Source of the DNA: Cytophagaceae bacterium
Lineage (GTDB): Bacteria > Bacteroidota > Bacteroidia > Cytophagales > Spirosomataceae
DNA length: 53,037 bases
Assembly: GCA_947464595.1 (NCBI GenBank)
Contig: CANHXO010000004.1
Coordinates: forward strand, 1-53,037
Direction: 5' to 3'
Of this stretch, positions 1 through 53,037 are shown one piece after another. A program made the translations under genes and the position numbers. The first letter of the stretch is position 1, and every line of letters starts with the position of its first letter. Under the pieces are notes generated by a model, which saw only the letters and a program-made list of their open reading frames with translations, was not told the DNA's origin and did no database searches.

Positions 1-909
1 TCCTGATAAAATGACTGTCAGTGAACTCAGCGGAAAGACCATCAAAAACATGGAAGCTATTAAAAAGAAGGAGGAAATTAATAAGACTGGAATTCGACCA
101 TATTGGTCTGATGATTTAGCAAAAAACACACGGACGCCAATGGATGAAATGGTGAATATGGTGAAATATAGACCTTTATTGTGCCAACCAATCATTTTGG
201 AAATATCGGGTACCAAGGTGACAATGACTCCATATGAGAAGGAAACTAAAATCATAATCCAAAAAACGGGAATTATTTTAGGTTCAAAAACATCTTTCCA
301 TCCAATTTTAAAGAGTGATAAAGACATGGGCTTTTTCCTGGATTTAGGTAAGGTTTCCTTCATCCTGGTTAGAATTAAAATGGATAACAAGGCAAAGAGG
401 GATGAAATCCAGAACATTTCACGAAGCCCTAATTCTTTAGCTAAAAAACTGCCTATTACGGGTCCTATGGACATACCTGTCGCAGTAAAAATACCTAAGC
501 CCCCTTGCGCTTCTCCGCGTTTCGATTCAGGAATGATATCGGCTACATAGGCCGAGGTGGCGGTAGGTTTTGTGCCAGTCGACATGCCATGAAAAAATCT
601 CAATAACAAAAAACCTTGTACTGAATGAATTAATGGATATAATCCTCCGCAAATGAAGCAAACAATGGAGCCAAAAGCCATGATGGGAATTCTGCCTATG
701 TGATCCGTTAGTTTACCTGAAAATGGCCTACTTAATCCAGCTGTTAATGTGAATAAAGCAATAATATATCCAATGTATTCTCTCCCGCCGAGACTCGCTA
801 AATAATCCGGTAGTTCAGGAATAATCATGGAAAAACTAGCACAGAACAAGAAATTACTTAAACATAGTAGCCAAAATGCGAGTGTATAAATACTTTCCTC
901 TTTGTGCAT
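1..909 (-). CDS. MFS transporter, DHA1-like (3' end cut by window edge)
   Basis: The minus strand is open from the ATG at 909 to base 1 (303 codons, no stop), so the C-terminus lies outside the window. Translation begins MHKEESIYTLAFWLLCLSNF and shows repeated hydrophobic helices. MFS motif A (GKLTDHIGRIP, about residues 65-75) sits between helices 2 and 3, and a second-half copy (SSDQYGRIP) lies near residue 270. This fits a proton-coupled drug/metabolite efflux permease of the inner membrane; the substrate cannot be read from sequence. The start lies 4 bases after the RND permease stop, so it is probably the last visible gene of the queA-ispD-RND operon. The plus-strand frame at 11-550 is a shadow of it. 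Confidence 0.85.
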   Translation of the reverse strand, partial: MHKEESIYTLAFWLLCLSNFLFCASFSMIIPELPDYLASLGGREYIGYIIALFTLTAGLSRPFSGKLTDHIGRIPIMAFGSIVCFICGGLYPLIHSVQGFLLLRFFHGMSTGTKPTATSAYVADIIPESKRGEAQGGLGIFTATGMSIGPVIGSFLAKELGLREMFWISSLFALLSILILTRMKETLPKSRKKPMSLSLFKIGWKDVFEPKIIPVFWIMILVSFSYGVIVTLVPDISKMIGWHNKGLYFTIFTISSIGVRVFFAKSSDQYGRIPVLLISSFFLIASMFLMVFPLSSLTVILSG

Positions 910-913
910 AAAT

Positions 914-3280
914 TTAATCTTCTAATAATTCGCTGACTTCTTTTTTATTTAGGCTCATCAAAAAGGCGGGTAGTAATATTAAATTACAGATCATAGCCAT
1001 CAGAAGCGTTATAGAGACTAAAACCCCTAATGCTTGCGTTCCCTTAAAAGTGGATGCGGTGAAAATAAAAAAACCAAAAAATAAAATCATGGCCGTATAA
1101 AACATGGAAACTCCTGTTTTTTGAATGGTAATTTGTATGGATTTTTTAACATTGAAAGCGTTTTTAATAAATTCTTCTTTGTAGCGTGTTAGAAAATAAA
1201 TGGTGCCATCACTGGATATTCCGAAGGCAATCGAAAAAATTAAAATTGTACTAGGCTTGAGTGCAATGCCAAAATGCCCCATTAATCCAGCGGTTATCAG
1301 CAAGGGTATAAGGCTTGGTAAGGTGGATATGATGACCATTTTCCAGCTCCTAAATAAAAGGGCCATTAACACGCAAATCAAAAAGATGGCTGACAGCGTA
1401 CTTTCAATTAAATTGACCTGTAAATATTCTGTTTGAAATGCATAAATGACTGAATTTCCGGTGATTTTGGCAATAAAGGTATTCGGATCGCCTTCTTTTT
1501 TTAGTTCACCAGTTTCAGTATCAGTTAAATAAATACTGTCAATTCTAGGTTTTATTTCGTCATACAGAGCTCTTGTTCTCGTCGTTCCTGCATCTTGCAT
1601 TTGGAAACTTACTCGAGTGAATCTTTTCTTGGAGTCTATAAACCCATTAAATAAATTGTCTTTCCCTTCTAAACTTGATTGATACGAGGCCAATTTATTT
1701 AGTTCGTTGATGCTTGGAAGCACAAAGTATTTTGGGTCACCGCCTCTAGAAACCTGATATAAGTATTTGGTCGCCGTTAAGATGGAAAGACCTTGGGTAA
1801 ATTCTGGATATTCGGCAATAACTTTTTCAGTACGCTTTATTTTAGTTAATATTTCTGGACTCAGTGCACGTCCTTCTTCACGTGCATCGATGGATATTTC
1901 AAAAGGCATGACCCCTTTAAAATGTTTTTCAATAAATTTCAAATCCGTATAAATGGCGTTGTCTTGAGGTAAATCATCCACGATATAGCCTACTGCTTTT
2001 ATTTTGGTTAGGCCGTAGATTGAAAATGCCAAGATAAAACCAACAAACAAGTAAATAGATTTTCTGTGATTTAGGACCCAAGCTTCAACGCGTAACAAAA
2101 ATTTACTCACTTTGGGTGATTCAAAATGAGCTAAATCTTTTGATTCGGGTGGAGCTAAAAAACTAAAGAATATGGGAATTAAAAGGACGGAAATGGCAAA
2201 GGTAAACATCACATTGATCGATGCGACGATACCAAATTCGACCAATAAACCAGAACCTGTAAAGGCAAATACCCCAAATCCAATGGATGTGGTTAGATTG
2301 GCCAGAAACAAGGTTCTGCCAATTTTAGAGGTACTCTCTATTAAAGATTCTTCCTTGTTTTGTGTTCGCAAAAATGTTTCATGGTATTTATTCAATAAAA
2401 AGATCACATTGGGAACTCCTATGACAACAATTAAGGGAGGAATGAGGCCTGATAGTAAAGTGATTTTGAAGTTGAATAATACAATCGTGGCCAATGATGC
2501 GACAATTCCCACGAGTATTACGATTAAGGCAAAAAATACCACCTGAATGGATCTGAAAAAATAGAATAAGATGACCGAGGTGACCAAGATGGCGAGAATT
2601 AGAAAAATAGCCAATTCATTCGTTACTTGGGAGGTATATTCAGTTCGTATAAATGGCATACCTGAGTAATGTACAGCATGTCCCATTTTAGTCGAATATT
2701 GGTCTCCCAAACTTTTTATATGTTTGACCAACTGAATTCTATTTTTATTATTTATTGTTTTCTGATCTAAGGTGATCAGCATGAGGTGCACGTTGAAATC
2801 TTTTGTAAAAATAAAATCAGCGAATAAAGGTAAGCGGCTTAATTTATATTGTAAACTATCTAATCTAGCTTTGGATGTGGGTAATGATGTATCCCAAATA
2901 GGCCTAGTCGCAAATTTATTTGTAACAGAATCGATATACACTTCTGGTAAATTAGTCACAGAAAGTACATTTTTTATCCCAGGTTGGCGTTTGATTTCCT
3001 GCGTTAATGATTGCCAAGAATCAAATTCTTGAGTCGAAAATAGTTGGTCATTTTCGAGCCCAATAACCATGACATTCCCATCTTCGCCATATTTACTTTT
3101 GAAATTTTCGTAGAGTTGGAATCTCTCGTCTGTTTTTGGAAGAATTTTGGCTAGTTCGTAGCTGAGCTGAATTTGGCTGGCTTTAAAACCTAGTGCACAG
3201 GTTAGCACAACTAATATTCCTAAAATCTGATATTTGAATTTTAATATATTTTCAGCAATGCGTAACCAAAAGTTTTTCAT
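914..3280 (-). CDS. RND-superfamily (MMPL/HAE3-type) permease
   Basis: 788 residues with the classical RND plan: one N-terminal helix (about 18-36), a large extracytoplasmic loop, a helix bundle (about 222-375), a seventh helix (about 408-425), a second loop, and a final bundle (about 625-775). The second half repeats the first. This layout and length fit the MMPL/HAE3 branch that moves lipids or hydrophobic compounds, rather than the roughly 1000-residue AcrB drug pumps. No membrane-fusion protein or outer-membrane factor lies beside it. It starts 4 bases after ispD and ends 4 bases before the MFS gene, so co-transcription is likely. Neighbouring ispD makes a lipid cargo such as an isoprenoid tempting, but that is inference. 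Confidence 0.85.
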   Translation of the reverse strand: MKNFWLRIAENILKFKYQILGILVVLTCALGFKASQIQLSYELAKILPKTDERFQLYENFKSKYGEDGNVMVIGLENDQLFSTQEFDSWQSLTQEIKRQPGIKNVLSVTNLPEVYIDSVTNKFATRPIWDTSLPTSKARLDSLQYKLSRLPLFADFIFTKDFNVHLMLITLDQKTINNKNRIQLVKHIKSLGDQYSTKMGHAVHYSGMPFIRTEYTSQVTNELAIFLILAILVTSVILFYFFRSIQVVFFALIVILVGIVASLATIVLFNFKITLLSGLIPPLIVVIGVPNVIFLLNKYHETFLRTQNKEESLIESTSKIGRTLFLANLTTSIGFGVFAFTGSGLLVEFGIVASINVMFTFAISVLLIPIFFSFLAPPESKDLAHFESPKVSKFLLRVEAWVLNHRKSIYLFVGFILAFSIYGLTKIKAVGYIVDDLPQDNAIYTDLKFIEKHFKGVMPFEISIDAREEGRALSPEILTKIKRTEKVIAEYPEFTQGLSILTATKYLYQVSRGGDPKYFVLPSINELNKLASYQSSLEGKDNLFNGFIDSKKRFTRVSFQMQDAGTTRTRALYDEIKPRIDSIYLTDTETGELKKEGDPNTFIAKITGNSVIYAFQTEYLQVNLIESTLSAIFLICVLMALLFRSWKMVIISTLPSLIPLLITAGLMGHFGIALKPSTILIFSIAFGISSDGTIYFLTRYKEEFIKNAFNVKKSIQITIQKTGVSMFYTAMILFFGFFIFTASTFKGTQALGVLVSITLLMAMICNLILLPAFLMSLNKKEVSELLED

Positions 3281-3284
3281 AGGT

Positions 3285-3977
3285 TTAATAGGCAGATTTC
3301 ATTAGGCTTTCCGCGAGGTTTAAGTCCTCTGGAGTTGTTATTTTTAAATTGGCATAATCTCCGTCCACTAAATGAATGGTTTCACCCATTGATTCCACAA
3401 CACTTGCATCATCCGTAAATGCCGTACTAAAGGTTTGTTTAAATGCATTTCTTAAGGAAGTTAATTTAAAAATTTGGGGGGTTTGAATGATTTTAATTTC
3501 GTCTCTTTTGACTGAAATATATTGCTTCAAATCCGCGTCCCATTTTCTGATGGAGTCTTTGGCGCCAACAGATAATACGGCATTCCCATGCAATTGGGCA
3601 AACGCATAGGCTAAGTTAATTAATTGGGGTGTAATGAGAGGCCTTACCCCATCATGAATGGCTACGAGACAATCTTCCGTATCTTCGATGGCAGCTAAAC
3701 CATTTTGACTCGAATGAAATCTGGTTTCTCCACCTTCGACTAAATAATGGGGTGTTTCGGCTAATATCTCAGGAAATTGAGTGCATAATTTTGCCCAAAA
3801 ATCCATTTGATCTTTGGGCAAAACAACATATAAAGAAATATGTGCATCTGCTTTTTTAAACTGCTTTAATGTGTGAAATAATACCGGTTTTCCATGTAGC
3901 AATAAAAATTGTTTAGGAATAGTACTATTCATACGAAGACCAGTCCCACCAGCAACAAGAATTGCAATTTTTTTCAC
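3285..3977 (-). CDS. ispD: 2-C-methyl-D-erythritol 4-phosphate cytidylyltransferase
   Basis: Transfers CMP from CTP to MEP, the third step of the MEP isoprenoid pathway, in the cytosol. The 230 residues carry the CTP-binding loop at the N-terminus (AGGTGLRM, residues 9-16, followed by PKQF 21-24), HDGVRP (108-113), QTPQIF (165-170), TDDASVVE (188-195) and the C-terminal NLKITTPEDL (210-219), all characteristic of IspD. The start is GTG; no ATG lies before the nucleotide-binding loop. It sits 10 bases after queA and 4 bases before the RND permease, inside a leftward operon. No other MEP-pathway gene is in the window. Confidence 0.93.
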   Translation of the reverse strand: MKKIAILVAGGTGLRMNSTIPKQFLLLHGKPVLFHTLKQFKKADAHISLYVVLPKDQMDFWAKLCTQFPEILAETPHYLVEGGETRFHSSQNGLAAIEDTEDCLVAIHDGVRPLITPQLINLAYAFAQLHGNAVLSVGAKDSIRKWDADLKQYISVKRDEIKIIQTPQIFKLTSLRNAFKQTFSTAFTDDASVVESMGETIHLVDGDYANLKITTPEDLNLAESLMKSAY

Positions 3978-3987
3978 ACAGTAAAAA

Positions 3988-5040
3988 TTAGATGATTAAC
4001 ATCACATCCCCATAACTAAAGAAACGATATTTTTCTTTAATCGCTTGTTTGTATGCTTCCTGAACTAACTCATAGCTTCCAAAAGCGGAAGTCATCATAA
4101 ATAAAATGGATTCAGGTAAATGGAAATTAGTTAAAAGAGCTGTTGGTATTTTAAACTCGTAGGGTGGGAAAATGAATTTATCGGTCCAACTATTAATCGG
4201 CTTTAAATGTCCACTAGCAGAAACCGAGGATTCTAATGCTTTCATAACGGTTGTTCCTATCGCCAAGACATGTTTTTTATTATCCAAAGCCTCATTGACA
4301 TATCCACACGTCGCCTCATTGATCATAAAATGTTCTGAATCCGTTTTATGTTTAGTTAAATCCTCTACGTCAACTTGTCTAAAGGTTCCTAAGCCAACAT
4401 GAAGCGTAATAGGGGAGAATTGAACCCCATTTAACTCCATTTTTTTCATGACAATTTTAGAAAAATGAAGACCAGCTGTGGGTGCTGCGACCGCGCCTAC
4501 GTGCTCGGCGTATATAGTTTGAAAACGTTCACGATCTTCCTCTGTAGCGGCTCTTTTTAACCTAATTTCGTCTGGAAGCGGTGTTTCACCTAATTCATGA
4601 ATGGCTTGCATCAATGCATCATGGTCTCCATCATATAAAAAACGAATCGTGCGTCCTCTTGAAGTAGTGTTGTCGATGACCTCTGCGACTAAATCAGAAT
4701 CACCAAAGTACAGTTTATTGCCCACTCTGATTTTTCTAGCAGGATCTACTAATACGTCCCAAAGCCTATGTTCGCGATTTAATTCCCTCAAAAGAAAAAC
4801 TTCGATTTGCGCTCCTGTCTTTTCTTTATTCCCATATAAACGCGCAGGGAATACTTTGGTATTATTGGTCACCAATACATCACCATCACCAAAATAGTCG
4901 ATGATATCGGTGAATTTTTTATGCTCAATGGTTTTTTCTTTTCGGTTAATCACCATCATACGTGCATCTTCTCGATTCTCTGTAGGATTTAAGGCGATTA
5001 AACTTTGGGGTAAATCAAATCTGAATTCAGATAATTTCAT
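3988..5040 (-). CDS. queA: S-adenosylmethionine:tRNA ribosyltransferase-isomerase
   Basis: Makes epoxyqueuosine in tRNA by adding the ribosyl part of SAM to 7-aminomethyl-7-deazaguanine. Its 350 residues match the usual bacterial length. Family signatures are visible: [12 protein letters not shown] (59-70), GETPLPDEI (about 151-159), AAPTAGLHF (185-193) and [13 protein letters not shown] (about 305-317). It is the first gene of the leftward operon, 10 bases before ispD, with a TTG-N21-TATATTTG promoter about 100 bases upstream. Divergent from the photolyase gene across a 194-bp gap. Confidence 0.95.
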
Positions 5041-5142
5041 TCGGATGGGTTTTGAATTAAAGTTTTGTCAATTTTTAAACTCAAAAAGAGCTTAAACTAG
5101 TCTAAAATATTGATTATTTTCACACAGAAAATTATCAAGCTA

Positions 5143-5174
5143 CAAATATACACTTTTCAAAGGGGGCTTGTCAA
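5143..5174 (-). promoter_or_regulatory. Bacteroidota-type promoter for queA operon
   Basis: On the minus strand a TTG (5174-5172) is followed, after 21 bases, by TATATTTG (5150-5143), a match to the Bacteroidota -7 consensus TAnnTTTG. The spacer is slightly longer than the usual 19-20. The predicted start would give a leader of roughly 95 bases ahead of queA. Confidence 0.5.
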
Positions 5175-5234
5175 GGTAAATTTTTCGAAACCTTTCTATA
5201 ATCCTTTTGTTCTTCTTTAAACGTATTATATTTT

Positions 5235-6533
5235 ATGAAAAAAGTTTCAATTTTTTGGTTTAGGAGAGATTTACGTATAGAAGATAATCATGGATTATTC
5301 CAAGCTTTATCAGGTCCTGTACCTATCTTGCCAATTTTCATCTTTGATACGGCTATTTTATCCAAGTTACCTTCTACTCAAGATGGACGGGTTGAATTTA
5401 TTCACTCAGCATTATCCAATCTTAAATTAGAAATTACCAACAGAGGAGGTGATTTGTCTGTTTTTCATGATGAGCCCATCCATGTTTTTGAGAAACTTTC
5501 TAAGGAGTATGAAATTCAATGCATTTACTTAAATCATGATTATGAGCAATATGCAAAGCTAAGAGATGAGAAAATTTATCAATTTGCTCAATCTAAAGGG
5601 ATTCATTTTAAGACTTTTAAAGATCAGGTAATTTTCGAAAAGAATGAAGTCCTTAGTGGCCAAGGAACACCTTACACCATTTTTACTCCCTATTCGAATA
5701 AATGGAAGGATCGTCTGAATCACGAAGCAGTTGTGCCCTTTCCATCTGAGAATTTAAGGCATTATGCCGATGTGAAATCTGATTTTCCCACTTTGGAATC
5801 GATTGGTTTTACTCCATCAGGATTATCCTTTCCTACCAAAATGGTTTCTGATAATTTAATTAAAGAGTATCAAGTATCTCGTGATTTCCCTGCGATTCAA
5901 GGTACTTCAAAATTATCCGTGCATTTACGTTTTGGAACCATTTCGATCAGATCATTAGTGTTACAAGCCAAAGATTTATCAGGTACTTGGTTAAGCGAAT
6001 TAATTTGGAGAGATTTTTATTTTAATATTTTATTTCATTTTCCGCACATAAGTAATGGATTAGCTTTCCGAAAAGAGTATGATTTGATTCAATGGAGAAA
6101 TAATGAGGTCGAGTTTGAGGCTTGGAAACAAGGAAGAACAGGTTACCCTATGGTCGATGCTGGCATGAGAGAATTAAATCAAACAGGCTTTATGCATAAT
6201 CGGGTGCGCATGGTGGTGGCCAGTTTTTTAGTCAAACATTTATTGATTGATTGGCGGTGGGGAGAGGCGTATTTTGCTGAAAAACTTTTAGATTTTGATT
6301 TCTCGGCCAATAATGGGGGGTGGCAATGGGCCGCTGGATCTGGTTGTGATGCTGCACCCTATTTCAGGGTTTTTAATCCAAGTTTACAGGCACAAAAATT
6401 CGATCCTAAACTCAATTACATTAAAAAATGGGTACCGGAATTTCAAGAATTGACCTATGTGGCGCCAATAGTAAATCACGATTTTGCTCGAAAAAGAGTG
6501 CTTGAAGTATATAAACAGGGTTTGGGCAAATAA
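5235..6533 (+). CDS. phr: Deoxyribodipyrimidine photolyase (class I cryptochrome/photolyase family)
   Basis: Light-driven repair of cyclobutane pyrimidine dimers using FAD and an antenna pigment. 432 residues: the N-terminal antenna-binding alpha/beta domain begins FWFRRDLRIEDNHGL (7-21), and the C-terminal helical FAD domain carries WRDFYF (about 258-263), GYPMVDAGMRELNQTGFMHN (303-322) and FSANNGGWQWAAGSGCDAAP (356-375). The last two contain the FAD-contact and conserved tryptophan positions of CPD photolyases. That part matches photolyases better than plant or animal cryptochromes, though sequence alone does not fully exclude a photoreceptor role. Its stop lies 4 bases from the stop of the convergent DUF3108 gene. 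Confidence 0.92.
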   Translation: MKKVSIFWFRRDLRIEDNHGLFQALSGPVPILPIFIFDTAILSKLPSTQDGRVEFIHSALSNLKLEITNRGGDLSVFHDEPIHVFEKLSKEYEIQCIYLNHDYEQYAKLRDEKIYQFAQSKGIHFKTFKDQVIFEKNEVLSGQGTPYTIFTPYSNKWKDRLNHEAVVPFPSENLRHYADVKSDFPTLESIGFTPSGLSFPTKMVSDNLIKEYQVSRDFPAIQGTSKLSVHLRFGTISIRSLVLQAKDLSGTWLSELIWRDFYFNILFHFPHISNGLAFRKEYDLIQWRNNEVEFEAWKQGRTGYPMVDAGMRELNQTGFMHNRVRMVVASFLVKHLLIDWRWGEAYFAEKLLDFDFSANNGGWQWAAGSGCDAAPYFRVFNPSLQAQKFDPKLNYIKKWVPEFQELTYVAPIVNHDFARKRVLEVYKQGLGK

Positions 6534-6537
6534 TACG

Positions 6538-7329
6538 CTAGTAAACTGGCTTTGACTGAATCCTATAATTTTCTAAATCTATGCTAAGGAATCCTATTTT
6601 TAGATTGACTTCCATTTTAAAAGGTATTTGATATTGATCCTGACTGATCCATAATCTGATGGCATCTTCATCTTTAAACATATTGTTTTTGGGTAAGACC
6701 AAAGATGTGCGAATGCATTTTTTAGTGCCCCATTTTCCTTCCACATTTTCAAAACCTTTGACAATAAATAATACATCATAAATTGTTCCGTCAAATAATA
6801 TTTTAGCACTTAAGGATTGACCCACTTTCATCTGTGTTAAATTCTTGTCTCTCAAAAAGAAATAACCCCCTATGATGTCCATCATACCTTTTGAAATGGA
6901 GATGGTTTTATTGACTGGTGTATTTTGTGGGGAGGAAATTTTAGCCAACCCTTGATTTTGGTCAAAAATAACGGTTTCGTTTTTTTTATACCGCCCTTCT
7001 TTTTTTCTCATTTCGGTTTTTAATGGCAAGCGGGTTTCTATGGCCAAATTGGCTGACCAATAATCAACGACAGGACTAAAAACATCTAAAATACCAATGG
7101 TCTTTCCTTCAATTTCTATTTTTCTGGTGGGTGTGGATTGCAAAATAGTGACATTCGGAGAGCTTTTTACCGTCGCTTTTGCCGCATTAATGAACCCCAA
7201 ATGAATTCGATATTCTAAAAATTCAGTTTGATCTAAAAACGATAAATCTTGCGCACAAATACCATGGGCAAAGATCAACAAACTGATGAAATACCATTTA
7301 ATTTTTGCTGAAATAGTGGTTTTTAACAC
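6538..7329 (-). CDS. DUF3108 domain-containing exported protein
   Basis: 263 residues with an N-terminal hydrophobic segment (about 11-26, ending AHGICAQ) that reads as a Sec signal peptide, followed by a beta-rich region resembling the DUF3108 family of periplasmic proteins. Motif-like stretches are EYRIHLGFINAAKA near residue 40 and GVINAAKA-type spacing typical of the family. The start is GTG; the signal peptide leaves no room for a later start. Function is unknown; relatives are thought to be envelope-associated. It converges on the photolyase and its 5' end faces recA across a 150-bp gap. Confidence 0.72.
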   Translation of the reverse strand: MLKTTISAKIKWYFISLLIFAHGICAQDLSFLDQTEFLEYRIHLGFINAAKATVKSSPNVTILQSTPTRKIEIEGKTIGILDVFSPVVDYWSANLAIETRLPLKTEMRKKEGRYKKNETVIFDQNQGLAKISSPQNTPVNKTISISKGMMDIIGGYFFLRDKNLTQMKVGQSLSAKILFDGTIYDVLFIVKGFENVEGKWGTKKCIRTSLVLPKNNMFKDEDAIRLWISQDQYQIPFKMEVNLKIGFLSIDLENYRIQSKPVY

Positions 7330-7410
7330 AATAAAAGAGTATTTTGAAATTGAAATTTTTTATCCACTTAGTTTATCTTAAAAATTGATTAAATATTAAT
7401 ACGTATTTCC

Positions 7411-7418
7411 TATTTTTG
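7411..7418 (+). promoter_or_regulatory. -7 box of recA promoter
   Basis: TATTTTTG matches the Bacteroidota -7 consensus TAnnTTTG and lies 61 bases before the recA start. The nearest upstream TTG (7385-7387) is 23 bases away, too far for a good -33 element, so only the -7 box is supported. I saw no obvious SOS operator. Confidence 0.45.
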
Positions 7419-7479
7419 TTAAAGCGAAATGAAAGATACAATTTCAAAAAAGAACATTCAAAATTATCAATAAATAAAC

Positions 7480-8544
7480 ATGGCAAAACAATCAGGCGAT
7501 GCACAAGGCCTAGCTTCTGAAAAATTAAAAGCACTTCAAACCACATTAGAAAAATTAGATAAGGCCTATGGCAAAGGAACGGTCATGCGTTTGTCTGATA
7601 GTAAGGTGATGGATGTTCCTGTAATTTCTACAGGTTCTTTGGGTTTGGACTTAGCCTTAGGTATTGGTGGAATTCCACGTGGCCGAGTTGTTGAAGTGTA
7701 CGGTCCAGAATCTTCTGGAAAAACAACTTTGACGTTACATTGTATTGCTGAAGCTCAAAAAGCCGGTGGATTAGCTGCGTTTATCGATGCAGAGCATGCT
7801 TTTGATCGTGCTTATGCTGAAAAACTGGGAATTGATACGGAGAATTTATTAATTTCTCAACCAGATAATGGGGAGCAAGCTTTGGAAATAGCCGAGCATT
7901 TGATTAGTTCAGGAGCGATTGATATTATTGTGATTGATTCAGTGGCGGCTCTAGTTCCTAAAGCAGAGATTGAAGGTGAAATGGGGGATTCCAAAATGGG
8001 ACTCCAGGCACGTTTGATGTCACAGGCGCTTCGTAAATTAACGGGAACGATCAACAAAACAGGCTGTTGCTGTATTTTTATTAATCAGTTGAGAGATAAA
8101 ATAGGTGTGATGTTTGGTAGTCCAGAAACTACTACGGGTGGAAATGCCCTCAAATTTTATGCCTCAGTTCGATTAGATATACGTAGGGCAGGTCAAATTA
8201 AGGAAAGTGCTGATTCAATTACCGGTAACCGTACACGTGTGAAAGTGGTTAAGAATAAATTAGCGCCTCCATTTAAAGTTGTCGAGTTTGATATTATGTA
8301 TGGTGAAGGTATTTCTAAAGCCGGGGAAGTATTGGATTTAGGTGTTGACTTAAATGTCATTGATAAATCAGGTTCTTGGTTTTCTTACAATGGAAATCGA
8401 TTAGGACAAGGTCGAGATGCGGTTAAAGATTTGATTAAAGATAATCCTGAGTTAATGGATGAGTTAGAGATTAAAATAAAAGAAAAAATTAAAGGCAATG
8501 AAAATGTATTGCTAGATAAGGAAGCTGTGCCAGAAGTCGAATAA
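7480..8544 (+). CDS. recA: Recombinase RecA
   Basis: Strand-exchange ATPase of homologous recombination and coprotease for the SOS response. 354 residues with Walker A GPESSGKT (75-82), Walker [11 protein letters not shown] (149-158), and the L2 DNA-binding loop [18 protein letters not shown] (209-226). The C-terminus is short and charged, as in many Bacteroidota. It is transcribed alone from a promoter in the 150-bp gap and ends at a strong hairpin shared with dnaA, which converges from the other side. Confidence 0.98.
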
Positions 8545-8560
8545 TGACTGGTAAGATAAA

Positions 8561-8592
8561 AAAAAAGGAGTCAATTTATTGACTCCTTTTTT
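8561..8592. terminator. Bidirectional terminator between recA and dnaA
   Basis: A perfect 14-bp stem (8561-8574 with 8579-8592) around the loop TTTA has an A-run on one side and a T-run on the other, so it can work as an intrinsic terminator for both convergent genes. Its right arm reaches into the dnaA stop codon (8591-8593). Confidence 0.85.
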
Positions 8593-10030
8593 AATTAGAA
8601 CTTATATTGAATCGATTGAAAAGCTTTCGCACTGTTTTTTCTACTGATTTATCCGTTTCCATGGCTTCAGAGATGGATTGAACTGCATGAATGACTGTGC
8701 TATGATCTCTTCCCCCAAAATGATATCCAATTGACTTTAAAGGGAGATTGGTCAATTCTTTCAGCATATACATAGCCACTTGCCTAGGAAAGACATTTTC
8801 TTTTTTACGGCATTTACCTTGCAATGTCTGAAGATCCACATCAAAATGAAGGGTTACAACATCTAATATATTATCAACACTCAATTCTTTTTCTTGATCA
8901 TTGACGATACTCTTTAGGGTAGTTTTCGCTAATTCTATATCTATTTCTTTTCGTGTCAAAGAAGCCTGAGCCATCAACGAAATGATAACACCCTCTAATT
9001 CTCTCACGTTAGTATGAATGGAGTTAGCCAAATACTCTAAAACATTAATATCGATTTGTATTCCATCATCTTGAAGTTTTTTTTGAATGATGGCTATACG
9101 CGTTTCAAAATCCGGTTGCTGTAAATCCGCCGTTAAACCCCATTTAAATCGACTTAATAAACGATCTTCCATTCCGGCTAAATCTCTAGGAGCTCTATCT
9201 GAGGAAAGAATGATTTGTTTACCTGATTGATGCAAGTGATTGAAAATATTGAAGAATGTTTCTTGTGTTTTTTCTTTTCCTGATAAAAACTGCACATCGT
9301 CTATAATTAGTACGTCAACTTGCAAGTAAAAATTGGTAAATGTTTCAATCGAATTATTTCTAATCGCATTAACAAATTGATTCGTAAATTTTTCCGTCGA
9401 CACATATAGAACAAATTTTTCTGGGAATTGATCTTTAATTTGATTTCCAATGGCTTGAATTAAGTGCGTTTTCCCCAAACCCACACCTCCGTAAATCATT
9501 AACGGATTAAATGAGGTTAATCCAGGCTTATTAGAAACAGCCATTCCCGCAGCTCGACCAAGTCGATTACAATCCCCTTCGATAAACTTATCAAAAGTAT
9601 ATTTAGGTATTAAATATGAATCTAGCTCTAGAGAATCTAAATCCTTGAATTGAAAGGGGTTTTTGGCGTTATTGTTCTGATTATTCGAATATTTATCTGA
9701 ATAATTATTGGTTGTATTTTGATAGGGATGGTTAGTGGGTAAATTAAAAGTAATCGGAGGGTTTTTCCGATCCCCTTTATCTATGACCACGGAATACTCT
9801 AGCATTCCATTCTTGCCAATGACTAGATCAATCGCTTTTCTGAATGTAGATACATAATTTTCCTCTAACCACTCATAAAAAAATTGGGAAGGTACCTCTA
9901 AGGTAAGCGTGTTATTTGAGAATTTTAGAGGGACGATGGGAGTGAACCATGTATTGAAATTATGCTCTGATATATCTTCTTTGATTATCATTAAGCATTT
10001 ATTCCACAATTCGTTTACTCCTATTTGCAT
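8591..10030 (-). CDS. dnaA: Chromosomal replication initiator protein DnaA
   Basis: AAA+ initiator that binds oriC and opens it. 479 residues: domain I (about 1-85), a short asparagine-rich linker domain II (about 104-124), AAA+ domain III with Walker A GGVGLGKT (181-188) and Walker B LIIDDVQF (241-248), and DNA-binding domain IV with the GGRDHSTVIHAV helix-turn-helix signature (439-450). It has no dnaN neighbour here, unlike many phyla. A consensus promoter lies about 140 bases upstream, giving a long leader. I found no cluster of DnaA boxes next to it. Confidence 0.98.
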   Translation of the reverse strand: MQIGVNELWNKCLMIIKEDISEHNFNTWFTPIVPLKFSNNTLTLEVPSQFFYEWLEENYVSTFRKAIDLVIGKNGMLEYSVVIDKGDRKNPPITFNLPTNHPYQNTTNNYSDKYSNNQNNNAKNPFQFKDLDSLELDSYLIPKYTFDKFIEGDCNRLGRAAGMAVSNKPGLTSFNPLMIYGGVGLGKTHLIQAIGNQIKDQFPEKFVLYVSTEKFTNQFVNAIRNNSIETFTNFYLQVDVLIIDDVQFLSGKEKTQETFFNIFNHLHQSGKQIILSSDRAPRDLAGMEDRLLSRFKWGLTADLQQPDFETRIAIIQKKLQDDGIQIDINVLEYLANSIHTNVRELEGVIISLMAQASLTRKEIDIELAKTTLKSIVNDQEKELSVDNILDVVTLHFDVDLQTLQGKCRKKENVFPRQVAMYMLKELTNLPLKSIGYHFGGRDHSTVIHAVQSISEAMETDKSVEKTVRKLFNRFNISSN

Positions 10031-10434
10031 TTTTATTCTAAAAATTGATAAAATGGGTCAATAATGTTCTGTAATGATAAATCCCTCGTTGGTATTTTAT
10101 CAGGTAAATTTTTATAAAATGATTCGTAAGGCTTTAACTAAAAAAATGTAAAATTATTTTTAGCGGGGTGACAAAAATAGTAAAATTCGGGGTTCTTACA
10201 AATTCGAAAAACAAATAATTCCATCTTTTTTTTACAAAAAAAAACAAGAAAAATTTGGAAATAAAAATTGTTCAATTTTTATAGCGCTTATTCGTATTTT
10301 GGCTTGAAAAAGTTAAATAAAAAAAATAAATTTTTTTTTGAATAAAAAACGTATTTATTTTTTAAATTATTATTTGTTTGAATTATAAGTAACTCAATAT
10401 CAGGTATTTGAACTTATTTTTTGCTTTTTGTACA
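10031..10434. other. 404-bp AT-rich intergenic region upstream of dnaA
   Basis: No gene is visible. The part nearest dnaA holds its probable promoter (10172-10202) and leader, including a perfect 9-bp inverted repeat TGATAAAAT / ATTTTATCA (10046-10054 and 10094-10102). The remainder (about 10203-10430) is almost only A and T with repeated A- and T-runs, suggesting curved or easily melted DNA. No DnaA-box cluster, iteron or tRNA is seen. A strong terminator for the lipid-kinase gene is not evident either. Confidence 0.6.
10172..10202 (-). promoter_or_regulatory. Bacteroidota-type promoter for dnaA
   Basis: On the minus strand TTTG (10202-10199) is followed after 19 bases by TATTTTTG (10179-10172). 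Both elements and the spacing match the Bacteroidota sigma-ABfr consensus. Predicted transcription would start near 10165, giving a leader of about 135 bases before the dnaA ATG. Confidence 0.65.
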
Positions 10435-11283
10435 CTAAATTATAACGAGTAAACTTTTTGGAAAAATTTTTATTTTAACCTCGTTGCTTTCGGAAATAAG
10501 AGATTCTCCATCTATGTGATAACATATGCCCTTTTCCATAGAAAATTCAAAAAAATTCAATGAGCTTATTTCCACTTTTGGATGAGATTGAATGCTTTTT
10601 AAAAATAGTCTGATTCCAAGTTGGGTTTTTTCAATCATTTGCAGTGGACTTATCTTAACAACTTCAAATAGAGCGTCTTGAATATCTGATAACGGTGATA
10701 TGTATGCGTTATTTCCAAATTGATTAGCGTTTGCTATACTTAGTGAAAATATAGACTCTTTTTGGTTGTTTATGCCAACTTGTATAGGTATATAGCTAAT
10801 GGACGATTTAATCGTAGATTTTATATAATTTAAAAAACCTCTATGTTGGGACTTTGAAAATTTTTGTGCAACATAAGCGTCGAAACCTATGCCTGCAGTA
10901 CAAAAAAAAGGCTTATTGTTCCAAGTTAGACTGTCTATCAAGCTGTTTTTGCCGTTTAAAGCTTTGTTTAAAGCGGTTTTGAAATCCATAGGTATTTTGA
11001 GGTGCCTAGCAAGACCATTGCCTGATCCAATGGGAATGATCCCCAAGGGTATTTTTGAATGAATAAGTACCGATGCGACTTCATTGATGGTTCCATCACC
11101 ACCTACCACAATAATTTTGGAAGCTCGTTGGCTTATAGCTAATTTAGCTAATTCGGCCCCATGGCCAGAAAATTCTGTAAAATGTAGACTTGAATTTTCA
11201 ATTTTATTCAAATTTTGAATTAATTGAGCTTTGCTTGACGTACTTTTGCTACCTGATTTTATATTGACAATAAAGAAAATCAT
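10435..11283 (-). CDS. Diacylglycerol kinase-family lipid kinase (YegS/DgkB-like)
   Basis: 282 residues with the catalytic-domain signature of the DAGK family: VVGGDGTINEVA (59-70) for nucleotide binding and IPIGSGNGLARHL (83-95). The N-terminus VNIKSGSKS resembles the family's NPxSG opening. It phosphorylates a lipid, probably diacylglycerol or a related (possibly sphingoid) lipid, at the membrane; the substrate is not determinable. The length is normal. It is divergent from the MaoC hydratase across only 43 bases. A sphingoid substrate would suit the serine palmitoyltransferase-like gene 850 bp away, but that is inference. Confidence 0.85.
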   Translation of the reverse strand: MIFFIVNIKSGSKSTSSKAQLIQNLNKIENSSLHFTEFSGHGAELAKLAISQRASKIIVVGGDGTINEVASVLIHSKIPLGIIPIGSGNGLARHLKIPMDFKTALNKALNGKNSLIDSLTWNNKPFFCTAGIGFDAYVAQKFSKSQHRGFLNYIKSTIKSSISYIPIQVGINNQKESIFSLSIANANQFGNNAYISPLSDIQDALFEVVKISPLQMIEKTQLGIRLFLKSIQSHPKVEISSLNFFEFSMEKGICYHIDGESLISESNEVKIKIFPKSLLVII

Positions 11284-11326
11284 ACATTAATATTCAAGCT
11301 ATAAAGTTAACATTAAAAAATAGGAT

Positions 11327-11731
11327 ATGTACCAACTAGGAGATTCTCATGAAATTGATTTTTCATTTACTCAGGAAGAAGTCAATGAATTTTGTAAAAT
11401 ATCTGGTGATTTTAATCCATTGCATTGGGATGAAGCATATGCTGCTACCACACAGTTTAAACAACCAATTATTCACGGTGCTTTAATTGCCAGTGTTTTT
11501 TCTAGGGTCATGGGAATGGAGTTTCCAGGTCAGGGAAGTGTCTATTTAAAGCAAATTACAGAGTTTAAACGACCATTATTTGTAGGTGTTACCTATAATG
11601 CCAAGTTTCAAATAGATTCAATTAATTCTGAAAAGCATCTTGCAGAAATTAAAACACAAGTATTTGAACCCGAAAGAGGTAAATTGATGGTGGACGGAAT
11701 AGCCACAGCTATGCATTTGGAAAAATTTTAA
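11327..11731 (+). CDS. MaoC-family (R)-specific enoyl-CoA hydratase-like protein
   Basis: 134-residue single hot-dog fold. The hydratase-2 motif is intact: DFNPLHWDEAYA (28-39) supplies the catalytic Asp28/His33, followed by HGALIASVFS (50-59). Close in length to PhaJ-type hydratases that convert trans-2-enoyl-CoA to (R)-3-hydroxyacyl-CoA. No polyhydroxyalkanoate or beta-oxidation genes are adjacent, so the physiological substrate is open. A strong terminator follows directly. Confidence 0.85.
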   Translation: MYQLGDSHEIDFSFTQEEVNEFCKISGDFNPLHWDEAYAATTQFKQPIIHGALIASVFSRVMGMEFPGQGSVYLKQITEFKRPLFVGVTYNAKFQIDSINSEKHLAEIKTQVFEPERGKLMVDGIATAMHLEKF

Positions 11732-11740
11732 CAAAAAAAA

Positions 11741-11769
11741 GCCTGAAATTTCTTTCAGGCTTTTTTTTT
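11741..11769. terminator. Terminator shared by MaoC gene and Hc1-like gene
   Basis: Stem GCCTGAAA (11741-11748) / TTTCAGGC (11753-11760) with loop TTTC, extended by an A-run upstream and a T-run downstream. The symmetrical shape lets it serve both the rightward MaoC gene and the leftward histone-like gene. Confidence 0.85.
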
Positions 11770-11780
11770 ACTTAGTTAAA

Positions 11781-11960
11781 TTACTTAGTAGCGTTCTTTT
11801 TGTTCTGAACCTCAGTACGAATCTCTTGAGATAAAGTTTTTAATTGTTGAAGACCACCTCTAACGCGTGTTCCTGCTGCTTGATTTCCTTTGTCATAGAA
11901 TTTTTCGAAATCTGATTCTAATGATAATACTAGATCTTTCACTTGTGCAAATCTGCTCAT
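11781..11960 (-). CDS. Histone H1-like (Hc1-family) small basic DNA-binding protein
   Basis: A 59-residue gene below common ORF-length limits. It begins MSRFAQVKDLVLSLESDFEK and contains the GNQAAGTRVRGGLQQLKTL stretch (25-43) followed by SQEIRTEVQNKKNATK. This matches my memory of the short histone H1/Hc1-like proteins widespread in Bacteroidota (Pfam Hc1), which are thought to bind DNA as nucleoid proteins. It has 11 Lys/Arg against 7 Asp/Glu, so it is basic. It is predicted all alpha-helical with no membrane segment. It lies on the same strand as the upstream oxoamine synthase gene with 170 bases between them, and ends before the shared terminator. Confidence 0.85.
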   Translation of the reverse strand: MSRFAQVKDLVLSLESDFEKFYDKGNQAAGTRVRGGLQQLKTLSQEIRTEVQNKKNATK

Positions 11961-12130
11961 AATAATAATTTTTAGGTTGTAAAATATTTAGATTGTCTTT
12001 AAAGCCCTCTTGAGGCTTATATAATACGAAATTTAGACAAATTTTTAATTCTCACAAATTTTTCTAACTAAAAAAGACAAAAAAAAGTGAAAAAAGTCAA
12101 AAAAAATAAATTTTCGGCTCAATTTCTTAT

Positions 12131-13369
12131 TTATTTGGAATAAAAGCCCTCCTTAAGTTGTTTTTGAACTTTTGCAAAACACTCAGTTGTATAACGTATA
12201 TCCTCTAGCGTATGTGAAGAGGTTGGTATAATTCTTAACATAATTTGCCCCTTCGGTACAACAGGGTAAACAACAATGCTACAAAATATTCCCATGTTTT
12301 CTCTAAGATCTCGTACGAGTTTAGTCACTGCTGCAATATCATAATCCCCATGCAAGAACACAGGAGTTACTGGAGATTGAGTTTCGCCAATGTCGAATCC
12401 TTTTTCTCTTAAGCCTTCTTGCAATGCTTTCACATTGGCCCATAATTTTGCTCTTAATTCTGGGTGCTTTTTAATTAGGTCCAATCGCTTCATACCTCCT
12501 AAAACAAATGGCATTGGCAATGCTTTGGCATACGTTTGTGATCTCATGTTATATTTTAAATACATGATAATATCTTTTGGCGCAGCTACAAATGCTCCAA
12601 TGGCGGCCATTGATTTAGCGAATGTCGAAAAGTACAAGTCAATACCTTCCGTGCAATTCAAAAATTCTCCCACTCCACGACCATTTTCTCCCATAGTTCC
12701 AAATCCATGAGCGTCATCTACCAATAATCTGAAGTCGAAATCTTTTTTCATCTCAACAATTTTATCCAAGGCTCCTACCTTCCCAGACATCCCAAAAACA
12801 CCTTCTGTAATGACTAGAACTCCTCCTCCTGTTTCTTCTGTACGCTTTTTTGCGCGCTCTAAATTCTTTCTTAAGGAATCCATGTCATTGTGGTTAAATT
12901 TATAGTAATCACCCATTTTTGCCTTGTGCAAACGAATGCCGTCGATTAAACAGGCATGAGATTCTGCATCATATACGATAACATCTCGATGATCCACCAT
13001 ACATTCAATAAGCGACATGACTCCTTGATATCCATAATTGAGTAAGAAACTGTCTTCTTTTCCAACGAACTCGGCCAATTGCCTTTCAAATTCTTCATGT
13101 TCATCGGTATTTCCAGACATCATTCTAGCTCCCATTGGATATGCAAGGCCATATTTAGCTGCTGCATCGGCATCTGCTTTTCTTACTTCTGGATGATTAG
13201 CTAGTCCTAAATAGTTGTTAAGGGACCAGTTTAACATCTCCTTGCCCATAAAAGTCATTCGAGGACCTAATTCGCCAGTTAATTTTGGGAAAGAAAAATA
13301 ATGATGTGAATAATAGGCATGAGCACCAATCGGCCCCATATTTTTTACTACTTTCTCGAAAATATCCAC
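12131..13369 (-). CDS. Alpha-oxoamine synthase, probable serine palmitoyltransferase
   Basis: 412-residue PLP fold-type I enzyme of the family that includes serine palmitoyltransferase (SPT), KBL and BioF. Signatures: SLNNYLGLANHP (49-60), substrate/PLP His138 in AESHACLIDG, DDAH (218-221), and Schiff-base Lys252 in STFAKSMA. In Bacteroidota close relatives are mostly annotated as SPT or glycine C-acetyltransferase. SPT would condense serine with palmitoyl-CoA for sphingolipids, which are abundant in this phylum; there is no threonine dehydrogenase or bio gene beside it. The start is GTG; MDIFEKVVKNMGP is a recognised N-terminus of the group. SPT versus KBL cannot be settled without a tree. 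Confidence 0.82.
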   Translation of the reverse strand: MDIFEKVVKNMGPIGAHAYYSHHYFSFPKLTGELGPRMTFMGKEMLNWSLNNYLGLANHPEVRKADADAAAKYGLAYPMGARMMSGNTDEHEEFERQLAEFVGKEDSFLLNYGYQGVMSLIECMVDHRDVIVYDAESHACLIDGIRLHKAKMGDYYKFNHNDMDSLRKNLERAKKRTEETGGGVLVITEGVFGMSGKVGALDKIVEMKKDFDFRLLVDDAHGFGTMGENGRGVGEFLNCTEGIDLYFSTFAKSMAAIGAFVAAPKDIIMYLKYNMRSQTYAKALPMPFVLGGMKRLDLIKKHPELRAKLWANVKALQEGLREKGFDIGETQSPVTPVFLHGDYDIAAVTKLVRDLRENMGIFCSIVVYPVVPKGQIMLRIIPTSSHTLEDIRYTTECFAKVQKQLKEGFYSK

Positions 13370-13409
13370 TTTATTAATTCGTTTTAATTAAATAATCTTG
13401 TCTTAATTA

Positions 13410-13417
13410 CAAAGTTA
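13410..13417 (-). promoter_or_regulatory. -7 box upstream of oxoamine synthase gene
   Basis: TAACTTTG on the minus strand matches TAnnTTTG and lies about 40 bases before the GTG start. No convincing -33 TTG at the right distance was found, so support is partial. Confidence 0.4.
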
Positions 13418-13503
13418 AATTTATTTTTTAAACCCTCTTATATTTAACACGTTCATTCGTCAATTTTCTATTAATTTCGATAAATTATTTACAAGTTTAA
13501 GCA

Positions 13504-15201
13504 ATGAAATTGAAATTATTTCTCTTTGTATATGTACTGATATCATCCAACTTACTTTATTCACAAAGTACAATTAAGTCTTTGGTCGAATCAAAAAAAG
13601 GAATGGTTGTTTCGACACATCCTCTGGCTTCAGAAATTGGAAGATCCATTTTACAAAAAGGAGGAAATGCGATTGACGCTGCCATTGCAGTGAATTTTGC
13701 GCTAGCTGTTTGCCATCCTTCTGCAGGAAATATTGGTGGAGGGGGCTTTATGGTCTTTCGCAACGCTAAAGGTAAAGTTTTTGCGTTAGATTTTAGAGAA
13801 AAGGCACCATTAGCAAGTTCAAAAGATATGTACCTAGATGCATCGGGCAACGTAATCCCTGAAAAAAGTTTCGTAGGAATATTTTCAGTGGGCGTACCAG
13901 GTACTGTTGCTGGAATGGATGAGATGCATCGTAAATTCGGTTCATTGCCATGGAAAGTTTTAATACAGCCTGCTGTAGACCTAGCTAGGAATGGCCATCT
14001 ACTCACATTTAGAGAAGCTAATGGCTTAAATGCGAATAAATCTGATTTTATCAAAGAAAATAAAGACCATTCCTATTTGATTAATCCCAATAACATAGAT
14101 TGGAGAAAGGACGATCTTTTAATTCAAGAAGACTTAGCTAATACCCTGGAAAGGATTTTAACGCATAAATCAAAAGGATTTTATCAAGGTAAGACAGCTG
14201 AACTGATTATCAATGAAATGAGGCGTCACCACGGAATTATCACTCAAAAAGACTTGAGTTCCTATCAGGCAGTTTGGCGCAAGCCCATTGTACAATCCTA
14301 TAAAAATTTACAAATCATCGGTATGCCTCCACCGTCCAGTGGGGGAATAGCCTTAGCCCAATTGATGGGAATGGTGGAGAAATATCCGCTAAGTACCTGG
14401 GGGGCTGCCTCTGACTCAACAGTCCAATTAATGATAGAGGCTGAAAGAAGGGTATTTGCAGATCGAGCAAAGTGGTTAGGTGACCCCGATTTTGTTCAAG
14501 TACCCATAAAGTCATTAGTTGATTCGGCTTACATTCAAAATAGAATTAGTTCAATGGATTTCGTAAAGGCAACACCAAGTTCAGCTATTTCAGCAGGGCA
14601 ATTTGCAGGGTATGAAAGCCCAGAAACGACGCATTATTCCATTGTTGACGCAGCAGGAAATGCTGTGTCAATTACCACTACCCTAAATAATTCTTATGGA
14701 AGTAAGGTTTTTGTCGGTGGAGCAGGATTTCTTTTAAATGATGAAATGGATGATTTTAGTGCGAAAGCCGGTGCCCCCAATCTTTATGGATTAGTAGGTT
14801 CAAAAGCCAATGAAATTCAGCCCAACAAGAGAATGCTATCGAGTATGACGCCTACGATCATTACCGAAAATGGCCAATTAAAAATGGTTGTTGGAACTCC
14901 AGGTGGCTCCACGATTATTACAAGTGTATTTCAAGTGGTACTTAATGCATTGGAATTTGGGATGAATATGCAACAAGCTGTGGAGTATCCTCGTTTTCAC
15001 CAACAATGGAAGCCCGAGCATACACGCATTGAGCCAAATCGATTATCTCTTACTCAAATGGAGCGCTTGAAAAAGAAGGGATATGAATTTACTAATTCTG
15101 CCTCCATAGGACTCGTAGAAGCAATATTGGTGTTACCCTCTGGTCATTTACAAGGAGGGGCCGATTCACGTGGTGACGATACGGCTTTAGGCTTAGATTG
15201 A
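13504..15201 (+). CDS. ggt: Gamma-glutamyltranspeptidase
   Basis: Exported N-terminal nucleophile hydrolase that cleaves or transfers gamma-glutamyl groups, e.g. from glutathione. 565 residues: signal peptide 1-21 (ending LLYSQ), large-subunit region with GGNAIDAAIA (53-62) and GNIGGGGFMV (75-84), autoprocessing site before the TTHYS motif with nucleophile Thr375, then the small subunit with NDEMDDF and the oxyanion MLSSMTPT motif. All catalytic features are intact. Its stop is one base from the stop of the convergent VIT1-type gene. With the nearby POT transporter it would fit scavenging of extracellular peptides. Confidence 0.94.
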   Translation: MKLKLFLFVYVLISSNLLYSQSTIKSLVESKKGMVVSTHPLASEIGRSILQKGGNAIDAAIAVNFALAVCHPSAGNIGGGGFMVFRNAKGKVFALDFREKAPLASSKDMYLDASGNVIPEKSFVGIFSVGVPGTVAGMDEMHRKFGSLPWKVLIQPAVDLARNGHLLTFREANGLNANKSDFIKENKDHSYLINPNNIDWRKDDLLIQEDLANTLERILTHKSKGFYQGKTAELIINEMRRHHGIITQKDLSSYQAVWRKPIVQSYKNLQIIGMPPPSSGGIALAQLMGMVEKYPLSTWGAASDSTVQLMIEAERRVFADRAKWLGDPDFVQVPIKSLVDSAYIQNRISSMDFVKATPSSAISAGQFAGYESPETTHYSIVDAAGNAVSITTTLNNSYGSKVFVGGAGFLLNDEMDDFSAKAGAPNLYGLVGSKANEIQPNKRMLSSMTPTIITENGQLKMVVGTPGGSTIITSVFQVVLNALEFGMNMQQAVEYPRFHQQWKPEHTRIEPNRLSLTQMERLKKKGYEFTNSASIGLVEAILVLPSGHLQGGADSRGDDTALGLD

Positions 15202-15202
15202 T

Positions 15203-15904
15203 TTATTGAAATAGCGTCGCAACAAAATATGCAGCGGCAGCAGCAGCAGCGCCAATAGAGGCTACTTTTAAGGATCCAATCCATGGGTTTTGGTCCGTCA
15301 CCTTACTTTTAAAATATCCAAAAATTAATAAGGCAAGCAACGTTATTTCAGCTGAATATATAAGTCCCGCCTTTGGTTCACTCACATAAAAGTAGGGCAT
15401 GAGTGGTACAAATCCGCCTACTATATATGAAATGCCAATGGTTAGTGCTGAATTTCTTGCCCGATTGGGATTCGGTTTTTCTAAACCCAATTCAAAACGC
15501 ATCATAAAATCGACCCATTTATCCTTATCCTTTGATATAGCTTCAACAACAATTTCTTGCGCTTCAGGTGTGAGGCCATACCCCTCAAACACTTCTCTAA
15601 TTTCTTCTTTTTCACGCTCCGGAACTCGCTCCACTTCTTCATATTCACGTTTTAATTCCGATTCATAATGTTCTTGCTCCGTTTGTCCAGCTAAATACCC
15701 ACCTAGTCCCATCGCGATCGATCCGGCAACTATTTCGGCTATTCCAGCCGTTGTTACAATAGAAGACGAGGCAACAGCACCCGAAAGCCCAGCTGCCAAG
15801 GCAAAGGGAACAGTTAGCCCATCAGACATACCAATCACCATATCCGTGATGAAATCAGAACTTTTTAAGTGCTTTTCGTGTAAGTGATGATCAGGTCCGT
15901 TCAT
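15203..15904 (-). CDS. VIT1/CCC1-family transporter
   Basis: 233 residues. The N-terminal half has two hydrophobic helices beginning DMVIGMSDGLTVPFALAAGL (21-40), typical of the VIT1/CCC1 iron/manganese transporter family. A charged helical stretch follows (about 75-140, rich in Glu, e.g. ESELKREYEEVERVPEREK), resembling the cytoplasmic metal-binding domain, then three more helices. Probably exports or compartmentalises Fe2+ or Mn2+; which one is not readable. It starts 9 bases after the POT transporter stop on the same strand, so the two are likely co-transcribed. Confidence 0.87.
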   Translation of the reverse strand: MNGPDHHLHEKHLKSSDFITDMVIGMSDGLTVPFALAAGLSGAVASSSIVTTAGIAEIVAGSIAMGLGGYLAGQTEQEHYESELKREYEEVERVPEREKEEIREVFEGYGLTPEAQEIVVEAISKDKDKWVDFMMRFELGLEKPNPNRARNSALTIGISYIVGGFVPLMPYFYVSEPKAGLIYSAEITLLALLIFGYFKSKVTDQNPWIGSLKVASIGAAAAAAAYFVATLFQ

Positions 15905-15913
15905 GTTGAGATA

Positions 15914-17512
15914 TTATCTGATGCCATGCATCATTTTTTTAAGTGGTCCAACCGCTAAAATATATAATAATATAGCGGCTATTCCAGCCATTAAGACAAA
16001 GAGCATAAAGAAATCATAAAGATTTTTGATTTCCATACCTAAAAAACTTGGAAATTGACTGTTGGCTATTGCTTCCACCGGGGGCAATAGAGCACCTAAA
16101 GTTCCGGCTAAGGCATAGCCAGCAGCATTGGCTAAAAACCAAACGCCCATTAACAAGGAAGAGAATCGTTTAGGTGCAAGTTTTGCTACTAATGATAGGC
16201 CGATGGGTGAAAGGCATAATTCTCCCATGGTATGAAATAAATACATGATAAATAACCATACAACACCTAGTTTCCCCGCGCCCAAATCTTTTACCTGAAT
16301 GGCAATGATCAGGTATCCGATGGCTAATAATAAAAGACCGATGGCCTGCTTGGTTGGCGAATTAGGCTCTATGCCTCTTTTCTGCATCCATATCCAGAAC
16401 CAACTGAAAGGAAAGGCTAACAAAATGATGAAAAATGAATTAGCGTTTTGAACCGAACTTGGTGGCAATTCTATTCCGAAGAAGTTTAAATCGGTTTGTT
16501 GGTCCGCAATGAAGGTCAAAGAAGACCCAGCCTGTTCATAAGCCGACCAAAAGAAAATGACAAAAAATGAAATGATGTACATGACATAAATTCTTTGACG
16601 CTCAATGCGCGTTAAGGTTTTATCGGTCATGATCAAAAAAGCCAAACTAATTCCTGCGGAATAAATAACGGGATAAACCCAATCTTTGATTGGATTAGGT
16701 AGATCGCTAAGAAATAAATAATGGAAAAGGTAGACCAAGCATGTGAAAATAACCAATGTAAGCCCAATGGATTTTGTTGTAAAATCTGCTTTTTCAGACT
16801 CTTGATCTGCATCTTGTACTTTATTGAAATTAGGGGCTAGGCCAACAGGCTCGCCATCTGGTTTCAATAAATATCTGTTTTTCAAAAAATAAAAAGTGAT
16901 TGTTCCGATCATCATCGCGCAGCCTGCAGCCAAGAAGCCCCATTTAAACGCTTCAAGATTTCTTACTCCATCAACTTTAACATCACCTAACCAAGGGCAA
17001 ATCATCATTCCAAGCAAAGCTCCGGTATTTATACCCATATAAAATATGGTGAATGCTGCATCGAGGCGACTGTCTCCTTTGACATACAATTGCCCAACCA
17101 TTGATGAAATGTTTGGCTTGAAAAATCCATTTCCTAGAATTAAAAATAATAATCCTCCCCACATGAATAAATTGGCGGTATCAACTTCACTCAAAAATGT
17201 ACTCGCTGATCCAAATAGTAAAAGTTGGCCTATGGCCATCGTAATGCCACCCAGAATTATGCAATTTCGATTTCCCAGATATCGATCAGATACATAGCCA
17301 CCCATCATCGTAGTTAGGTAACTTAGTCCTAAAAATCCCCCATAAATGATGGATGCTTCGTTTTGCTTGTAGGCTAATGCATTGACTAAAAATAACGAAA
17401 GTAAGGCTCGCATTCCATAAAAATTGAAGCGTTCCCACATTTCCGTACTATATAATACATAAAGGCCTTTAGGATGCGAAGAAGTATTTTGATTCATAGT
17501 AAGCTTATTCAT
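15914..17512 (-). CDS. Proton-dependent oligopeptide transporter (POT/PTR2 family)
   Basis: About 532 residues with roughly 14 hydrophobic segments. The POT motif ExxERF appears as EMWERFNFYGMRALLSLFL near the N-terminus, followed by the MFS/PTR2 signature GGYVSDRYLGNR. The family imports di- and tripeptides with protons. The frame is open 9 bases further upstream to a GTG (17521), but the ATG at 17512 is preferred because it is ATG and the 5' extension adds only VK. It is followed 9 bases later by the VIT1-type transporter, and it lies near gamma-glutamyltranspeptidase, whose products it could import (inference). Confidence 0.93.
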   Translation of the reverse strand: MNKLTMNQNTSSHPKGLYVLYSTEMWERFNFYGMRALLSLFLVNALAYKQNEASIIYGGFLGLSYLTTMMGGYVSDRYLGNRNCIILGGITMAIGQLLLFGSASTFLSEVDTANLFMWGGLLFLILGNGFFKPNISSMVGQLYVKGDSRLDAAFTIFYMGINTGALLGMMICPWLGDVKVDGVRNLEAFKWGFLAAGCAMMIGTITFYFLKNRYLLKPDGEPVGLAPNFNKVQDADQESEKADFTTKSIGLTLVIFTCLVYLFHYLFLSDLPNPIKDWVYPVIYSAGISLAFLIMTDKTLTRIERQRIYVMYIISFFVIFFWSAYEQAGSSLTFIADQQTDLNFFGIELPPSSVQNANSFFIILLAFPFSWFWIWMQKRGIEPNSPTKQAIGLLLLAIGYLIIAIQVKDLGAGKLGVVWLFIMYLFHTMGELCLSPIGLSLVAKLAPKRFSSLLMGVWFLANAAGYALAGTLGALLPPVEAIANSQFPSFLGMEIKNLYDFFMLFVLMAGIAAILLYILAVGPLKKMMHGIR

Positions 17513-17671
17513 TTTAACCACAATATAGGTAGATAATTTAGTTTTTGTAATTTTTGAATACCAAATTTTATTTTAAATATTGATTTTATTGACCTAGAAT
17601 TTAATCAAAGATGTGAAACCTTTTTTGTAATATTGTTGATTGGATTAGTCAAAAGAAAAATATAGATTTTT

Positions 17672-18451
17672 ATGGGTAAAATCATAGCCATTGCGAATCA
17701 AAAAGGTGGGGTGGGTAAAACAACTACTGCAATTAATTTAGCAGCTAGTCTTGCCGCTTTGGATTTAAAAACGTTGCTCATTGATGCAGATCCGCAAGCA
17801 AATTCCACTTCTGGTTTAGGCTTTAATCCAAAAGAAATATCCCAAAGTATATATGAATGCATGGTTGGGATTTCGCTCGTAAAAGATAGTATTTTAGCTA
17901 CCGAAGTTCCATTTTTAGATATTATCCCTTCTCATATTGATTTAGTCGGTGCAGAAATCGAAATGATTAATCTGACTAATCGAGAAGGTAAAATGAAAGA
18001 AGCCTTACAGGATATTAAAGACGACTATGATTTTATTATCATGGACTGTTCGCCTTCCCTAGGGTTAATTACGATTAATAGCTTGACTGCTGCCGATTCA
18101 GTGATTATTCCAGTTCAATGTGAATATTATGCGTTAGAAGGCTTAGGTAAATTATTAAATACCATAAAGATCATTCAAAGTCGTTTAAATACTCAATTGC
18201 TAATTGAGGGTATCCTTTTGACCATGTACGATTTAAGGTTGCGTTTATCTAATCAAGTAGTCAATGAAGTTAATTCTCATTTTAAAAATATGGTTTTTGA
18301 GACAATTATACCCCGAAATATTCGTTTGTCAGAGTCTCCAAGTTATGGGATACCCGCCATTTTACATGATGCAGAAAGTAAAGGAGCAATTAGTTACTTA
18401 AACCTCGCAAAAGAAATTGTGCGAAAAAATGGTCTTTTGTTGGAGATATAA
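17672..18451 (+). CDS. parA: Chromosome-partitioning ATPase ParA/Soj
   Basis: 259-residue deviant Walker ATPase: KGGVGKTTTAINLAASL (11-27) with the signature lysine, DADPQANSTSGL (38-49), and IIMDCSPSLGLIT. It drives segregation of ParB-parS complexes on the nucleoid. Length and the absence of an N-terminal HTH domain fit the chromosomal (type Ib-like) Soj form, not plasmid P1-type ParA. It is the first gene of a tight rightward operon: parB follows 11 bases later. Confidence 0.96.
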   Translation: MGKIIAIANQKGGVGKTTTAINLAASLAALDLKTLLIDADPQANSTSGLGFNPKEISQSIYECMVGISLVKDSILATEVPFLDIIPSHIDLVGAEIEMINLTNREGKMKEALQDIKDDYDFIIMDCSPSLGLITINSLTAADSVIIPVQCEYYALEGLGKLLNTIKIIQSRLNTQLLIEGILLTMYDLRLRLSNQVVNEVNSHFKNMVFETIIPRNIRLSESPSYGIPAILHDAESKGAISYLNLAKEIVRKNGLLLEI

Positions 18452-18462
18452 TTTTTAATGTA

Positions 18463-19380
18463 ATGAGTAAACAAGAGTCAAATTTGAAGAAGAGAATTGG
18501 ATTAGGTCGTGGATTAGGGGCATTATTGGAAGATTCTGATAAGGTACAAGGGAAAGGTTTGCACGCCTCTGACTATGCGGGTAGTCTTGATTCGGTTAAT
18601 TTGATGGAAGAAATTGCCTTAGATTGTATTGAGACTAACCCATTCCAACCTCGAGAACATTTCGAAGTAGACGCCTTAAACGATTTAGCGGAATCGATAC
18701 GAGTACAAGGCATCATTCAACCTATTACGGTTCGGAAAATTGCCCCACGAAAATTCCAATTAATTTCAGGAGAAAGAAGATTTCAAGCTTCAAAATTAGC
18801 AGGATTGACTCGCATTCCAGCCTATGTTCGGATGGCAGATGACCAACAAATGATCGAGTTAGCATTAATTGAAAATATACAAAGAGAGAATTTAAATGCC
18901 ATTGAGATTGCCCTTTCTTATAAAAGATTGATGGAGGAGTGTCATTTGAAGCAAGAGGATTTGGGTGCTCGCGTAGGAAAAAATAGGTCTACGGTAACGA
19001 ATTATATTCGTTTACTTAAATTGCCTACACACATTCAAATTGCGATTCGTGATAATAAAATATCGATGGGACATGCTCGCTCTTTGATTTCATTAGAGAA
19101 TGCTGAAATCCAAAATACACTTTTTCTTAAGACGATATCAGAGGAATGGTCTGTTAGGAAATTAGAAGATGCCGTAAGGCAGTCCTCCCATATAGAAGAT
19201 AGTCCTGTAGATAAGATGGAAGTTAAAGTGGACCAACTCCGCACTTGGCAGGCTAATTTATCTACCTTATTTAAGTTGCCGGTCAGTCTTAAGATGAATG
19301 ACGAGGGCAAGGGCGAATTGAAGGTAATGTTTAAGTCAAAAGAGGAACTTGAAAAGTTGATATCTCTCGTTCAAAAGTAA
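18463..19380 (+). CDS. parB: Chromosome-partitioning protein ParB/Spo0J
   Basis: 305 residues. The CTP-binding ParB/Srx domain has NPFQPREHF (59-67) and GERRFQASKLAGL (103-115), followed by a helix-turn-helix (DLGARVGKNRSTVTNYIRLL) for parS binding and a C-terminal dimerisation region. The N-terminus RIGLGRGLGALL is the ParA-stimulating peptide of Spo0J proteins. It lies in the parA operon with 4 bases to the next gene. I did not find a clear parS site in the window. Confidence 0.96.
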   Translation: MSKQESNLKKRIGLGRGLGALLEDSDKVQGKGLHASDYAGSLDSVNLMEEIALDCIETNPFQPREHFEVDALNDLAESIRVQGIIQPITVRKIAPRKFQLISGERRFQASKLAGLTRIPAYVRMADDQQMIELALIENIQRENLNAIEIALSYKRLMEECHLKQEDLGARVGKNRSTVTNYIRLLKLPTHIQIAIRDNKISMGHARSLISLENAEIQNTLFLKTISEEWSVRKLEDAVRQSSHIEDSPVDKMEVKVDQLRTWQANLSTLFKLPVSLKMNDEGKGELKVMFKSKEELEKLISLVQK

Positions 19381-19384
19381 CCTA

Positions 19385-20017
19385 ATGGGTTTTATAAAAC
19401 ATTTTCTGGTCCTATTAATGAGTGTATTTTTTTCGTTCAATATGCTAGGAAATTTAGTGGATACGACTAGTAAAAAAACGGATTCATTGGCCTCAATTTC
19501 AACAAAAAAGGATAAAATAATTCCTAGGGTTAGTACTATACATTCCTTAATGATCCCTGGTTGGGGGCAAATAAATAATCGGCAATATTGGAAATTACCC
19601 CTAGTGGCCGGAGCATTCATTACCTTGGGTTTAATTGCCAATTACAATCACACGCGATATATGAAGTATCGGGATTATTATTATGTTGTTTCTCCACACA
19701 CGGAAGATCCTTCCTATGTACCGCCGTCGACTGTCGCTGTTCCTTATGAAGATGGGGTTGTTCGAGATTTGGATATCAACCAATTAAAGCGCTTGAATGA
19801 CGGATTTAGACGAAATAGGGATTATACGTATATAGGAATAGCCGTGGCATGGGCTTTTAATGTAATTGATGCCAACGTAAGTGCCCATTTGAAGACTTTT
19901 GATGTATCTGATGATATAAGTTTAAAGATTAAACCTAATTTTGAGTTTGATCCTATTTCAAAAGGAATGTTTTCTAGTGTATCTTTGACTTTTAATTTTA
20001 ATAATCGATTGCGATGA
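19385..20017 (+). CDS. DUF5683 domain-containing membrane protein
   Basis: 210 residues with an N-terminal signal/anchor (about 3-20), then the DUF5683 signature region HSLMIPGWGQINNRQYWKLP (58-77), a helix near 80-95 and another near 152-165. The P-G-W/L-G-Q motif is shared with small membrane proteins of the phylum. Function is unknown; an outer-membrane or envelope role is suggested only by the export signal and the beta-rich C-terminus. It occupies its usual place in Bacteroidota between parB and dapB. Its last 4 bases overlap the dapB start (ATGA). Confidence 0.8.
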   Translation: MGFIKHFLVLLMSVFFSFNMLGNLVDTTSKKTDSLASISTKKDKIIPRVSTIHSLMIPGWGQINNRQYWKLPLVAGAFITLGLIANYNHTRYMKYRDYYYVVSPHTEDPSYVPPSTVAVPYEDGVVRDLDINQLKRLNDGFRRNRDYTYIGIAVAWAFNVIDANVSAHLKTFDVSDDISLKIKPNFEFDPISKGMFSSVSLTFNFNNRLR

Positions 20018-20727
20018 GAATAGTTTTAATTGGTTACGGAAAAATGGGGAAGGAAATTGAGCGCATTGCAATAGACCGTGGGCATCAAATTGTTTCAAAA
20101 ATAGATATTGAAAACCCAGATGATTTGGTTTCTTTGACGAATCAAGAAGTTGATGTTGCTATTGAGTTCTCAAATCCAGTTTCTGCATTTTCCAATATCA
20201 TGAAATGTATCGAAAAACAAATCCCAATTGTTTGTGGAACCACCGGTTGGTTAGAGAAAAAAGCTGAAGTGGAAAAAGCGACTAAGACATTTGATTCTAC
20301 TTTTTTTTACGCTTCAAATTATTCGATCGGAGTTAATTTGTTTTTTAAATTGAACCAGCAACTGGCCAAATTAATGCAGCCGCATGTAGGATATGATATT
20401 TATACGAATGAGATTCATCATGTAGAGAAGAAAGATTCACCTAGCGGGACGGCCATCACGATTGCCGAAGGAATAATGAGTCAATATGCCAATAAGAAAA
20501 AATGGGTTAATAATGAAATTCCTGGGGCGGATGAAATAGCGATTTGGTCACAAAGAGAGTCAACAAAACCGGGTACGCATACAGTAAAATACATTTCGAA
20601 GGTAGATCAAATTGAAATTACTCATGAAGCGTTTAGTCGAGAGGGATTTGCCTTTGGCGCGGTGATTGCTGCAGAATGGATTTTGGGTAAAAAAGGTGTT
20701 TTAGGCATGGAAGATTTGTTAAAATAA
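20014..20727 (+). CDS. dapB: 4-hydroxy-tetrahydrodipicolinate reductase
   Basis: NAD(P)H-dependent step of the diaminopimelate/lysine pathway, feeding peptidoglycan. 237 residues: Rossmann loop GYGKMGKEI (7-15), CGTTGW (74-79), the active-site EIHHVEKKDSPSGTA (133-147) with His135/136 and Lys140, and a C-terminal GVLGMEDLL. Slightly shorter than enterobacterial DapB, as usual for this phylum. The start overlaps the DUF5683 stop by 4 bases, indicating translational coupling. Confidence 0.95.
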   Translation: MRIVLIGYGKMGKEIERIAIDRGHQIVSKIDIENPDDLVSLTNQEVDVAIEFSNPVSAFSNIMKCIEKQIPIVCGTTGWLEKKAEVEKATKTFDSTFFYASNYSIGVNLFFKLNQQLAKLMQPHVGYDIYTNEIHHVEKKDSPSGTAITIAEGIMSQYANKKKWVNNEIPGADEIAIWSQRESTKPGTHTVKYISKVDQIEITHEAFSREGFAFGAVIAAEWILGKKGVLGMEDLLK

Positions 20728-20732
20728 TTAGA

Positions 20733-21515
20733 ATGGTGAACCTAGACCAATTAAAATTAGAGTTAAAAGAAAATGGGGTTGTGGTAATTCCAGGTTTTTT
20801 TGAGCGTCAATTAATTGAGGATATTCAATTGGCGGCTAAACATATTTTCCAAATTCAATTTGATCATTTAGGCATTAAAGGAGACTTTTTGGCTCAAATG
20901 ACCCAATTGTTTCAAAATCATTTAGACACTTTTGTCAGTTGTGGAAAATTAATTCAAACAGGATTAGTTGAATTATATCAATTATCTGTTAACCCTGAAT
21001 TAATCGAATTAGTGAAGAATTTAGGCTTATCGAAGCCATTGATGTGTACAAGGCCGATGTTGTTTTTCAACCACCCTGACCTTGCCATGTCTGAACATTT
21101 TTATAAAACTCCATTGCATCAGGACTGGGTTTCTATGTTGGCCTCTCAGGATTCCATCGTAGTGTGGTTCCCTTTGATTGATTTGGAAATTGAACATGGT
21201 CCTGTCATATTTTATCCAGGGTCACATAAATTAGGGCCCCTTACCGATAAGTTAGAAAATGGTTTTGCTGAAGTTCAATTTGACCGGAATGCTTATCCTA
21301 CATTACAACCTGAAGTCAAGATGGGAGACATTGTTATTTTTTCCACTTTACTCGTGCACGAATCAGGTATGATAACCAATAATCAAATTAGATGGTCTTC
21401 TCATTTACGTTATACAAATATGGCTGATGCTGATTTCATCGAAAGAGGTTTCCCATCCCCTTACATTAATAAACCATCACAAGAGTTAATCGATAAGTAT
21501 TTACACAAAAAATAA
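20733..21515 (+). CDS. Phytanoyl-CoA dioxygenase (PhyH)-family Fe(II)/2-oxoglutarate oxygenase
   Basis: 260 residues of a double-stranded beta-helix oxygenase. The iron triad is visible as HQD (His129, Asp131) and distal His209 in LLVHESG; Arg220 or Arg226 would bind 2-oxoglutarate. The core also shows PVIFYPGSHKLGPL (157-170), a common PhyH motif. The substrate is unknown: relatives hydroxylate fatty acyls, amino acids and ectoine. It sits 5 bases after dapB and 4 bases before lepB, so it is co-transcribed with housekeeping genes although it has no obvious link to them. Confidence 0.85.
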   Translation: MVNLDQLKLELKENGVVVIPGFFERQLIEDIQLAAKHIFQIQFDHLGIKGDFLAQMTQLFQNHLDTFVSCGKLIQTGLVELYQLSVNPELIELVKNLGLSKPLMCTRPMLFFNHPDLAMSEHFYKTPLHQDWVSMLASQDSIVVWFPLIDLEIEHGPVIFYPGSHKLGPLTDKLENGFAEVQFDRNAYPTLQPEVKMGDIVIFSTLLVHESGMITNNQIRWSSHLRYTNMADADFIERGFPSPYINKPSQELIDKYLHKK

Positions 21516-21519
21516 TTTT

Positions 21520-22665
21520 ATGAATTCCAAAGACGCAAAAAAACCAACACAAAAATCAGCTTTTAGAGAATGGTTGGATTCCGTTTTATTTGCAGTAGTT
21601 GCGGCTACCCTCATACGCTTTTTTCTATTTGAGGCATATACCATTCCTACGCCATCCATGGAGAGTTCTTTGATGGTCGGTGATTTCTTGTTTGTTAGTA
21701 AAATGCATTATGGGGTTCGTACTCCAAAAACCCCGTTGCAGCTACCTTTAACGCATCAAAAAATTTGGTTCACAAATATTCCATCTTATTTACGTTGGCT
21801 GAATTTGCCTACTTTCCGTTTGCCAGGCTTTACTGATGTTAAAAAAGGAGATGCGGTCGTTTTTAATGCACCTAATTGGGAAGAAGATGGAGATGCACCT
21901 TTGGATTTACGAACATTTTACGTAAAACGGTGTGTTGCGACCCCAGGTGATGTGATAGAAGTTCGTGACCAACAGGTTTATATTAACAATAAGGCCTTAG
22001 AAAATCCTGAAAGAATGCAACATCCTGTTTTTATGAAGACGAAGGAAACATTGGAAGAAGGATTTTTTGACCAATTTGGTATTCGAAATTCTCCAGATGC
22101 TAGTTTTGATTCAGCTGATTGGCTACCTCTTGCCGACTCATTAAATCAATTAGTGGGGTATAAATTAAATACATCAACCCTTAAAATTTCCGAAATTTCT
22201 AAAGCATCAACTAAATCGACCTTTGATTATGATTCCTTCAAGGATGTTAAAGGACAGGCTTTTGAGGCTATTTTTCCACATGATACGACCTTGTTTAAAT
22301 GGAATAGAGATTGGTTCGGACCTTTGCAAATTCCTGCCCAAGGATGGACAGTTAAGTTGGATGCAAAAAATGTCAAATTATACCAGGAAGCTATTCAAAA
22401 ATATGAAGGGAACGAGGGCATTACTGTGAATGGAGATAAAATTATGCAGAATGGAAAAGTGTTAACTAGCTATACTTTTAAGCAAGATTATTATTTTATG
22501 ATGGGGGATAACCGTCACAATTCAGCTGATTCTAGGTTTTGGGGATTTGTACCCGCAGATCATATTGTCGGAAAGGCCGTTTTTGTTTGGATGTCTTTAG
22601 ATCCTAATAAAGGTCTTTTCTCCGGTAAAATTCGCTGGAGTCGCATCTTCCGATTTGTTGACTAA
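21520..22665 (+). CDS. lepB: Signal peptidase I
   Basis: Membrane serine protease that removes Sec and Tat signal peptides. 381 residues: one N-terminal membrane helix (about 20-38), catalytic Ser46 in PTPSMESSLMVGD, general-base Lys136 in TFYVKRCVATPGD, and the C-terminal GDNRHNSADSRFWGFV box. A large insertion of roughly 130 residues between the lysine box and the GDNR box (about 150-310) is typical of Bacteroidota forms. Last gene of the parA operon. Its stop codon overlaps that of the convergent methyltransferase gene (CTAA). Confidence 0.96.
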   Translation: MNSKDAKKPTQKSAFREWLDSVLFAVVAATLIRFFLFEAYTIPTPSMESSLMVGDFLFVSKMHYGVRTPKTPLQLPLTHQKIWFTNIPSYLRWLNLPTFRLPGFTDVKKGDAVVFNAPNWEEDGDAPLDLRTFYVKRCVATPGDVIEVRDQQVYINNKALENPERMQHPVFMKTKETLEEGFFDQFGIRNSPDASFDSADWLPLADSLNQLVGYKLNTSTLKISEISKASTKSTFDYDSFKDVKGQAFEAIFPHDTTLFKWNRDWFGPLQIPAQGWTVKLDAKNVKLYQEAIQKYEGNEGITVNGDKIMQNGKVLTSYTFKQDYYFMMGDNRHNSADSRFWGFVPADHIVGKAVFVWMSLDPNKGLFSGKIRWSRIFRFVD

Positions 22666-23843
22666 ATAACTCTTAATACAAACCCTTTTAAGTAATTGCT
22701 TTCTGGGTGAAATAAATTGATGGGATGGTCAGGAGCCTGAGTCATTTGATGAATAACTTGGATTTCTCTACCCGTTTCTATTCCTGCCGCAACTAGCATA
22801 TTATAAAATAAATCTCTTGTGATTACTTGAGAACAAGAATAGGTAAATATAAGTCCATTCTTTTTGATTTTTTTAATGGCTAAATAATTGATTTTTTGAT
22901 ATCCTTGAAGGGCTTTGTGTTTACTGCTGATTGATTTAGCAAAGGCCGGTGGATCTAAAATAATGATATCAAATTCGTCTTCGCAATTCTTTAAATAGGG
23001 TAGGGTTTCACCTACGATAGACTCATGCTTTTTATCGGAGAATTCATTTAAGGTTAAATTAATTTTGACCAAATCAATGGCTTTGGCAGATGTGTCTAAC
23101 GACACCACTCTTTTAGCACCTTGTTTGAGGGCATACATCGAAAACCCTCCCGAATAGCAAAATGTATTTAAGATAGACTTTCCCTTTGAGTATAATGATA
23201 GCAATTCCCTGTTATCGCGTTGGTCAATAAAGAAGCCAGTTTTTTGACCAGTAACCCAATTTACTGAAAACTTTATCCCATTTTCTGTAATTTCATAAGG
23301 TGTATCTGCTTTTCCCTCTAAATAATCATTGTTGCAGTTTTGTGCATACTCAGGGGGCAAGGTTTCTTTACTTTTATCATAAATTGCTTTGATCTTTTTA
23401 CCAAAAACGTGCTTCAAAGCATTAACAACTTCCATGCGGTCTAAATGCATCCCAATCGTATGTGCTTGAAATACAAAAACACCGTTGTAATGGTCGATCA
23501 CTAAACCAGGACATCCGTCTCCTTCGCCATGGATTAATCGGTATGCGTTGGTATTTGCAAGAGGTAGTTTTTGCCTTAAATCATAGGCATTTTTAATTCG
23601 TTGGATCCAGAATTCTTCTTTTGAAGAGATTTTTTGAAAAGATACAATTTTGACCGAAATACTTCCATGGTGAAAATGACCTGTACCCAAGAATTCATCT
23701 CTCGAACTGATCACATTTACCCAATCTCCATCTTTTAGATGATTGCTTTGTTTTAAGATCGCTCCTGAAAAAATCCATGGATGAAATCTTTTTACAGGAG
23801 AATCTTTACCTGGTTTAAGCTGAACAAATTTTGGGTCTTCCAT
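22662..23843 (-). CDS. rlmI: Class I SAM-dependent rRNA methyltransferase, RlmI-like
   Basis: 393 residues from the ATG at 23843. An N-terminal PUA-like domain (KPGKDSPVKRFHPWIFSGAI, about 8-27) precedes a Rossmann methyltransferase with the SAM motif NTFCYSGGFSMYALKQG and the catalytic ILDPPAFAKS motif, then a cysteine in TYSCSQ. This is the layout of RlmI, which makes m5C1962 in 23S rRNA; the exact target is inferred. The frame is open 25 codons further upstream, but that would run 56 bases into the preceding gene, whose stop is at 23863; the ATG at 23843 leaves 19 bases between them and begins the PUA domain normally. Confidence 0.86.
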   Translation of the reverse strand: MEDPKFVQLKPGKDSPVKRFHPWIFSGAILKQSNHLKDGDWVNVISSRDEFLGTGHFHHGSISVKIVSFQKISSKEEFWIQRIKNAYDLRQKLPLANTNAYRLIHGEGDGCPGLVIDHYNGVFVFQAHTIGMHLDRMEVVNALKHVFGKKIKAIYDKSKETLPPEYAQNCNNDYLEGKADTPYEITENGIKFSVNWVTGQKTGFFIDQRDNRELLSLYSKGKSILNTFCYSGGFSMYALKQGAKRVVSLDTSAKAIDLVKINLTLNEFSDKKHESIVGETLPYLKNCEDEFDIIILDPPAFAKSISSKHKALQGYQKINYLAIKKIKKNGLIFTYSCSQVITRDLFYNMLVAAGIETGREIQVIHQMTQAPDHPINLFHPESNYLKGFVLRVI

Positions 23844-23862
23844 CGTGCAAAATTGCAAAATT

Positions 23863-24768
23863 TTATTTAAAAAAGGGTTGGCCTGCTTCAATCCATGCTG
23901 AATACCAAATATCTCCAATATGTTTATACGCGCTTTGAAACCTGGCTTCTATCTGATGGTCAAGGACTTGATGGTATTTTTTACTGTATACTATACTGTA
24001 ATTCTTTTGTAAAACACTCCCTTTTTTTTCGAAGGTATATTTCTTCGATTTCCTAAATGTGGCATTTAATTTGGCCTCTTTTTCAATTAAAATTTTTACT
24101 TGAGCGTGTGATTCCATTAACCAATCCCATATTGAATGCGTTAGATTTGGGAGGAAGCATGCTGGGCCAACCCAATCTTCTAATTCCTCATGTAGTAATT
24201 CAGGAATTCGAGATTCCCAAAATGCATGCAAGCCAGTTTGTCCTGTTTTTTGCCCATCATAATTGGACGTTGTGTGCAATGGAACATGTAAATCTCCGAC
24301 GTAATGACCCATTTCCGCAGATAATTTAATGATCTTTAACGTATCCCGACGAATAAATGCATATTTTAATTGTTGGTATAATATAGGAATGTGCCAAGGG
24401 ACAATCCCATGATTAATTAAACTGTCAGGACTAATTTTTTTTATAATTTCTTCCCACTGGGTATATTTTATCTCTGAAATGATATATCGATCTAAATCTA
24501 TATAGTGTCTAGAGGCCTCATTATCCATGATGTATCTTCGTTGGTCAGGTAATACGGACAAATCTTCTATTTCCTTTTGATGTCTTTTATAAAATGGAAT
24601 CAATTCAACGGGCAAGGTATAAATAGCCAATCTATTTATTTTTTTATGCGCAAAAAAGCCCCAGGATTTACATAATTCTGCTGAGTATCCATTTAAATGC
24701 ATAGCCAACATAAATATAATAAGAATATAAAAGCTTTTTTTGCCGATGATGTTGTGTTTTAAAATCAT
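23863..24768 (-). CDS. Zinc-dependent phospholipase C / S1-P1 nuclease-like protein
   Basis: 301 residues. Signal peptide about 10-30 (ending NGYSAE), then WGFFAHKKINRLA with Trp36 and His41, RHYIDLD (87-93), and HYVGDLHVPLHTT (155-167), followed by His181 and Glu185 in HAFWESR. These are the ordered zinc ligands of the trinuclear-zinc phospholipase C/P1 nuclease fold. Substrate, phospholipid or nucleic acid, cannot be told. The N-terminal tryptophan that is the mature first residue in classical enzymes is here a few residues after the likely cleavage point, which leaves first-residue zinc ligation uncertain. Confidence 0.8.
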   Translation of the reverse strand: MILKHNIIGKKSFYILIIFMLAMHLNGYSAELCKSWGFFAHKKINRLAIYTLPVELIPFYKRHQKEIEDLSVLPDQRRYIMDNEASRHYIDLDRYIISEIKYTQWEEIIKKISPDSLINHGIVPWHIPILYQQLKYAFIRRDTLKIIKLSAEMGHYVGDLHVPLHTTSNYDGQKTGQTGLHAFWESRIPELLHEELEDWVGPACFLPNLTHSIWDWLMESHAQVKILIEKEAKLNATFRKSKKYTFEKKGSVLQKNYSIVYSKKYHQVLDHQIEARFQSAYKHIGDIWYSAWIEAGQPFFK

Positions 24769-24782
24769 TTTGTTTAATTTTG
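24752..24782 (+). promoter_or_regulatory. Bacteroidota-type promoter for rpsT
   Basis: TTG (24752-24754), a 20-base spacer, and TAATTTTG (24775-24782) fully match the Bacteroidota consensus. Transcription would start near 24789, about 32 bases before the rpsT ATG. The promoter overlaps the 5' end of the divergent phospholipase-like gene. Confidence 0.65.
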
Positions 24783-24820
24783 CATTTCAATTTTATTAGA
24801 AGAAGAAGATTATTTAAACA

Positions 24821-25078
24821 ATGGCAAATCATAAATCAGCATTAAAGCGTATTAGAGCAAATGAATCAAAGCGTTTGCGTAACCGTTATCAACATAAGTC
24901 AACTCGTACGATGATTAAAAATCTTCGTTCTGCGACGGATAAATCTATTGTGGTTGATTTATATAAAAAGGTTTCATCTGCATTGGATAAATTGGCAAAG
25001 AAAAATATTATTCACAAGAATAAAGCAGCAAATCAAAAATCTAAATTAGCTAAGTTGGCCAATAAATTAGCCGCATAG
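24821..25078 (+). CDS. rpsT: 30S ribosomal protein S20
   Basis: 85-residue, lysine/arginine-rich, all-helical protein that binds 16S rRNA early in 30S assembly. The N-terminus MANHKSALKRIRANESKRLR is diagnostic for S20, and the length is normal. It has its own consensus promoter and is followed by a strong terminator, so it is a single-gene unit. Confidence 0.97.
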   Translation: MANHKSALKRIRANESKRLRNRYQHKSTRTMIKNLRSATDKSIVVDLYKKVSSALDKLAKKNIIHKNKAANQKSKLAKLANKLAA

Positions 25079-25101
25079 TTTTAGATTATCAGTATAGTGA
25101 T

Positions 25102-25124
25102 AAACCCCGCAAATGCGGGGTTTT
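25102..25124 (+). terminator. Intrinsic terminator of rpsT
   Basis: Stem AAACCCCGC (25102-25110) / GCGGGGTTT (25115-25123) with loop AAAT, followed by a T-rich tail. It is the most GC-rich hairpin in the window. Confidence 0.88.
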
Positions 25125-25161
25125 CTTGTTTATAAGGTTTACCTTCCCTAAAAATAGTCAA

Positions 25162-25863
25162 ATGAATGGAGTACTTAGGGGTGGAAAAATCAAAGAAATC
25201 CGATTGGAGGAGAGGCCTCGAGAGTTAATGGAATTAAAAGGGAAGGATACGCTTCGGATTGAGGAAATACTTTCTTTATTAATCGGCACCGGGATTCCTA
25301 ATAAATCCGCTTTGGATCTTTCAAAGGATATTCTAAATTCTATACAAGGCGATCTAAATGAGTTGGGTCGCTTTAATCAATTTGACTTTATGAAATTCAA
25401 GGGAATTGGCAAAGCTAAATCAGCAGTATTAGTTGCCGCGCTTGAATTAGGTCGTCGCCGAGCTGTTTTTGAAACATCTCATCAGATCGATACCATATTA
25501 GCTTCCAAAGATGCCTATCATTTGTTGAAACCTCATTTGGGTGATTTAAGGCATGAGGAGTTTTGGGTTATTCACCTAAATCGTGCTTCCCGGTTAATTA
25601 AACTTGAAAAATTTAGTGTAGGAGGCGTGTCTGGTACATCCGTGGATATCAAGTTATTGTTTAAATCTGCTTTAGAGCAAACGTCATCTGCAATAATTTT
25701 AGCACACAATCACCCTTCAGGTCAATTAAAACCCAGTCAAGCGGATAAGCAATTAACGCATAAAATAATTGAGGCTGCTAGCTTATTTGAAATACAAATC
25801 TCGGATCACTTAATTGTGTCTTCCAAAACCTATTTCAGCTTTGCAGATGAAGGAATTCTATAA
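25162..25863 (+). CDS. radC: RadC-family JAMM/MPN+ protein
   Basis: 233 residues from the ATG at 25162. An N-terminal helix-hairpin-helix-like region (FMKFKGIGKAKSAVL) is followed by the RadC JAMM metalloprotease-type domain with HNHPSGQLKPSQAD (His182, His184, Asp195), the family signature. Despite its name, a DNA-repair role for RadC is not established; the domain suggests a metal-dependent hydrolase. A TTG-initiated extension from 25126 is possible, but it abuts the rpsT terminator and adds 12 atypical residues, so the ATG is preferred. Confidence 0.9.
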   Translation: MNGVLRGGKIKEIRLEERPRELMELKGKDTLRIEEILSLLIGTGIPNKSALDLSKDILNSIQGDLNELGRFNQFDFMKFKGIGKAKSAVLVAALELGRRRAVFETSHQIDTILASKDAYHLLKPHLGDLRHEEFWVIHLNRASRLIKLEKFSVGGVSGTSVDIKLLFKSALEQTSSAIILAHNHPSGQLKPSQADKQLTHKIIEAASLFEIQISDHLIVSSKTYFSFADEGIL

Positions 25864-25867
25864 TGAT

Positions 25868-25966
25868 TTATTTACCTCTTTCTTTGTAAATCTTTTGAAG
25901 TTTGGCTCCTACTACAATAGAAACTGCAAATAAAATGATGAAAAAGGCGGCTCCTGAATATCCCAT
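25868..25966 (-). CDS. Putative 32-residue single-span membrane peptide
   Basis: A short frame encoding MGYSGAAFFIILFAVSIVVG followed by AKLQKIYKERGK: a hydrophobic helix (about 5-20) and a positively charged tail, the layout of a small inner-membrane protein with its tail in the cytoplasm. A TAATTTTG -7 box (25992-25985) lies 18 bases upstream on the same strand, which supports expression. I do not recognise the family. It sits between the stop of radC (opposite strand) and the stop of hisB (same strand). Its small size means chance cannot be excluded. Confidence 0.5.
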   Translation of the reverse strand: MGYSGAAFFIILFAVSIVVGAKLQKIYKERGK

Positions 25967-25984
25967 GTGATGTTAAATTTTGCT

Positions 25985-25992
25985 CAAAATTA
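25985..25992 (-). promoter_or_regulatory. -7 box upstream of the small membrane peptide
   Basis: TAATTTTG on the minus strand is a full TAnnTTTG match, placed so that transcription would begin about 12 bases before the 32-codon frame. There is no clear -33 TTG at the normal distance. Confidence 0.4.
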
Positions 25993-26001
25993 TGAAATTA
26001 T

Positions 26002-27114
26002 TTATAGTAATCCTTTAGTACTCGGCAAAGAATTTAAATTATTGATGTCTCTTTTAACTGCTAATTGAATTGATTTTGCAAATGCCTTAAAAATTGACTC
26101 GATTTTATGATGCTCATTCTCTCCATCTGCCTGAATATTTAAATTGCATTTGGCACCATCTGAAAAGGATTTAAAGAAGTGGCTGAACATTTCTGTTGGC
26201 ATTTCTCCAATCTTTTCTCTTTTAAATTCTGCCTTCCAAACCAGCCAGTTTCGACCAGAAAAATCTAAGGCTACTTGGGCTAAACAATCATCCATGGGCA
26301 ATAAAAATCCGTAGCGCGCTATGCCTTTCTTTTCACCTAAAGCCAAAGCAAATGCTTCCCCTAGTGCAATTCCAGTATCTTCGATGGTATGATGTTCGTC
26401 GATATGTAAATCGCCTTTGACTTGTATAGCGAGATCAAGATTACCATGTTTTGCAATTTGATCTAACATGTGATCAAAAAATCCTAATCCAGTTTGATTG
26501 CTTGCATGGCCTTTCCCATCTAAGTTTAAGTCAATGGAAATTTTAGTCTCATGCGTATTTCTAGTGTGATGAACCTGGCGCTGGGGCAATTTCAAAAATG
26601 CGTAAATGTCATTCCAATGTGAGGTTTGCAGCGCAGTAATTGATTTCAATTCAGTAGGAACCTCTAGGTCACCGATCAAAATTGCTCTTGAACCCAGGTT
26701 TTTTGCTAGCTGAATGTCCGTGATTCGGTCACCAATGACAATTGAATTTTTTAAATCATAATCGCCCGATAAGTAATCTCCCAATAATCCCAAACCGGGT
26801 TTTCTGGTCGGTAGGTTATCTTTTGCGAAAGATTTATCAATTAAAATATTGGAAAATACGATTCCTTCTGAGGATAAAATATCCAACATTTTATTTTGGG
26901 CTGGCCAAAATGTGTCTTCAGGAAATGATGAGGTACCTAGCCCATCTTGGTTAGTAACCATGACTAATTCAAAGTCTAATTCTTCATGGATCTTCTTTAA
27001 ATTCGATATAACATAGGGCAGAAAAGACAATTTTTCATAACTGTCAACTTGCAGGTCTGGTTGGGGCTCAATAATTAAAGTGCCATCCCGGTCTATGAAT
27101 AATACTTTCTTCAT
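26002..27114 (-). CDS. hisB: Bifunctional histidinol-phosphatase / imidazoleglycerol-phosphate dehydratase
   Basis: Two fused enzymes of histidine synthesis in 370 residues. Residues about 1-165 form a HAD phosphatase with nucleophile Asp8 and Asp10 in FIDRDGTL. Residues about 175-370 form IGP dehydratase with [16 protein letters not shown] and [16 protein letters not shown], which hold the manganese-binding His and Glu residues. The fusion is known in enterobacteria and Bacteroidota. No other his gene is present in the window, so this copy lies apart from any histidine operon visible here. Confidence 0.95.
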
Positions 27115-27200
27115 ATTACAAAGGTAATGAATGTAAAGTTTACAGCGAATAAAAGAAAAAAATATGCGTAAAATAATTCTTATATGTGCTCGAGTACTTG

Positions 27201-27208
27201 TAATTTTG
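27201..27208 (+). promoter_or_regulatory. -7 box that fixes the start of the DUF937-like gene
   Basis: TAATTTTG matches TAnnTTTG. Transcription would start near 27214, so the upstream in-frame ATG at 27184 could not be in the message, whereas the ATG at 27226 would have a leader of about 12 bases. Confidence 0.45.
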
Positions 27209-27225
27209 TATTTGAAATAAAAACT

Positions 27226-28470
27226 ATGGGTGAATTATTTGGTGTTATTCAAGAAGATTTACGCGGAAATGTGATTCGCAGAATCTCTTTATTTACTGGT
27301 GAGTCGGAACCCAAAGTGGAAGAGTTAATACCTGTCTGGGAGGCCATTATCTTAGGGGGTTTATTGAAACTAATTCGGAATCGAATTAGATTCAATGCAC
27401 TTTATAATTTTATCTTACAGAAATCCATGCCGAGCGTCGCGATTCAGGAGTTGCAGGCAGGTAACGCGACTAAATTACAATTAGAAGAGATTAGTCAATA
27501 TGGAGAAGGCCTAATTGGGATTCTCATTCCAGATAAGAAGAGTGCTATTGCGATGCTGATCTCAAGGGAATTAGGATGTAAAAGTTCGTCATTTTTGAAA
27601 GGTTTGAGTGTACTTTTTGGTTTATATGGCTTTAAATTAAAAGAAGAAGATTACGATGCATTAAAGGATTGGAAGTCTTTTGCGGAGTTTTTTATCTTAA
27701 AAAAAGGAGATTTTAGTATTTTATGTCCATCAAATTTACGTTTTGCGATTTCTGACATCCTATTACTTTCCGATGTATTAAAATTAGATCCTGAGGCTTT
27801 AGTCTATTTAACAGAAGATGCTAATCGAGATGATGTCAAAACAAAACATCTGATTTTTGATCAGAAAAATCTTTTATATATTGTTATAACGATCATATTA
27901 AGTGGTTTTACGCTTTGGTATACCTTATTTAGGCCCAGTACTGAATCCGAAATAACAGCGGACCTTGAAGAGGTAATCCCCATCGACAGTTTAAATAAGT
28001 TCAATGATAGTTTAACAAAAGCGGTCTTGGATTCTAATCGACTTAAGAATGATTCCCTTTTCACATTAACTTGGCCAGATGGCACTCAAAATGTGGTACC
28101 TACGAAGTCAATTTTAGTTGATTTACACACATATTTAACAGATTCAACTCAAACCTCACCGGTAGAACTTATTTGTGATGAACTTAGCTTTGATCCGAAT
28201 ACCGATTTATTAATGAAGCCAACGGATTATTTATTTAAGCAGCTTTCGAGCTATTTAAATAAATCAAAAAATGTCGATGTCCAGATTTTAGCAATTTCTA
28301 ATAAAGATGACAAATCATCCTTTAAACGTGCTTTTATTATTAAAAACCGCTTAGTGGGAGAAGGCCTTTCCTTTAAAAAAATTAGTGTGCAGCCTAGCGT
28401 AGAAAGTAACAATAACCAGGTTGATTCTCAAGTCAAATTTATATTTACTAAGCGTAATTTATTGAAATAA
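27226..28470 (+). CDS. DUF937-like / single TM / degenerate OmpA-like protein
   Basis: 414 residues. The N-terminal part (about 1-190) is helical and resembles DUF937 proteins (repeated short helical units such as [20 protein letters not shown]). One membrane helix follows ([19 protein letters not shown], about 209-227), then a low-complexity spacer, then about 120 residues with an OmpA C-terminal-like layout: [20 protein letters not shown], a [12 protein letters not shown] strand and a final [10 protein letters not shown] strand. The Asp and Arg residues that bind diaminopimelate in OmpA domains are not evident. The ATG at 27226 is chosen because a -7 promoter box lies between it and the upstream ATG. 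Function unknown; anchorage to the envelope is inference. Confidence 0.65.
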
Positions 28471-28503
28471 TACAATATATTAGGTTTATATAGATTAATA
28501 AGA

Positions 28504-28511
28504 TACTTTTG
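28504..28511 (+). promoter_or_regulatory. -7 box of the DEAD-box helicase promoter
   Basis: TACTTTTG matches TAnnTTTG. Predicted transcription begins at about 28518-28520, only a few bases before the structured leader starts at 28527, and gives a leader of about 120 bases. The -33 region is AT-rich but lacks a clear TTG. Confidence 0.5.
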
Positions 28512-28526
28512 TAATAAATAAGTACA

Positions 28527-28612
28527 AATACATCCGCACAAACTCTTTTACAGGTAATGTAAATCCCTTTCATTTTTAGGGCTATTGGCAAGAGTTAAAT
28601 TACGGATGTGTT
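28527..28612 (+). ncRNA. Structured 5' leader (cis-regulatory candidate) of DEAD-box helicase
   Basis: Three nested pairings can be drawn. The outer stem joins 28527-28536 with 28603-28612 (10 bp, one G-T pair). The middle stem joins AACTCTT (28541-28547) with AAGAGTT (28590-28596). The inner hairpin joins CCCT (28565-28568) with AGGG (28578-28581). A start codon directly followed by a stop (ATGTAA, 28557-28562) lies between the middle and inner stems. The element begins just after the predicted transcription start and ends 27 bases before the helicase ATG. A regulatory role, for example autoregulation by the helicase or a temperature response, is inference; I do not recognise it as a known RNA family. 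Confidence 0.5.
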
Positions 28613-28639
28613 CGGGCATCGTAATTAAAATATATCTAA

Positions 28640-30445
28640 ATGAGTGAAAAAATTCGCTTTGATTCGCTTCCTTTATCGGAAGGAATCCAAGCCGCAGTTA
28701 AAGAAATGGGCTTTGAATATGCTTCTCCCATTCAATCAGAAGCAATTCCATATGTAATGGAGGGTAGAGATGTTATCGGTCAGGCGCAAACAGGCACTGG
28801 TAAAACGGCAGCATTTGGTATTCCTATGATCGAACATATTGTTCCCTTTGAGAAATTTGTTCAAGCGATCATCTTATGTCCTACCCGTGAATTAGCGGTT
28901 CAGGTTTCAGAGGAAATGAGAAAATTATCCAAATTCACGAAAGGTGTTTGGGTTACAACCGTTTATGGAGGTGATTCGATTGACCGACAAATCAAATCCC
29001 TAAAAGCTGGGGCAAATATTGTCGTAGGTACACCAGGACGTGTGATAGATTTAATTGAGCGCCGCGCGTTAAAATTAAATCAGACTTCTATGGTGGTATT
29101 GGATGAGGCGGATGAAATGCTTGATATGGGTTTTCGTGAAGATATTGAAAGTATTTTGGAAGAAATACCCAATGAGCGTCAAACGGTTTTATTCTCAGCG
29201 ACCATGTCTAAGCCTATTTTGGCTTTGACAAATCGTTTTTTAACGGATCCTAAATTAGTTAAGGTGGTTAAGAATGAGATTACTAACGTCAACATTGAGC
29301 AATTGTATTTTGACGTCAAAGGAAGAGCTAAAATGGAGGTTACTACTCGTTTGATCGATTTTTATGCCTTAAAATTAGTATTGATTTTCTGTAATCAGAA
29401 AAAGCGTGTTGACGAGGTTGTTGAAGAGTTAGCGTTAAGAGGTTATGCAGCTGAAGGCTTGCATGGCGATTTAAGGCAAAGTCAGCGTACTCAAGTGATG
29501 AATCGTTTTCGTTCAGGAAATGTCAGTTTTTTAGTGGCGACAGATGTCGCGGCTCGTGGATTGGATGTTGAAAATGTGGATGCTGTAATTAATTATGACA
29601 TTCCATTGGACGAAGAATATTATGTGCACCGGATCGGTAGAACGGGACGTGCAGGTAAATTTGGTAAAGCTTTTACCTTGGTAGTGGGTTCTGAACGTAA
29701 TCGTTTACGTGAAATTATGAACTATACTAAAGTTAAAATAGATAAGGGCGTAATTCCAACTTTCTCTGATGTGGTAGGGATTAAAAAAGGCATGTTTATT
29801 GAACGTGTCGCTAGCACGATTGCAGAGGGCGATTTGGATTTATTTGCTGATGCGTTACCTAACTTGCAACATGCTGGATTTACCGTAGATCAGATTGTAA
29901 GTGCTCTAGTTAAATTGAGCATGGGAGTTCAGAAAAATGAGTTTGGGGATGAAAATTTAGAGGGTGAGCTTGAACGTCAATCACGCAAATATGGCCGTGA
30001 TGAGCGCGGGGGTGGAGGATTTAGAGATCGCAATGATCGTGGGGGAGACCGTGATAGCCGAAGAGGTGCTGGTCGCTTTGATCGCGATTCTCGTGGTGGT
30101 GGAGATCGAGGCGGACGTTTTGAAAGAGGAAACGATCGTGATCGTTCATCAGCTCCTAGAGGCCCTCGCATGGATCGTGAAGGGAAACCTTATCGTTCCG
30201 ATGAAAATATGGTTCGAATGTTTGTCAACATTGGATTTGATGAAAAAATATCTCCTTCTAATATTGTAGGTGCCTTCGCGGGTGAGTCTGGAATTCCAGG
30301 AAATGTATTAGGTCAAATTCAAATTGAGAATAAACGTACCTATGTCGATGTGCCTAAGGAGTATGCCAATGTGGTTTTAGAAAAAATGGCTGGAGCCCAA
30401 ATAAAGGGTAAAAGAGTTTTAGTTGAAATTGCTAAACCTGCTTAG
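28640..30445 (+). CDS. deaD: DEAD-box ATP-dependent RNA helicase (DeaD/CsdA-like) with RG-rich insert
   Basis: 601 residues. RecA-like domain 1 has a Q-motif near 7-35, AQTGTGKT (49-56), PTRELA (81-86), TPGR (131-134), DEAD (155-158) and SAT (186-188). Domain 2 has HRIGRTGRAG (330-339). After about 345-440, which resembles the DeaD dimerisation region, comes a low-complexity segment (about 449-511) dominated by Arg, Gly and Asp. It ends in a DbpA-type RNA-binding domain (about 524-599, MVRMFVNIGFDEKI to KGKRVLVEIAKP). Such proteins unwind rRNA and mRNA in ribosome assembly and cold adaptation. It is a single-gene unit with its own promoter, structured leader and terminator. Confidence 0.94.
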   Translation: MSEKIRFDSLPLSEGIQAAVKEMGFEYASPIQSEAIPYVMEGRDVIGQAQTGTGKTAAFGIPMIEHIVPFEKFVQAIILCPTRELAVQVSEEMRKLSKFTKGVWVTTVYGGDSIDRQIKSLKAGANIVVGTPGRVIDLIERRALKLNQTSMVVLDEADEMLDMGFREDIESILEEIPNERQTVLFSATMSKPILALTNRFLTDPKLVKVVKNEITNVNIEQLYFDVKGRAKMEVTTRLIDFYALKLVLIFCNQKKRVDEVVEELALRGYAAEGLHGDLRQSQRTQVMNRFRSGNVSFLVATDVAARGLDVENVDAVINYDIPLDEEYYVHRIGRTGRAGKFGKAFTLVVGSERNRLREIMNYTKVKIDKGVIPTFSDVVGIKKGMFIERVASTIAEGDLDLFADALPNLQHAGFTVDQIVSALVKLSMGVQKNEFGDENLEGELERQSRKYGRDERGGGGFRDRNDRGGDRDSRRGAGRFDRDSRGGGDRGGRFERGNDRDRSSAPRGPRMDREGKPYRSDENMVRMFVNIGFDEKISPSNIVGAFAGESGIPGNVLGQIQIENKRTYVDVPKEYANVVLEKMAGAQIKGKRVLVEIAKPA

Positions 30446-30463
30446 TCCATAAAATTCTTTTTT

Positions 30464-30494
30464 AAAGGGTGGCGATTTCGTCACCCTTTTTTTT
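30464..30494 (+). terminator. Intrinsic terminator of the helicase gene
   Basis: An 11-bp stem (30464-30474 with 30479-30489, one G-T pair) with loop ATTT, followed by a run of T residues to 30494. Confidence 0.85.
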
Positions 30495-30511
30495 ATACCA
30501 AAAACTTAGTA

Positions 30512-30519
30512 TAAATTTG
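30512..30519 (+). promoter_or_regulatory. -7 box upstream of the PSD1/DUF1501 gene pair
   Basis: TAAATTTG matches TAnnTTTG, immediately after the helicase terminator and about 28 bases before the PSD1 ATG. There is no clear -33 element. Confidence 0.4.
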
Positions 30520-30547
30520 AAGATTAAAGCTTTATATCTTAGATTCT

Positions 30548-33244
30548 ATGATGAGCAAAGGAAATCTGTATTGGTTGTTAACGGTATCCCTGATTGTCAG
30601 TGGTATTTTGGTTTCTACCTATATTTCATCTTCTTCTGGAACGCAAATTTCCTATGCTCAGGATGTTAAACCCATCTTAAATAAGCATTGCATCGCCTGT
30701 CATGGGGGAGTAAAAAAACAAGGTAAGTTTAGTTTGTTATTTCAAGAGGAAGCTTATGCTGCCACAGCATCTGGCAAACCTAGTATTGTTCCTTTTCATC
30801 CTGAAAAGAGCGATTTTATTAGTCGATTGCATTCCAAAGATCCAGAAGAGAAAATGCCCTATAAAAAGGATCCATTGACTTCTAAAGAAATCAACATATT
30901 GACTCAATGGGTGAAGGAAGGTGCTAAGTGGGAGGATCATTGGGCTTATTTACCTGTCAAAAAACCATCCATTCCTGCCAGCGAAGGATTGCTATCAAAA
31001 TTAAAGTTTTGGACTGAAAGTTTTGTTAAAAACCCGGTTGACAATTTTGTATTGGAAGAGTTAAATAATCAAGGGTTAGCTCATTCAAAAAAGGCTGAAA
31101 AGGAGATTTTGGTACGCCGATTATCTCTTGACTTAACCGGTTTGCCACCTACGGAATCTATGGTTAATGAATTCAGTATGATTCAGACAGATGAAGATTA
31201 CGCAAAATTTGTTGATAAATTAATGAATTTGCCTTCATTTGGTGAGAAATGGGCATCCGTTTGGTTAGATCTTGCACGCTATTCAGATAGCCGTGGTTAT
31301 CAAAAAGATAATGGTCGAACCATTTGGCCTTACCGCGATTGGGTTATTTCTTCTTTTAACAAAAATCTTTCGTTTCGTGAATTTGTCAAAAAACAATTAG
31401 CGGGAGATTTGTTGGAAAATCCCCAAGACGACGATTACATTGCCACAGGTTTTCATCGGAATACGATGAATAATGATGAGACAGGAACGGTAGATGAGGA
31501 GTTTAGAGTGGCCGCTGTTATAGACCGAGTGAATACAACTTGGGATGCTTTACATGGTACTTCATTTTCATGCGTTCAATGTCATAGCCATCCATATGAT
31601 CCAATTAGACATGAAGAGTATTACAAGTTCATGGCATTTCTTAATAACACTCGGGATGAAGATACTGGAGATGAAGCACCTAATATTCGGCAGTTTAACT
31701 CAACTGATCTTCCGAAATTAGCTGAATTTCAGGCTAAAATTTCCTCATTGCCTTCAGCGCAAAAAATGTATTTAAATCGATTTATTAAGTTTTTAGAACC
31801 TAGGTTTCATGCGCACTATGCTGATAATTTTACTGAGGGAGCCTTATTAGGTGGAACACAAATAGGCTTAAGACATACGGGGAGTTGTCGATTACCAAAA
31901 TTAAAGACAGACGGTGTTAAACAATTACTATTGCAATATTCGGCTAAAAATCCTGGAGGGATATTGCAAATACGAGCGGGTGGTATTCATGGGAAAGTAG
32001 TTTTAAAAGTTAAATTGGACACGACTTCGAAAGGTAAATTGTTAACGTTAAATTGGCCTGTGTCAACAGGCAGGCAAGATTATTACTTGGAAGCCTTTAA
32101 TGGGAAGTTGGCAGGAAAATCAGATGATGTGTTTAAAATTGTTTGGTTTGCATTGCTTCCAGAATTGAATTTAAGTAAAAATGATTTTGATGGATTTCTT
32201 TCCTTAGTAACAGCCAAAACAGATAATTTCCCCATTTATTTAGAAATGCCAAAGGATTATAGTCGGAACACCTACGTATTTAAACGGGGTAATTGGCTCG
32301 TCCACGGAGATTCCGTTCAACCCGATGTGCCCGGTTTTATGCATCAATTTAAAGCTGAATGGCCTAAGAATCGTCTTGGGTTAGCTAATTGGGTTGTGGA
32401 TTCGTCTAATCCTTTATTTGCAAGAAATGTAGCAAATCGATTTTGGGAGCAATTGTTTGGGATGGGGATTGTTGAAACTCTAGAAGATTTTGGTTCGCAA
32501 GGGGCTAAACCTTCTCATCAGAAATTACTGGATTATTTGGCCTACCAGTTTATTTTCAAATACGATATGAAGCCAAAAGCTTTAATCAAAGAAATCGTTT
32601 GTTCCTCCACTTACCAACAAGATTCCAAAGCCAGCAAATCTTTAATGGCGGTTGATCCCTACAATAAATATTTAGCTCGAGGACCTCGTTTTAGACTATC
32701 TGCGGAGCAAGTTCGAGATCAAGCTTTATCTGTATCTGGACTATTAAATCCCAAAATGTATGGTAAACCCGTTATGCCATATCAGCCTGAGGGTGTTTGG
32801 CAAGCAGTAAATAGTAGTTTAAAATGGAAACAAAGTGAAGGAAATGAACAGTATAGAAGGGCTATTTATATCTTTACCAGGCGTACAGGACCTTATCCTT
32901 CCCAGTTTACGTTTGACTCGCCTTCCCGTGAAGTTTGTCTTGTCAGAAGGGTACGAACAAATACCCCATTGCAGGCACTTGTCATGTTAAATGACCCAGT
33001 TTTTGTCGAGGTGGCTCATAAAATAGCTTTGGATATGGCTAAAATGAAAAACGAAAAACCTGAAGAGCGAATAGCTGCGATGTACAAGAAAATGTTTGTC
33101 CATGAAATAAAAAACAAAGATTTAACTACTTTAGTTAATCTGTTTAATAGGGGCCAGTCGGTCAAATCCTCGAATAAAATCCAAGGATATGATTGGGCCG
33201 CTAGTGCAATGTTGAATTTAGATGAATTTGTGACAAAAATGTAA
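30548..33244 (+). CDS. PSD1 and cytochrome c (PSCyt1/DUF1549/DUF1553) domain protein
   Basis: 898 residues of the large family first described in Planctomycetes. An N-terminal hydrophobic segment (about 8-25) acts as signal or anchor. The planctomycete cytochrome c domain follows with heme motif CIACH (about 48-52). The PSCyt2/DUF1549 domain (about 160-360) contains LTGLPPT, SVWLDLARYSDSRGYQKDNG and a second CxxCH (CVQCH, 342-346). A middle carbohydrate-binding-like beta region and the C-terminal DUF1553/PSD1 domain (about 630-880) complete it. No enzymatic activity is established for the family; exported and heme-linked redox function is inference. The DUF1501 gene follows after 3 bases, the usual partner. 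Confidence 0.9.
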   Translation: MMSKGNLYWLLTVSLIVSGILVSTYISSSSGTQISYAQDVKPILNKHCIACHGGVKKQGKFSLLFQEEAYAATASGKPSIVPFHPEKSDFISRLHSKDPEEKMPYKKDPLTSKEINILTQWVKEGAKWEDHWAYLPVKKPSIPASEGLLSKLKFWTESFVKNPVDNFVLEELNNQGLAHSKKAEKEILVRRLSLDLTGLPPTESMVNEFSMIQTDEDYAKFVDKLMNLPSFGEKWASVWLDLARYSDSRGYQKDNGRTIWPYRDWVISSFNKNLSFREFVKKQLAGDLLENPQDDDYIATGFHRNTMNNDETGTVDEEFRVAAVIDRVNTTWDALHGTSFSCVQCHSHPYDPIRHEEYYKFMAFLNNTRDEDTGDEAPNIRQFNSTDLPKLAEFQAKISSLPSAQKMYLNRFIKFLEPRFHAHYADNFTEGALLGGTQIGLRHTGSCRLPKLKTDGVKQLLLQYSAKNPGGILQIRAGGIHGKVVLKVKLDTTSKGKLLTLNWPVSTGRQDYYLEAFNGKLAGKSDDVFKIVWFALLPELNLSKNDFDGFLSLVTAKTDNFPIYLEMPKDYSRNTYVFKRGNWLVHGDSVQPDVPGFMHQFKAEWPKNRLGLANWVVDSSNPLFARNVANRFWEQLFGMGIVETLEDFGSQGAKPSHQKLLDYLAYQFIFKYDMKPKALIKEIVCSSTYQQDSKASKSLMAVDPYNKYLARGPRFRLSAEQVRDQALSVSGLLNPKMYGKPVMPYQPEGVWQAVNSSLKWKQSEGNEQYRRAIYIFTRRTGPYPSQFTFDSPSREVCLVRRVRTNTPLQALVMLNDPVFVEVAHKIALDMAKMKNEKPEERIAAMYKKMFVHEIKNKDLTTLVNLFNRGQSVKSSNKIQGYDWAASAMLNLDEFVTKM

Positions 33245-33247
33245 GAG

Positions 33248-34702
33248 ATGAGCCAAGAACTAGAAAATAGAGCATTGAGTTATTTAACACGTAGGCATTT
33301 TTTACGTCAATGTTCTACGGGTATGGGAATGATGGCTTTGGGCTCTATGCTAGGTTCATGTGAGAATACACCTCTAGGCCAAGAAGAATCCTTGGCGAAA
33401 TTGGCACATATTTTACCTAAAGCCAAACGGGTAATTTACATTCATAAAGCGGGTTCACCATCTCAGTTGGAACTTTTTGATTACAAACCCGAATTGGTTA
33501 AATGGCATGGTAAAGACTGTCCGGAGGAATTATTGAAAGGTAAAACCTTTGCTTTTATTCGAGGTGTTCCTAAAATGTTAGGTCCTCAAGGTAAATTCAA
33601 CCAGTTTGGCCAATCGGGTGCCTGGGTTTCTGATTACTTGCCCTATTTTCAAAATGTAGTCGATGAGGTATGTTTTCTAAAAGCCATGCATACGGATCAA
33701 TTTAATCATGCACCTGCGCAATTGTTTATGCAAACAGGAAGTGCAAGATTGGGAAGACCTGGTATGGGGGCTTGGGCGGTGTATGGCCTAGGCTCAGAAA
33801 ATGCAAATTTACCTGGTTTCATTGTACTTACTTCGGGAAATAAATATCCAGAAGGAGGGAAGAGTATTTGGGGCAGTGGTTTTTTGCCTTCTATCTATCA
33901 AGGTGTACATTGCAGATCCACAGGTGAGCCAGTTTTATATGTTGAAAACCCTAGTCAGGTTACTCGTGATGACAGACGTAACACCATCGATGCGATTAAT
34001 GAAATTAATCAAAGAGAATACGAAGAATATCAAGATCCTGAAATTTTGACGCGAATTTCTCAATATGAAATGGCATTTAAAATGCAAGCTTCGGTACCAG
34101 ATGTGATGGATATTCGTGATGAACCTGAATACATCCATAATTTATATGGCACAACGATTGGAACCCCTTCATTTGCCAATAATTGTTTATTAGCTAGAAA
34201 GTTAGCTGAGAATGGAGTGCGATTTATTCAATTGTATGATTGGGGTTGGGATACACACGGTTCCAGTGCCTCAGAAGCTTTGGAAATTGGATTACGAACT
34301 AAGTGCAAAGAAACAGATCAAGGAATGAGTGCTCTATTATTTGATTTGAAGCAAAGGGGATTATTAGATGAAACTTTAGTTGTCTGGAGTGGCGAATTTG
34401 GTCGCACACCCATGCAAGAAAATCGTGATAATAAACCAGCTCCATTTTTAGGCCGCGATCATCATCCTGATGCGTTTACGATTTGGATGGCGGGTGCAGG
34501 GGTCAAAAAAGGATTTACTTATGGGGCAACCGATGAAATAGGTTACTCAGGGGTGGAAGGAAAGGCTCATATTCATGACCTTCAAGCGACCATTTTACAT
34601 ATTTTAGGTCTAGATCATGAAAAGTTGACCTATCCTTTCCAAGGACGATCCTTTCGATTAACAGATGTGGCTGGTAAAGTAATTGCCCCCATTTTAGCTT
34701 AA
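33248..34702 (+). CDS. DUF1501 protein (sulfatase/phosphatase-superfamily-like), Tat-exported
   Basis: 484 residues. The N-terminus has a Tat signal: TRRHFLRQ (14-21), a hydrophobic stretch, and a possible lipobox LGSC ending at Cys38, suggesting a Tat-exported lipoprotein. The DUF1501 core shows conserved metal-site-like motifs: FNHAPAQLFMQTG, DWGWDTHGSS, WSGEFGRTPM and GRDHHPDAFTIWMAGAGV. The family belongs to the alkaline phosphatase/sulfatase-like fold, but its activity is not known. It is coupled to the PSD1 gene (3-base gap). Its stop shares the palindrome TTAA with the convergent methyltransferase-like gene. A tatA gene is elsewhere in the window. Confidence 0.9.
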   Translation: MSQELENRALSYLTRRHFLRQCSTGMGMMALGSMLGSCENTPLGQEESLAKLAHILPKAKRVIYIHKAGSPSQLELFDYKPELVKWHGKDCPEELLKGKTFAFIRGVPKMLGPQGKFNQFGQSGAWVSDYLPYFQNVVDEVCFLKAMHTDQFNHAPAQLFMQTGSARLGRPGMGAWAVYGLGSENANLPGFIVLTSGNKYPEGGKSIWGSGFLPSIYQGVHCRSTGEPVLYVENPSQVTRDDRRNTIDAINEINQREYEEYQDPEILTRISQYEMAFKMQASVPDVMDIRDEPEYIHNLYGTTIGTPSFANNCLLARKLAENGVRFIQLYDWGWDTHGSSASEALEIGLRTKCKETDQGMSALLFDLKQRGLLDETLVVWSGEFGRTPMQENRDNKPAPFLGRDHHPDAFTIWMAGAGVKKGFTYGATDEIGYSGVEGKAHIHDLQATILHILGLDHEKLTYPFQGRSFRLTDVAGKVIAPILA

Positions 34703-35103
34703 GATTTTTTAAATTTAAAATGTTGTTTGGGGGCTATTGGGTTAAAAAACAGTAATCCAATTTCAAATAATTCAATGGATAAAATGATTTGTTCATTTTT
34801 GATCAGTTTTTCCCAAAGAGCTAAACCCAGTGTATTTCTAATCTGGGTGACCAACAACACATCTTCATATTTCGTCTCTAATACTTCCATGTCCAATTGA
34901 TCTATTGGTATTATTTGGACTCTTAACTTATTGTTATCTAATGATTTAGCCTCAAAATGGGTTAATTCTTTTTTTAATAACAAGCTCAATTCACCTGATT
35001 GATGCAAGCAAGGATTGATGACTTGAGTATACAATTCATAGACAAATGGAGAATGTAATCCATGGGCATTCCCGGCTTTTAGGTTAAATAAAAATCGTTT
35101 CAT
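34699..35103 (-). CDS. Shortened relative of a SAM-dependent methyltransferase (core missing)
   Basis: 134 residues. The N-terminus (LKAGNAHGLHSPFVYELYTQ, 8-27) and the C-terminus (ILSIELFEIGLLFFNP then KQHFKFK) resemble, from memory, the two ends of a roughly 230-250-residue Bacteroidota methyltransferase family. The intervening glycine-rich SAM-binding Rossmann motif is absent, so catalysis is unlikely. The reading frame is intact, which argues for a maintained shortened protein or a recent clean in-frame loss rather than a decaying pseudogene. The ATG directly follows the apaG stop codon, implying coupled translation. The homology is recalled, not computed. Confidence 0.6.
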   Translation of the reverse strand: MKRFLFNLKAGNAHGLHSPFVYELYTQVINPCLHQSGELSLLLKKELTHFEAKSLDNNKLRVQIIPIDQLDMEVLETKYEDVLLVTQIRNTLGLALWEKLIKNEQIILSIELFEIGLLFFNPIAPKQHFKFKKS

Positions 35104-35490
35104 TTAATTTAAAGCGAAGTTGGGTATTAATTCAAATGCGGGTATTTGAACCTTAAAGGTTGAATTATCTGCTAAATTTAAAAATAAATAATACCCCTCC
35201 ATTTTACCTATTGAGGATATTAAAGGACATCCTGAGGTATAGGTAAAACTTTCTCCAGGTTCAATGACAGGTTGTTGGCCCACAACACCCAGTCCATTGA
35301 CGACTTCATTGATTCCCGACCCATCTTTTATTTCCCAATAACGACTAACGAGTTGTCCGGTTTGATCTGATAAGTTTTGGATCGTAATCTGGTAAGTGAA
35401 AAAGTATTTATACGGTAATTGCAGTTCATAATCTGACATGTACGTGGTTTCTACAGAGATTATATATTTATTTGTGTTCGGATCTTTCAT
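35104..35490 (-). CDS. apaG: ApaG-family protein
   Basis: 128 residues with a single immunoglobulin-like ApaG fold. Family signatures visible are YFFTYQITIQNLSDQTGQLV, SRYWEIKDGSG, the loop GLGVVGQQPVIEPGESFTYTSG, and the GKMEGYYLF strand. Bacterial ApaG has been linked genetically to Co2+ resistance and Mg2+ efflux in Salmonella; its biochemical role remains uncertain. Its stop abuts the start of the truncated methyltransferase. It is divergent from ung with only 12 bases between the starts. Confidence 0.93.
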   Translation of the reverse strand: MKDPNTNKYIISVETTYMSDYELQLPYKYFFTYQITIQNLSDQTGQLVSRYWEIKDGSGINEVVNGLGVVGQQPVIEPGESFTYTSGCPLISSIGKMEGYYLFLNLADNSTFKVQIPAFELIPNFALN

Positions 35491-35502
35491 ACCATATAAT
35501 TG

Positions 35503-36177
35503 ATGAGCAATTTAAGACTAAATTTAGAAGAATGGTTAGCTGAGGACTGGAAAAATATTGCCTATGAGTCAGGTTGCATGGATCTGCTGAAGGAACTCAG
35601 TGATTTTTTGAATTTGGAATATCAACAAAAGAAGGTATATCCTTCCTTAGAAAACATTTTTAAGGCATATAATGCTTGTCCCTTTCAGGATATTCGTGTC
35701 GTTATTTTAGGACAAGACCCTTATCATCAAATAAATCAAGCAAATGGATTATGTTTTTCTGTGCCGGAAGGGGTCGTATTTCCTCCTTCATTAAAAAACA
35801 TTGATAAAGAATTACAAACTGATTTAGGTATTTCGCTGGTTTCAGGGAATTTATTGCCATGGGCTAACCAAGGTGTTTTATTGATAAATACAATTCTAAC
35901 CGTTGAGGATTCCCTCCCTGGAAGCCATGCAAATGCCGGTTGGCTTTCTTTTACCAAAAACATGTTGAATGAAATAAATCGTAGAAAACGTGGGGTAGTT
36001 TTTATGTTATGGGGTAATTATGCTCAAAAATTGGGGAAAGATCTAGACTCTGTTAAGCACCACATCATCAAGACCGCACATCCTTCGCCACTTTCAGCTA
36101 ATAGAGGAGGTTGGTTCGGAACTAAACCATTTTCCACAGCAAATTCTTTTTTAAATCCTCCTATTGAATGGGCTTAA
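35503..36177 (+). CDS. ung: Uracil-DNA glycosylase, family 1
   Basis: Removes uracil from DNA as the first step of base-excision repair. 224 residues from the ATG at 35503 (an in-frame TTG lies one codon upstream). Motif A GQDPYHQ (70-76) supplies the catalytic Asp72; LLPWANQGVLLINTILTV is the family's uracil-pocket segment; the Leu-intercalation loop is HPSPLSANRGG. All are intact and the length is normal. Its stop shares TTAA with the convergent DUF4286 gene. Confidence 0.96.
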   Translation: MSNLRLNLEEWLAEDWKNIAYESGCMDLLKELSDFLNLEYQQKKVYPSLENIFKAYNACPFQDIRVVILGQDPYHQINQANGLCFSVPEGVVFPPSLKNIDKELQTDLGISLVSGNLLPWANQGVLLINTILTVEDSLPGSHANAGWLSFTKNMLNEINRRKRGVVFMLWGNYAQKLGKDLDSVKHHIIKTAHPSPLSANRGGWFGTKPFSTANSFLNPPIEWA

Positions 36178-36470
36178 ATTCTTTTTAATTGGCTTGGGAA
36201 ATAAACAAATTGATTAGGGAATTCTTGTTGGAAAAAAGACGAGATCAAATTTTCAATTTCATCCCCATGCTCAGTGTCAAAATTTGGAATGAAACATTGG
36301 ATGGAATAACCTTTTGAATCGGGTTCCTGATGGGATAAAATTTCATAGGTAAATGCTTGGTCTATAAATTCCAACCTGTTCAATTGTGGGATTACAATAT
36401 TTTGAAGCGCGTTTAATGCCTTGGAGTCTATCGCATGTTCGATAAAGATTGAAATATTATATTGGATCAT
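36174..36470 (-). CDS. DUF4286 family protein
   Basis: 98 residues with no signal peptide or membrane helix, matching the short ferredoxin-like DUF4286 family common in Bacteroidota. The opening MIQYNISIFIEHAI and the late FPNQFVYFPSQLKRI are similar to relatives as I recall them. Function unknown. Its ATG overlaps the stop of the upstream FAD/Fe-S oxidoreductase (ATGA), suggesting translational coupling. Confidence 0.78.
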   Translation of the reverse strand: MIQYNISIFIEHAIDSKALNALQNIVIPQLNRLEFIDQAFTYEILSHQEPDSKGYSIQCFIPNFDTEHGDEIENLISSFFQQEFPNQFVYFPSQLKRI

Positions 36471-39427
36471 GATTTAAAAGTTTTTTTTGCCAGAGAGTCG
36501 TACATAATCTCTACAGTATGGAGTCCAGTTTTTTGAATTCCATCTTTTAATTGGTGCCGACAGGATGTTCCATTTGATGCAATGATGACTGAGTCTTTTG
36601 CCGCTAAAACTCTAGGAAATAAGACTAAATTGGCTATTTGCTGAGATAGGTTATAATGTTTTCTCTCATAACCAAAAGATCCAGCCATGCCACAGCATCC
36701 CGTAGGCAATAGCTCAACGTCTTGATTTTCTGGAAAACTTAATACGTGTCTAGTGGACACAAGTCCTGCAATTGATTTTTGATGGCAATGGCCATGCAAC
36801 ATTATTTTTTTACTTTCCTGACTAAAGTCTGACTGCTGGATTTTTTTACTTTTGATTTGTACAGATAAAAATTCATCGATTAACAACGAATTTTTGGCTA
36901 TTTTTTTAGCTTTATCTCTTAATTCAGTAGTAACAAGATCTGGAATTTCATCTCTAAATGTTAAAATAGCACTAGGCTCAATTCCAACCAATGGATGTTC
37001 ACCTGTTATGATTTCTGAAAGAATAGCAATATTCTTTTCTGCTATTTTTTTTGCTTCAATGAGCATCCCCTTCGACAGATAACTCCTACCACTAATGACT
37101 CCGTGAGGTATTTTCACCCCAAATCCCAATTCATTTAATAAAAGAACGGCTTTCTTGCCTAGGTCAACTTCATTGTAATTGGTAAATTCATCAGCAAATA
37201 AATAGACAAATCCCTTTTCGAATTGATCCTGTGGGTATTTTTTGGCATATTTTTTGAACCAATCTTCTAGGGAATTGAAATACACTTTAGGTAGACTTCG
37301 TTCCCATGCAAAGCCTAATAATGTTTTGATGATCATGCCTGTTACAGGGAATTCAATCAAAAAATTATAGAGTGGTGCAAATTTTCTCGCAATATTTTGA
37401 AGTAGTGGGAAATGTCCAATGAGTTGGGTTCTCCACGGAATACCATCTGTTAAATATTTTTGCTGAAGAGTTTCTGCTTTTAATTTTGTTATATCCACCC
37501 CGGATGGACATTCCGTTTGACAACCTTTGCAGGAAAGGCACAAATCAAGGATATCATTTAATTCAGGATTTGTGAAAGGGTTTTCGGCTGGTTCCGATAA
37601 TATTTGTCTGAGCATATTGGCCCTAGCTCTCGTGCTATCTTTTTCATCTAGAGTTGCCATGAAACTTGGACACATGGTTCCCCCGGTTAGTGCAGTTTTT
37701 TTGCAATCTCCTGATCCTGAACATTTTTCAGCTAATCGAAGTGGGTTTTCTAAAGCTCCATAATGGAAGAAATTCTTGAAGGTATATCCATCTGAATTTG
37801 AAATTCTAAATTCCTCATCCATCGGAGGACTGTTCACGATTTTACCAGGGTTAAGAATTTGTAATGGATCAAAAACGTTCTTAATCTCTATAAATAGATC
37901 TAGTAGTTCTTTGCCCATCATTTTCTCTATAAACTCTCCCCTTAATCGACCATCTCCATGTTCACCACTCAACGAACCTTGGTACTTTTTTAAAATGTCG
38001 ACGGTTTCGGTTAAAATGGTTCGAAATAGTTGTTTTCCTTCTTTGGAAGAAATATCTAAAAATGGTTCAATATGGAGTTCTCCAGCTCCAGCATGTGCAT
38101 AATATGCCGCATCAACTTGGTGTTTGGCTAATAATTCTTGTATCTCCGCTACATAATTTGGTAGATCTTCAGGCGATACGGCACAGTCTTCAATTAAGTT
38201 GACGGGTTGTTTTTTACTTACCAGGTTTCTAATAAGTCCCAAACCAGCTTTTCTAATATCCCATCCTTTGTTGATTTGGTATTTGTCCAGGACAGGAAAG
38301 CTATATCCTATATTAGCTTCTTTTAGACTTTGAATACATGCACTTATTTGACTATTTAGTTCATCAACACTTCTAGATCTAAATTCGACCATTAAAAGGG
38401 CTGCAGGCTTTCCCTCGATGAAATCACGTTCATGTTGGAAATTGGGATGCTTTTCTGTAAAAGATAGAATATAATCATCGACTAATTCTGAGGCAGTCGG
38501 TTCATGTTTGAGCGCTATAATATTGGCTTTTAAAGCTTCCTGTAACGTATGGCAATGAATACAAATCAATGCTACTTCTTCAGGAGGCAAATCCAATAAA
38601 TTTAATTTCATGGAATGAACTACAGCAAGTGTACCCTCTGATCCGGCAATTAAGGCAGATAAATTAAAGGGTTTCCCCGTAGGATTAAAGGGCTGCATCT
38701 CGATTAAAGCATCTAATGCATATCCACTATTTCGCCTTTTTATGTCGGGCTTTGGAAAGCGATTTCTAATTAACTTTTGAAGCTCAGGGTTATTTAATAT
38801 TCGATGTATTTCTTTATAGATATTCCCCTCTAAGTTATTTAATGAAGTTTTTTTGTAAAATTCCTCATTGCTGAGTGGATGAGTATGAATCTCAGACCCA
38901 TCTGATAAAATAGCTCTTGTCTCTAACAAATGATCCCTGACATTTCCCCAAACAATGGAGTGTAATCCGCAAGAATTGTTGCCTAACATACCACCTAATA
39001 GTGCTCGATTCGCAGTAGAGGTTTCTGGACCAAAAAATAACCCTGATGGCTCAATTTGTTTGTTTAAATCATCCCTGATGATACCAGGCTCTACCCAGAC
39101 TGATTTTTCTTTTTTATTTAAAAGGATGATTCTACTCAAATTAGATGCCACTTCCATGACGATTCCATCGCCGACCACTTGGCCCGCTAAAGATGTTCCT
39201 GCGCCTCTAGGAATGATGGATGTTTTGTGTTTTTTCGCAAAAAGAAGTAGCCGCTTAATATCCTTAGAATTAGCTGGAATGGCAACGGCACTGGGCTTCA
39301 CTTGATATACAGAGGCATCCGTTGAAAATATTTTTCGAGCAATCTCGGATTTTTGAGATTGATCTACATATAACGTTCCTTCAAAATGAATTGTTAAGTT
39401 TTCTACTTCTGATTTACTCCAAACCAT
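36467..39427 (-). CDS. FAD-linked oxidase / Fe-S (GlcD-GlpC type) fusion oxidoreductase
   Basis: About 986 residues joining two units. The N-terminal half is an FAD-binding type 4 oxidase with PRGAGTSLAGQ (about 73-83) and the matching C-terminal cap, including SGEHGDGRLRG. The C-terminal half has two iron-sulfur clusters (a CSGSGDCKK region and CLSCKGCQTECPSGVD) and a CCG domain with PTGCCGMAGSFGYE (about 909). This is the D-lactate/D-2-hydroxyacid dehydrogenase (YdiJ-like) layout, passing electrons from a 2-hydroxyacid to the quinone pool; the substrate is inferred. The ATG at 39427 is preferred to the TTG five codons upstream. Confidence 0.9.
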   Translation of the reverse strand: MVWSKSEVENLTIHFEGTLYVDQSQKSEIARKIFSTDASVYQVKPSAVAIPANSKDIKRLLLFAKKHKTSIIPRGAGTSLAGQVVGDGIVMEVASNLSRIILLNKKEKSVWVEPGIIRDDLNKQIEPSGLFFGPETSTANRALLGGMLGNNSCGLHSIVWGNVRDHLLETRAILSDGSEIHTHPLSNEEFYKKTSLNNLEGNIYKEIHRILNNPELQKLIRNRFPKPDIKRRNSGYALDALIEMQPFNPTGKPFNLSALIAGSEGTLAVVHSMKLNLLDLPPEEVALICIHCHTLQEALKANIIALKHEPTASELVDDYILSFTEKHPNFQHERDFIEGKPAALLMVEFRSRSVDELNSQISACIQSLKEANIGYSFPVLDKYQINKGWDIRKAGLGLIRNLVSKKQPVNLIEDCAVSPEDLPNYVAEIQELLAKHQVDAAYYAHAGAGELHIEPFLDISSKEGKQLFRTILTETVDILKKYQGSLSGEHGDGRLRGEFIEKMMGKELLDLFIEIKNVFDPLQILNPGKIVNSPPMDEEFRISNSDGYTFKNFFHYGALENPLRLAEKCSGSGDCKKTALTGGTMCPSFMATLDEKDSTRARANMLRQILSEPAENPFTNPELNDILDLCLSCKGCQTECPSGVDITKLKAETLQQKYLTDGIPWRTQLIGHFPLLQNIARKFAPLYNFLIEFPVTGMIIKTLLGFAWERSLPKVYFNSLEDWFKKYAKKYPQDQFEKGFVYLFADEFTNYNEVDLGKKAVLLLNELGFGVKIPHGVISGRSYLSKGMLIEAKKIAEKNIAILSEIITGEHPLVGIEPSAILTFRDEIPDLVTTELRDKAKKIAKNSLLIDEFLSVQIKSKKIQQSDFSQESKKIMLHGHCHQKSIAGLVSTRHVLSFPENQDVELLPTGCCGMAGSFGYERKHYNLSQQIANLVLFPRVLAAKDSVIIASNGTSCRHQLKDGIQKTGLHTVEIMYDSLAKKTFKS

Positions 39428-39565
39428 AACATTAATCGACAAAGCCTAAAATTACAAAATCCAATCTTACCTTCATAGAACCATTTAGAGTTTATATTTT
39501 CTATTCATCAACTAATCATGCGAGGTTTCATGAATAATCGTAATTTTGAGTTGAATCCGTTATTT

Positions 39566-40810
39566 ATGAAAATTTTAATTCAAGTTTGGGAAAGTTTCTT
39601 GTTTGCCTATCAGGCACTAAGATCCAATATTTTAAGGACCACATTATCTCTATTAGGGGTTAGTGTAGGTATTTTTGCTATTGTTGCTGTATTCACGGCG
39701 GTGGATTCTTTGAATAAAAATATTCGATCAGAGATTGACTCATTTTCAGGTGCAGGTGTATTTTATTTAGGAAAATGGCCTTGGATTATGGAAAATAACT
39801 ATCCTTGGTGGAAGTATTTTAATCGGCCCGACATGAAATATTCGGAATTTAAATTTCTGAAGGAAAATTTAAAATCTGCTCAGGCTGTGGCTATTATAGA
39901 TAACGGAAATACAAAAACGGCGTCAAGAGGCAGTAATAGTATGGATGTTAATATGACTGGTGCAAGTTATGACTACAACCAAATCGCTAATATTCCGATT
40001 GCCTCAGGCCGATATTTTTTGCCCATTGAATCTGAAAATGGGATGAATGTTTGTATTATTGGCTCATTGGTGGCTGAAAACTTGCAATTAAATTCAAATG
40101 CGGTGGGAGAGGTGATCAAGTTGAATGGGATTAAATTCACGATTATCGGTGTCATCGAAAAAAAAGGAACGGATATCTTGAGTTTTGGAGGTACACCTGA
40201 TGAAAAAGTTTTTATACCTTATTCAACCTATTCTTCTTTATTTCAAAAAGATAGACCTTCTCCTGATATTGCCTTGAAGGCATATGATTCTGACTTGGGC
40301 CAACTGGACATGGAAGGTGAAGTGATTGGTTTGATGAGGGGATTGAGATCTATAAAACCGAAGGATGAACTAAGTTTTTCGATTAATCGATTGGACGGTT
40401 TGAATCAGTTTTTCGACGGAATTTTTGCAGCTTTAAATATAGCAGGTTCACTGATCGCTGGTTTTTCATTGCTTGTTGGTGGCTTTGGAATTGCCAATAT
40501 TATGTTTGTATCTGTTAAGGAGCGGACCAATATAATAGGCATTCAGAAGTCATTGGGTGCTAAAAATTATTTTATTTTATTTCAATTTTTATTTGAAGCT
40601 GTTTTTCTCAGCCTAATTGGCGGGCTAGTGGGCATAGGTCTTGTTGTCCTTATTACTTTCATACCTCAGGAGGCACTACCTCTTCAATTAACTATTGGAA
40701 ATATCACTAAAGGTTTAGTGATTTCTAGTTTTATTGGCGTCTTGTCCGGAATAATACCCGCTTGGGTGGCAGCCAAAATGGATCCTGTTATAGCAATCAG
40801 GTCTAAGTAA
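39566..40810 (+). CDS. MacB/FtsX-type ABC transporter permease
   Basis: About 414 residues with the FtsX-like plan: a first helix (about 25-47), a large periplasmic MacB core region, and three C-terminal helices (about 290-410) with the FtsX signature VKERTNIIGIQKSLGAKNYFIL. The start at 39566 gives the usual N-terminus of such permeases (MKILIQVWESFLFAYQALRSN); ATGs at 39518 and 39533 would add up to 16 residues. Relatives export lipoproteins, peptides or macrolides with an ATPase and an adaptor, but none of these is adjacent, so it must find its ATPase elsewhere. Confidence 0.86.
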   Translation: MKILIQVWESFLFAYQALRSNILRTTLSLLGVSVGIFAIVAVFTAVDSLNKNIRSEIDSFSGAGVFYLGKWPWIMENNYPWWKYFNRPDMKYSEFKFLKENLKSAQAVAIIDNGNTKTASRGSNSMDVNMTGASYDYNQIANIPIASGRYFLPIESENGMNVCIIGSLVAENLQLNSNAVGEVIKLNGIKFTIIGVIEKKGTDILSFGGTPDEKVFIPYSTYSSLFQKDRPSPDIALKAYDSDLGQLDMEGEVIGLMRGLRSIKPKDELSFSINRLDGLNQFFDGIFAALNIAGSLIAGFSLLVGGFGIANIMFVSVKERTNIIGIQKSLGAKNYFILFQFLFEAVFLSLIGGLVGIGLVVLITFIPQEALPLQLTIGNITKGLVISSFIGVLSGIIPAWVAAKMDPVIAIRSK

Positions 40811-40832
40811 GAAGGAAAGATGTTAAAAAAAA

Positions 40833-40862
40833 GCCTGCCATGTAGATGGCAGGCTTTTTTTT
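40833..40862. terminator. Bidirectional terminator between the ABC permease and mdh
   Basis: Stem GCCTGCCA (40833-40840) / TGGCAGGC (40847-40854) with loop TGTAGA, flanked by an A-run and a T-run, serving both convergent genes. Confidence 0.87.
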
Positions 40863-40873
40863 TGAATATAATC

Positions 40874-41809
40874 TTATAAAGAAAGTGTTTCCAAGACCGC
40901 ATTCATATTTCGAACGGCATCAGCTGATTTATTGAATGTAGCTTGTTCTTCATCCGTTAACTGGTAATCTATGATTTTTTCCCAACCATTTTTACCTAAA
41001 ATAACGGGTACGCCCAAACAAATATCTTTTTGATTGTATTCTCCATTCAATGGCACGCAACATGCCATTATTTTCTTTTCATCTCGTACGATGGCTTCCA
41101 CTAAAGCAGCACCTGCCGCTCCTGGTGCATACCAAGCGGAAGTACCCAGAAGGCCTGTTAATGTAGCACCTCCCACCATGGTATCTGCTACCACTTTATC
41201 CAAAGTTTCATCATCTAAAAATTGACTTACTGGAACACCGTTATAAGTCGCTAAACGTTTTAAAGGAATCATCGTCGTATCTCCATGCCCACCGATGACG
41301 GTTCCAGAGATATCATTGATCGACACATCCATCGCTTTCGCTAAATAACATTTAAATCTAGCGGAGTCTAAGGTACCACCCATTCCAATGATTCTGTGTT
41401 TATCTAAACCGGCAATTGAATTAGTTAAATAGGTCATTGTGTCCATCGGATTTGAAATAATCACGATAATTGGATTTTTAGAATATTTCAGGATGTTTTC
41501 AACAACACTTTTTACAATACCAGCATTTACACCAATTAACTCTTCACGCGTCATACCTGGTTTACGTGGCAAACCAGAAGTGATCACAACGACATCAGAA
41601 TTAGCTGTTTTTGTGTAATCATTTGTTGAACCAATGAGCGTAGTATCAAAACCTAATAAGCTGGCTGTTTGATACATATCTAACGTTTTTCCTTCTGCGA
41701 TACCTTCTTTGATATCTAATAGAACTAATTCATCTGCTAATTCTTTTCTAGCGATATTGTCAGCGCATGTTGCACCTACAGCTCCTGCACCTACTACGGT
41801 AATTTTCAT
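40874..41809 (-). CDS. mdh: Malate dehydrogenase (LDH-like type)
   Basis: Oxidises malate to oxaloacetate with NAD+ in the TCA cycle. 311 residues: Rossmann loop GAGAVGATC (7-15), Asp32 selecting NAD, and Arg82 in PRKPGMTRE, which marks malate over lactate specificity, with Arg88 for substrate binding. Catalytic His175 lies in VIGGHGDTTM. The length and motif set fit the tetrameric LDH-like MDH found in Bacteroidota. A -7 promoter box (41848-41855) lies about 40 bases upstream, and a terminator follows. Confidence 0.96.
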   Translation of the reverse strand: MKITVVGAGAVGATCADNIARKELADELVLLDIKEGIAEGKTLDMYQTASLLGFDTTLIGSTNDYTKTANSDVVVITSGLPRKPGMTREELIGVNAGIVKSVVENILKYSKNPIIVIISNPMDTMTYLTNSIAGLDKHRIIGMGGTLDSARFKCYLAKAMDVSINDISGTVIGGHGDTTMIPLKRLATYNGVPVSQFLDDETLDKVVADTMVGGATLTGLLGTSAWYAPGAAGAALVEAIVRDEKKIMACCVPLNGEYNQKDICLGVPVILGKNGWEKIIDYQLTDEEQATFNKSADAVRNMNAVLETLSL

Positions 41810-41847
41810 TTTTAAAAAATTTATATTAATTGATTCAAAAAATTTTT

Positions 41848-41855
41848 CAAAATTA
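41848..41855 (-). promoter_or_regulatory. -7 box of mdh promoter
   Basis: TAATTTTG on the minus strand matches TAnnTTTG, 39 bases from the mdh ATG. There is no good -33 TTG. Confidence 0.42.
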
Positions 41856-41965
41856 CGACAAAACAGCTAATAATTAAATGATTTTTTCGTTAACCTGCTT
41901 AATAAGGATAGGCCCACTAAAATTTTAAAATGATTTTAGTATATTTAAAAGTTAAAATCTAAATA

Positions 41966-42385
41966 ATGACTCGAAATATGTCTTTTATTGATCGAATTCT
42001 GGATTCTAAATATTTTAAAGAAGCTTTGCAAAAAGGGGAAGATATAATTCAAAAAGATCAATTGGGCTTGTTGAATTTAATTAAGCGAGCTCTTCAAAAA
42101 GTTACAGGGACAGCAGCTAACTCTAATTTGACTGTTGTGAAGCTTTTAAATCATTATGTTGTTTTGTTTAGCCAAATGATCAAGGCTTACCTGCAAGGGA
42201 CCTATAAAAAACTTCCAGCGATTGCTTTAGCTAAAATAGTGGCCGTTTTAATTTATTTTATTTCACCCTTTGATTTTATACCTGACGTATTGCCCATTAT
42301 TGGTTTTACGGATGATTTAGCGTTGGTGCTTTGGGTTGGCAAATCAATTAAGAATGAATTAGATGAATTTGAAAAGCAATTGTAA
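41966..42385 (+). CDS. YkvA-family (DUF1232) membrane protein
   Basis: 139 residues. The DUF1232 core is visible at about 90-125, with VAVLIYFISPFDFIPDVLPIIGFTDD containing the hallmark SPFDFIPD and GFTDD motifs and one membrane-associated hydrophobic stretch. The family has no settled function. It lies 70 bases before tatA on the same strand; a link to Tat export is not supported beyond adjacency. Confidence 0.85.
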   Translation: MTRNMSFIDRILDSKYFKEALQKGEDIIQKDQLGLLNLIKRALQKVTGTAANSNLTVVKLLNHYVVLFSQMIKAYLQGTYKKLPAIALAKIVAVLIYFISPFDFIPDVLPIIGFTDDLALVLWVGKSIKNELDEFEKQL

Positions 42386-42455
42386 TCTTTTGATTTTTTA
42401 TTTGAGGATTTTTAAATAGGATTGAATATATTTACACAATTAAAATTTAGAAAAT

Positions 42456-42662
42456 ATGAACACAGCAAGTATATTATTGTTTTTGAATGGTTTAGGTGGC
42501 GGAGAATTGTTACTTATCGGATTAGCCATTTTATTATTTTTTGGAGGAAAGAAGTTACCAGAACTTATGAAAGGATTGGGTAAAGGTATTCGTGAATTTC
42601 AAGATGCCAAAAATGAAGTGAAAGATCAAATCAATAAAGAATTAGACGAAACTAAAAAATAG
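42456..42662 (+). CDS. tatA: Sec-independent protein translocase subunit TatA/E
   Basis: 68 residues: one N-terminal membrane helix ([22 protein letters not shown], about 13-34) followed by the amphipathic helix [19 protein letters not shown] and a charged tail. The [10 protein letters not shown] hinge is the TatA signature. TatA polymerises to form the passage for folded Tat substrates such as the DUF1501 protein of this window. tatC is not in the window. A hairpin terminator follows. Confidence 0.93.
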
Positions 42663-42690
42663 TTTTGTATTAACCTTTTTTCTTAAAAAT

Positions 42691-42719
42691 GCATAGTTGG
42701 TTCTCCAACTATGCTTTTG
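42691..42719 (+). terminator. Intrinsic terminator after tatA
   Basis: Perfect 10-bp stem GCATAGTTGG (42691-42700) / CCAACTATGC (42705-42714), loop TTCT, then TTTTG. It overlaps an in-frame upstream ATG (42711) of gatA, arguing that gatA starts later. Confidence 0.78.
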
Positions 42720-42743
42720 TGTTTAATTGAACCCCCATTTTTA

Positions 42744-44144
42744 ATGGAAAATATTCCGCAGCCTTATTCAGAAATAAGAAATTTTTTATTTCAAGGTACT
42801 TTATCCTGTGTAAGTTTAGTTGAGCAATACTTAAGTCGAATCAATGCTTTAAATGGACAATTGAATGTTTTTTTGGAGGTTTATTCGGAGGAAGCACTTG
42901 CTTCAGCTCGATTGGTTGACCAAAAAATTAAAGATGGCAAAGCAGGAAAATTGGCAGGAATGGTGGTTGGCTTAAAAGACTTACTTTGTTATCAAGATCA
43001 CGGTGCCCAAGCAGGTAGTCAAATTTTAAATGGTTTTAAATCAACTTTTTCAGCTACTGCGGTCCAACGACTGATCAGTGAAGATGCCATTATTATTGGT
43101 AGACAAAATTGTGATGAGTTTGGGATGGGCTCGACGAATGAAAATTCTTCTTTTGGTCCAGTATTAAATTATGCTAATACGAATCACGTCTCTGGAGGTA
43201 GTTCAGGTGGTTCAGCGGTTGCTGTTCAAGCAGGAATGTGTCACCTTTCATTAGGTACTGATACGGGTGGGTCTATTCGGATGCCAGCTTCATTTTGTGG
43301 AATTTCTGGTCTTAAACCTACTTACGGGCTAGTATCACGTTGGGGTTTAATTGCTTATGCTTCATCATTTGATTCTATTGGTCCCATGAGCCATCATCCT
43401 GCTGATCTTCAATTGGTGATGAATGTAATCTCGGGTCCAGATGAATTTGATAGTACGGTGAGTAATGCTAAAAATAAGGAATTTGTTTCTAAAAAACGAC
43501 TTGCCTACATTCAGGAGATTGTGGAGCATCCAAGTTTGCAAACTGAAATTAAAGACCAATTTTTTCTGAAAGTTGAACAATTAAAACAAAAAGGCTTCGT
43601 TGTGGAATCAGTTGATTTTGCCTTTATTGATCAAATGCTGCCCACTTATTATGTATTAACGACTGCTGAAGCTAGTTCTAATCTCTCTAGATTTGATGGG
43701 GTGAAATTTGGGCAAAGAACACAAAATCCACATGATTTAATGGATATGTATAAAAAATCAAGGAATGAAGGTTTTGGTGAGGAGGTAAAACGCAGAATCA
43801 TGCTGGGCACTTTTGTGTTAAGTGCTAATTATTACGATGCGTATTACACCAAGGCTCAGAAAGTAAGGAGATTGATCAAAGAGCGTACAGATGCAATATT
43901 GAAGGATTTTGACTTCATTATTTCACCTACAACTTCCTCTACGGCTTATCGATTAGGAGAAAAAACAGTCGATCCCCTTCAAATGTATTTAGGTGATTTA
44001 TTTACTGTTCAGGCAAATGTGACAGGGTTGCCAGCTATTACTGTTCCAACAGGTCAGGATTTAGGTGGACTTCCGATTGGCTTTCAAGCGATGGGTCCCG
44101 CTTATTCAGAAGATGAATTGATTCATTTTACCACTAATTTATAA
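42744..44144 (+). CDS. gatA: Aspartyl/glutamyl-tRNA amidotransferase subunit A
   Basis: Glutaminase-type amidase subunit of GatCAB, which turns misacylated Glu-tRNA(Gln) or Asp-tRNA(Asn) into the correct amidated form. 466 residues with the amidase signature: catalytic Lys78 (VVGLKDLL), cis-Ser in SGGSSGGSA (150-158), and nucleophile Ser177 in GTDTGGS (171-177). The start at 42744 is chosen because the ATG at 42711 falls inside the tatA terminator hairpin. The transglycosylase gene begins 4 bases after it. Confidence 0.93.
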   Translation: MENIPQPYSEIRNFLFQGTLSCVSLVEQYLSRINALNGQLNVFLEVYSEEALASARLVDQKIKDGKAGKLAGMVVGLKDLLCYQDHGAQAGSQILNGFKSTFSATAVQRLISEDAIIIGRQNCDEFGMGSTNENSSFGPVLNYANTNHVSGGSSGGSAVAVQAGMCHLSLGTDTGGSIRMPASFCGISGLKPTYGLVSRWGLIAYASSFDSIGPMSHHPADLQLVMNVISGPDEFDSTVSNAKNKEFVSKKRLAYIQEIVEHPSLQTEIKDQFFLKVEQLKQKGFVVESVDFAFIDQMLPTYYVLTTAEASSNLSRFDGVKFGQRTQNPHDLMDMYKKSRNEGFGEEVKRRIMLGTFVLSANYYDAYYTKAQKVRRLIKERTDAILKDFDFIISPTTSSTAYRLGEKTVDPLQMYLGDLFTVQANVTGLPAITVPTGQDLGGLPIGFQAMGPAYSEDELIHFTTNL

Positions 44145-44148
44145 TTCT

Positions 44149-45591
44149 TTGAAAATTAAGTTCACATATTGGGTGTATTTTCTCTTCCTCTCCACGGCAT
44201 TGTTAGGACAGGATAGACGTGCATTTTTGCCTAATATTGATCGGAAGTTTGTTGATTCGTTGGCAAGAATTGAGCAAGGAGTTCCCACATCTTTAATGAT
44301 TGATCCCTCTTTAATTCAAAATCGGTTTAAATCCATACAAAATGTCATTCCATTAATTTATAATCAATATTCGCATCAATATGTGGAGTATTTTGCCTTT
44401 AAGAAGGCGGCATTTACCCAACATATGTTGGAAAAGCGCGATCTGTACTTTCCCCTGTATGAAAAATACCTTAAACAATATGGTTTGCCAGATGAATTGA
44501 AATATTTGTCTTTGATTGAATCTGGTCTTGAAACAAAAGCTTTATCTTTAAAAGGGGCAGGTGGATTATGGCAATTTATGCCTTATACCGCTCGAGGTGA
44601 TTTTGGGTTGCGAGTAGATTCTTATGTGGATGAACGATTTGATCCAGAACGTGCCACGGAGGCAGCTTGTAAGTACATGCGCCAACTTTATCGTATTTTT
44701 GGCGATTGGCATATGGCTTTAGCAGCCTATAATACAGGTCCAGGTAATGTTAAAAGAGCTATTAGGCGTTGCGGTTCAACGGATTTTTGGGGTATTTATA
44801 ATTGCCTTCCCAAAGAAACTCGAAACTACGTTCCTCAATACATAGCGATTTCATACATGATGAATTTTCATTGGGATCATGCCATTCAACCTCAAGAATG
44901 GGCTTTTCATATGCCTTCAGATACCTTACATTTGAAAGGTTTTGTCAATTTGAAAGTGTTATCATCCTTAGCTGGTTTTTCTCTGGATACATTTAAGGTT
45001 TTAAATCCCCATATTTTAGGAAATTCGATTCCCTCTGATGTGGATAAAATTATTGTCCGAATTCCTAAAGATAAATTTGCTTTTTTCAATGCCAATCGGT
45101 TAAAAATCCTGGATTCGGCTAGTTATTTTGGAACTCGTAAAGTTTTAGGTTTTGCCGTGGGATCAATCGACTCAACTGGCGGACTCAGAATGTTGAAAAA
45201 TTCAAAGAAAAAATATGTGGTCAAGAGAGGAGAGACCATTTATGCCGTAGCCCGCAATTTAGATGTGTCAGTCCTCGAATTAAAACGCATCAATCGTCTA
45301 CGATCTAACCGTTTAAAACGAGGTAAAGTTATTTATTACTATACAAAAGAATGGGTTGATGTAGCGCAAGCAAATGATGAATCAAAAGTTGAAATAGAAC
45401 CTTTTGAAACCCTTAGTCAAAAATCAAAATTAAAAACAAAAAAAAGGACTATTTATCACCGCGTTCGTCCAGGAGACACATTATCCCAAATTGCGGATCG
45501 TTACCATGTGAGTACAATAGCAAAAATTAAAAAATTAAACAGACTTCGTTCCTCGGTTTTAAGACCAGGAATGAGGTTAAGAATTTCATAA
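44149..45591 (+). CDS. MltD-like lytic transglycosylase with two LysM domains
   Basis: 480 residues. The signal peptide (about 1-20, ending ALLGQ) is followed by an SLT-type lysozyme-like domain with catalytic Glu124 in SLIESGLETKALS, GLWQFMP (139-145) and AYNTGPGNVKRAI (193-205). Two LysM peptidoglycan-binding repeats follow: YVVKRGETIYAVARNLDVS (about 348-366) and HRVRPGDTLSQIADRYHVS (about 438-456). It cleaves glycan strands in the periplasm. The start is TTG; no ATG precedes the signal peptide, and this TTG lies 4 bases after gatA. Confidence 0.92.
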   Translation: MKIKFTYWVYFLFLSTALLGQDRRAFLPNIDRKFVDSLARIEQGVPTSLMIDPSLIQNRFKSIQNVIPLIYNQYSHQYVEYFAFKKAAFTQHMLEKRDLYFPLYEKYLKQYGLPDELKYLSLIESGLETKALSLKGAGGLWQFMPYTARGDFGLRVDSYVDERFDPERATEAACKYMRQLYRIFGDWHMALAAYNTGPGNVKRAIRRCGSTDFWGIYNCLPKETRNYVPQYIAISYMMNFHWDHAIQPQEWAFHMPSDTLHLKGFVNLKVLSSLAGFSLDTFKVLNPHILGNSIPSDVDKIIVRIPKDKFAFFNANRLKILDSASYFGTRKVLGFAVGSIDSTGGLRMLKNSKKKYVVKRGETIYAVARNLDVSVLELKRINRLRSNRLKRGKVIYYYTKEWVDVAQANDESKVEIEPFETLSQKSKLKTKKRTIYHRVRPGDTLSQIADRYHVSTIAKIKKLNRLRSSVLRPGMRLRIS

Positions 45592-45592
45592 A

Positions 45593-46180
45593 ATGATCGC
45601 ATATCTACAAGGAAAATTAGCTTTTAAAGATCGAGCACATGTTATAATTGATGTTCAAGGCGTGGGCTATGAAGTAAAAATTTCATTGCAAACTTTTGAT
45701 TCACTTTCTGGCGGTGACGAAAATTGCAAACTTTTTACCCATTTACAAATCAAGGAAGATGCGCATACGCTGGTAGGATTTTATGAAATGGATGAAAAAT
45801 TATTGTTTCTCGATTTGATTAGCGTTTCAGGGGTGGGTGTTTCAACAGCTTTGGTTATGTTGTCCTCATTTTCAAGTGGAGAAATAAGGGGAGCCATCAT
45901 GAATGAAAATATTGCTTTGATTCAATCCATTAAAGGTATTGGGTCCAAGACAGCCCAACGAGTTATTTTAGAATTAAAAGATAAGTGTAAGAAGGATACT
46001 TTGTTTGTAGAAGCAGGTAAATCTTCACCAGATAAGTCATATGGTGTTAAGCAAGAGGCTTTAGGTGCTTTAGTAACACTGGGAATTCCTCGTGCAGCTG
46101 CCGAGAAAAGTTTAGACCAAATACTGAAATCAAATCCAGATGCTACTATTGAGCAACTAATTAAACTAGCCCTTCGTTAA
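45593..46180 (+). CDS. ruvA: Holliday junction branch-migration protein RuvA
   Basis: 195 residues. Domain I (about 1-62, MIAYLQGKLAFKDRAHVIID) binds junction DNA; the helix-hairpin-helix domain II has VSGVGVSTALVML and IKGIGSKTAQRVILEL; the C-terminal domain III (about 145-195, EALGALVTLGIPRAAAEKSL) contacts RuvB. Complete and normal in length. It starts 1 base after the transglycosylase stop and lies 41 bases before sprA. Neither ruvB nor ruvC is in the window. Confidence 0.96.
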   Translation: MIAYLQGKLAFKDRAHVIIDVQGVGYEVKISLQTFDSLSGGDENCKLFTHLQIKEDAHTLVGFYEMDEKLLFLDLISVSGVGVSTALVMLSSFSSGEIRGAIMNENIALIQSIKGIGSKTAQRVILELKDKCKKDTLFVEAGKSSPDKSYGVKQEALGALVTLGIPRAAAEKSLDQILKSNPDATIEQLIKLALR

Positions 46181-46221
46181 CGTATTATTTATCATTTGTG
46201 CAAAGAAACAGAGTTATCGAT

Positions 46222-49200
46222 ATGAAAAACATTTTTAAAGGTCTAATATTCTTGGCCTTTTGGGTATTGTATTTCATTTCATATGCTCAAACAGTTGATT
46301 CGACTAGTTCCTTGTCAAAAAGTGGTCGAAGGCCTCGTTTTCAAATAAAACCACTCGAATTTTACCAGCTCAATAAACCATTTTCAAAATCTCCTTTTTC
46401 TATTTTTACCATACGAGGAAGCCAAAATATAGTTGACTTTAGCCAAGATCAATTAATCTCGTCCAAGCAATTAGGTGACATTTCGATTTCACCTTCTCAA
46501 GCTTTTAGCATGAGTGAATTTAGTTCTTTACAAAACAAAGCGATCAATAGGTCTTACTGGAGTGATTATTCCAAAAGTCTTGACGGTAACAATTCGGTTC
46601 AATCCAGAGGATTATTTCCTAAAATAGAATTACCCCCTTCCATCGATCGAATTTTTGGAGGAACGGATATTTCATTTAAACCTAATGGTAGCTTATTGTT
46701 AGATGTGGGCTATATGGGGCAATTTGTAGATAATCCAGCGGTTCCGGTCCAACTTCGTTATGTAGGAAATTTATTTTTTAACGAACAAGCTCAAATAAAT
46801 TTTCAAGGGAAAATTGGTGAAAAACTCAATTTAAATGCCAATTTTGATACAAAAGCCAGTTTTAATTTTCAGAACCAACTCAAATTAAATTGGAAAACGC
46901 AAGAAGAGGATATTCTTCAAAATATAGAAGCCGGAAATACCTCATGGACTTTGAATTCTCAATTAATTCCAGGAGTTCAAAACTTATTTGGACTAAAAAC
47001 ACTTTTGAGATTTGGTAATTTAGATGTAACGGTAGTGGCTGCCCAGCAACGTTCAAAACAAGATTGCATTACGATGAAAGGGGGTACTCAAGGGCGTTCT
47101 TTTGAAATTAGAGCAGATCAATATGATGAAAATAGGCATTTTTTCTTGTCCACTTATTTTAAGGATAATTACGAAAGATCCTTGAAGAATTTACCTGTTA
47201 TTACCAGTGGAATTACCATTACCAGGATTGAAGTATACGTCACCAACAGGACACAGAGTACAGAAACATTGAGAAATTTAGTCGCTTTATCAGATTTAGG
47301 CGAATCTAGTCCTTATAATAGAACTAAAGCTGTGCTCCAACCAATCATTTCAAATCAGGCGGTAGACAATAAAAATAACGGTCTTTATGATAAATTGGTC
47401 AATGACCCTCAAATACGCCGATCTGATCAATCATCTTTTCAATTGGAGTCCGTCTACAACTTACAAAGAGGTACTGATTTTGATATGTTAAAAGGTGCAA
47501 AAAGGTTGAATGATAGAGAATTTAAGTTCAACCCTTCCCTAGGCTATATTTCACTCATATCGCCTCTACGAAATGATGAAGTTTTAGCGGTCTCTTATGA
47601 ATATACTTTTAATGGACGTAAATATAAGGTTGGCGAGCTGACAGAAGATTATCAAGCTAGACAGGATAATGAAGTTTTGATCTTAAAAATGCTCAAATCC
47701 TCCACTTTACGCAACCATTTAGAACATCCTATGTGGGATTTAATGATGAAAAATATTTATTCATTAAATACCAATTCACTATCCAAGCAAAATTTCCAAT
47801 TGCGTATTGTTTATAAAGATGACGCGACGGGAATAGATAATTCTAACTTGATTGAGGGAGAAAAATTAAAGGATATTCCTTTGGTTAAAGTCTTGGGATT
47901 AGATAAACTTAATTTTTCTGGTGACGCCCAACCTGATGGTAATTTTGATTTTATTGAAGACATAACAGTAGATTCTAAAAATGGCAAAATTATATTTCCA
48001 ATTTTAGAACCCTTCGGAAAGAATTTAAAAGCAAAATTTACATCGACAGAATCCAATTTAGTGGATAAATATGTTTTTCAGAAATTATATACCAATACAC
48101 AGACTGATGCTACACAAATCGCTAGCAAGAATAAATTCTTTTTAAAAGGGTCATTTCAATCGGGAGTGGGAGGTGGAGATATCTCAATGCCTTTTGGCGT
48201 CGAAGCAAAATCAGTCACGGTAACTGCTGGTGGTCAATCTTTATCTCAAGGAACTGATTTTATTGTTGATGGCCAATCTGGTCGTGTTAAAATTATTAAT
48301 GAGGGAGTATTTAATTCAGGTCGTGAAATAAAAATTTGCTACGAAAAACCAGATTTATTTTCGAATCAAATTAGAACCATGTTAGGTACTCGGTTAGATT
48401 ATAATTTAGGTCAGGATATTCATTTAGGGGCCACATTTCAAAATATGAGCGAAACACCACCTGCCTTTTTCAGACGGGTGGCCATTGGGAATGAGCCTGT
48501 TAACAATACTTTATTGGGTTTTGATGCTAGTATTTTAAAAAAATCAAATGCTTTGACGCGTATGATTGACGCTCTGCCGATTGTTTCAACGAAAGAAACA
48601 TCAGTCTTTGACTTCCAAGGCGAGATTGCTAAGTTGATACCGAATGTGAATGATCGTGTCCAAGGGAATGCATTTATCGACGATTTTGAATCGGCAAGAG
48701 TTGTCTATAATTTGAGTTCACAGCCTACTTTTTGGCGCCCAGGAGCAACACCTAAAGATTTCATATCAGGAAATCCTCGAGATCTAAGTTCTAATTATAG
48801 ACGAGCTAAAATTTCTGCCTATAATGTAGATGCAAGTATTTATGGTCAAGGAGGCTTTGCTTTGGATGTACCTGGATTGGATGCTGCTGAGGTTAATTTG
48901 TTTGCCTATGAGCGTGTTGTGACCCCTAAAGGTTTATTTCCTAATAAAGACTTTGCGAATAACATCACAAATTTACCCTTAGGTGTTTTAGATGTGGCTT
49001 ATTTTCCATCTGAAAGAGGTATTTATAATTTTAATCCAAGTTTGAATGCAAAAGGATTACTGCCAAATCCTAAGGCCAGTTTTGGTGCCATTACTAGAGC
49101 AATTGCTTCAGATACAGATTTTGATAATGCCAATGTGGAACAAATCGAATTTTGGTTAATGGATCCTTTTGTCAAGGGGGATCAAGGAAAAGTTCGGGAT

Positions 49201-52200
49201 GGAGTTTTTAATAAAAACAATCAAACAGGTGGTAAACTAATTTTTCATTTAGGAGATGTCTCTGAAGATTTTATTCCTGATGGGTTCTCGAATTTTGAAA
49301 ATGGTATTCCAGTCGGGGAAAAAATCACCACAGGTAACCTTCAGAATATTGAAAAGACGCTTTGGGGATTGGCGCCTAAACGTCAATTTGTGATTAATGC
49401 TTTTGATAATCAAGGAGGAAGGAGCCAACAAGACCTTGGATTAGATGGCTTGTTGAATAAGTCAACCGAACCTACGACACTTTCAGAGGAAACTTATTTT
49501 AAGGAATATTTGACACAAATTTCGACCAAAATAAATGATCAAAATGCGATTTCAGCAATTAAAAATGACCCTGCTGCAGATGACTTTGTTCACTATTTGA
49601 GTGATAAATTTAATAAAACAGGAAGTATTATTGAGCGATATAAAAATTTCATGGGCTTAGAAAACAATTCCCCTACGACCGATAATCCAACTAATTCCAC
49701 AATTACCGAGGCGAGTAGTATGATGCCAGACCGTGAAGATTTAAATAATGACAATACGGTCAATGAGGTGGAATCATATTTTCAATATGAAATTGATCTT
49801 AAACCTGGACAAATACAAGTTGGCCAAGGTTTTGTAGTTGACAAAGTGAACGAAGGAGGGGTGGATTGGTATTTATTTAGAGTCCCTATCAAAGATAAAC
49901 GAAATTATACCACGCCAGCTGGTGAGATGTCGAGCTTTAAATCGATTCGTTTTTTTAGGATGTTATTAAGTGATTTCCAAGATCCAGTTGTTTTGCGTTT
50001 CGCGCAATTACAACTTTCGGGTTATTCATACAGAAAGTTTATTGGAAATTTAGATGTTAAAAATGGCCAGGATTTACCAGAATCTTATGATGCTAATTTT
50101 AGAGTCTCCAGTGTTAATGTCGAAGAAAATGGTCCTGCTTCCAAGGGAGCTAATGCGATTCCATATGTTGTTCCTCCAGGTTTTGTAAGAGATCAAGATA
50201 TTACGACGATTAATAATGCTCGGTTAAATGAGCAATCCATGAGTCTTTGCGTTGATAACCTAAGACCTGGTGATGCAAGAGCCGTATTTAAAAATACGAT
50301 GTTTGATTTTATCAATTACAAACGTCTTAGAATGTTTGTTTCGATGCAAAGTCCAGATCAAATTTCGGGTCATGTTTCTGCTTTTTTACGCATCGGGACT
50401 GACCTTACAGATAATTATTATGAGGTTGAAAATACAGGTTTAATTCAAACGCAGAAAGGTCAAAGTTTAGATACTGAAATTTGGCCCATGGAAAATGAAT
50501 TTGACATCGAATTTGAGTTATTAAAACAGGTAAAAATTGAAAGAGATAGACAGAATAGGAGTCTAAATGAAAGATTTTTTATGTTGATGACCAGCTCCAC
50601 AGGGAAAGTTTATCGAATCACCGTGATGGGTAGACCAGATCAAAGTGCGACGATGACGACCATGATAGGAGTTCGGAACACGACCAAAGATGGACAAAAT
50701 AAATCTTTCTGTGTTTGGTTGAATGAATTAAGAGGATTCGGTTTTGACCAAACTTCCGGGGAAGCAGCCATAGGAAAATTAGGAATCAAATTGGCCGATA
50801 TAGGCCAAGTTGTATTGAATGGAAGTTTTAAAAATTATGGATTTGGCGGAGTTCAATCTAAAATATCAGAGCGATCTAGAGATAATTTATATGAGATAGG
50901 ACTTACGGCTAATTTAAATTTGGATAAATTTTTACCTCTACAATGGGGTTTTCAAATCCCATTTTATATTTCATATGACAAGCGAAACATTGCGCCGCAA
51001 TTTGACCCACTGGATCCTGATATTTTCCTGAGCAATTCAATAGGCAAGTTTAGTTCAGAATCGAAAAAGCAAGATTACTTAAATTTAGTTCAAGACATCA
51101 CGGAAAGGCAAGGGTTTAATTTTTCTAATGTCAGAAAAATTAAAAGTGCTTTGGCGAAGCATGCGTATTTATGGGATCTTTCCAATTTTTCATTTTCCTA
51201 CGCATATTCTGAGATGATTCGATCAAGTACTTTAATTGATTCCTATACTCAGTTAAGTCAGCGTGGTAGTGTTTTATATGCATATACATCGAATACTAAT
51301 TTTTGGGAGCCCATGGCTAAAATCAATTCTGATTCTCCTTGGCTTCTGTTATTTAAGGATTTTAATGTCAATTTCGTGCCAACTTCCTTGACGGTGAGGG
51401 CAGAAATGGATCGGAGTTTTATTAGAACCCAACTAAGAAATGGGGAATTGACTACCTTAGGAGTTGCTCCCCAGTTTGAAAAATATTGGTATTTCAATAG
51501 GCAATATGCGTTGAACTGGAATTTAACCAAGAGTGTTGTTTTAAACTATAATACAATGGTTAATTCCATTATTGATGAACCTTTTGGTGATTTAGATACA
51601 CAGGCCAAACGTGATTCGGTAATGTTTAATATAAAAAGTTTAGGACGAGCAAAGAATTTTGACCAGCAAGCTGGAATGATTTGGCGATTGCCTTTGCAAA
51701 AATTGCCACTAACGGATTGGATGAATGCAGATTATTCGCATCGAATAGGCTATAATTATTTTGCTAATTCCTATGATATTCGAGATTCTTTGGATTTACC
51801 TTTTGGTAATATCATTAAGAATACTCGAGAGCGGTCTATTAATGGGAAAGTTGATTTTGTCGCTTTATATAACCGAATTAAAGCGTTAAGGTGGGCAAAT
51901 AATGGAAATCCCATTGGAAAAAATGTAGCTAGAAATCCTGGGGATGACGATGACATTTTAATTTCACCTAAAAATGCACTGCGGTCTTTGACTCGTTTGT
52001 TGTTGACTTTAAGAGGTATTCAGGTTAATTATTCCATTAATGAGTCTACAACATTGCCTGGATTTTTACCCAATCCAGGATTATTTGGAATGAATAGCCA
52101 ATCTACAGCACCGGGTTTTGATTTCATTTCAGGTAGTCAAAATGATCAAATAAGATTTATGGCTGGTCAAAACGGTTGGCTTTCAAAAAGTATTGTCCAA

Positions 52201-53037
52201 AATATTCCTTTCACCCAGACGAAACAAGAGAAGTTCTCCTACATCACTCAACTAGAACCTAATAAAGATTTGCGAATTCAAGTTGAGGGAAATTACAATA
52301 AAGGAGATAATTATCAAGAATTTTTTAGACCCAAAACCATCAATGGAAAATTTGTTTCCGAAAGCCCAATACGTTCAGGGAACTATTCCATGTCATTTTT
52401 ATCATTTTTGACGGCATTTGACGATCCAACACTGATTTTTGAGAAATTCAGGACCAACAGGTCTATTTTATTAAATAGATTGACAAGAGCTAAATTAGCT
52501 GAAGGCGGTGATTATAACATCAATTCCCAGGATGTTTTAATCCCTTCCTTTTTCGCTGCTTATTCTGGCGTTTCAGCTAACGATGTTAAATATTCCCCTT
52601 TTTATAATATTCCTTTGCCTAATTGGAAAGTCGATTACAATGGATTGAACTTAATTCCATGGATCACAAAGAAGTTTTCATCTTTCACTATTTCACACAT
52701 GTATTCAAGCACTTACAGTGTAGGTAATTTTGTTTCTGCATTGGAATATGGCCAATTTGAAAATGATTTTACGAATCTGACATTGAATAGCTTACTATAC
52801 CCATTGTCATCCAGATTTGATCCCCTTACAAACACATTGATCCCTGTTTATGTGATGAGTACCATTTCATTCTCAGAACGTTTTTCACCTTTAATAGGTT
52901 TTAATTCAATTACCAAAAGTAGAGTATCCCTTCGTTTCGAATATAATCAAGATCGAAATGTAGGATTAAACTTGTCCAATAATCAAGTAGCTGAATTGTC
53001 GAACAAAGACTTAACATTTGCCATTGGTTTTACGAAA
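46222..53037 (+). CDS. sprA: Type IX secretion outer-membrane translocon SprA (3' end outside window)
   Basis: The frame is open from the ATG at 46222 to the last base (2272 codons) with no stop. The N-terminus MKNIFKGLIFLAFWVLYFIS ending SYAQ is a Sec signal peptide. The size, the repeated long beta-strand-like segments, and stretches such as FGGTDISFKPNGSLLLDVGY and LNANFDTKASFNFQ match the giant SprA (Sov) family. SprA is the roughly 36-stranded barrel that moves type IX secretion cargo across the outer membrane and is needed for gliding in Flavobacterium johnsoniae. About 50-150 residues are probably missing at the right edge. Short minus-strand frames inside it are shadows. ruvA immediately upstream is a recurrent neighbour. 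Confidence 0.92.
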   Translation, partial: MKNIFKGLIFLAFWVLYFISYAQTVDSTSSLSKSGRRPRFQIKPLEFYQLNKPFSKSPFSIFTIRGSQNIVDFSQDQLISSKQLGDISISPSQAFSMSEFSSLQNKAINRSYWSDYSKSLDGNNSVQSRGLFPKIELPPSIDRIFGGTDISFKPNGSLLLDVGYMGQFVDNPAVPVQLRYVGNLFFNEQAQINFQGKIGEKLNLNANFDTKASFNFQNQLKLNWKTQEEDILQNIEAGNTSWTLNSQLIPGVQNLFGLKTLLRFGNLDVTVVAAQQRSKQDCITMKGGTQGRSFEIRADQYDENRHFFLSTYFKDNYERSLKNLPVITSGITITRIEVYVTNRTQSTETLRNLVALSDLGESSPYNRTKAVLQPIISNQAVDNKNNGLYDKLVNDPQIRRSDQSSFQLESVYNLQRGTDFDMLKGAKRLNDREFKFNPSLGYISLISPLRNDEVLAVSYEYTFNGRKYKVGELTEDYQARQDNEVLILKMLKSSTLRNHLEHPMWDLMMKNIYSLNTNSLSKQNFQLRIVYKDDATGIDNSNLIEGEKLKDIPLVKVLGLDKLNFSGDAQPDGNFDFIEDITVDSKNGKIIFPILEPFGKNLKAKFTSTESNLVDKYVFQKLYTNTQTDATQIASKNKFFLKGSFQSGVGGGDISMPFGVEAKSVTVTAGGQSLSQGTDFIVDGQSGRVKIINEGVFNSGREIKICYEKPDLFSNQIRTMLGTRLDYNLGQDIHLGATFQNMSETPPAFFRRVAIGNEPVNNTLLGFDASILKKSNALTRMIDALPIVSTKETSVFDFQGEIAKLIPNVNDRVQGNAFIDDFESARVVYNLSSQPTFWRPGATPKDFISGNPRDLSSNYRRAKISAYNVDASIYGQGGFALDVPGLDAAEVNLFAYERVVTPKGLFPNKDFANNITNLPLGVLDVAYFPSERGIYNFNPSLNAKGLLPNPKASFGAITRAIASDTDFDNANVEQIEFWLMDPFVKGDQGKVRDGVFNKNNQTGGKLIFHLGDVSEDFIPDGFSNFENGIPVGEKITTGNLQNIEKTLWGLAPKRQFVINAFDNQGGRSQQDLGLDGLLNKSTEPTTLSEETYFKEYLTQISTKINDQNAISAIKNDPAADDFVHYLSDKFNKTGSIIERYKNFMGLENNSPTTDNPTNSTITEASSMMPDREDLNNDNTVNEVESYFQYEIDLKPGQIQVGQGFVVDKVNEGGVDWYLFRVPIKDKRNYTTPAGEMSSFKSIRFFRMLLSDFQDPVVLRFAQLQLSGYSYRKFIGNLDVKNGQDLPESYDANFRVSSVNVEENGPASKGANAIPYVVPPGFVRDQDITTINNARLNEQSMSLCVDNLRPGDARAVFKNTMFDFINYKRLRMFVSMQSPDQISGHVSAFLRIGTDLTDNYYEVENTGLIQTQKGQSLDTEIWPMENEFDIEFELLKQVKIERDRQNRSLNERFFMLMTSSTGKVYRITVMGRPDQSATMTTMIGVRNTTKDGQNKSFCVWLNELRGFGFDQTSGEAAIGKLGIKLADIGQVVLNGSFKNYGFGGVQSKISERSRDNLYEIGLTANLNLDKFLPLQWGFQIPFYISYDKRNIAPQFDPLDPDIFLSNSIGKFSSESKKQDYLNLVQDITERQGFNFSNVRKIKSALAKHAYLWDLSNFSFSYAYSEMIRSSTLIDSYTQLSQRGSVLYAYTSNTNFWEPMAKINSDSPWLLLFKDFNVNFVPTSLTVRAEMDRSFIRTQLRNGELTTLGVAPQFEKYWYFNRQYALNWNLTKSVVLNYNTMVNSIIDEPFGDLDTQAKRDSVMFNIKSLGRAKNFDQQAGMIWRLPLQKLPLTDWMNADYSHRIGYNYFANSYDIRDSLDLPFGNIIKNTRERSINGKVDFVALYNRIKALRWANNGNPIGKNVARNPGDDDDILISPKNALRSLTRLLLTLRGIQVNYSINESTTLPGFLPNPGLFGMNSQSTAPGFDFISGSQNDQIRFMAGQNGWLSKSIVQNIPFTQTKQEKFSYITQLEPNKDLRIQVEGNYNKGDNYQEFFRPKTINGKFVSESPIRSGNYSMSFLSFLTAFDDPTLIFEKFRTNRSILLNRLTRAKLAEGGDYNINSQDVLIPSFFAAYSGVSANDVKYSPFYNIPLPNWKVDYNGLNLIPWITKKFSSFTISHMYSSTYSVGNFVSALEYGQFENDFTNLTLNSLLYPLSSRFDPLTNTLIPVYVMSTISFSERFSPLIGFNSITKSRVSLRFEYNQDRNVGLNLSNNQVAELSNKDLTFAIGFTK

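Follow-up and report, generated by a model that had tools for sequence, protein, structure and literature searches.

In Caulobacter crescentus, the rhlE mRNA carries a 186-nt 5′ UTR with several predicted stem-loops. Removal of this UTR lowers reporter expression and the helicase mutant expresses more, findings that the authors, in the part of the report available, read as possible control of the helicase's own mRNA (PMC5472812). The leader described here is likewise the structured 5′ UTR of a DEAD-box helicase mRNA, but it comes from another phylum and precedes a helicase of another class, and the available part of the rhlE account presents predicted stem-loops and neither a covarying family nor mutually exclusive states. 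Leaders of the nuclease genes for RNase J and RNase E (H. pylori rnj, E. coli rne) offer a comparison in regulation, as an RNA-processing enzyme is thought, in the accessible portion of the source, to be controlled via its own 5′ UTR (PMC5874925). There the regulated gene encodes a nuclease, and the parallel drawn here is one of regulation. Leaders of the cspA cold-shock type are long and have two possible folds, the choice between which is driven by temperature. The present leader is similarly long and can be drawn in two folds; unlike them, it shows no predicted temperature flip in the DNA studied here. To our knowledge, the way in which bacteria adjust the amounts of their RNA helicases is still poorly understood, particularly in Bacteroidota.

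The window analyzed here, a stretch of 53,037 nucleotides from a Cytophagaceae bacterium, contains a gene for a 601-residue DEAD-box RNA helicase preceded by a folded leader that is real and larger than first described. The initial annotation described three nested pairings of 10, 7 and 4 bp; all three are present in the minimum-energy fold of positions 28504-28639, as an outer stem P1, a middle stem P2 and an inner helix, accompanied by an additional 5-bp stem (28548-28552/28558-28562). A competing hairpin, P1*, was absent from that description; it re-uses the 3′ strand of P1 and therefore competes with it. Comparison of related sequences shows that approximately the first 110 nt of the predicted mRNA make up an RNA element that is conserved in the genus of the window and in 18 of the 25 other genera sampled from its family. 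The features of the locus are as follows.

27184-28470: upstream gene.
28467-28475, plus strand: A+T-rich motif ATAATACAA, a possible upstream promoter element, with a loose form in relatives.
28504-28511, plus strand: match TACTTTTG to the Bacteroidota −7 box TAnnTTTG, supported by the consensus and by fixed spacing in relatives.
28523-28612, plus strand: match to covariance model R1 at 35.8 bits, the model having been built with this leader included.
28527-28536, plus strand: 5′ strand of P1, the outer stem of state I (AAUACAUCCG; minimum-energy fold and compensatory changes).
28541-28547, plus strand: 5′ strand of P2 (AACUCUU; fold and compensatory changes).
28548-28552, plus strand: 5′ strand of the small stem, pairing with 28558-28562 (fold; variable part of the leader).
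28557-28562, plus strand: ATG-TAA start-stop, overlapping the 3′ arm of the small stem.
28565-28581, plus strand: inner hairpin CCCU/AGGG, 28565-28568 with 28578-28581 (minimum-energy fold).
28580-28589, plus strand: conserved junction segment GGCTATTGGC (mean column identity 0.92 in the genus set).
28590-28596, plus strand: 3′ strand of P2 (AAGAGUU; fold and compensatory changes).
28598-28608, plus strand: 5′ strand of P1*, AAUUAC-[G]-GAUG, overlapping the 3′ strand of P1 (compensatory changes, genus-set conservation).
28603-28612, plus strand: 3′ strand of P1 (CGGAUGUGUU; fold, compensatory changes, genus-set conservation).
28617-28626, plus strand: 3′ strand of P1*, CAUC-GUAAUU, 13 nt before the start codon (compensatory changes, genus-set conservation).
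28640-30445, plus strand: the DEAD-box RNA helicase, presumed to be the regulated gene, with DEAD, Helicase_C and C-terminal DbpA RNA-binding domains.

Further upstream, a 370-residue gene on the minus strand (26002-27114) matches an IGPD domain and a HAD-type phosphatase, a pair that we take to be that of an ordinary bifunctional HisB. Taken by itself, the fold of the leader is a marginal signal: its energy is −24.6 kcal/mol compared with a mean of −19.4 (sd 3.04) for shuffled versions, which corresponds to a z-score of −1.71, and 10 of 200 shuffles are at least as stable. The significance of the structure accordingly comes from the comparative evidence. The start-stop element that had been pointed out within the leader does exist as ATG-TAA, but it is conserved in just 8 of the 32 leaders of the genus set, and its interpretation as an upstream open reading frame was rejected on this ground.

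Orthologues of the helicase were identified by protein search in at least 213 of the 222 genomes of family f1 with E-values of 1e-100 or better. This family is the grouping used in the searches; NCBI taxonomy places Aquirufa in Flectobacillaceae and Larkinella in Spirosomataceae. Leaders, 700 nt upstream in each case, were collected for 60 of the 213 orthologues, the better-scoring among the matches listed, and cover 25 genera besides that of the window, so that 26 of 36 genera are represented when the latter is included. Both P1 words (CATCC and GGATG, 40-220 nt apart) occur in 45 of the 60 fetched leaders, in those 18 of 25 genera, and the element is present in named relatives such as Flectobacillus, Larkinella and Dyadobacter. 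One or both words are missing from view in the remaining 15 (L124, L142, L143, L150, L151, L154-L158, L160-L162, L165 and L170), of which L142, L143 and L165 have coding sequence upstream, so that the leaders themselves could be outside the region in view. Judged by eye only, L150 and L151 are variants and the genera g7, g20, g31 and g33 are divergent; L137, L138, L151, L160 and L162 were omitted from the counts and L150 was kept. The top-scoring isolate among the matches listed is Aquirufa antheringensis, whose helicase matches at 92% over 451 residues, so that the window probably belongs to a member of Aquirufa. A separate observation concerns L044, whose contig bears the title of a Spirosoma fluviale metagenome-assembled genome: the helicase fragment encoded there shares 99% identity with residues 321-601 of the window protein, and the record may therefore be mislabelled or mixed.

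Compensatory change was assessed in alignments that were trimmed and padded with N and whose register was set manually from the stems, the main one (A2) comprising 31 leaders out of 42 distinct rows. All six pairs of P2 have changed on both sides in A2, as have two of the ten pairs of P1, the core of which is invariant partly because the leaders were selected by the P1 words. For P1 and P2 together, 8 of 16 pairs are double-changed and a covariation score of 0.201 is obtained, whereas shuffles give 0.096 and none of 500 scores as high; versions of the helices slid along the alignment score between 0.037 and 0.107. Among the 16 leaders of the window's own group (A4), 93% of the cells of P1 and P2 are paired and, again, 8 of 16 pairs are double-changed. 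Both stems contain G-U and U-G pairs, as is expected of RNA, while the interior between the strands of P2 ranges from 25 to 170 nt and is poorly conserved. The other group of leaders (A3, 20 sequences) behaves differently: its P1 and P2 have three double-changed pairs against 2.8 expected, a count reached by 321 of 500 shuffles, with a score that is nonetheless above that of the shuffles. This group has a 5-bp hairpin at the 5′ end, P0, which carries an AUCC loop and is made from the 5′ strand of P1; four of its five pairs are double-changed and its score of 0.474, compared with 0.224, is equalled in 0 of 500 shuffles, the number of double-changed pairs being matched by 59 of 500. Kinship among the sequences can lift such scores above those of shuffles without any structure. 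In addition, the register of P2 was set manually for five leaders in A2 (L016, L135, L139, L146, L159) and six in A4 (L112, L114-L117, L123), and the hand registration of A2-A4 introduces a bias towards structure that the slid controls answer only in part. The pairing is conserved across genera and carries compensatory changes between them, which bears out the initial annotation's proposal of a candidate cis-RNA element in front of a DEAD-box helicase. These comparisons indicate a conserved cis-RNA element whose structure is maintained by compensatory change across species and which occupies a consistent place before orthologous genes; judged from the alignments, we regard it as very nearly certain that the leader is a conserved structured RNA.

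The competing hairpin shows evidence of the same kind. In the 16 leaders of the window's group, 4 of the 10 pairs of P1* are double-changed and the score is 0.225 against 0.060, with 0 of 500 shuffles as high, although 41 of 500 match the count of double-changed pairs. The stretch that forms P1* is the best-conserved part of the leader in the genus set of 32, with a mean column identity of 0.96-1.00, compared with 0.37-0.56 in the variable loop. In several other genera, a downstream strand is predicted to recapture the 3′ strand of P2, of P1 or of both. When P1 is either forced or forbidden, the predicted energies differ by −5.5 to +4.7 kcal/mol among 31 leaders, so that by prediction the two states lie within 5.5 kcal/mol of each other in all 31. 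Tests in which the downstream sequence was shuffled are mixed. In 17 of 19 genera, the native sequence favours the competing state more than its shuffles do on average, g5 and g18 showing the opposite. Just 7 of 31 leaders have a probability of downstream pairing by CGGAUGU that exceeds 90 of 100 shuffles, and in the window leader 18 of 100 shuffles reach its value. For complementarity of the strand downstream, 7 of the 19 genera tested reach 0.05, and g15, g18 and g29 show none. In the window itself, P1 is predicted to be favoured over the competing state by 4.2 kcal/mol at 37 °C and 4.5 kcal/mol at 10 °C, a margin large enough that P1* may never form unaided and so nearly constant that it gives no support to a control by temperature. 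The mutually exclusive helices are well supported within the window's group and plausible beyond it. Actual switching between the exclusive states would seem slightly more probable than its opposite.

The position of the element is defined by the promoter. What we take to be the consensus of the Bacteroidota −7 box, TAnnTTTG, is matched at 28504-28511, which places the inferred transcription start at approximately 28517-28520. This is the single such box between 28450 and 28640 and also the sole one between the upstream gene and the helicase. A start downstream of 28612, a possibility attached to the first description of the leader, finds no box past 28511 in the same scan, the start itself being a prediction. 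The box is in view in 43 of the 45 leaders that have both P1 words, and in every one of these it begins 24-30 nt upstream of the P1 CATCC; the accepted spacing was 15-42 nt, a rule that cost no leader, and the other two boxes are out of view. By comparison, CATCC lies from approximately 95 to 690 nt upstream of the start of the matched protein in the fetched leaders, the true start codon being closer than the matched start in genera whose proteins have N-terminal extensions. The constant spacing from the box to P1, combined with the variable distance to the coding start, shows that the element is placed relative to the promoter. Of 57 related leaders, 31 have a loose version of the A+T-rich motif (ATAATACAA or AAAATACAA) at a distance of 30-110 nt upstream of CATCC, compared with 1.3% of random 80-mers of the window; the motif could be an upstream promoter element.

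The leader appears to be specific to this gene. Rfam 15 gives no match in the window, and a permissive search of eight loci gave 13 matches, none in a leader, of which only one exceeds its gathering score (SNORD36, L078 positions 343-411, E-value 0.089); that no named family had been recognized here is consistent with this result. Among the titles and abstract openings listed by searches of the open-access literature, none names the leader element. The covariance model R1, built from alignment A2 and therefore not independent in its matches to the leaders of A2, has one match in the window's genome at E-values up to 1, and 84 matches in 80 of the 222 genomes of the family. Among the matches listed, 62 of the 69 that could be placed by helicase coordinates are at the helicase, in further agreement with the proposed cis-acting element; the remaining seven lie away from it and are each 25-56 nt long, and 5 of the other 15 were put at the helicase from fetched loci. 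In a sample of the order, R1 matches 29 of 390 genomes, 25 of them in the family and all of these at the helicase, while the fetched DNA of the four outside the family contains no close relative of the helicase. No full-length match was placed at another gene among the family and order-sample matches that were placed. With its filters off, R1 yields just 20 weak matches in the 60 fetched leaders, at no more than 17 bits, in several places and on both strands; compared with the 45 leaders called positive, this makes it a weak detector, and it missed all listed genomes of genus g36.

A second, unrelated leader sequence precedes the orthologous helicase in family f19, the named members of which, e.g. 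Algoriphagus, belong to Cyclobacteriaceae in NCBI taxonomy. This leader (CCGTG..TTTCCTTACTGTCGCTTG..CATGG..AGTAAGGAAA) occupies the last ~100 nt before the helicase and is highly conserved (loci L046, L047, L049, L058, L077, L078, L099 and L229-L258). A model built from seven such leaders, R2, matches 43 of 390 genomes of the order, all in f19, and the helicase adjoins the match in all 30 loci fetched. The stem UUUCCUUACU/AGUAAGGAAA has no double changes in the seven leaders; a second pairing that crosses it has 3 of 14 pairs double-changed, a count reached by 386 of 500 shuffles, none of which reaches its score. Like the leader of the window, the f19 leader is conserved, precedes an orthologous helicase and contains two pairings that either exclude each other or combine in a pseudoknot; unlike it, it sits immediately before the start codon. 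Four Hymenobacter loci (L081, L082, L085, L089) have last ~150-nt segments before the helicase that resemble one another, e.g. GTCGCTGAATCCGCTGTTTTCAGAGC, and may represent a third type of leader.

The helicase itself falls below the cut-offs of its best-matching NCBIfam helicase models, including CshA, DbpA and CsdA, and it carries a DbpA RNA-binding domain, so that its original assignment to the DeaD/CsdA type is too specific. Seven matches to the DEAD domain occur in the window's genome, which is 74% complete. Proteins of 425-601 residues account for four of these, and the window helicase is the sole carrier of a DbpA domain among the seven. The DbpA domain of E. coli binds hairpin 92 of 23S rRNA, according to the available portion of the source (PMC7973409). 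A mimic of this hairpin in the leader was considered and rejected. The UGUUCG present in the P1* loop of the window varies between genera; TGTTCG is present in 11 of 60 upstream regions, in four of these at P1* but shifted into the stem, and the loop of hairpin 92 is CGGCTGTTCGCCG in the 23S rRNA of a member of the genus. When a single 23S locus was searched for 16 leader words, 14 gave no match, and the two that did, CATCCG and GGGCATC, lie at least 1,325 nt upstream of hairpin 92; no convincing copy of the hairpin was found in the leaders.

How the element might act can be proposed from its layout. State I consists of P1 and P2, the former being a closing stem of long range that encloses the latter, a hairpin with covariation. 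It is opposed by helices that exclude P1: the window's group has P1* in this role, the other group has P0, and in some genera a downstream strand can also recapture the 3′ strand of P1 or P2. Since the position of the element follows the promoter rather than the coding start, an effect on the fate of the mRNA 5′ end, through decay or a co-transcriptional choice of states, is favoured over the hiding of a ribosome site everywhere; in the window, the proximity of P1* to the AUG, 13 nt away, could also hinder translation. Overall, the arrangement suggests a 5′-terminal, perhaps bistable cis-regulatory leader that sets the amount of helicase and is possibly autoregulatory, a reading to which we give an even chance. 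The most likely input would be free helicase that binds or unwinds P1/P2 and thereby lowers its own expression; this autoregulation would be the most economical input and has a parallel in the Caulobacter rhlE leader, and we advance it tentatively, at somewhat below an even prospect. An attenuator with an intrinsic terminator was discarded on inspection, as P1* is followed by AAAATATATC and not by the U run that should accompany the hairpin.

An alternative, although rather unlikely, explanation is that P1/P2 is a static cap that protects the message against 5′-end-dependent decay and that the alternative helices are by-products. It would account for a position that is fixed near the promoter box while the distance to the coding start varies, for the dominance of the P1 state in the window at every computed temperature, and for the mixed outcome of the downstream-competitor shuffle tests. 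Yet the P1* stretch is the best-conserved one in the genus set and shows compensatory changes, and P0, which also excludes P1, covaries strongly; a plain cap needs neither. The exclusive helices at the 5′ end and the junction segment conserved in the genus set would also suit a ligand-binding riboswitch, or the binding site of another protein, with the same two-state layout, but the interior of P2, variable in length and poorly conserved, does not resemble the aptamer core expected, and no full-length match was placed at a second gene, all of which makes this alternative improbable.

Even less probable is an RNA thermosensor that adjusts the helicase level in the cold. DEAD-box helicases are cold-induced in other bacteria, as described in the accessible part of the rhlE report (PMC5472812), and four of the 31 leaders (L112, L126, L147 and L164) are predicted to prefer one state at 10 °C and the other at 37 °C. 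These four reversals, however, go in different directions, the gap between states shifts by less than ~2 kcal/mol with temperature in 22 of 31 leaders, and the predicted occupancy of P1 in the window is 1.00 from 4 to 37 °C. Finally, the exactly inverted copies ACATCCG and CGGATGT could be read as a DNA operator, the repeat being a transcription-factor site and not RNA structure. The copies start 54-198 nt apart and downstream of the promoter box, and the nested P2 is double-changed in six of six pairs and tolerates G-U, which renders this reading hardly credible.

The leader is absent from Rfam 15 and would add an RNA family lacking there. It is a rather speculative extension of the regulatory reading that the leader directly senses free helicase activity, the helicase flipping the 5′ end of its own mRNA between two folds conserved in evolution, and that two families of Cytophagales evolved unrelated leaders with the same logic in front of the same DbpA-domain helicase. 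A leader that is common to many genera, lies close to the promoter and contains mutually exclusive helices is a concrete object for mutation, and compensatory mutants could show whether a helicase reads its own message.
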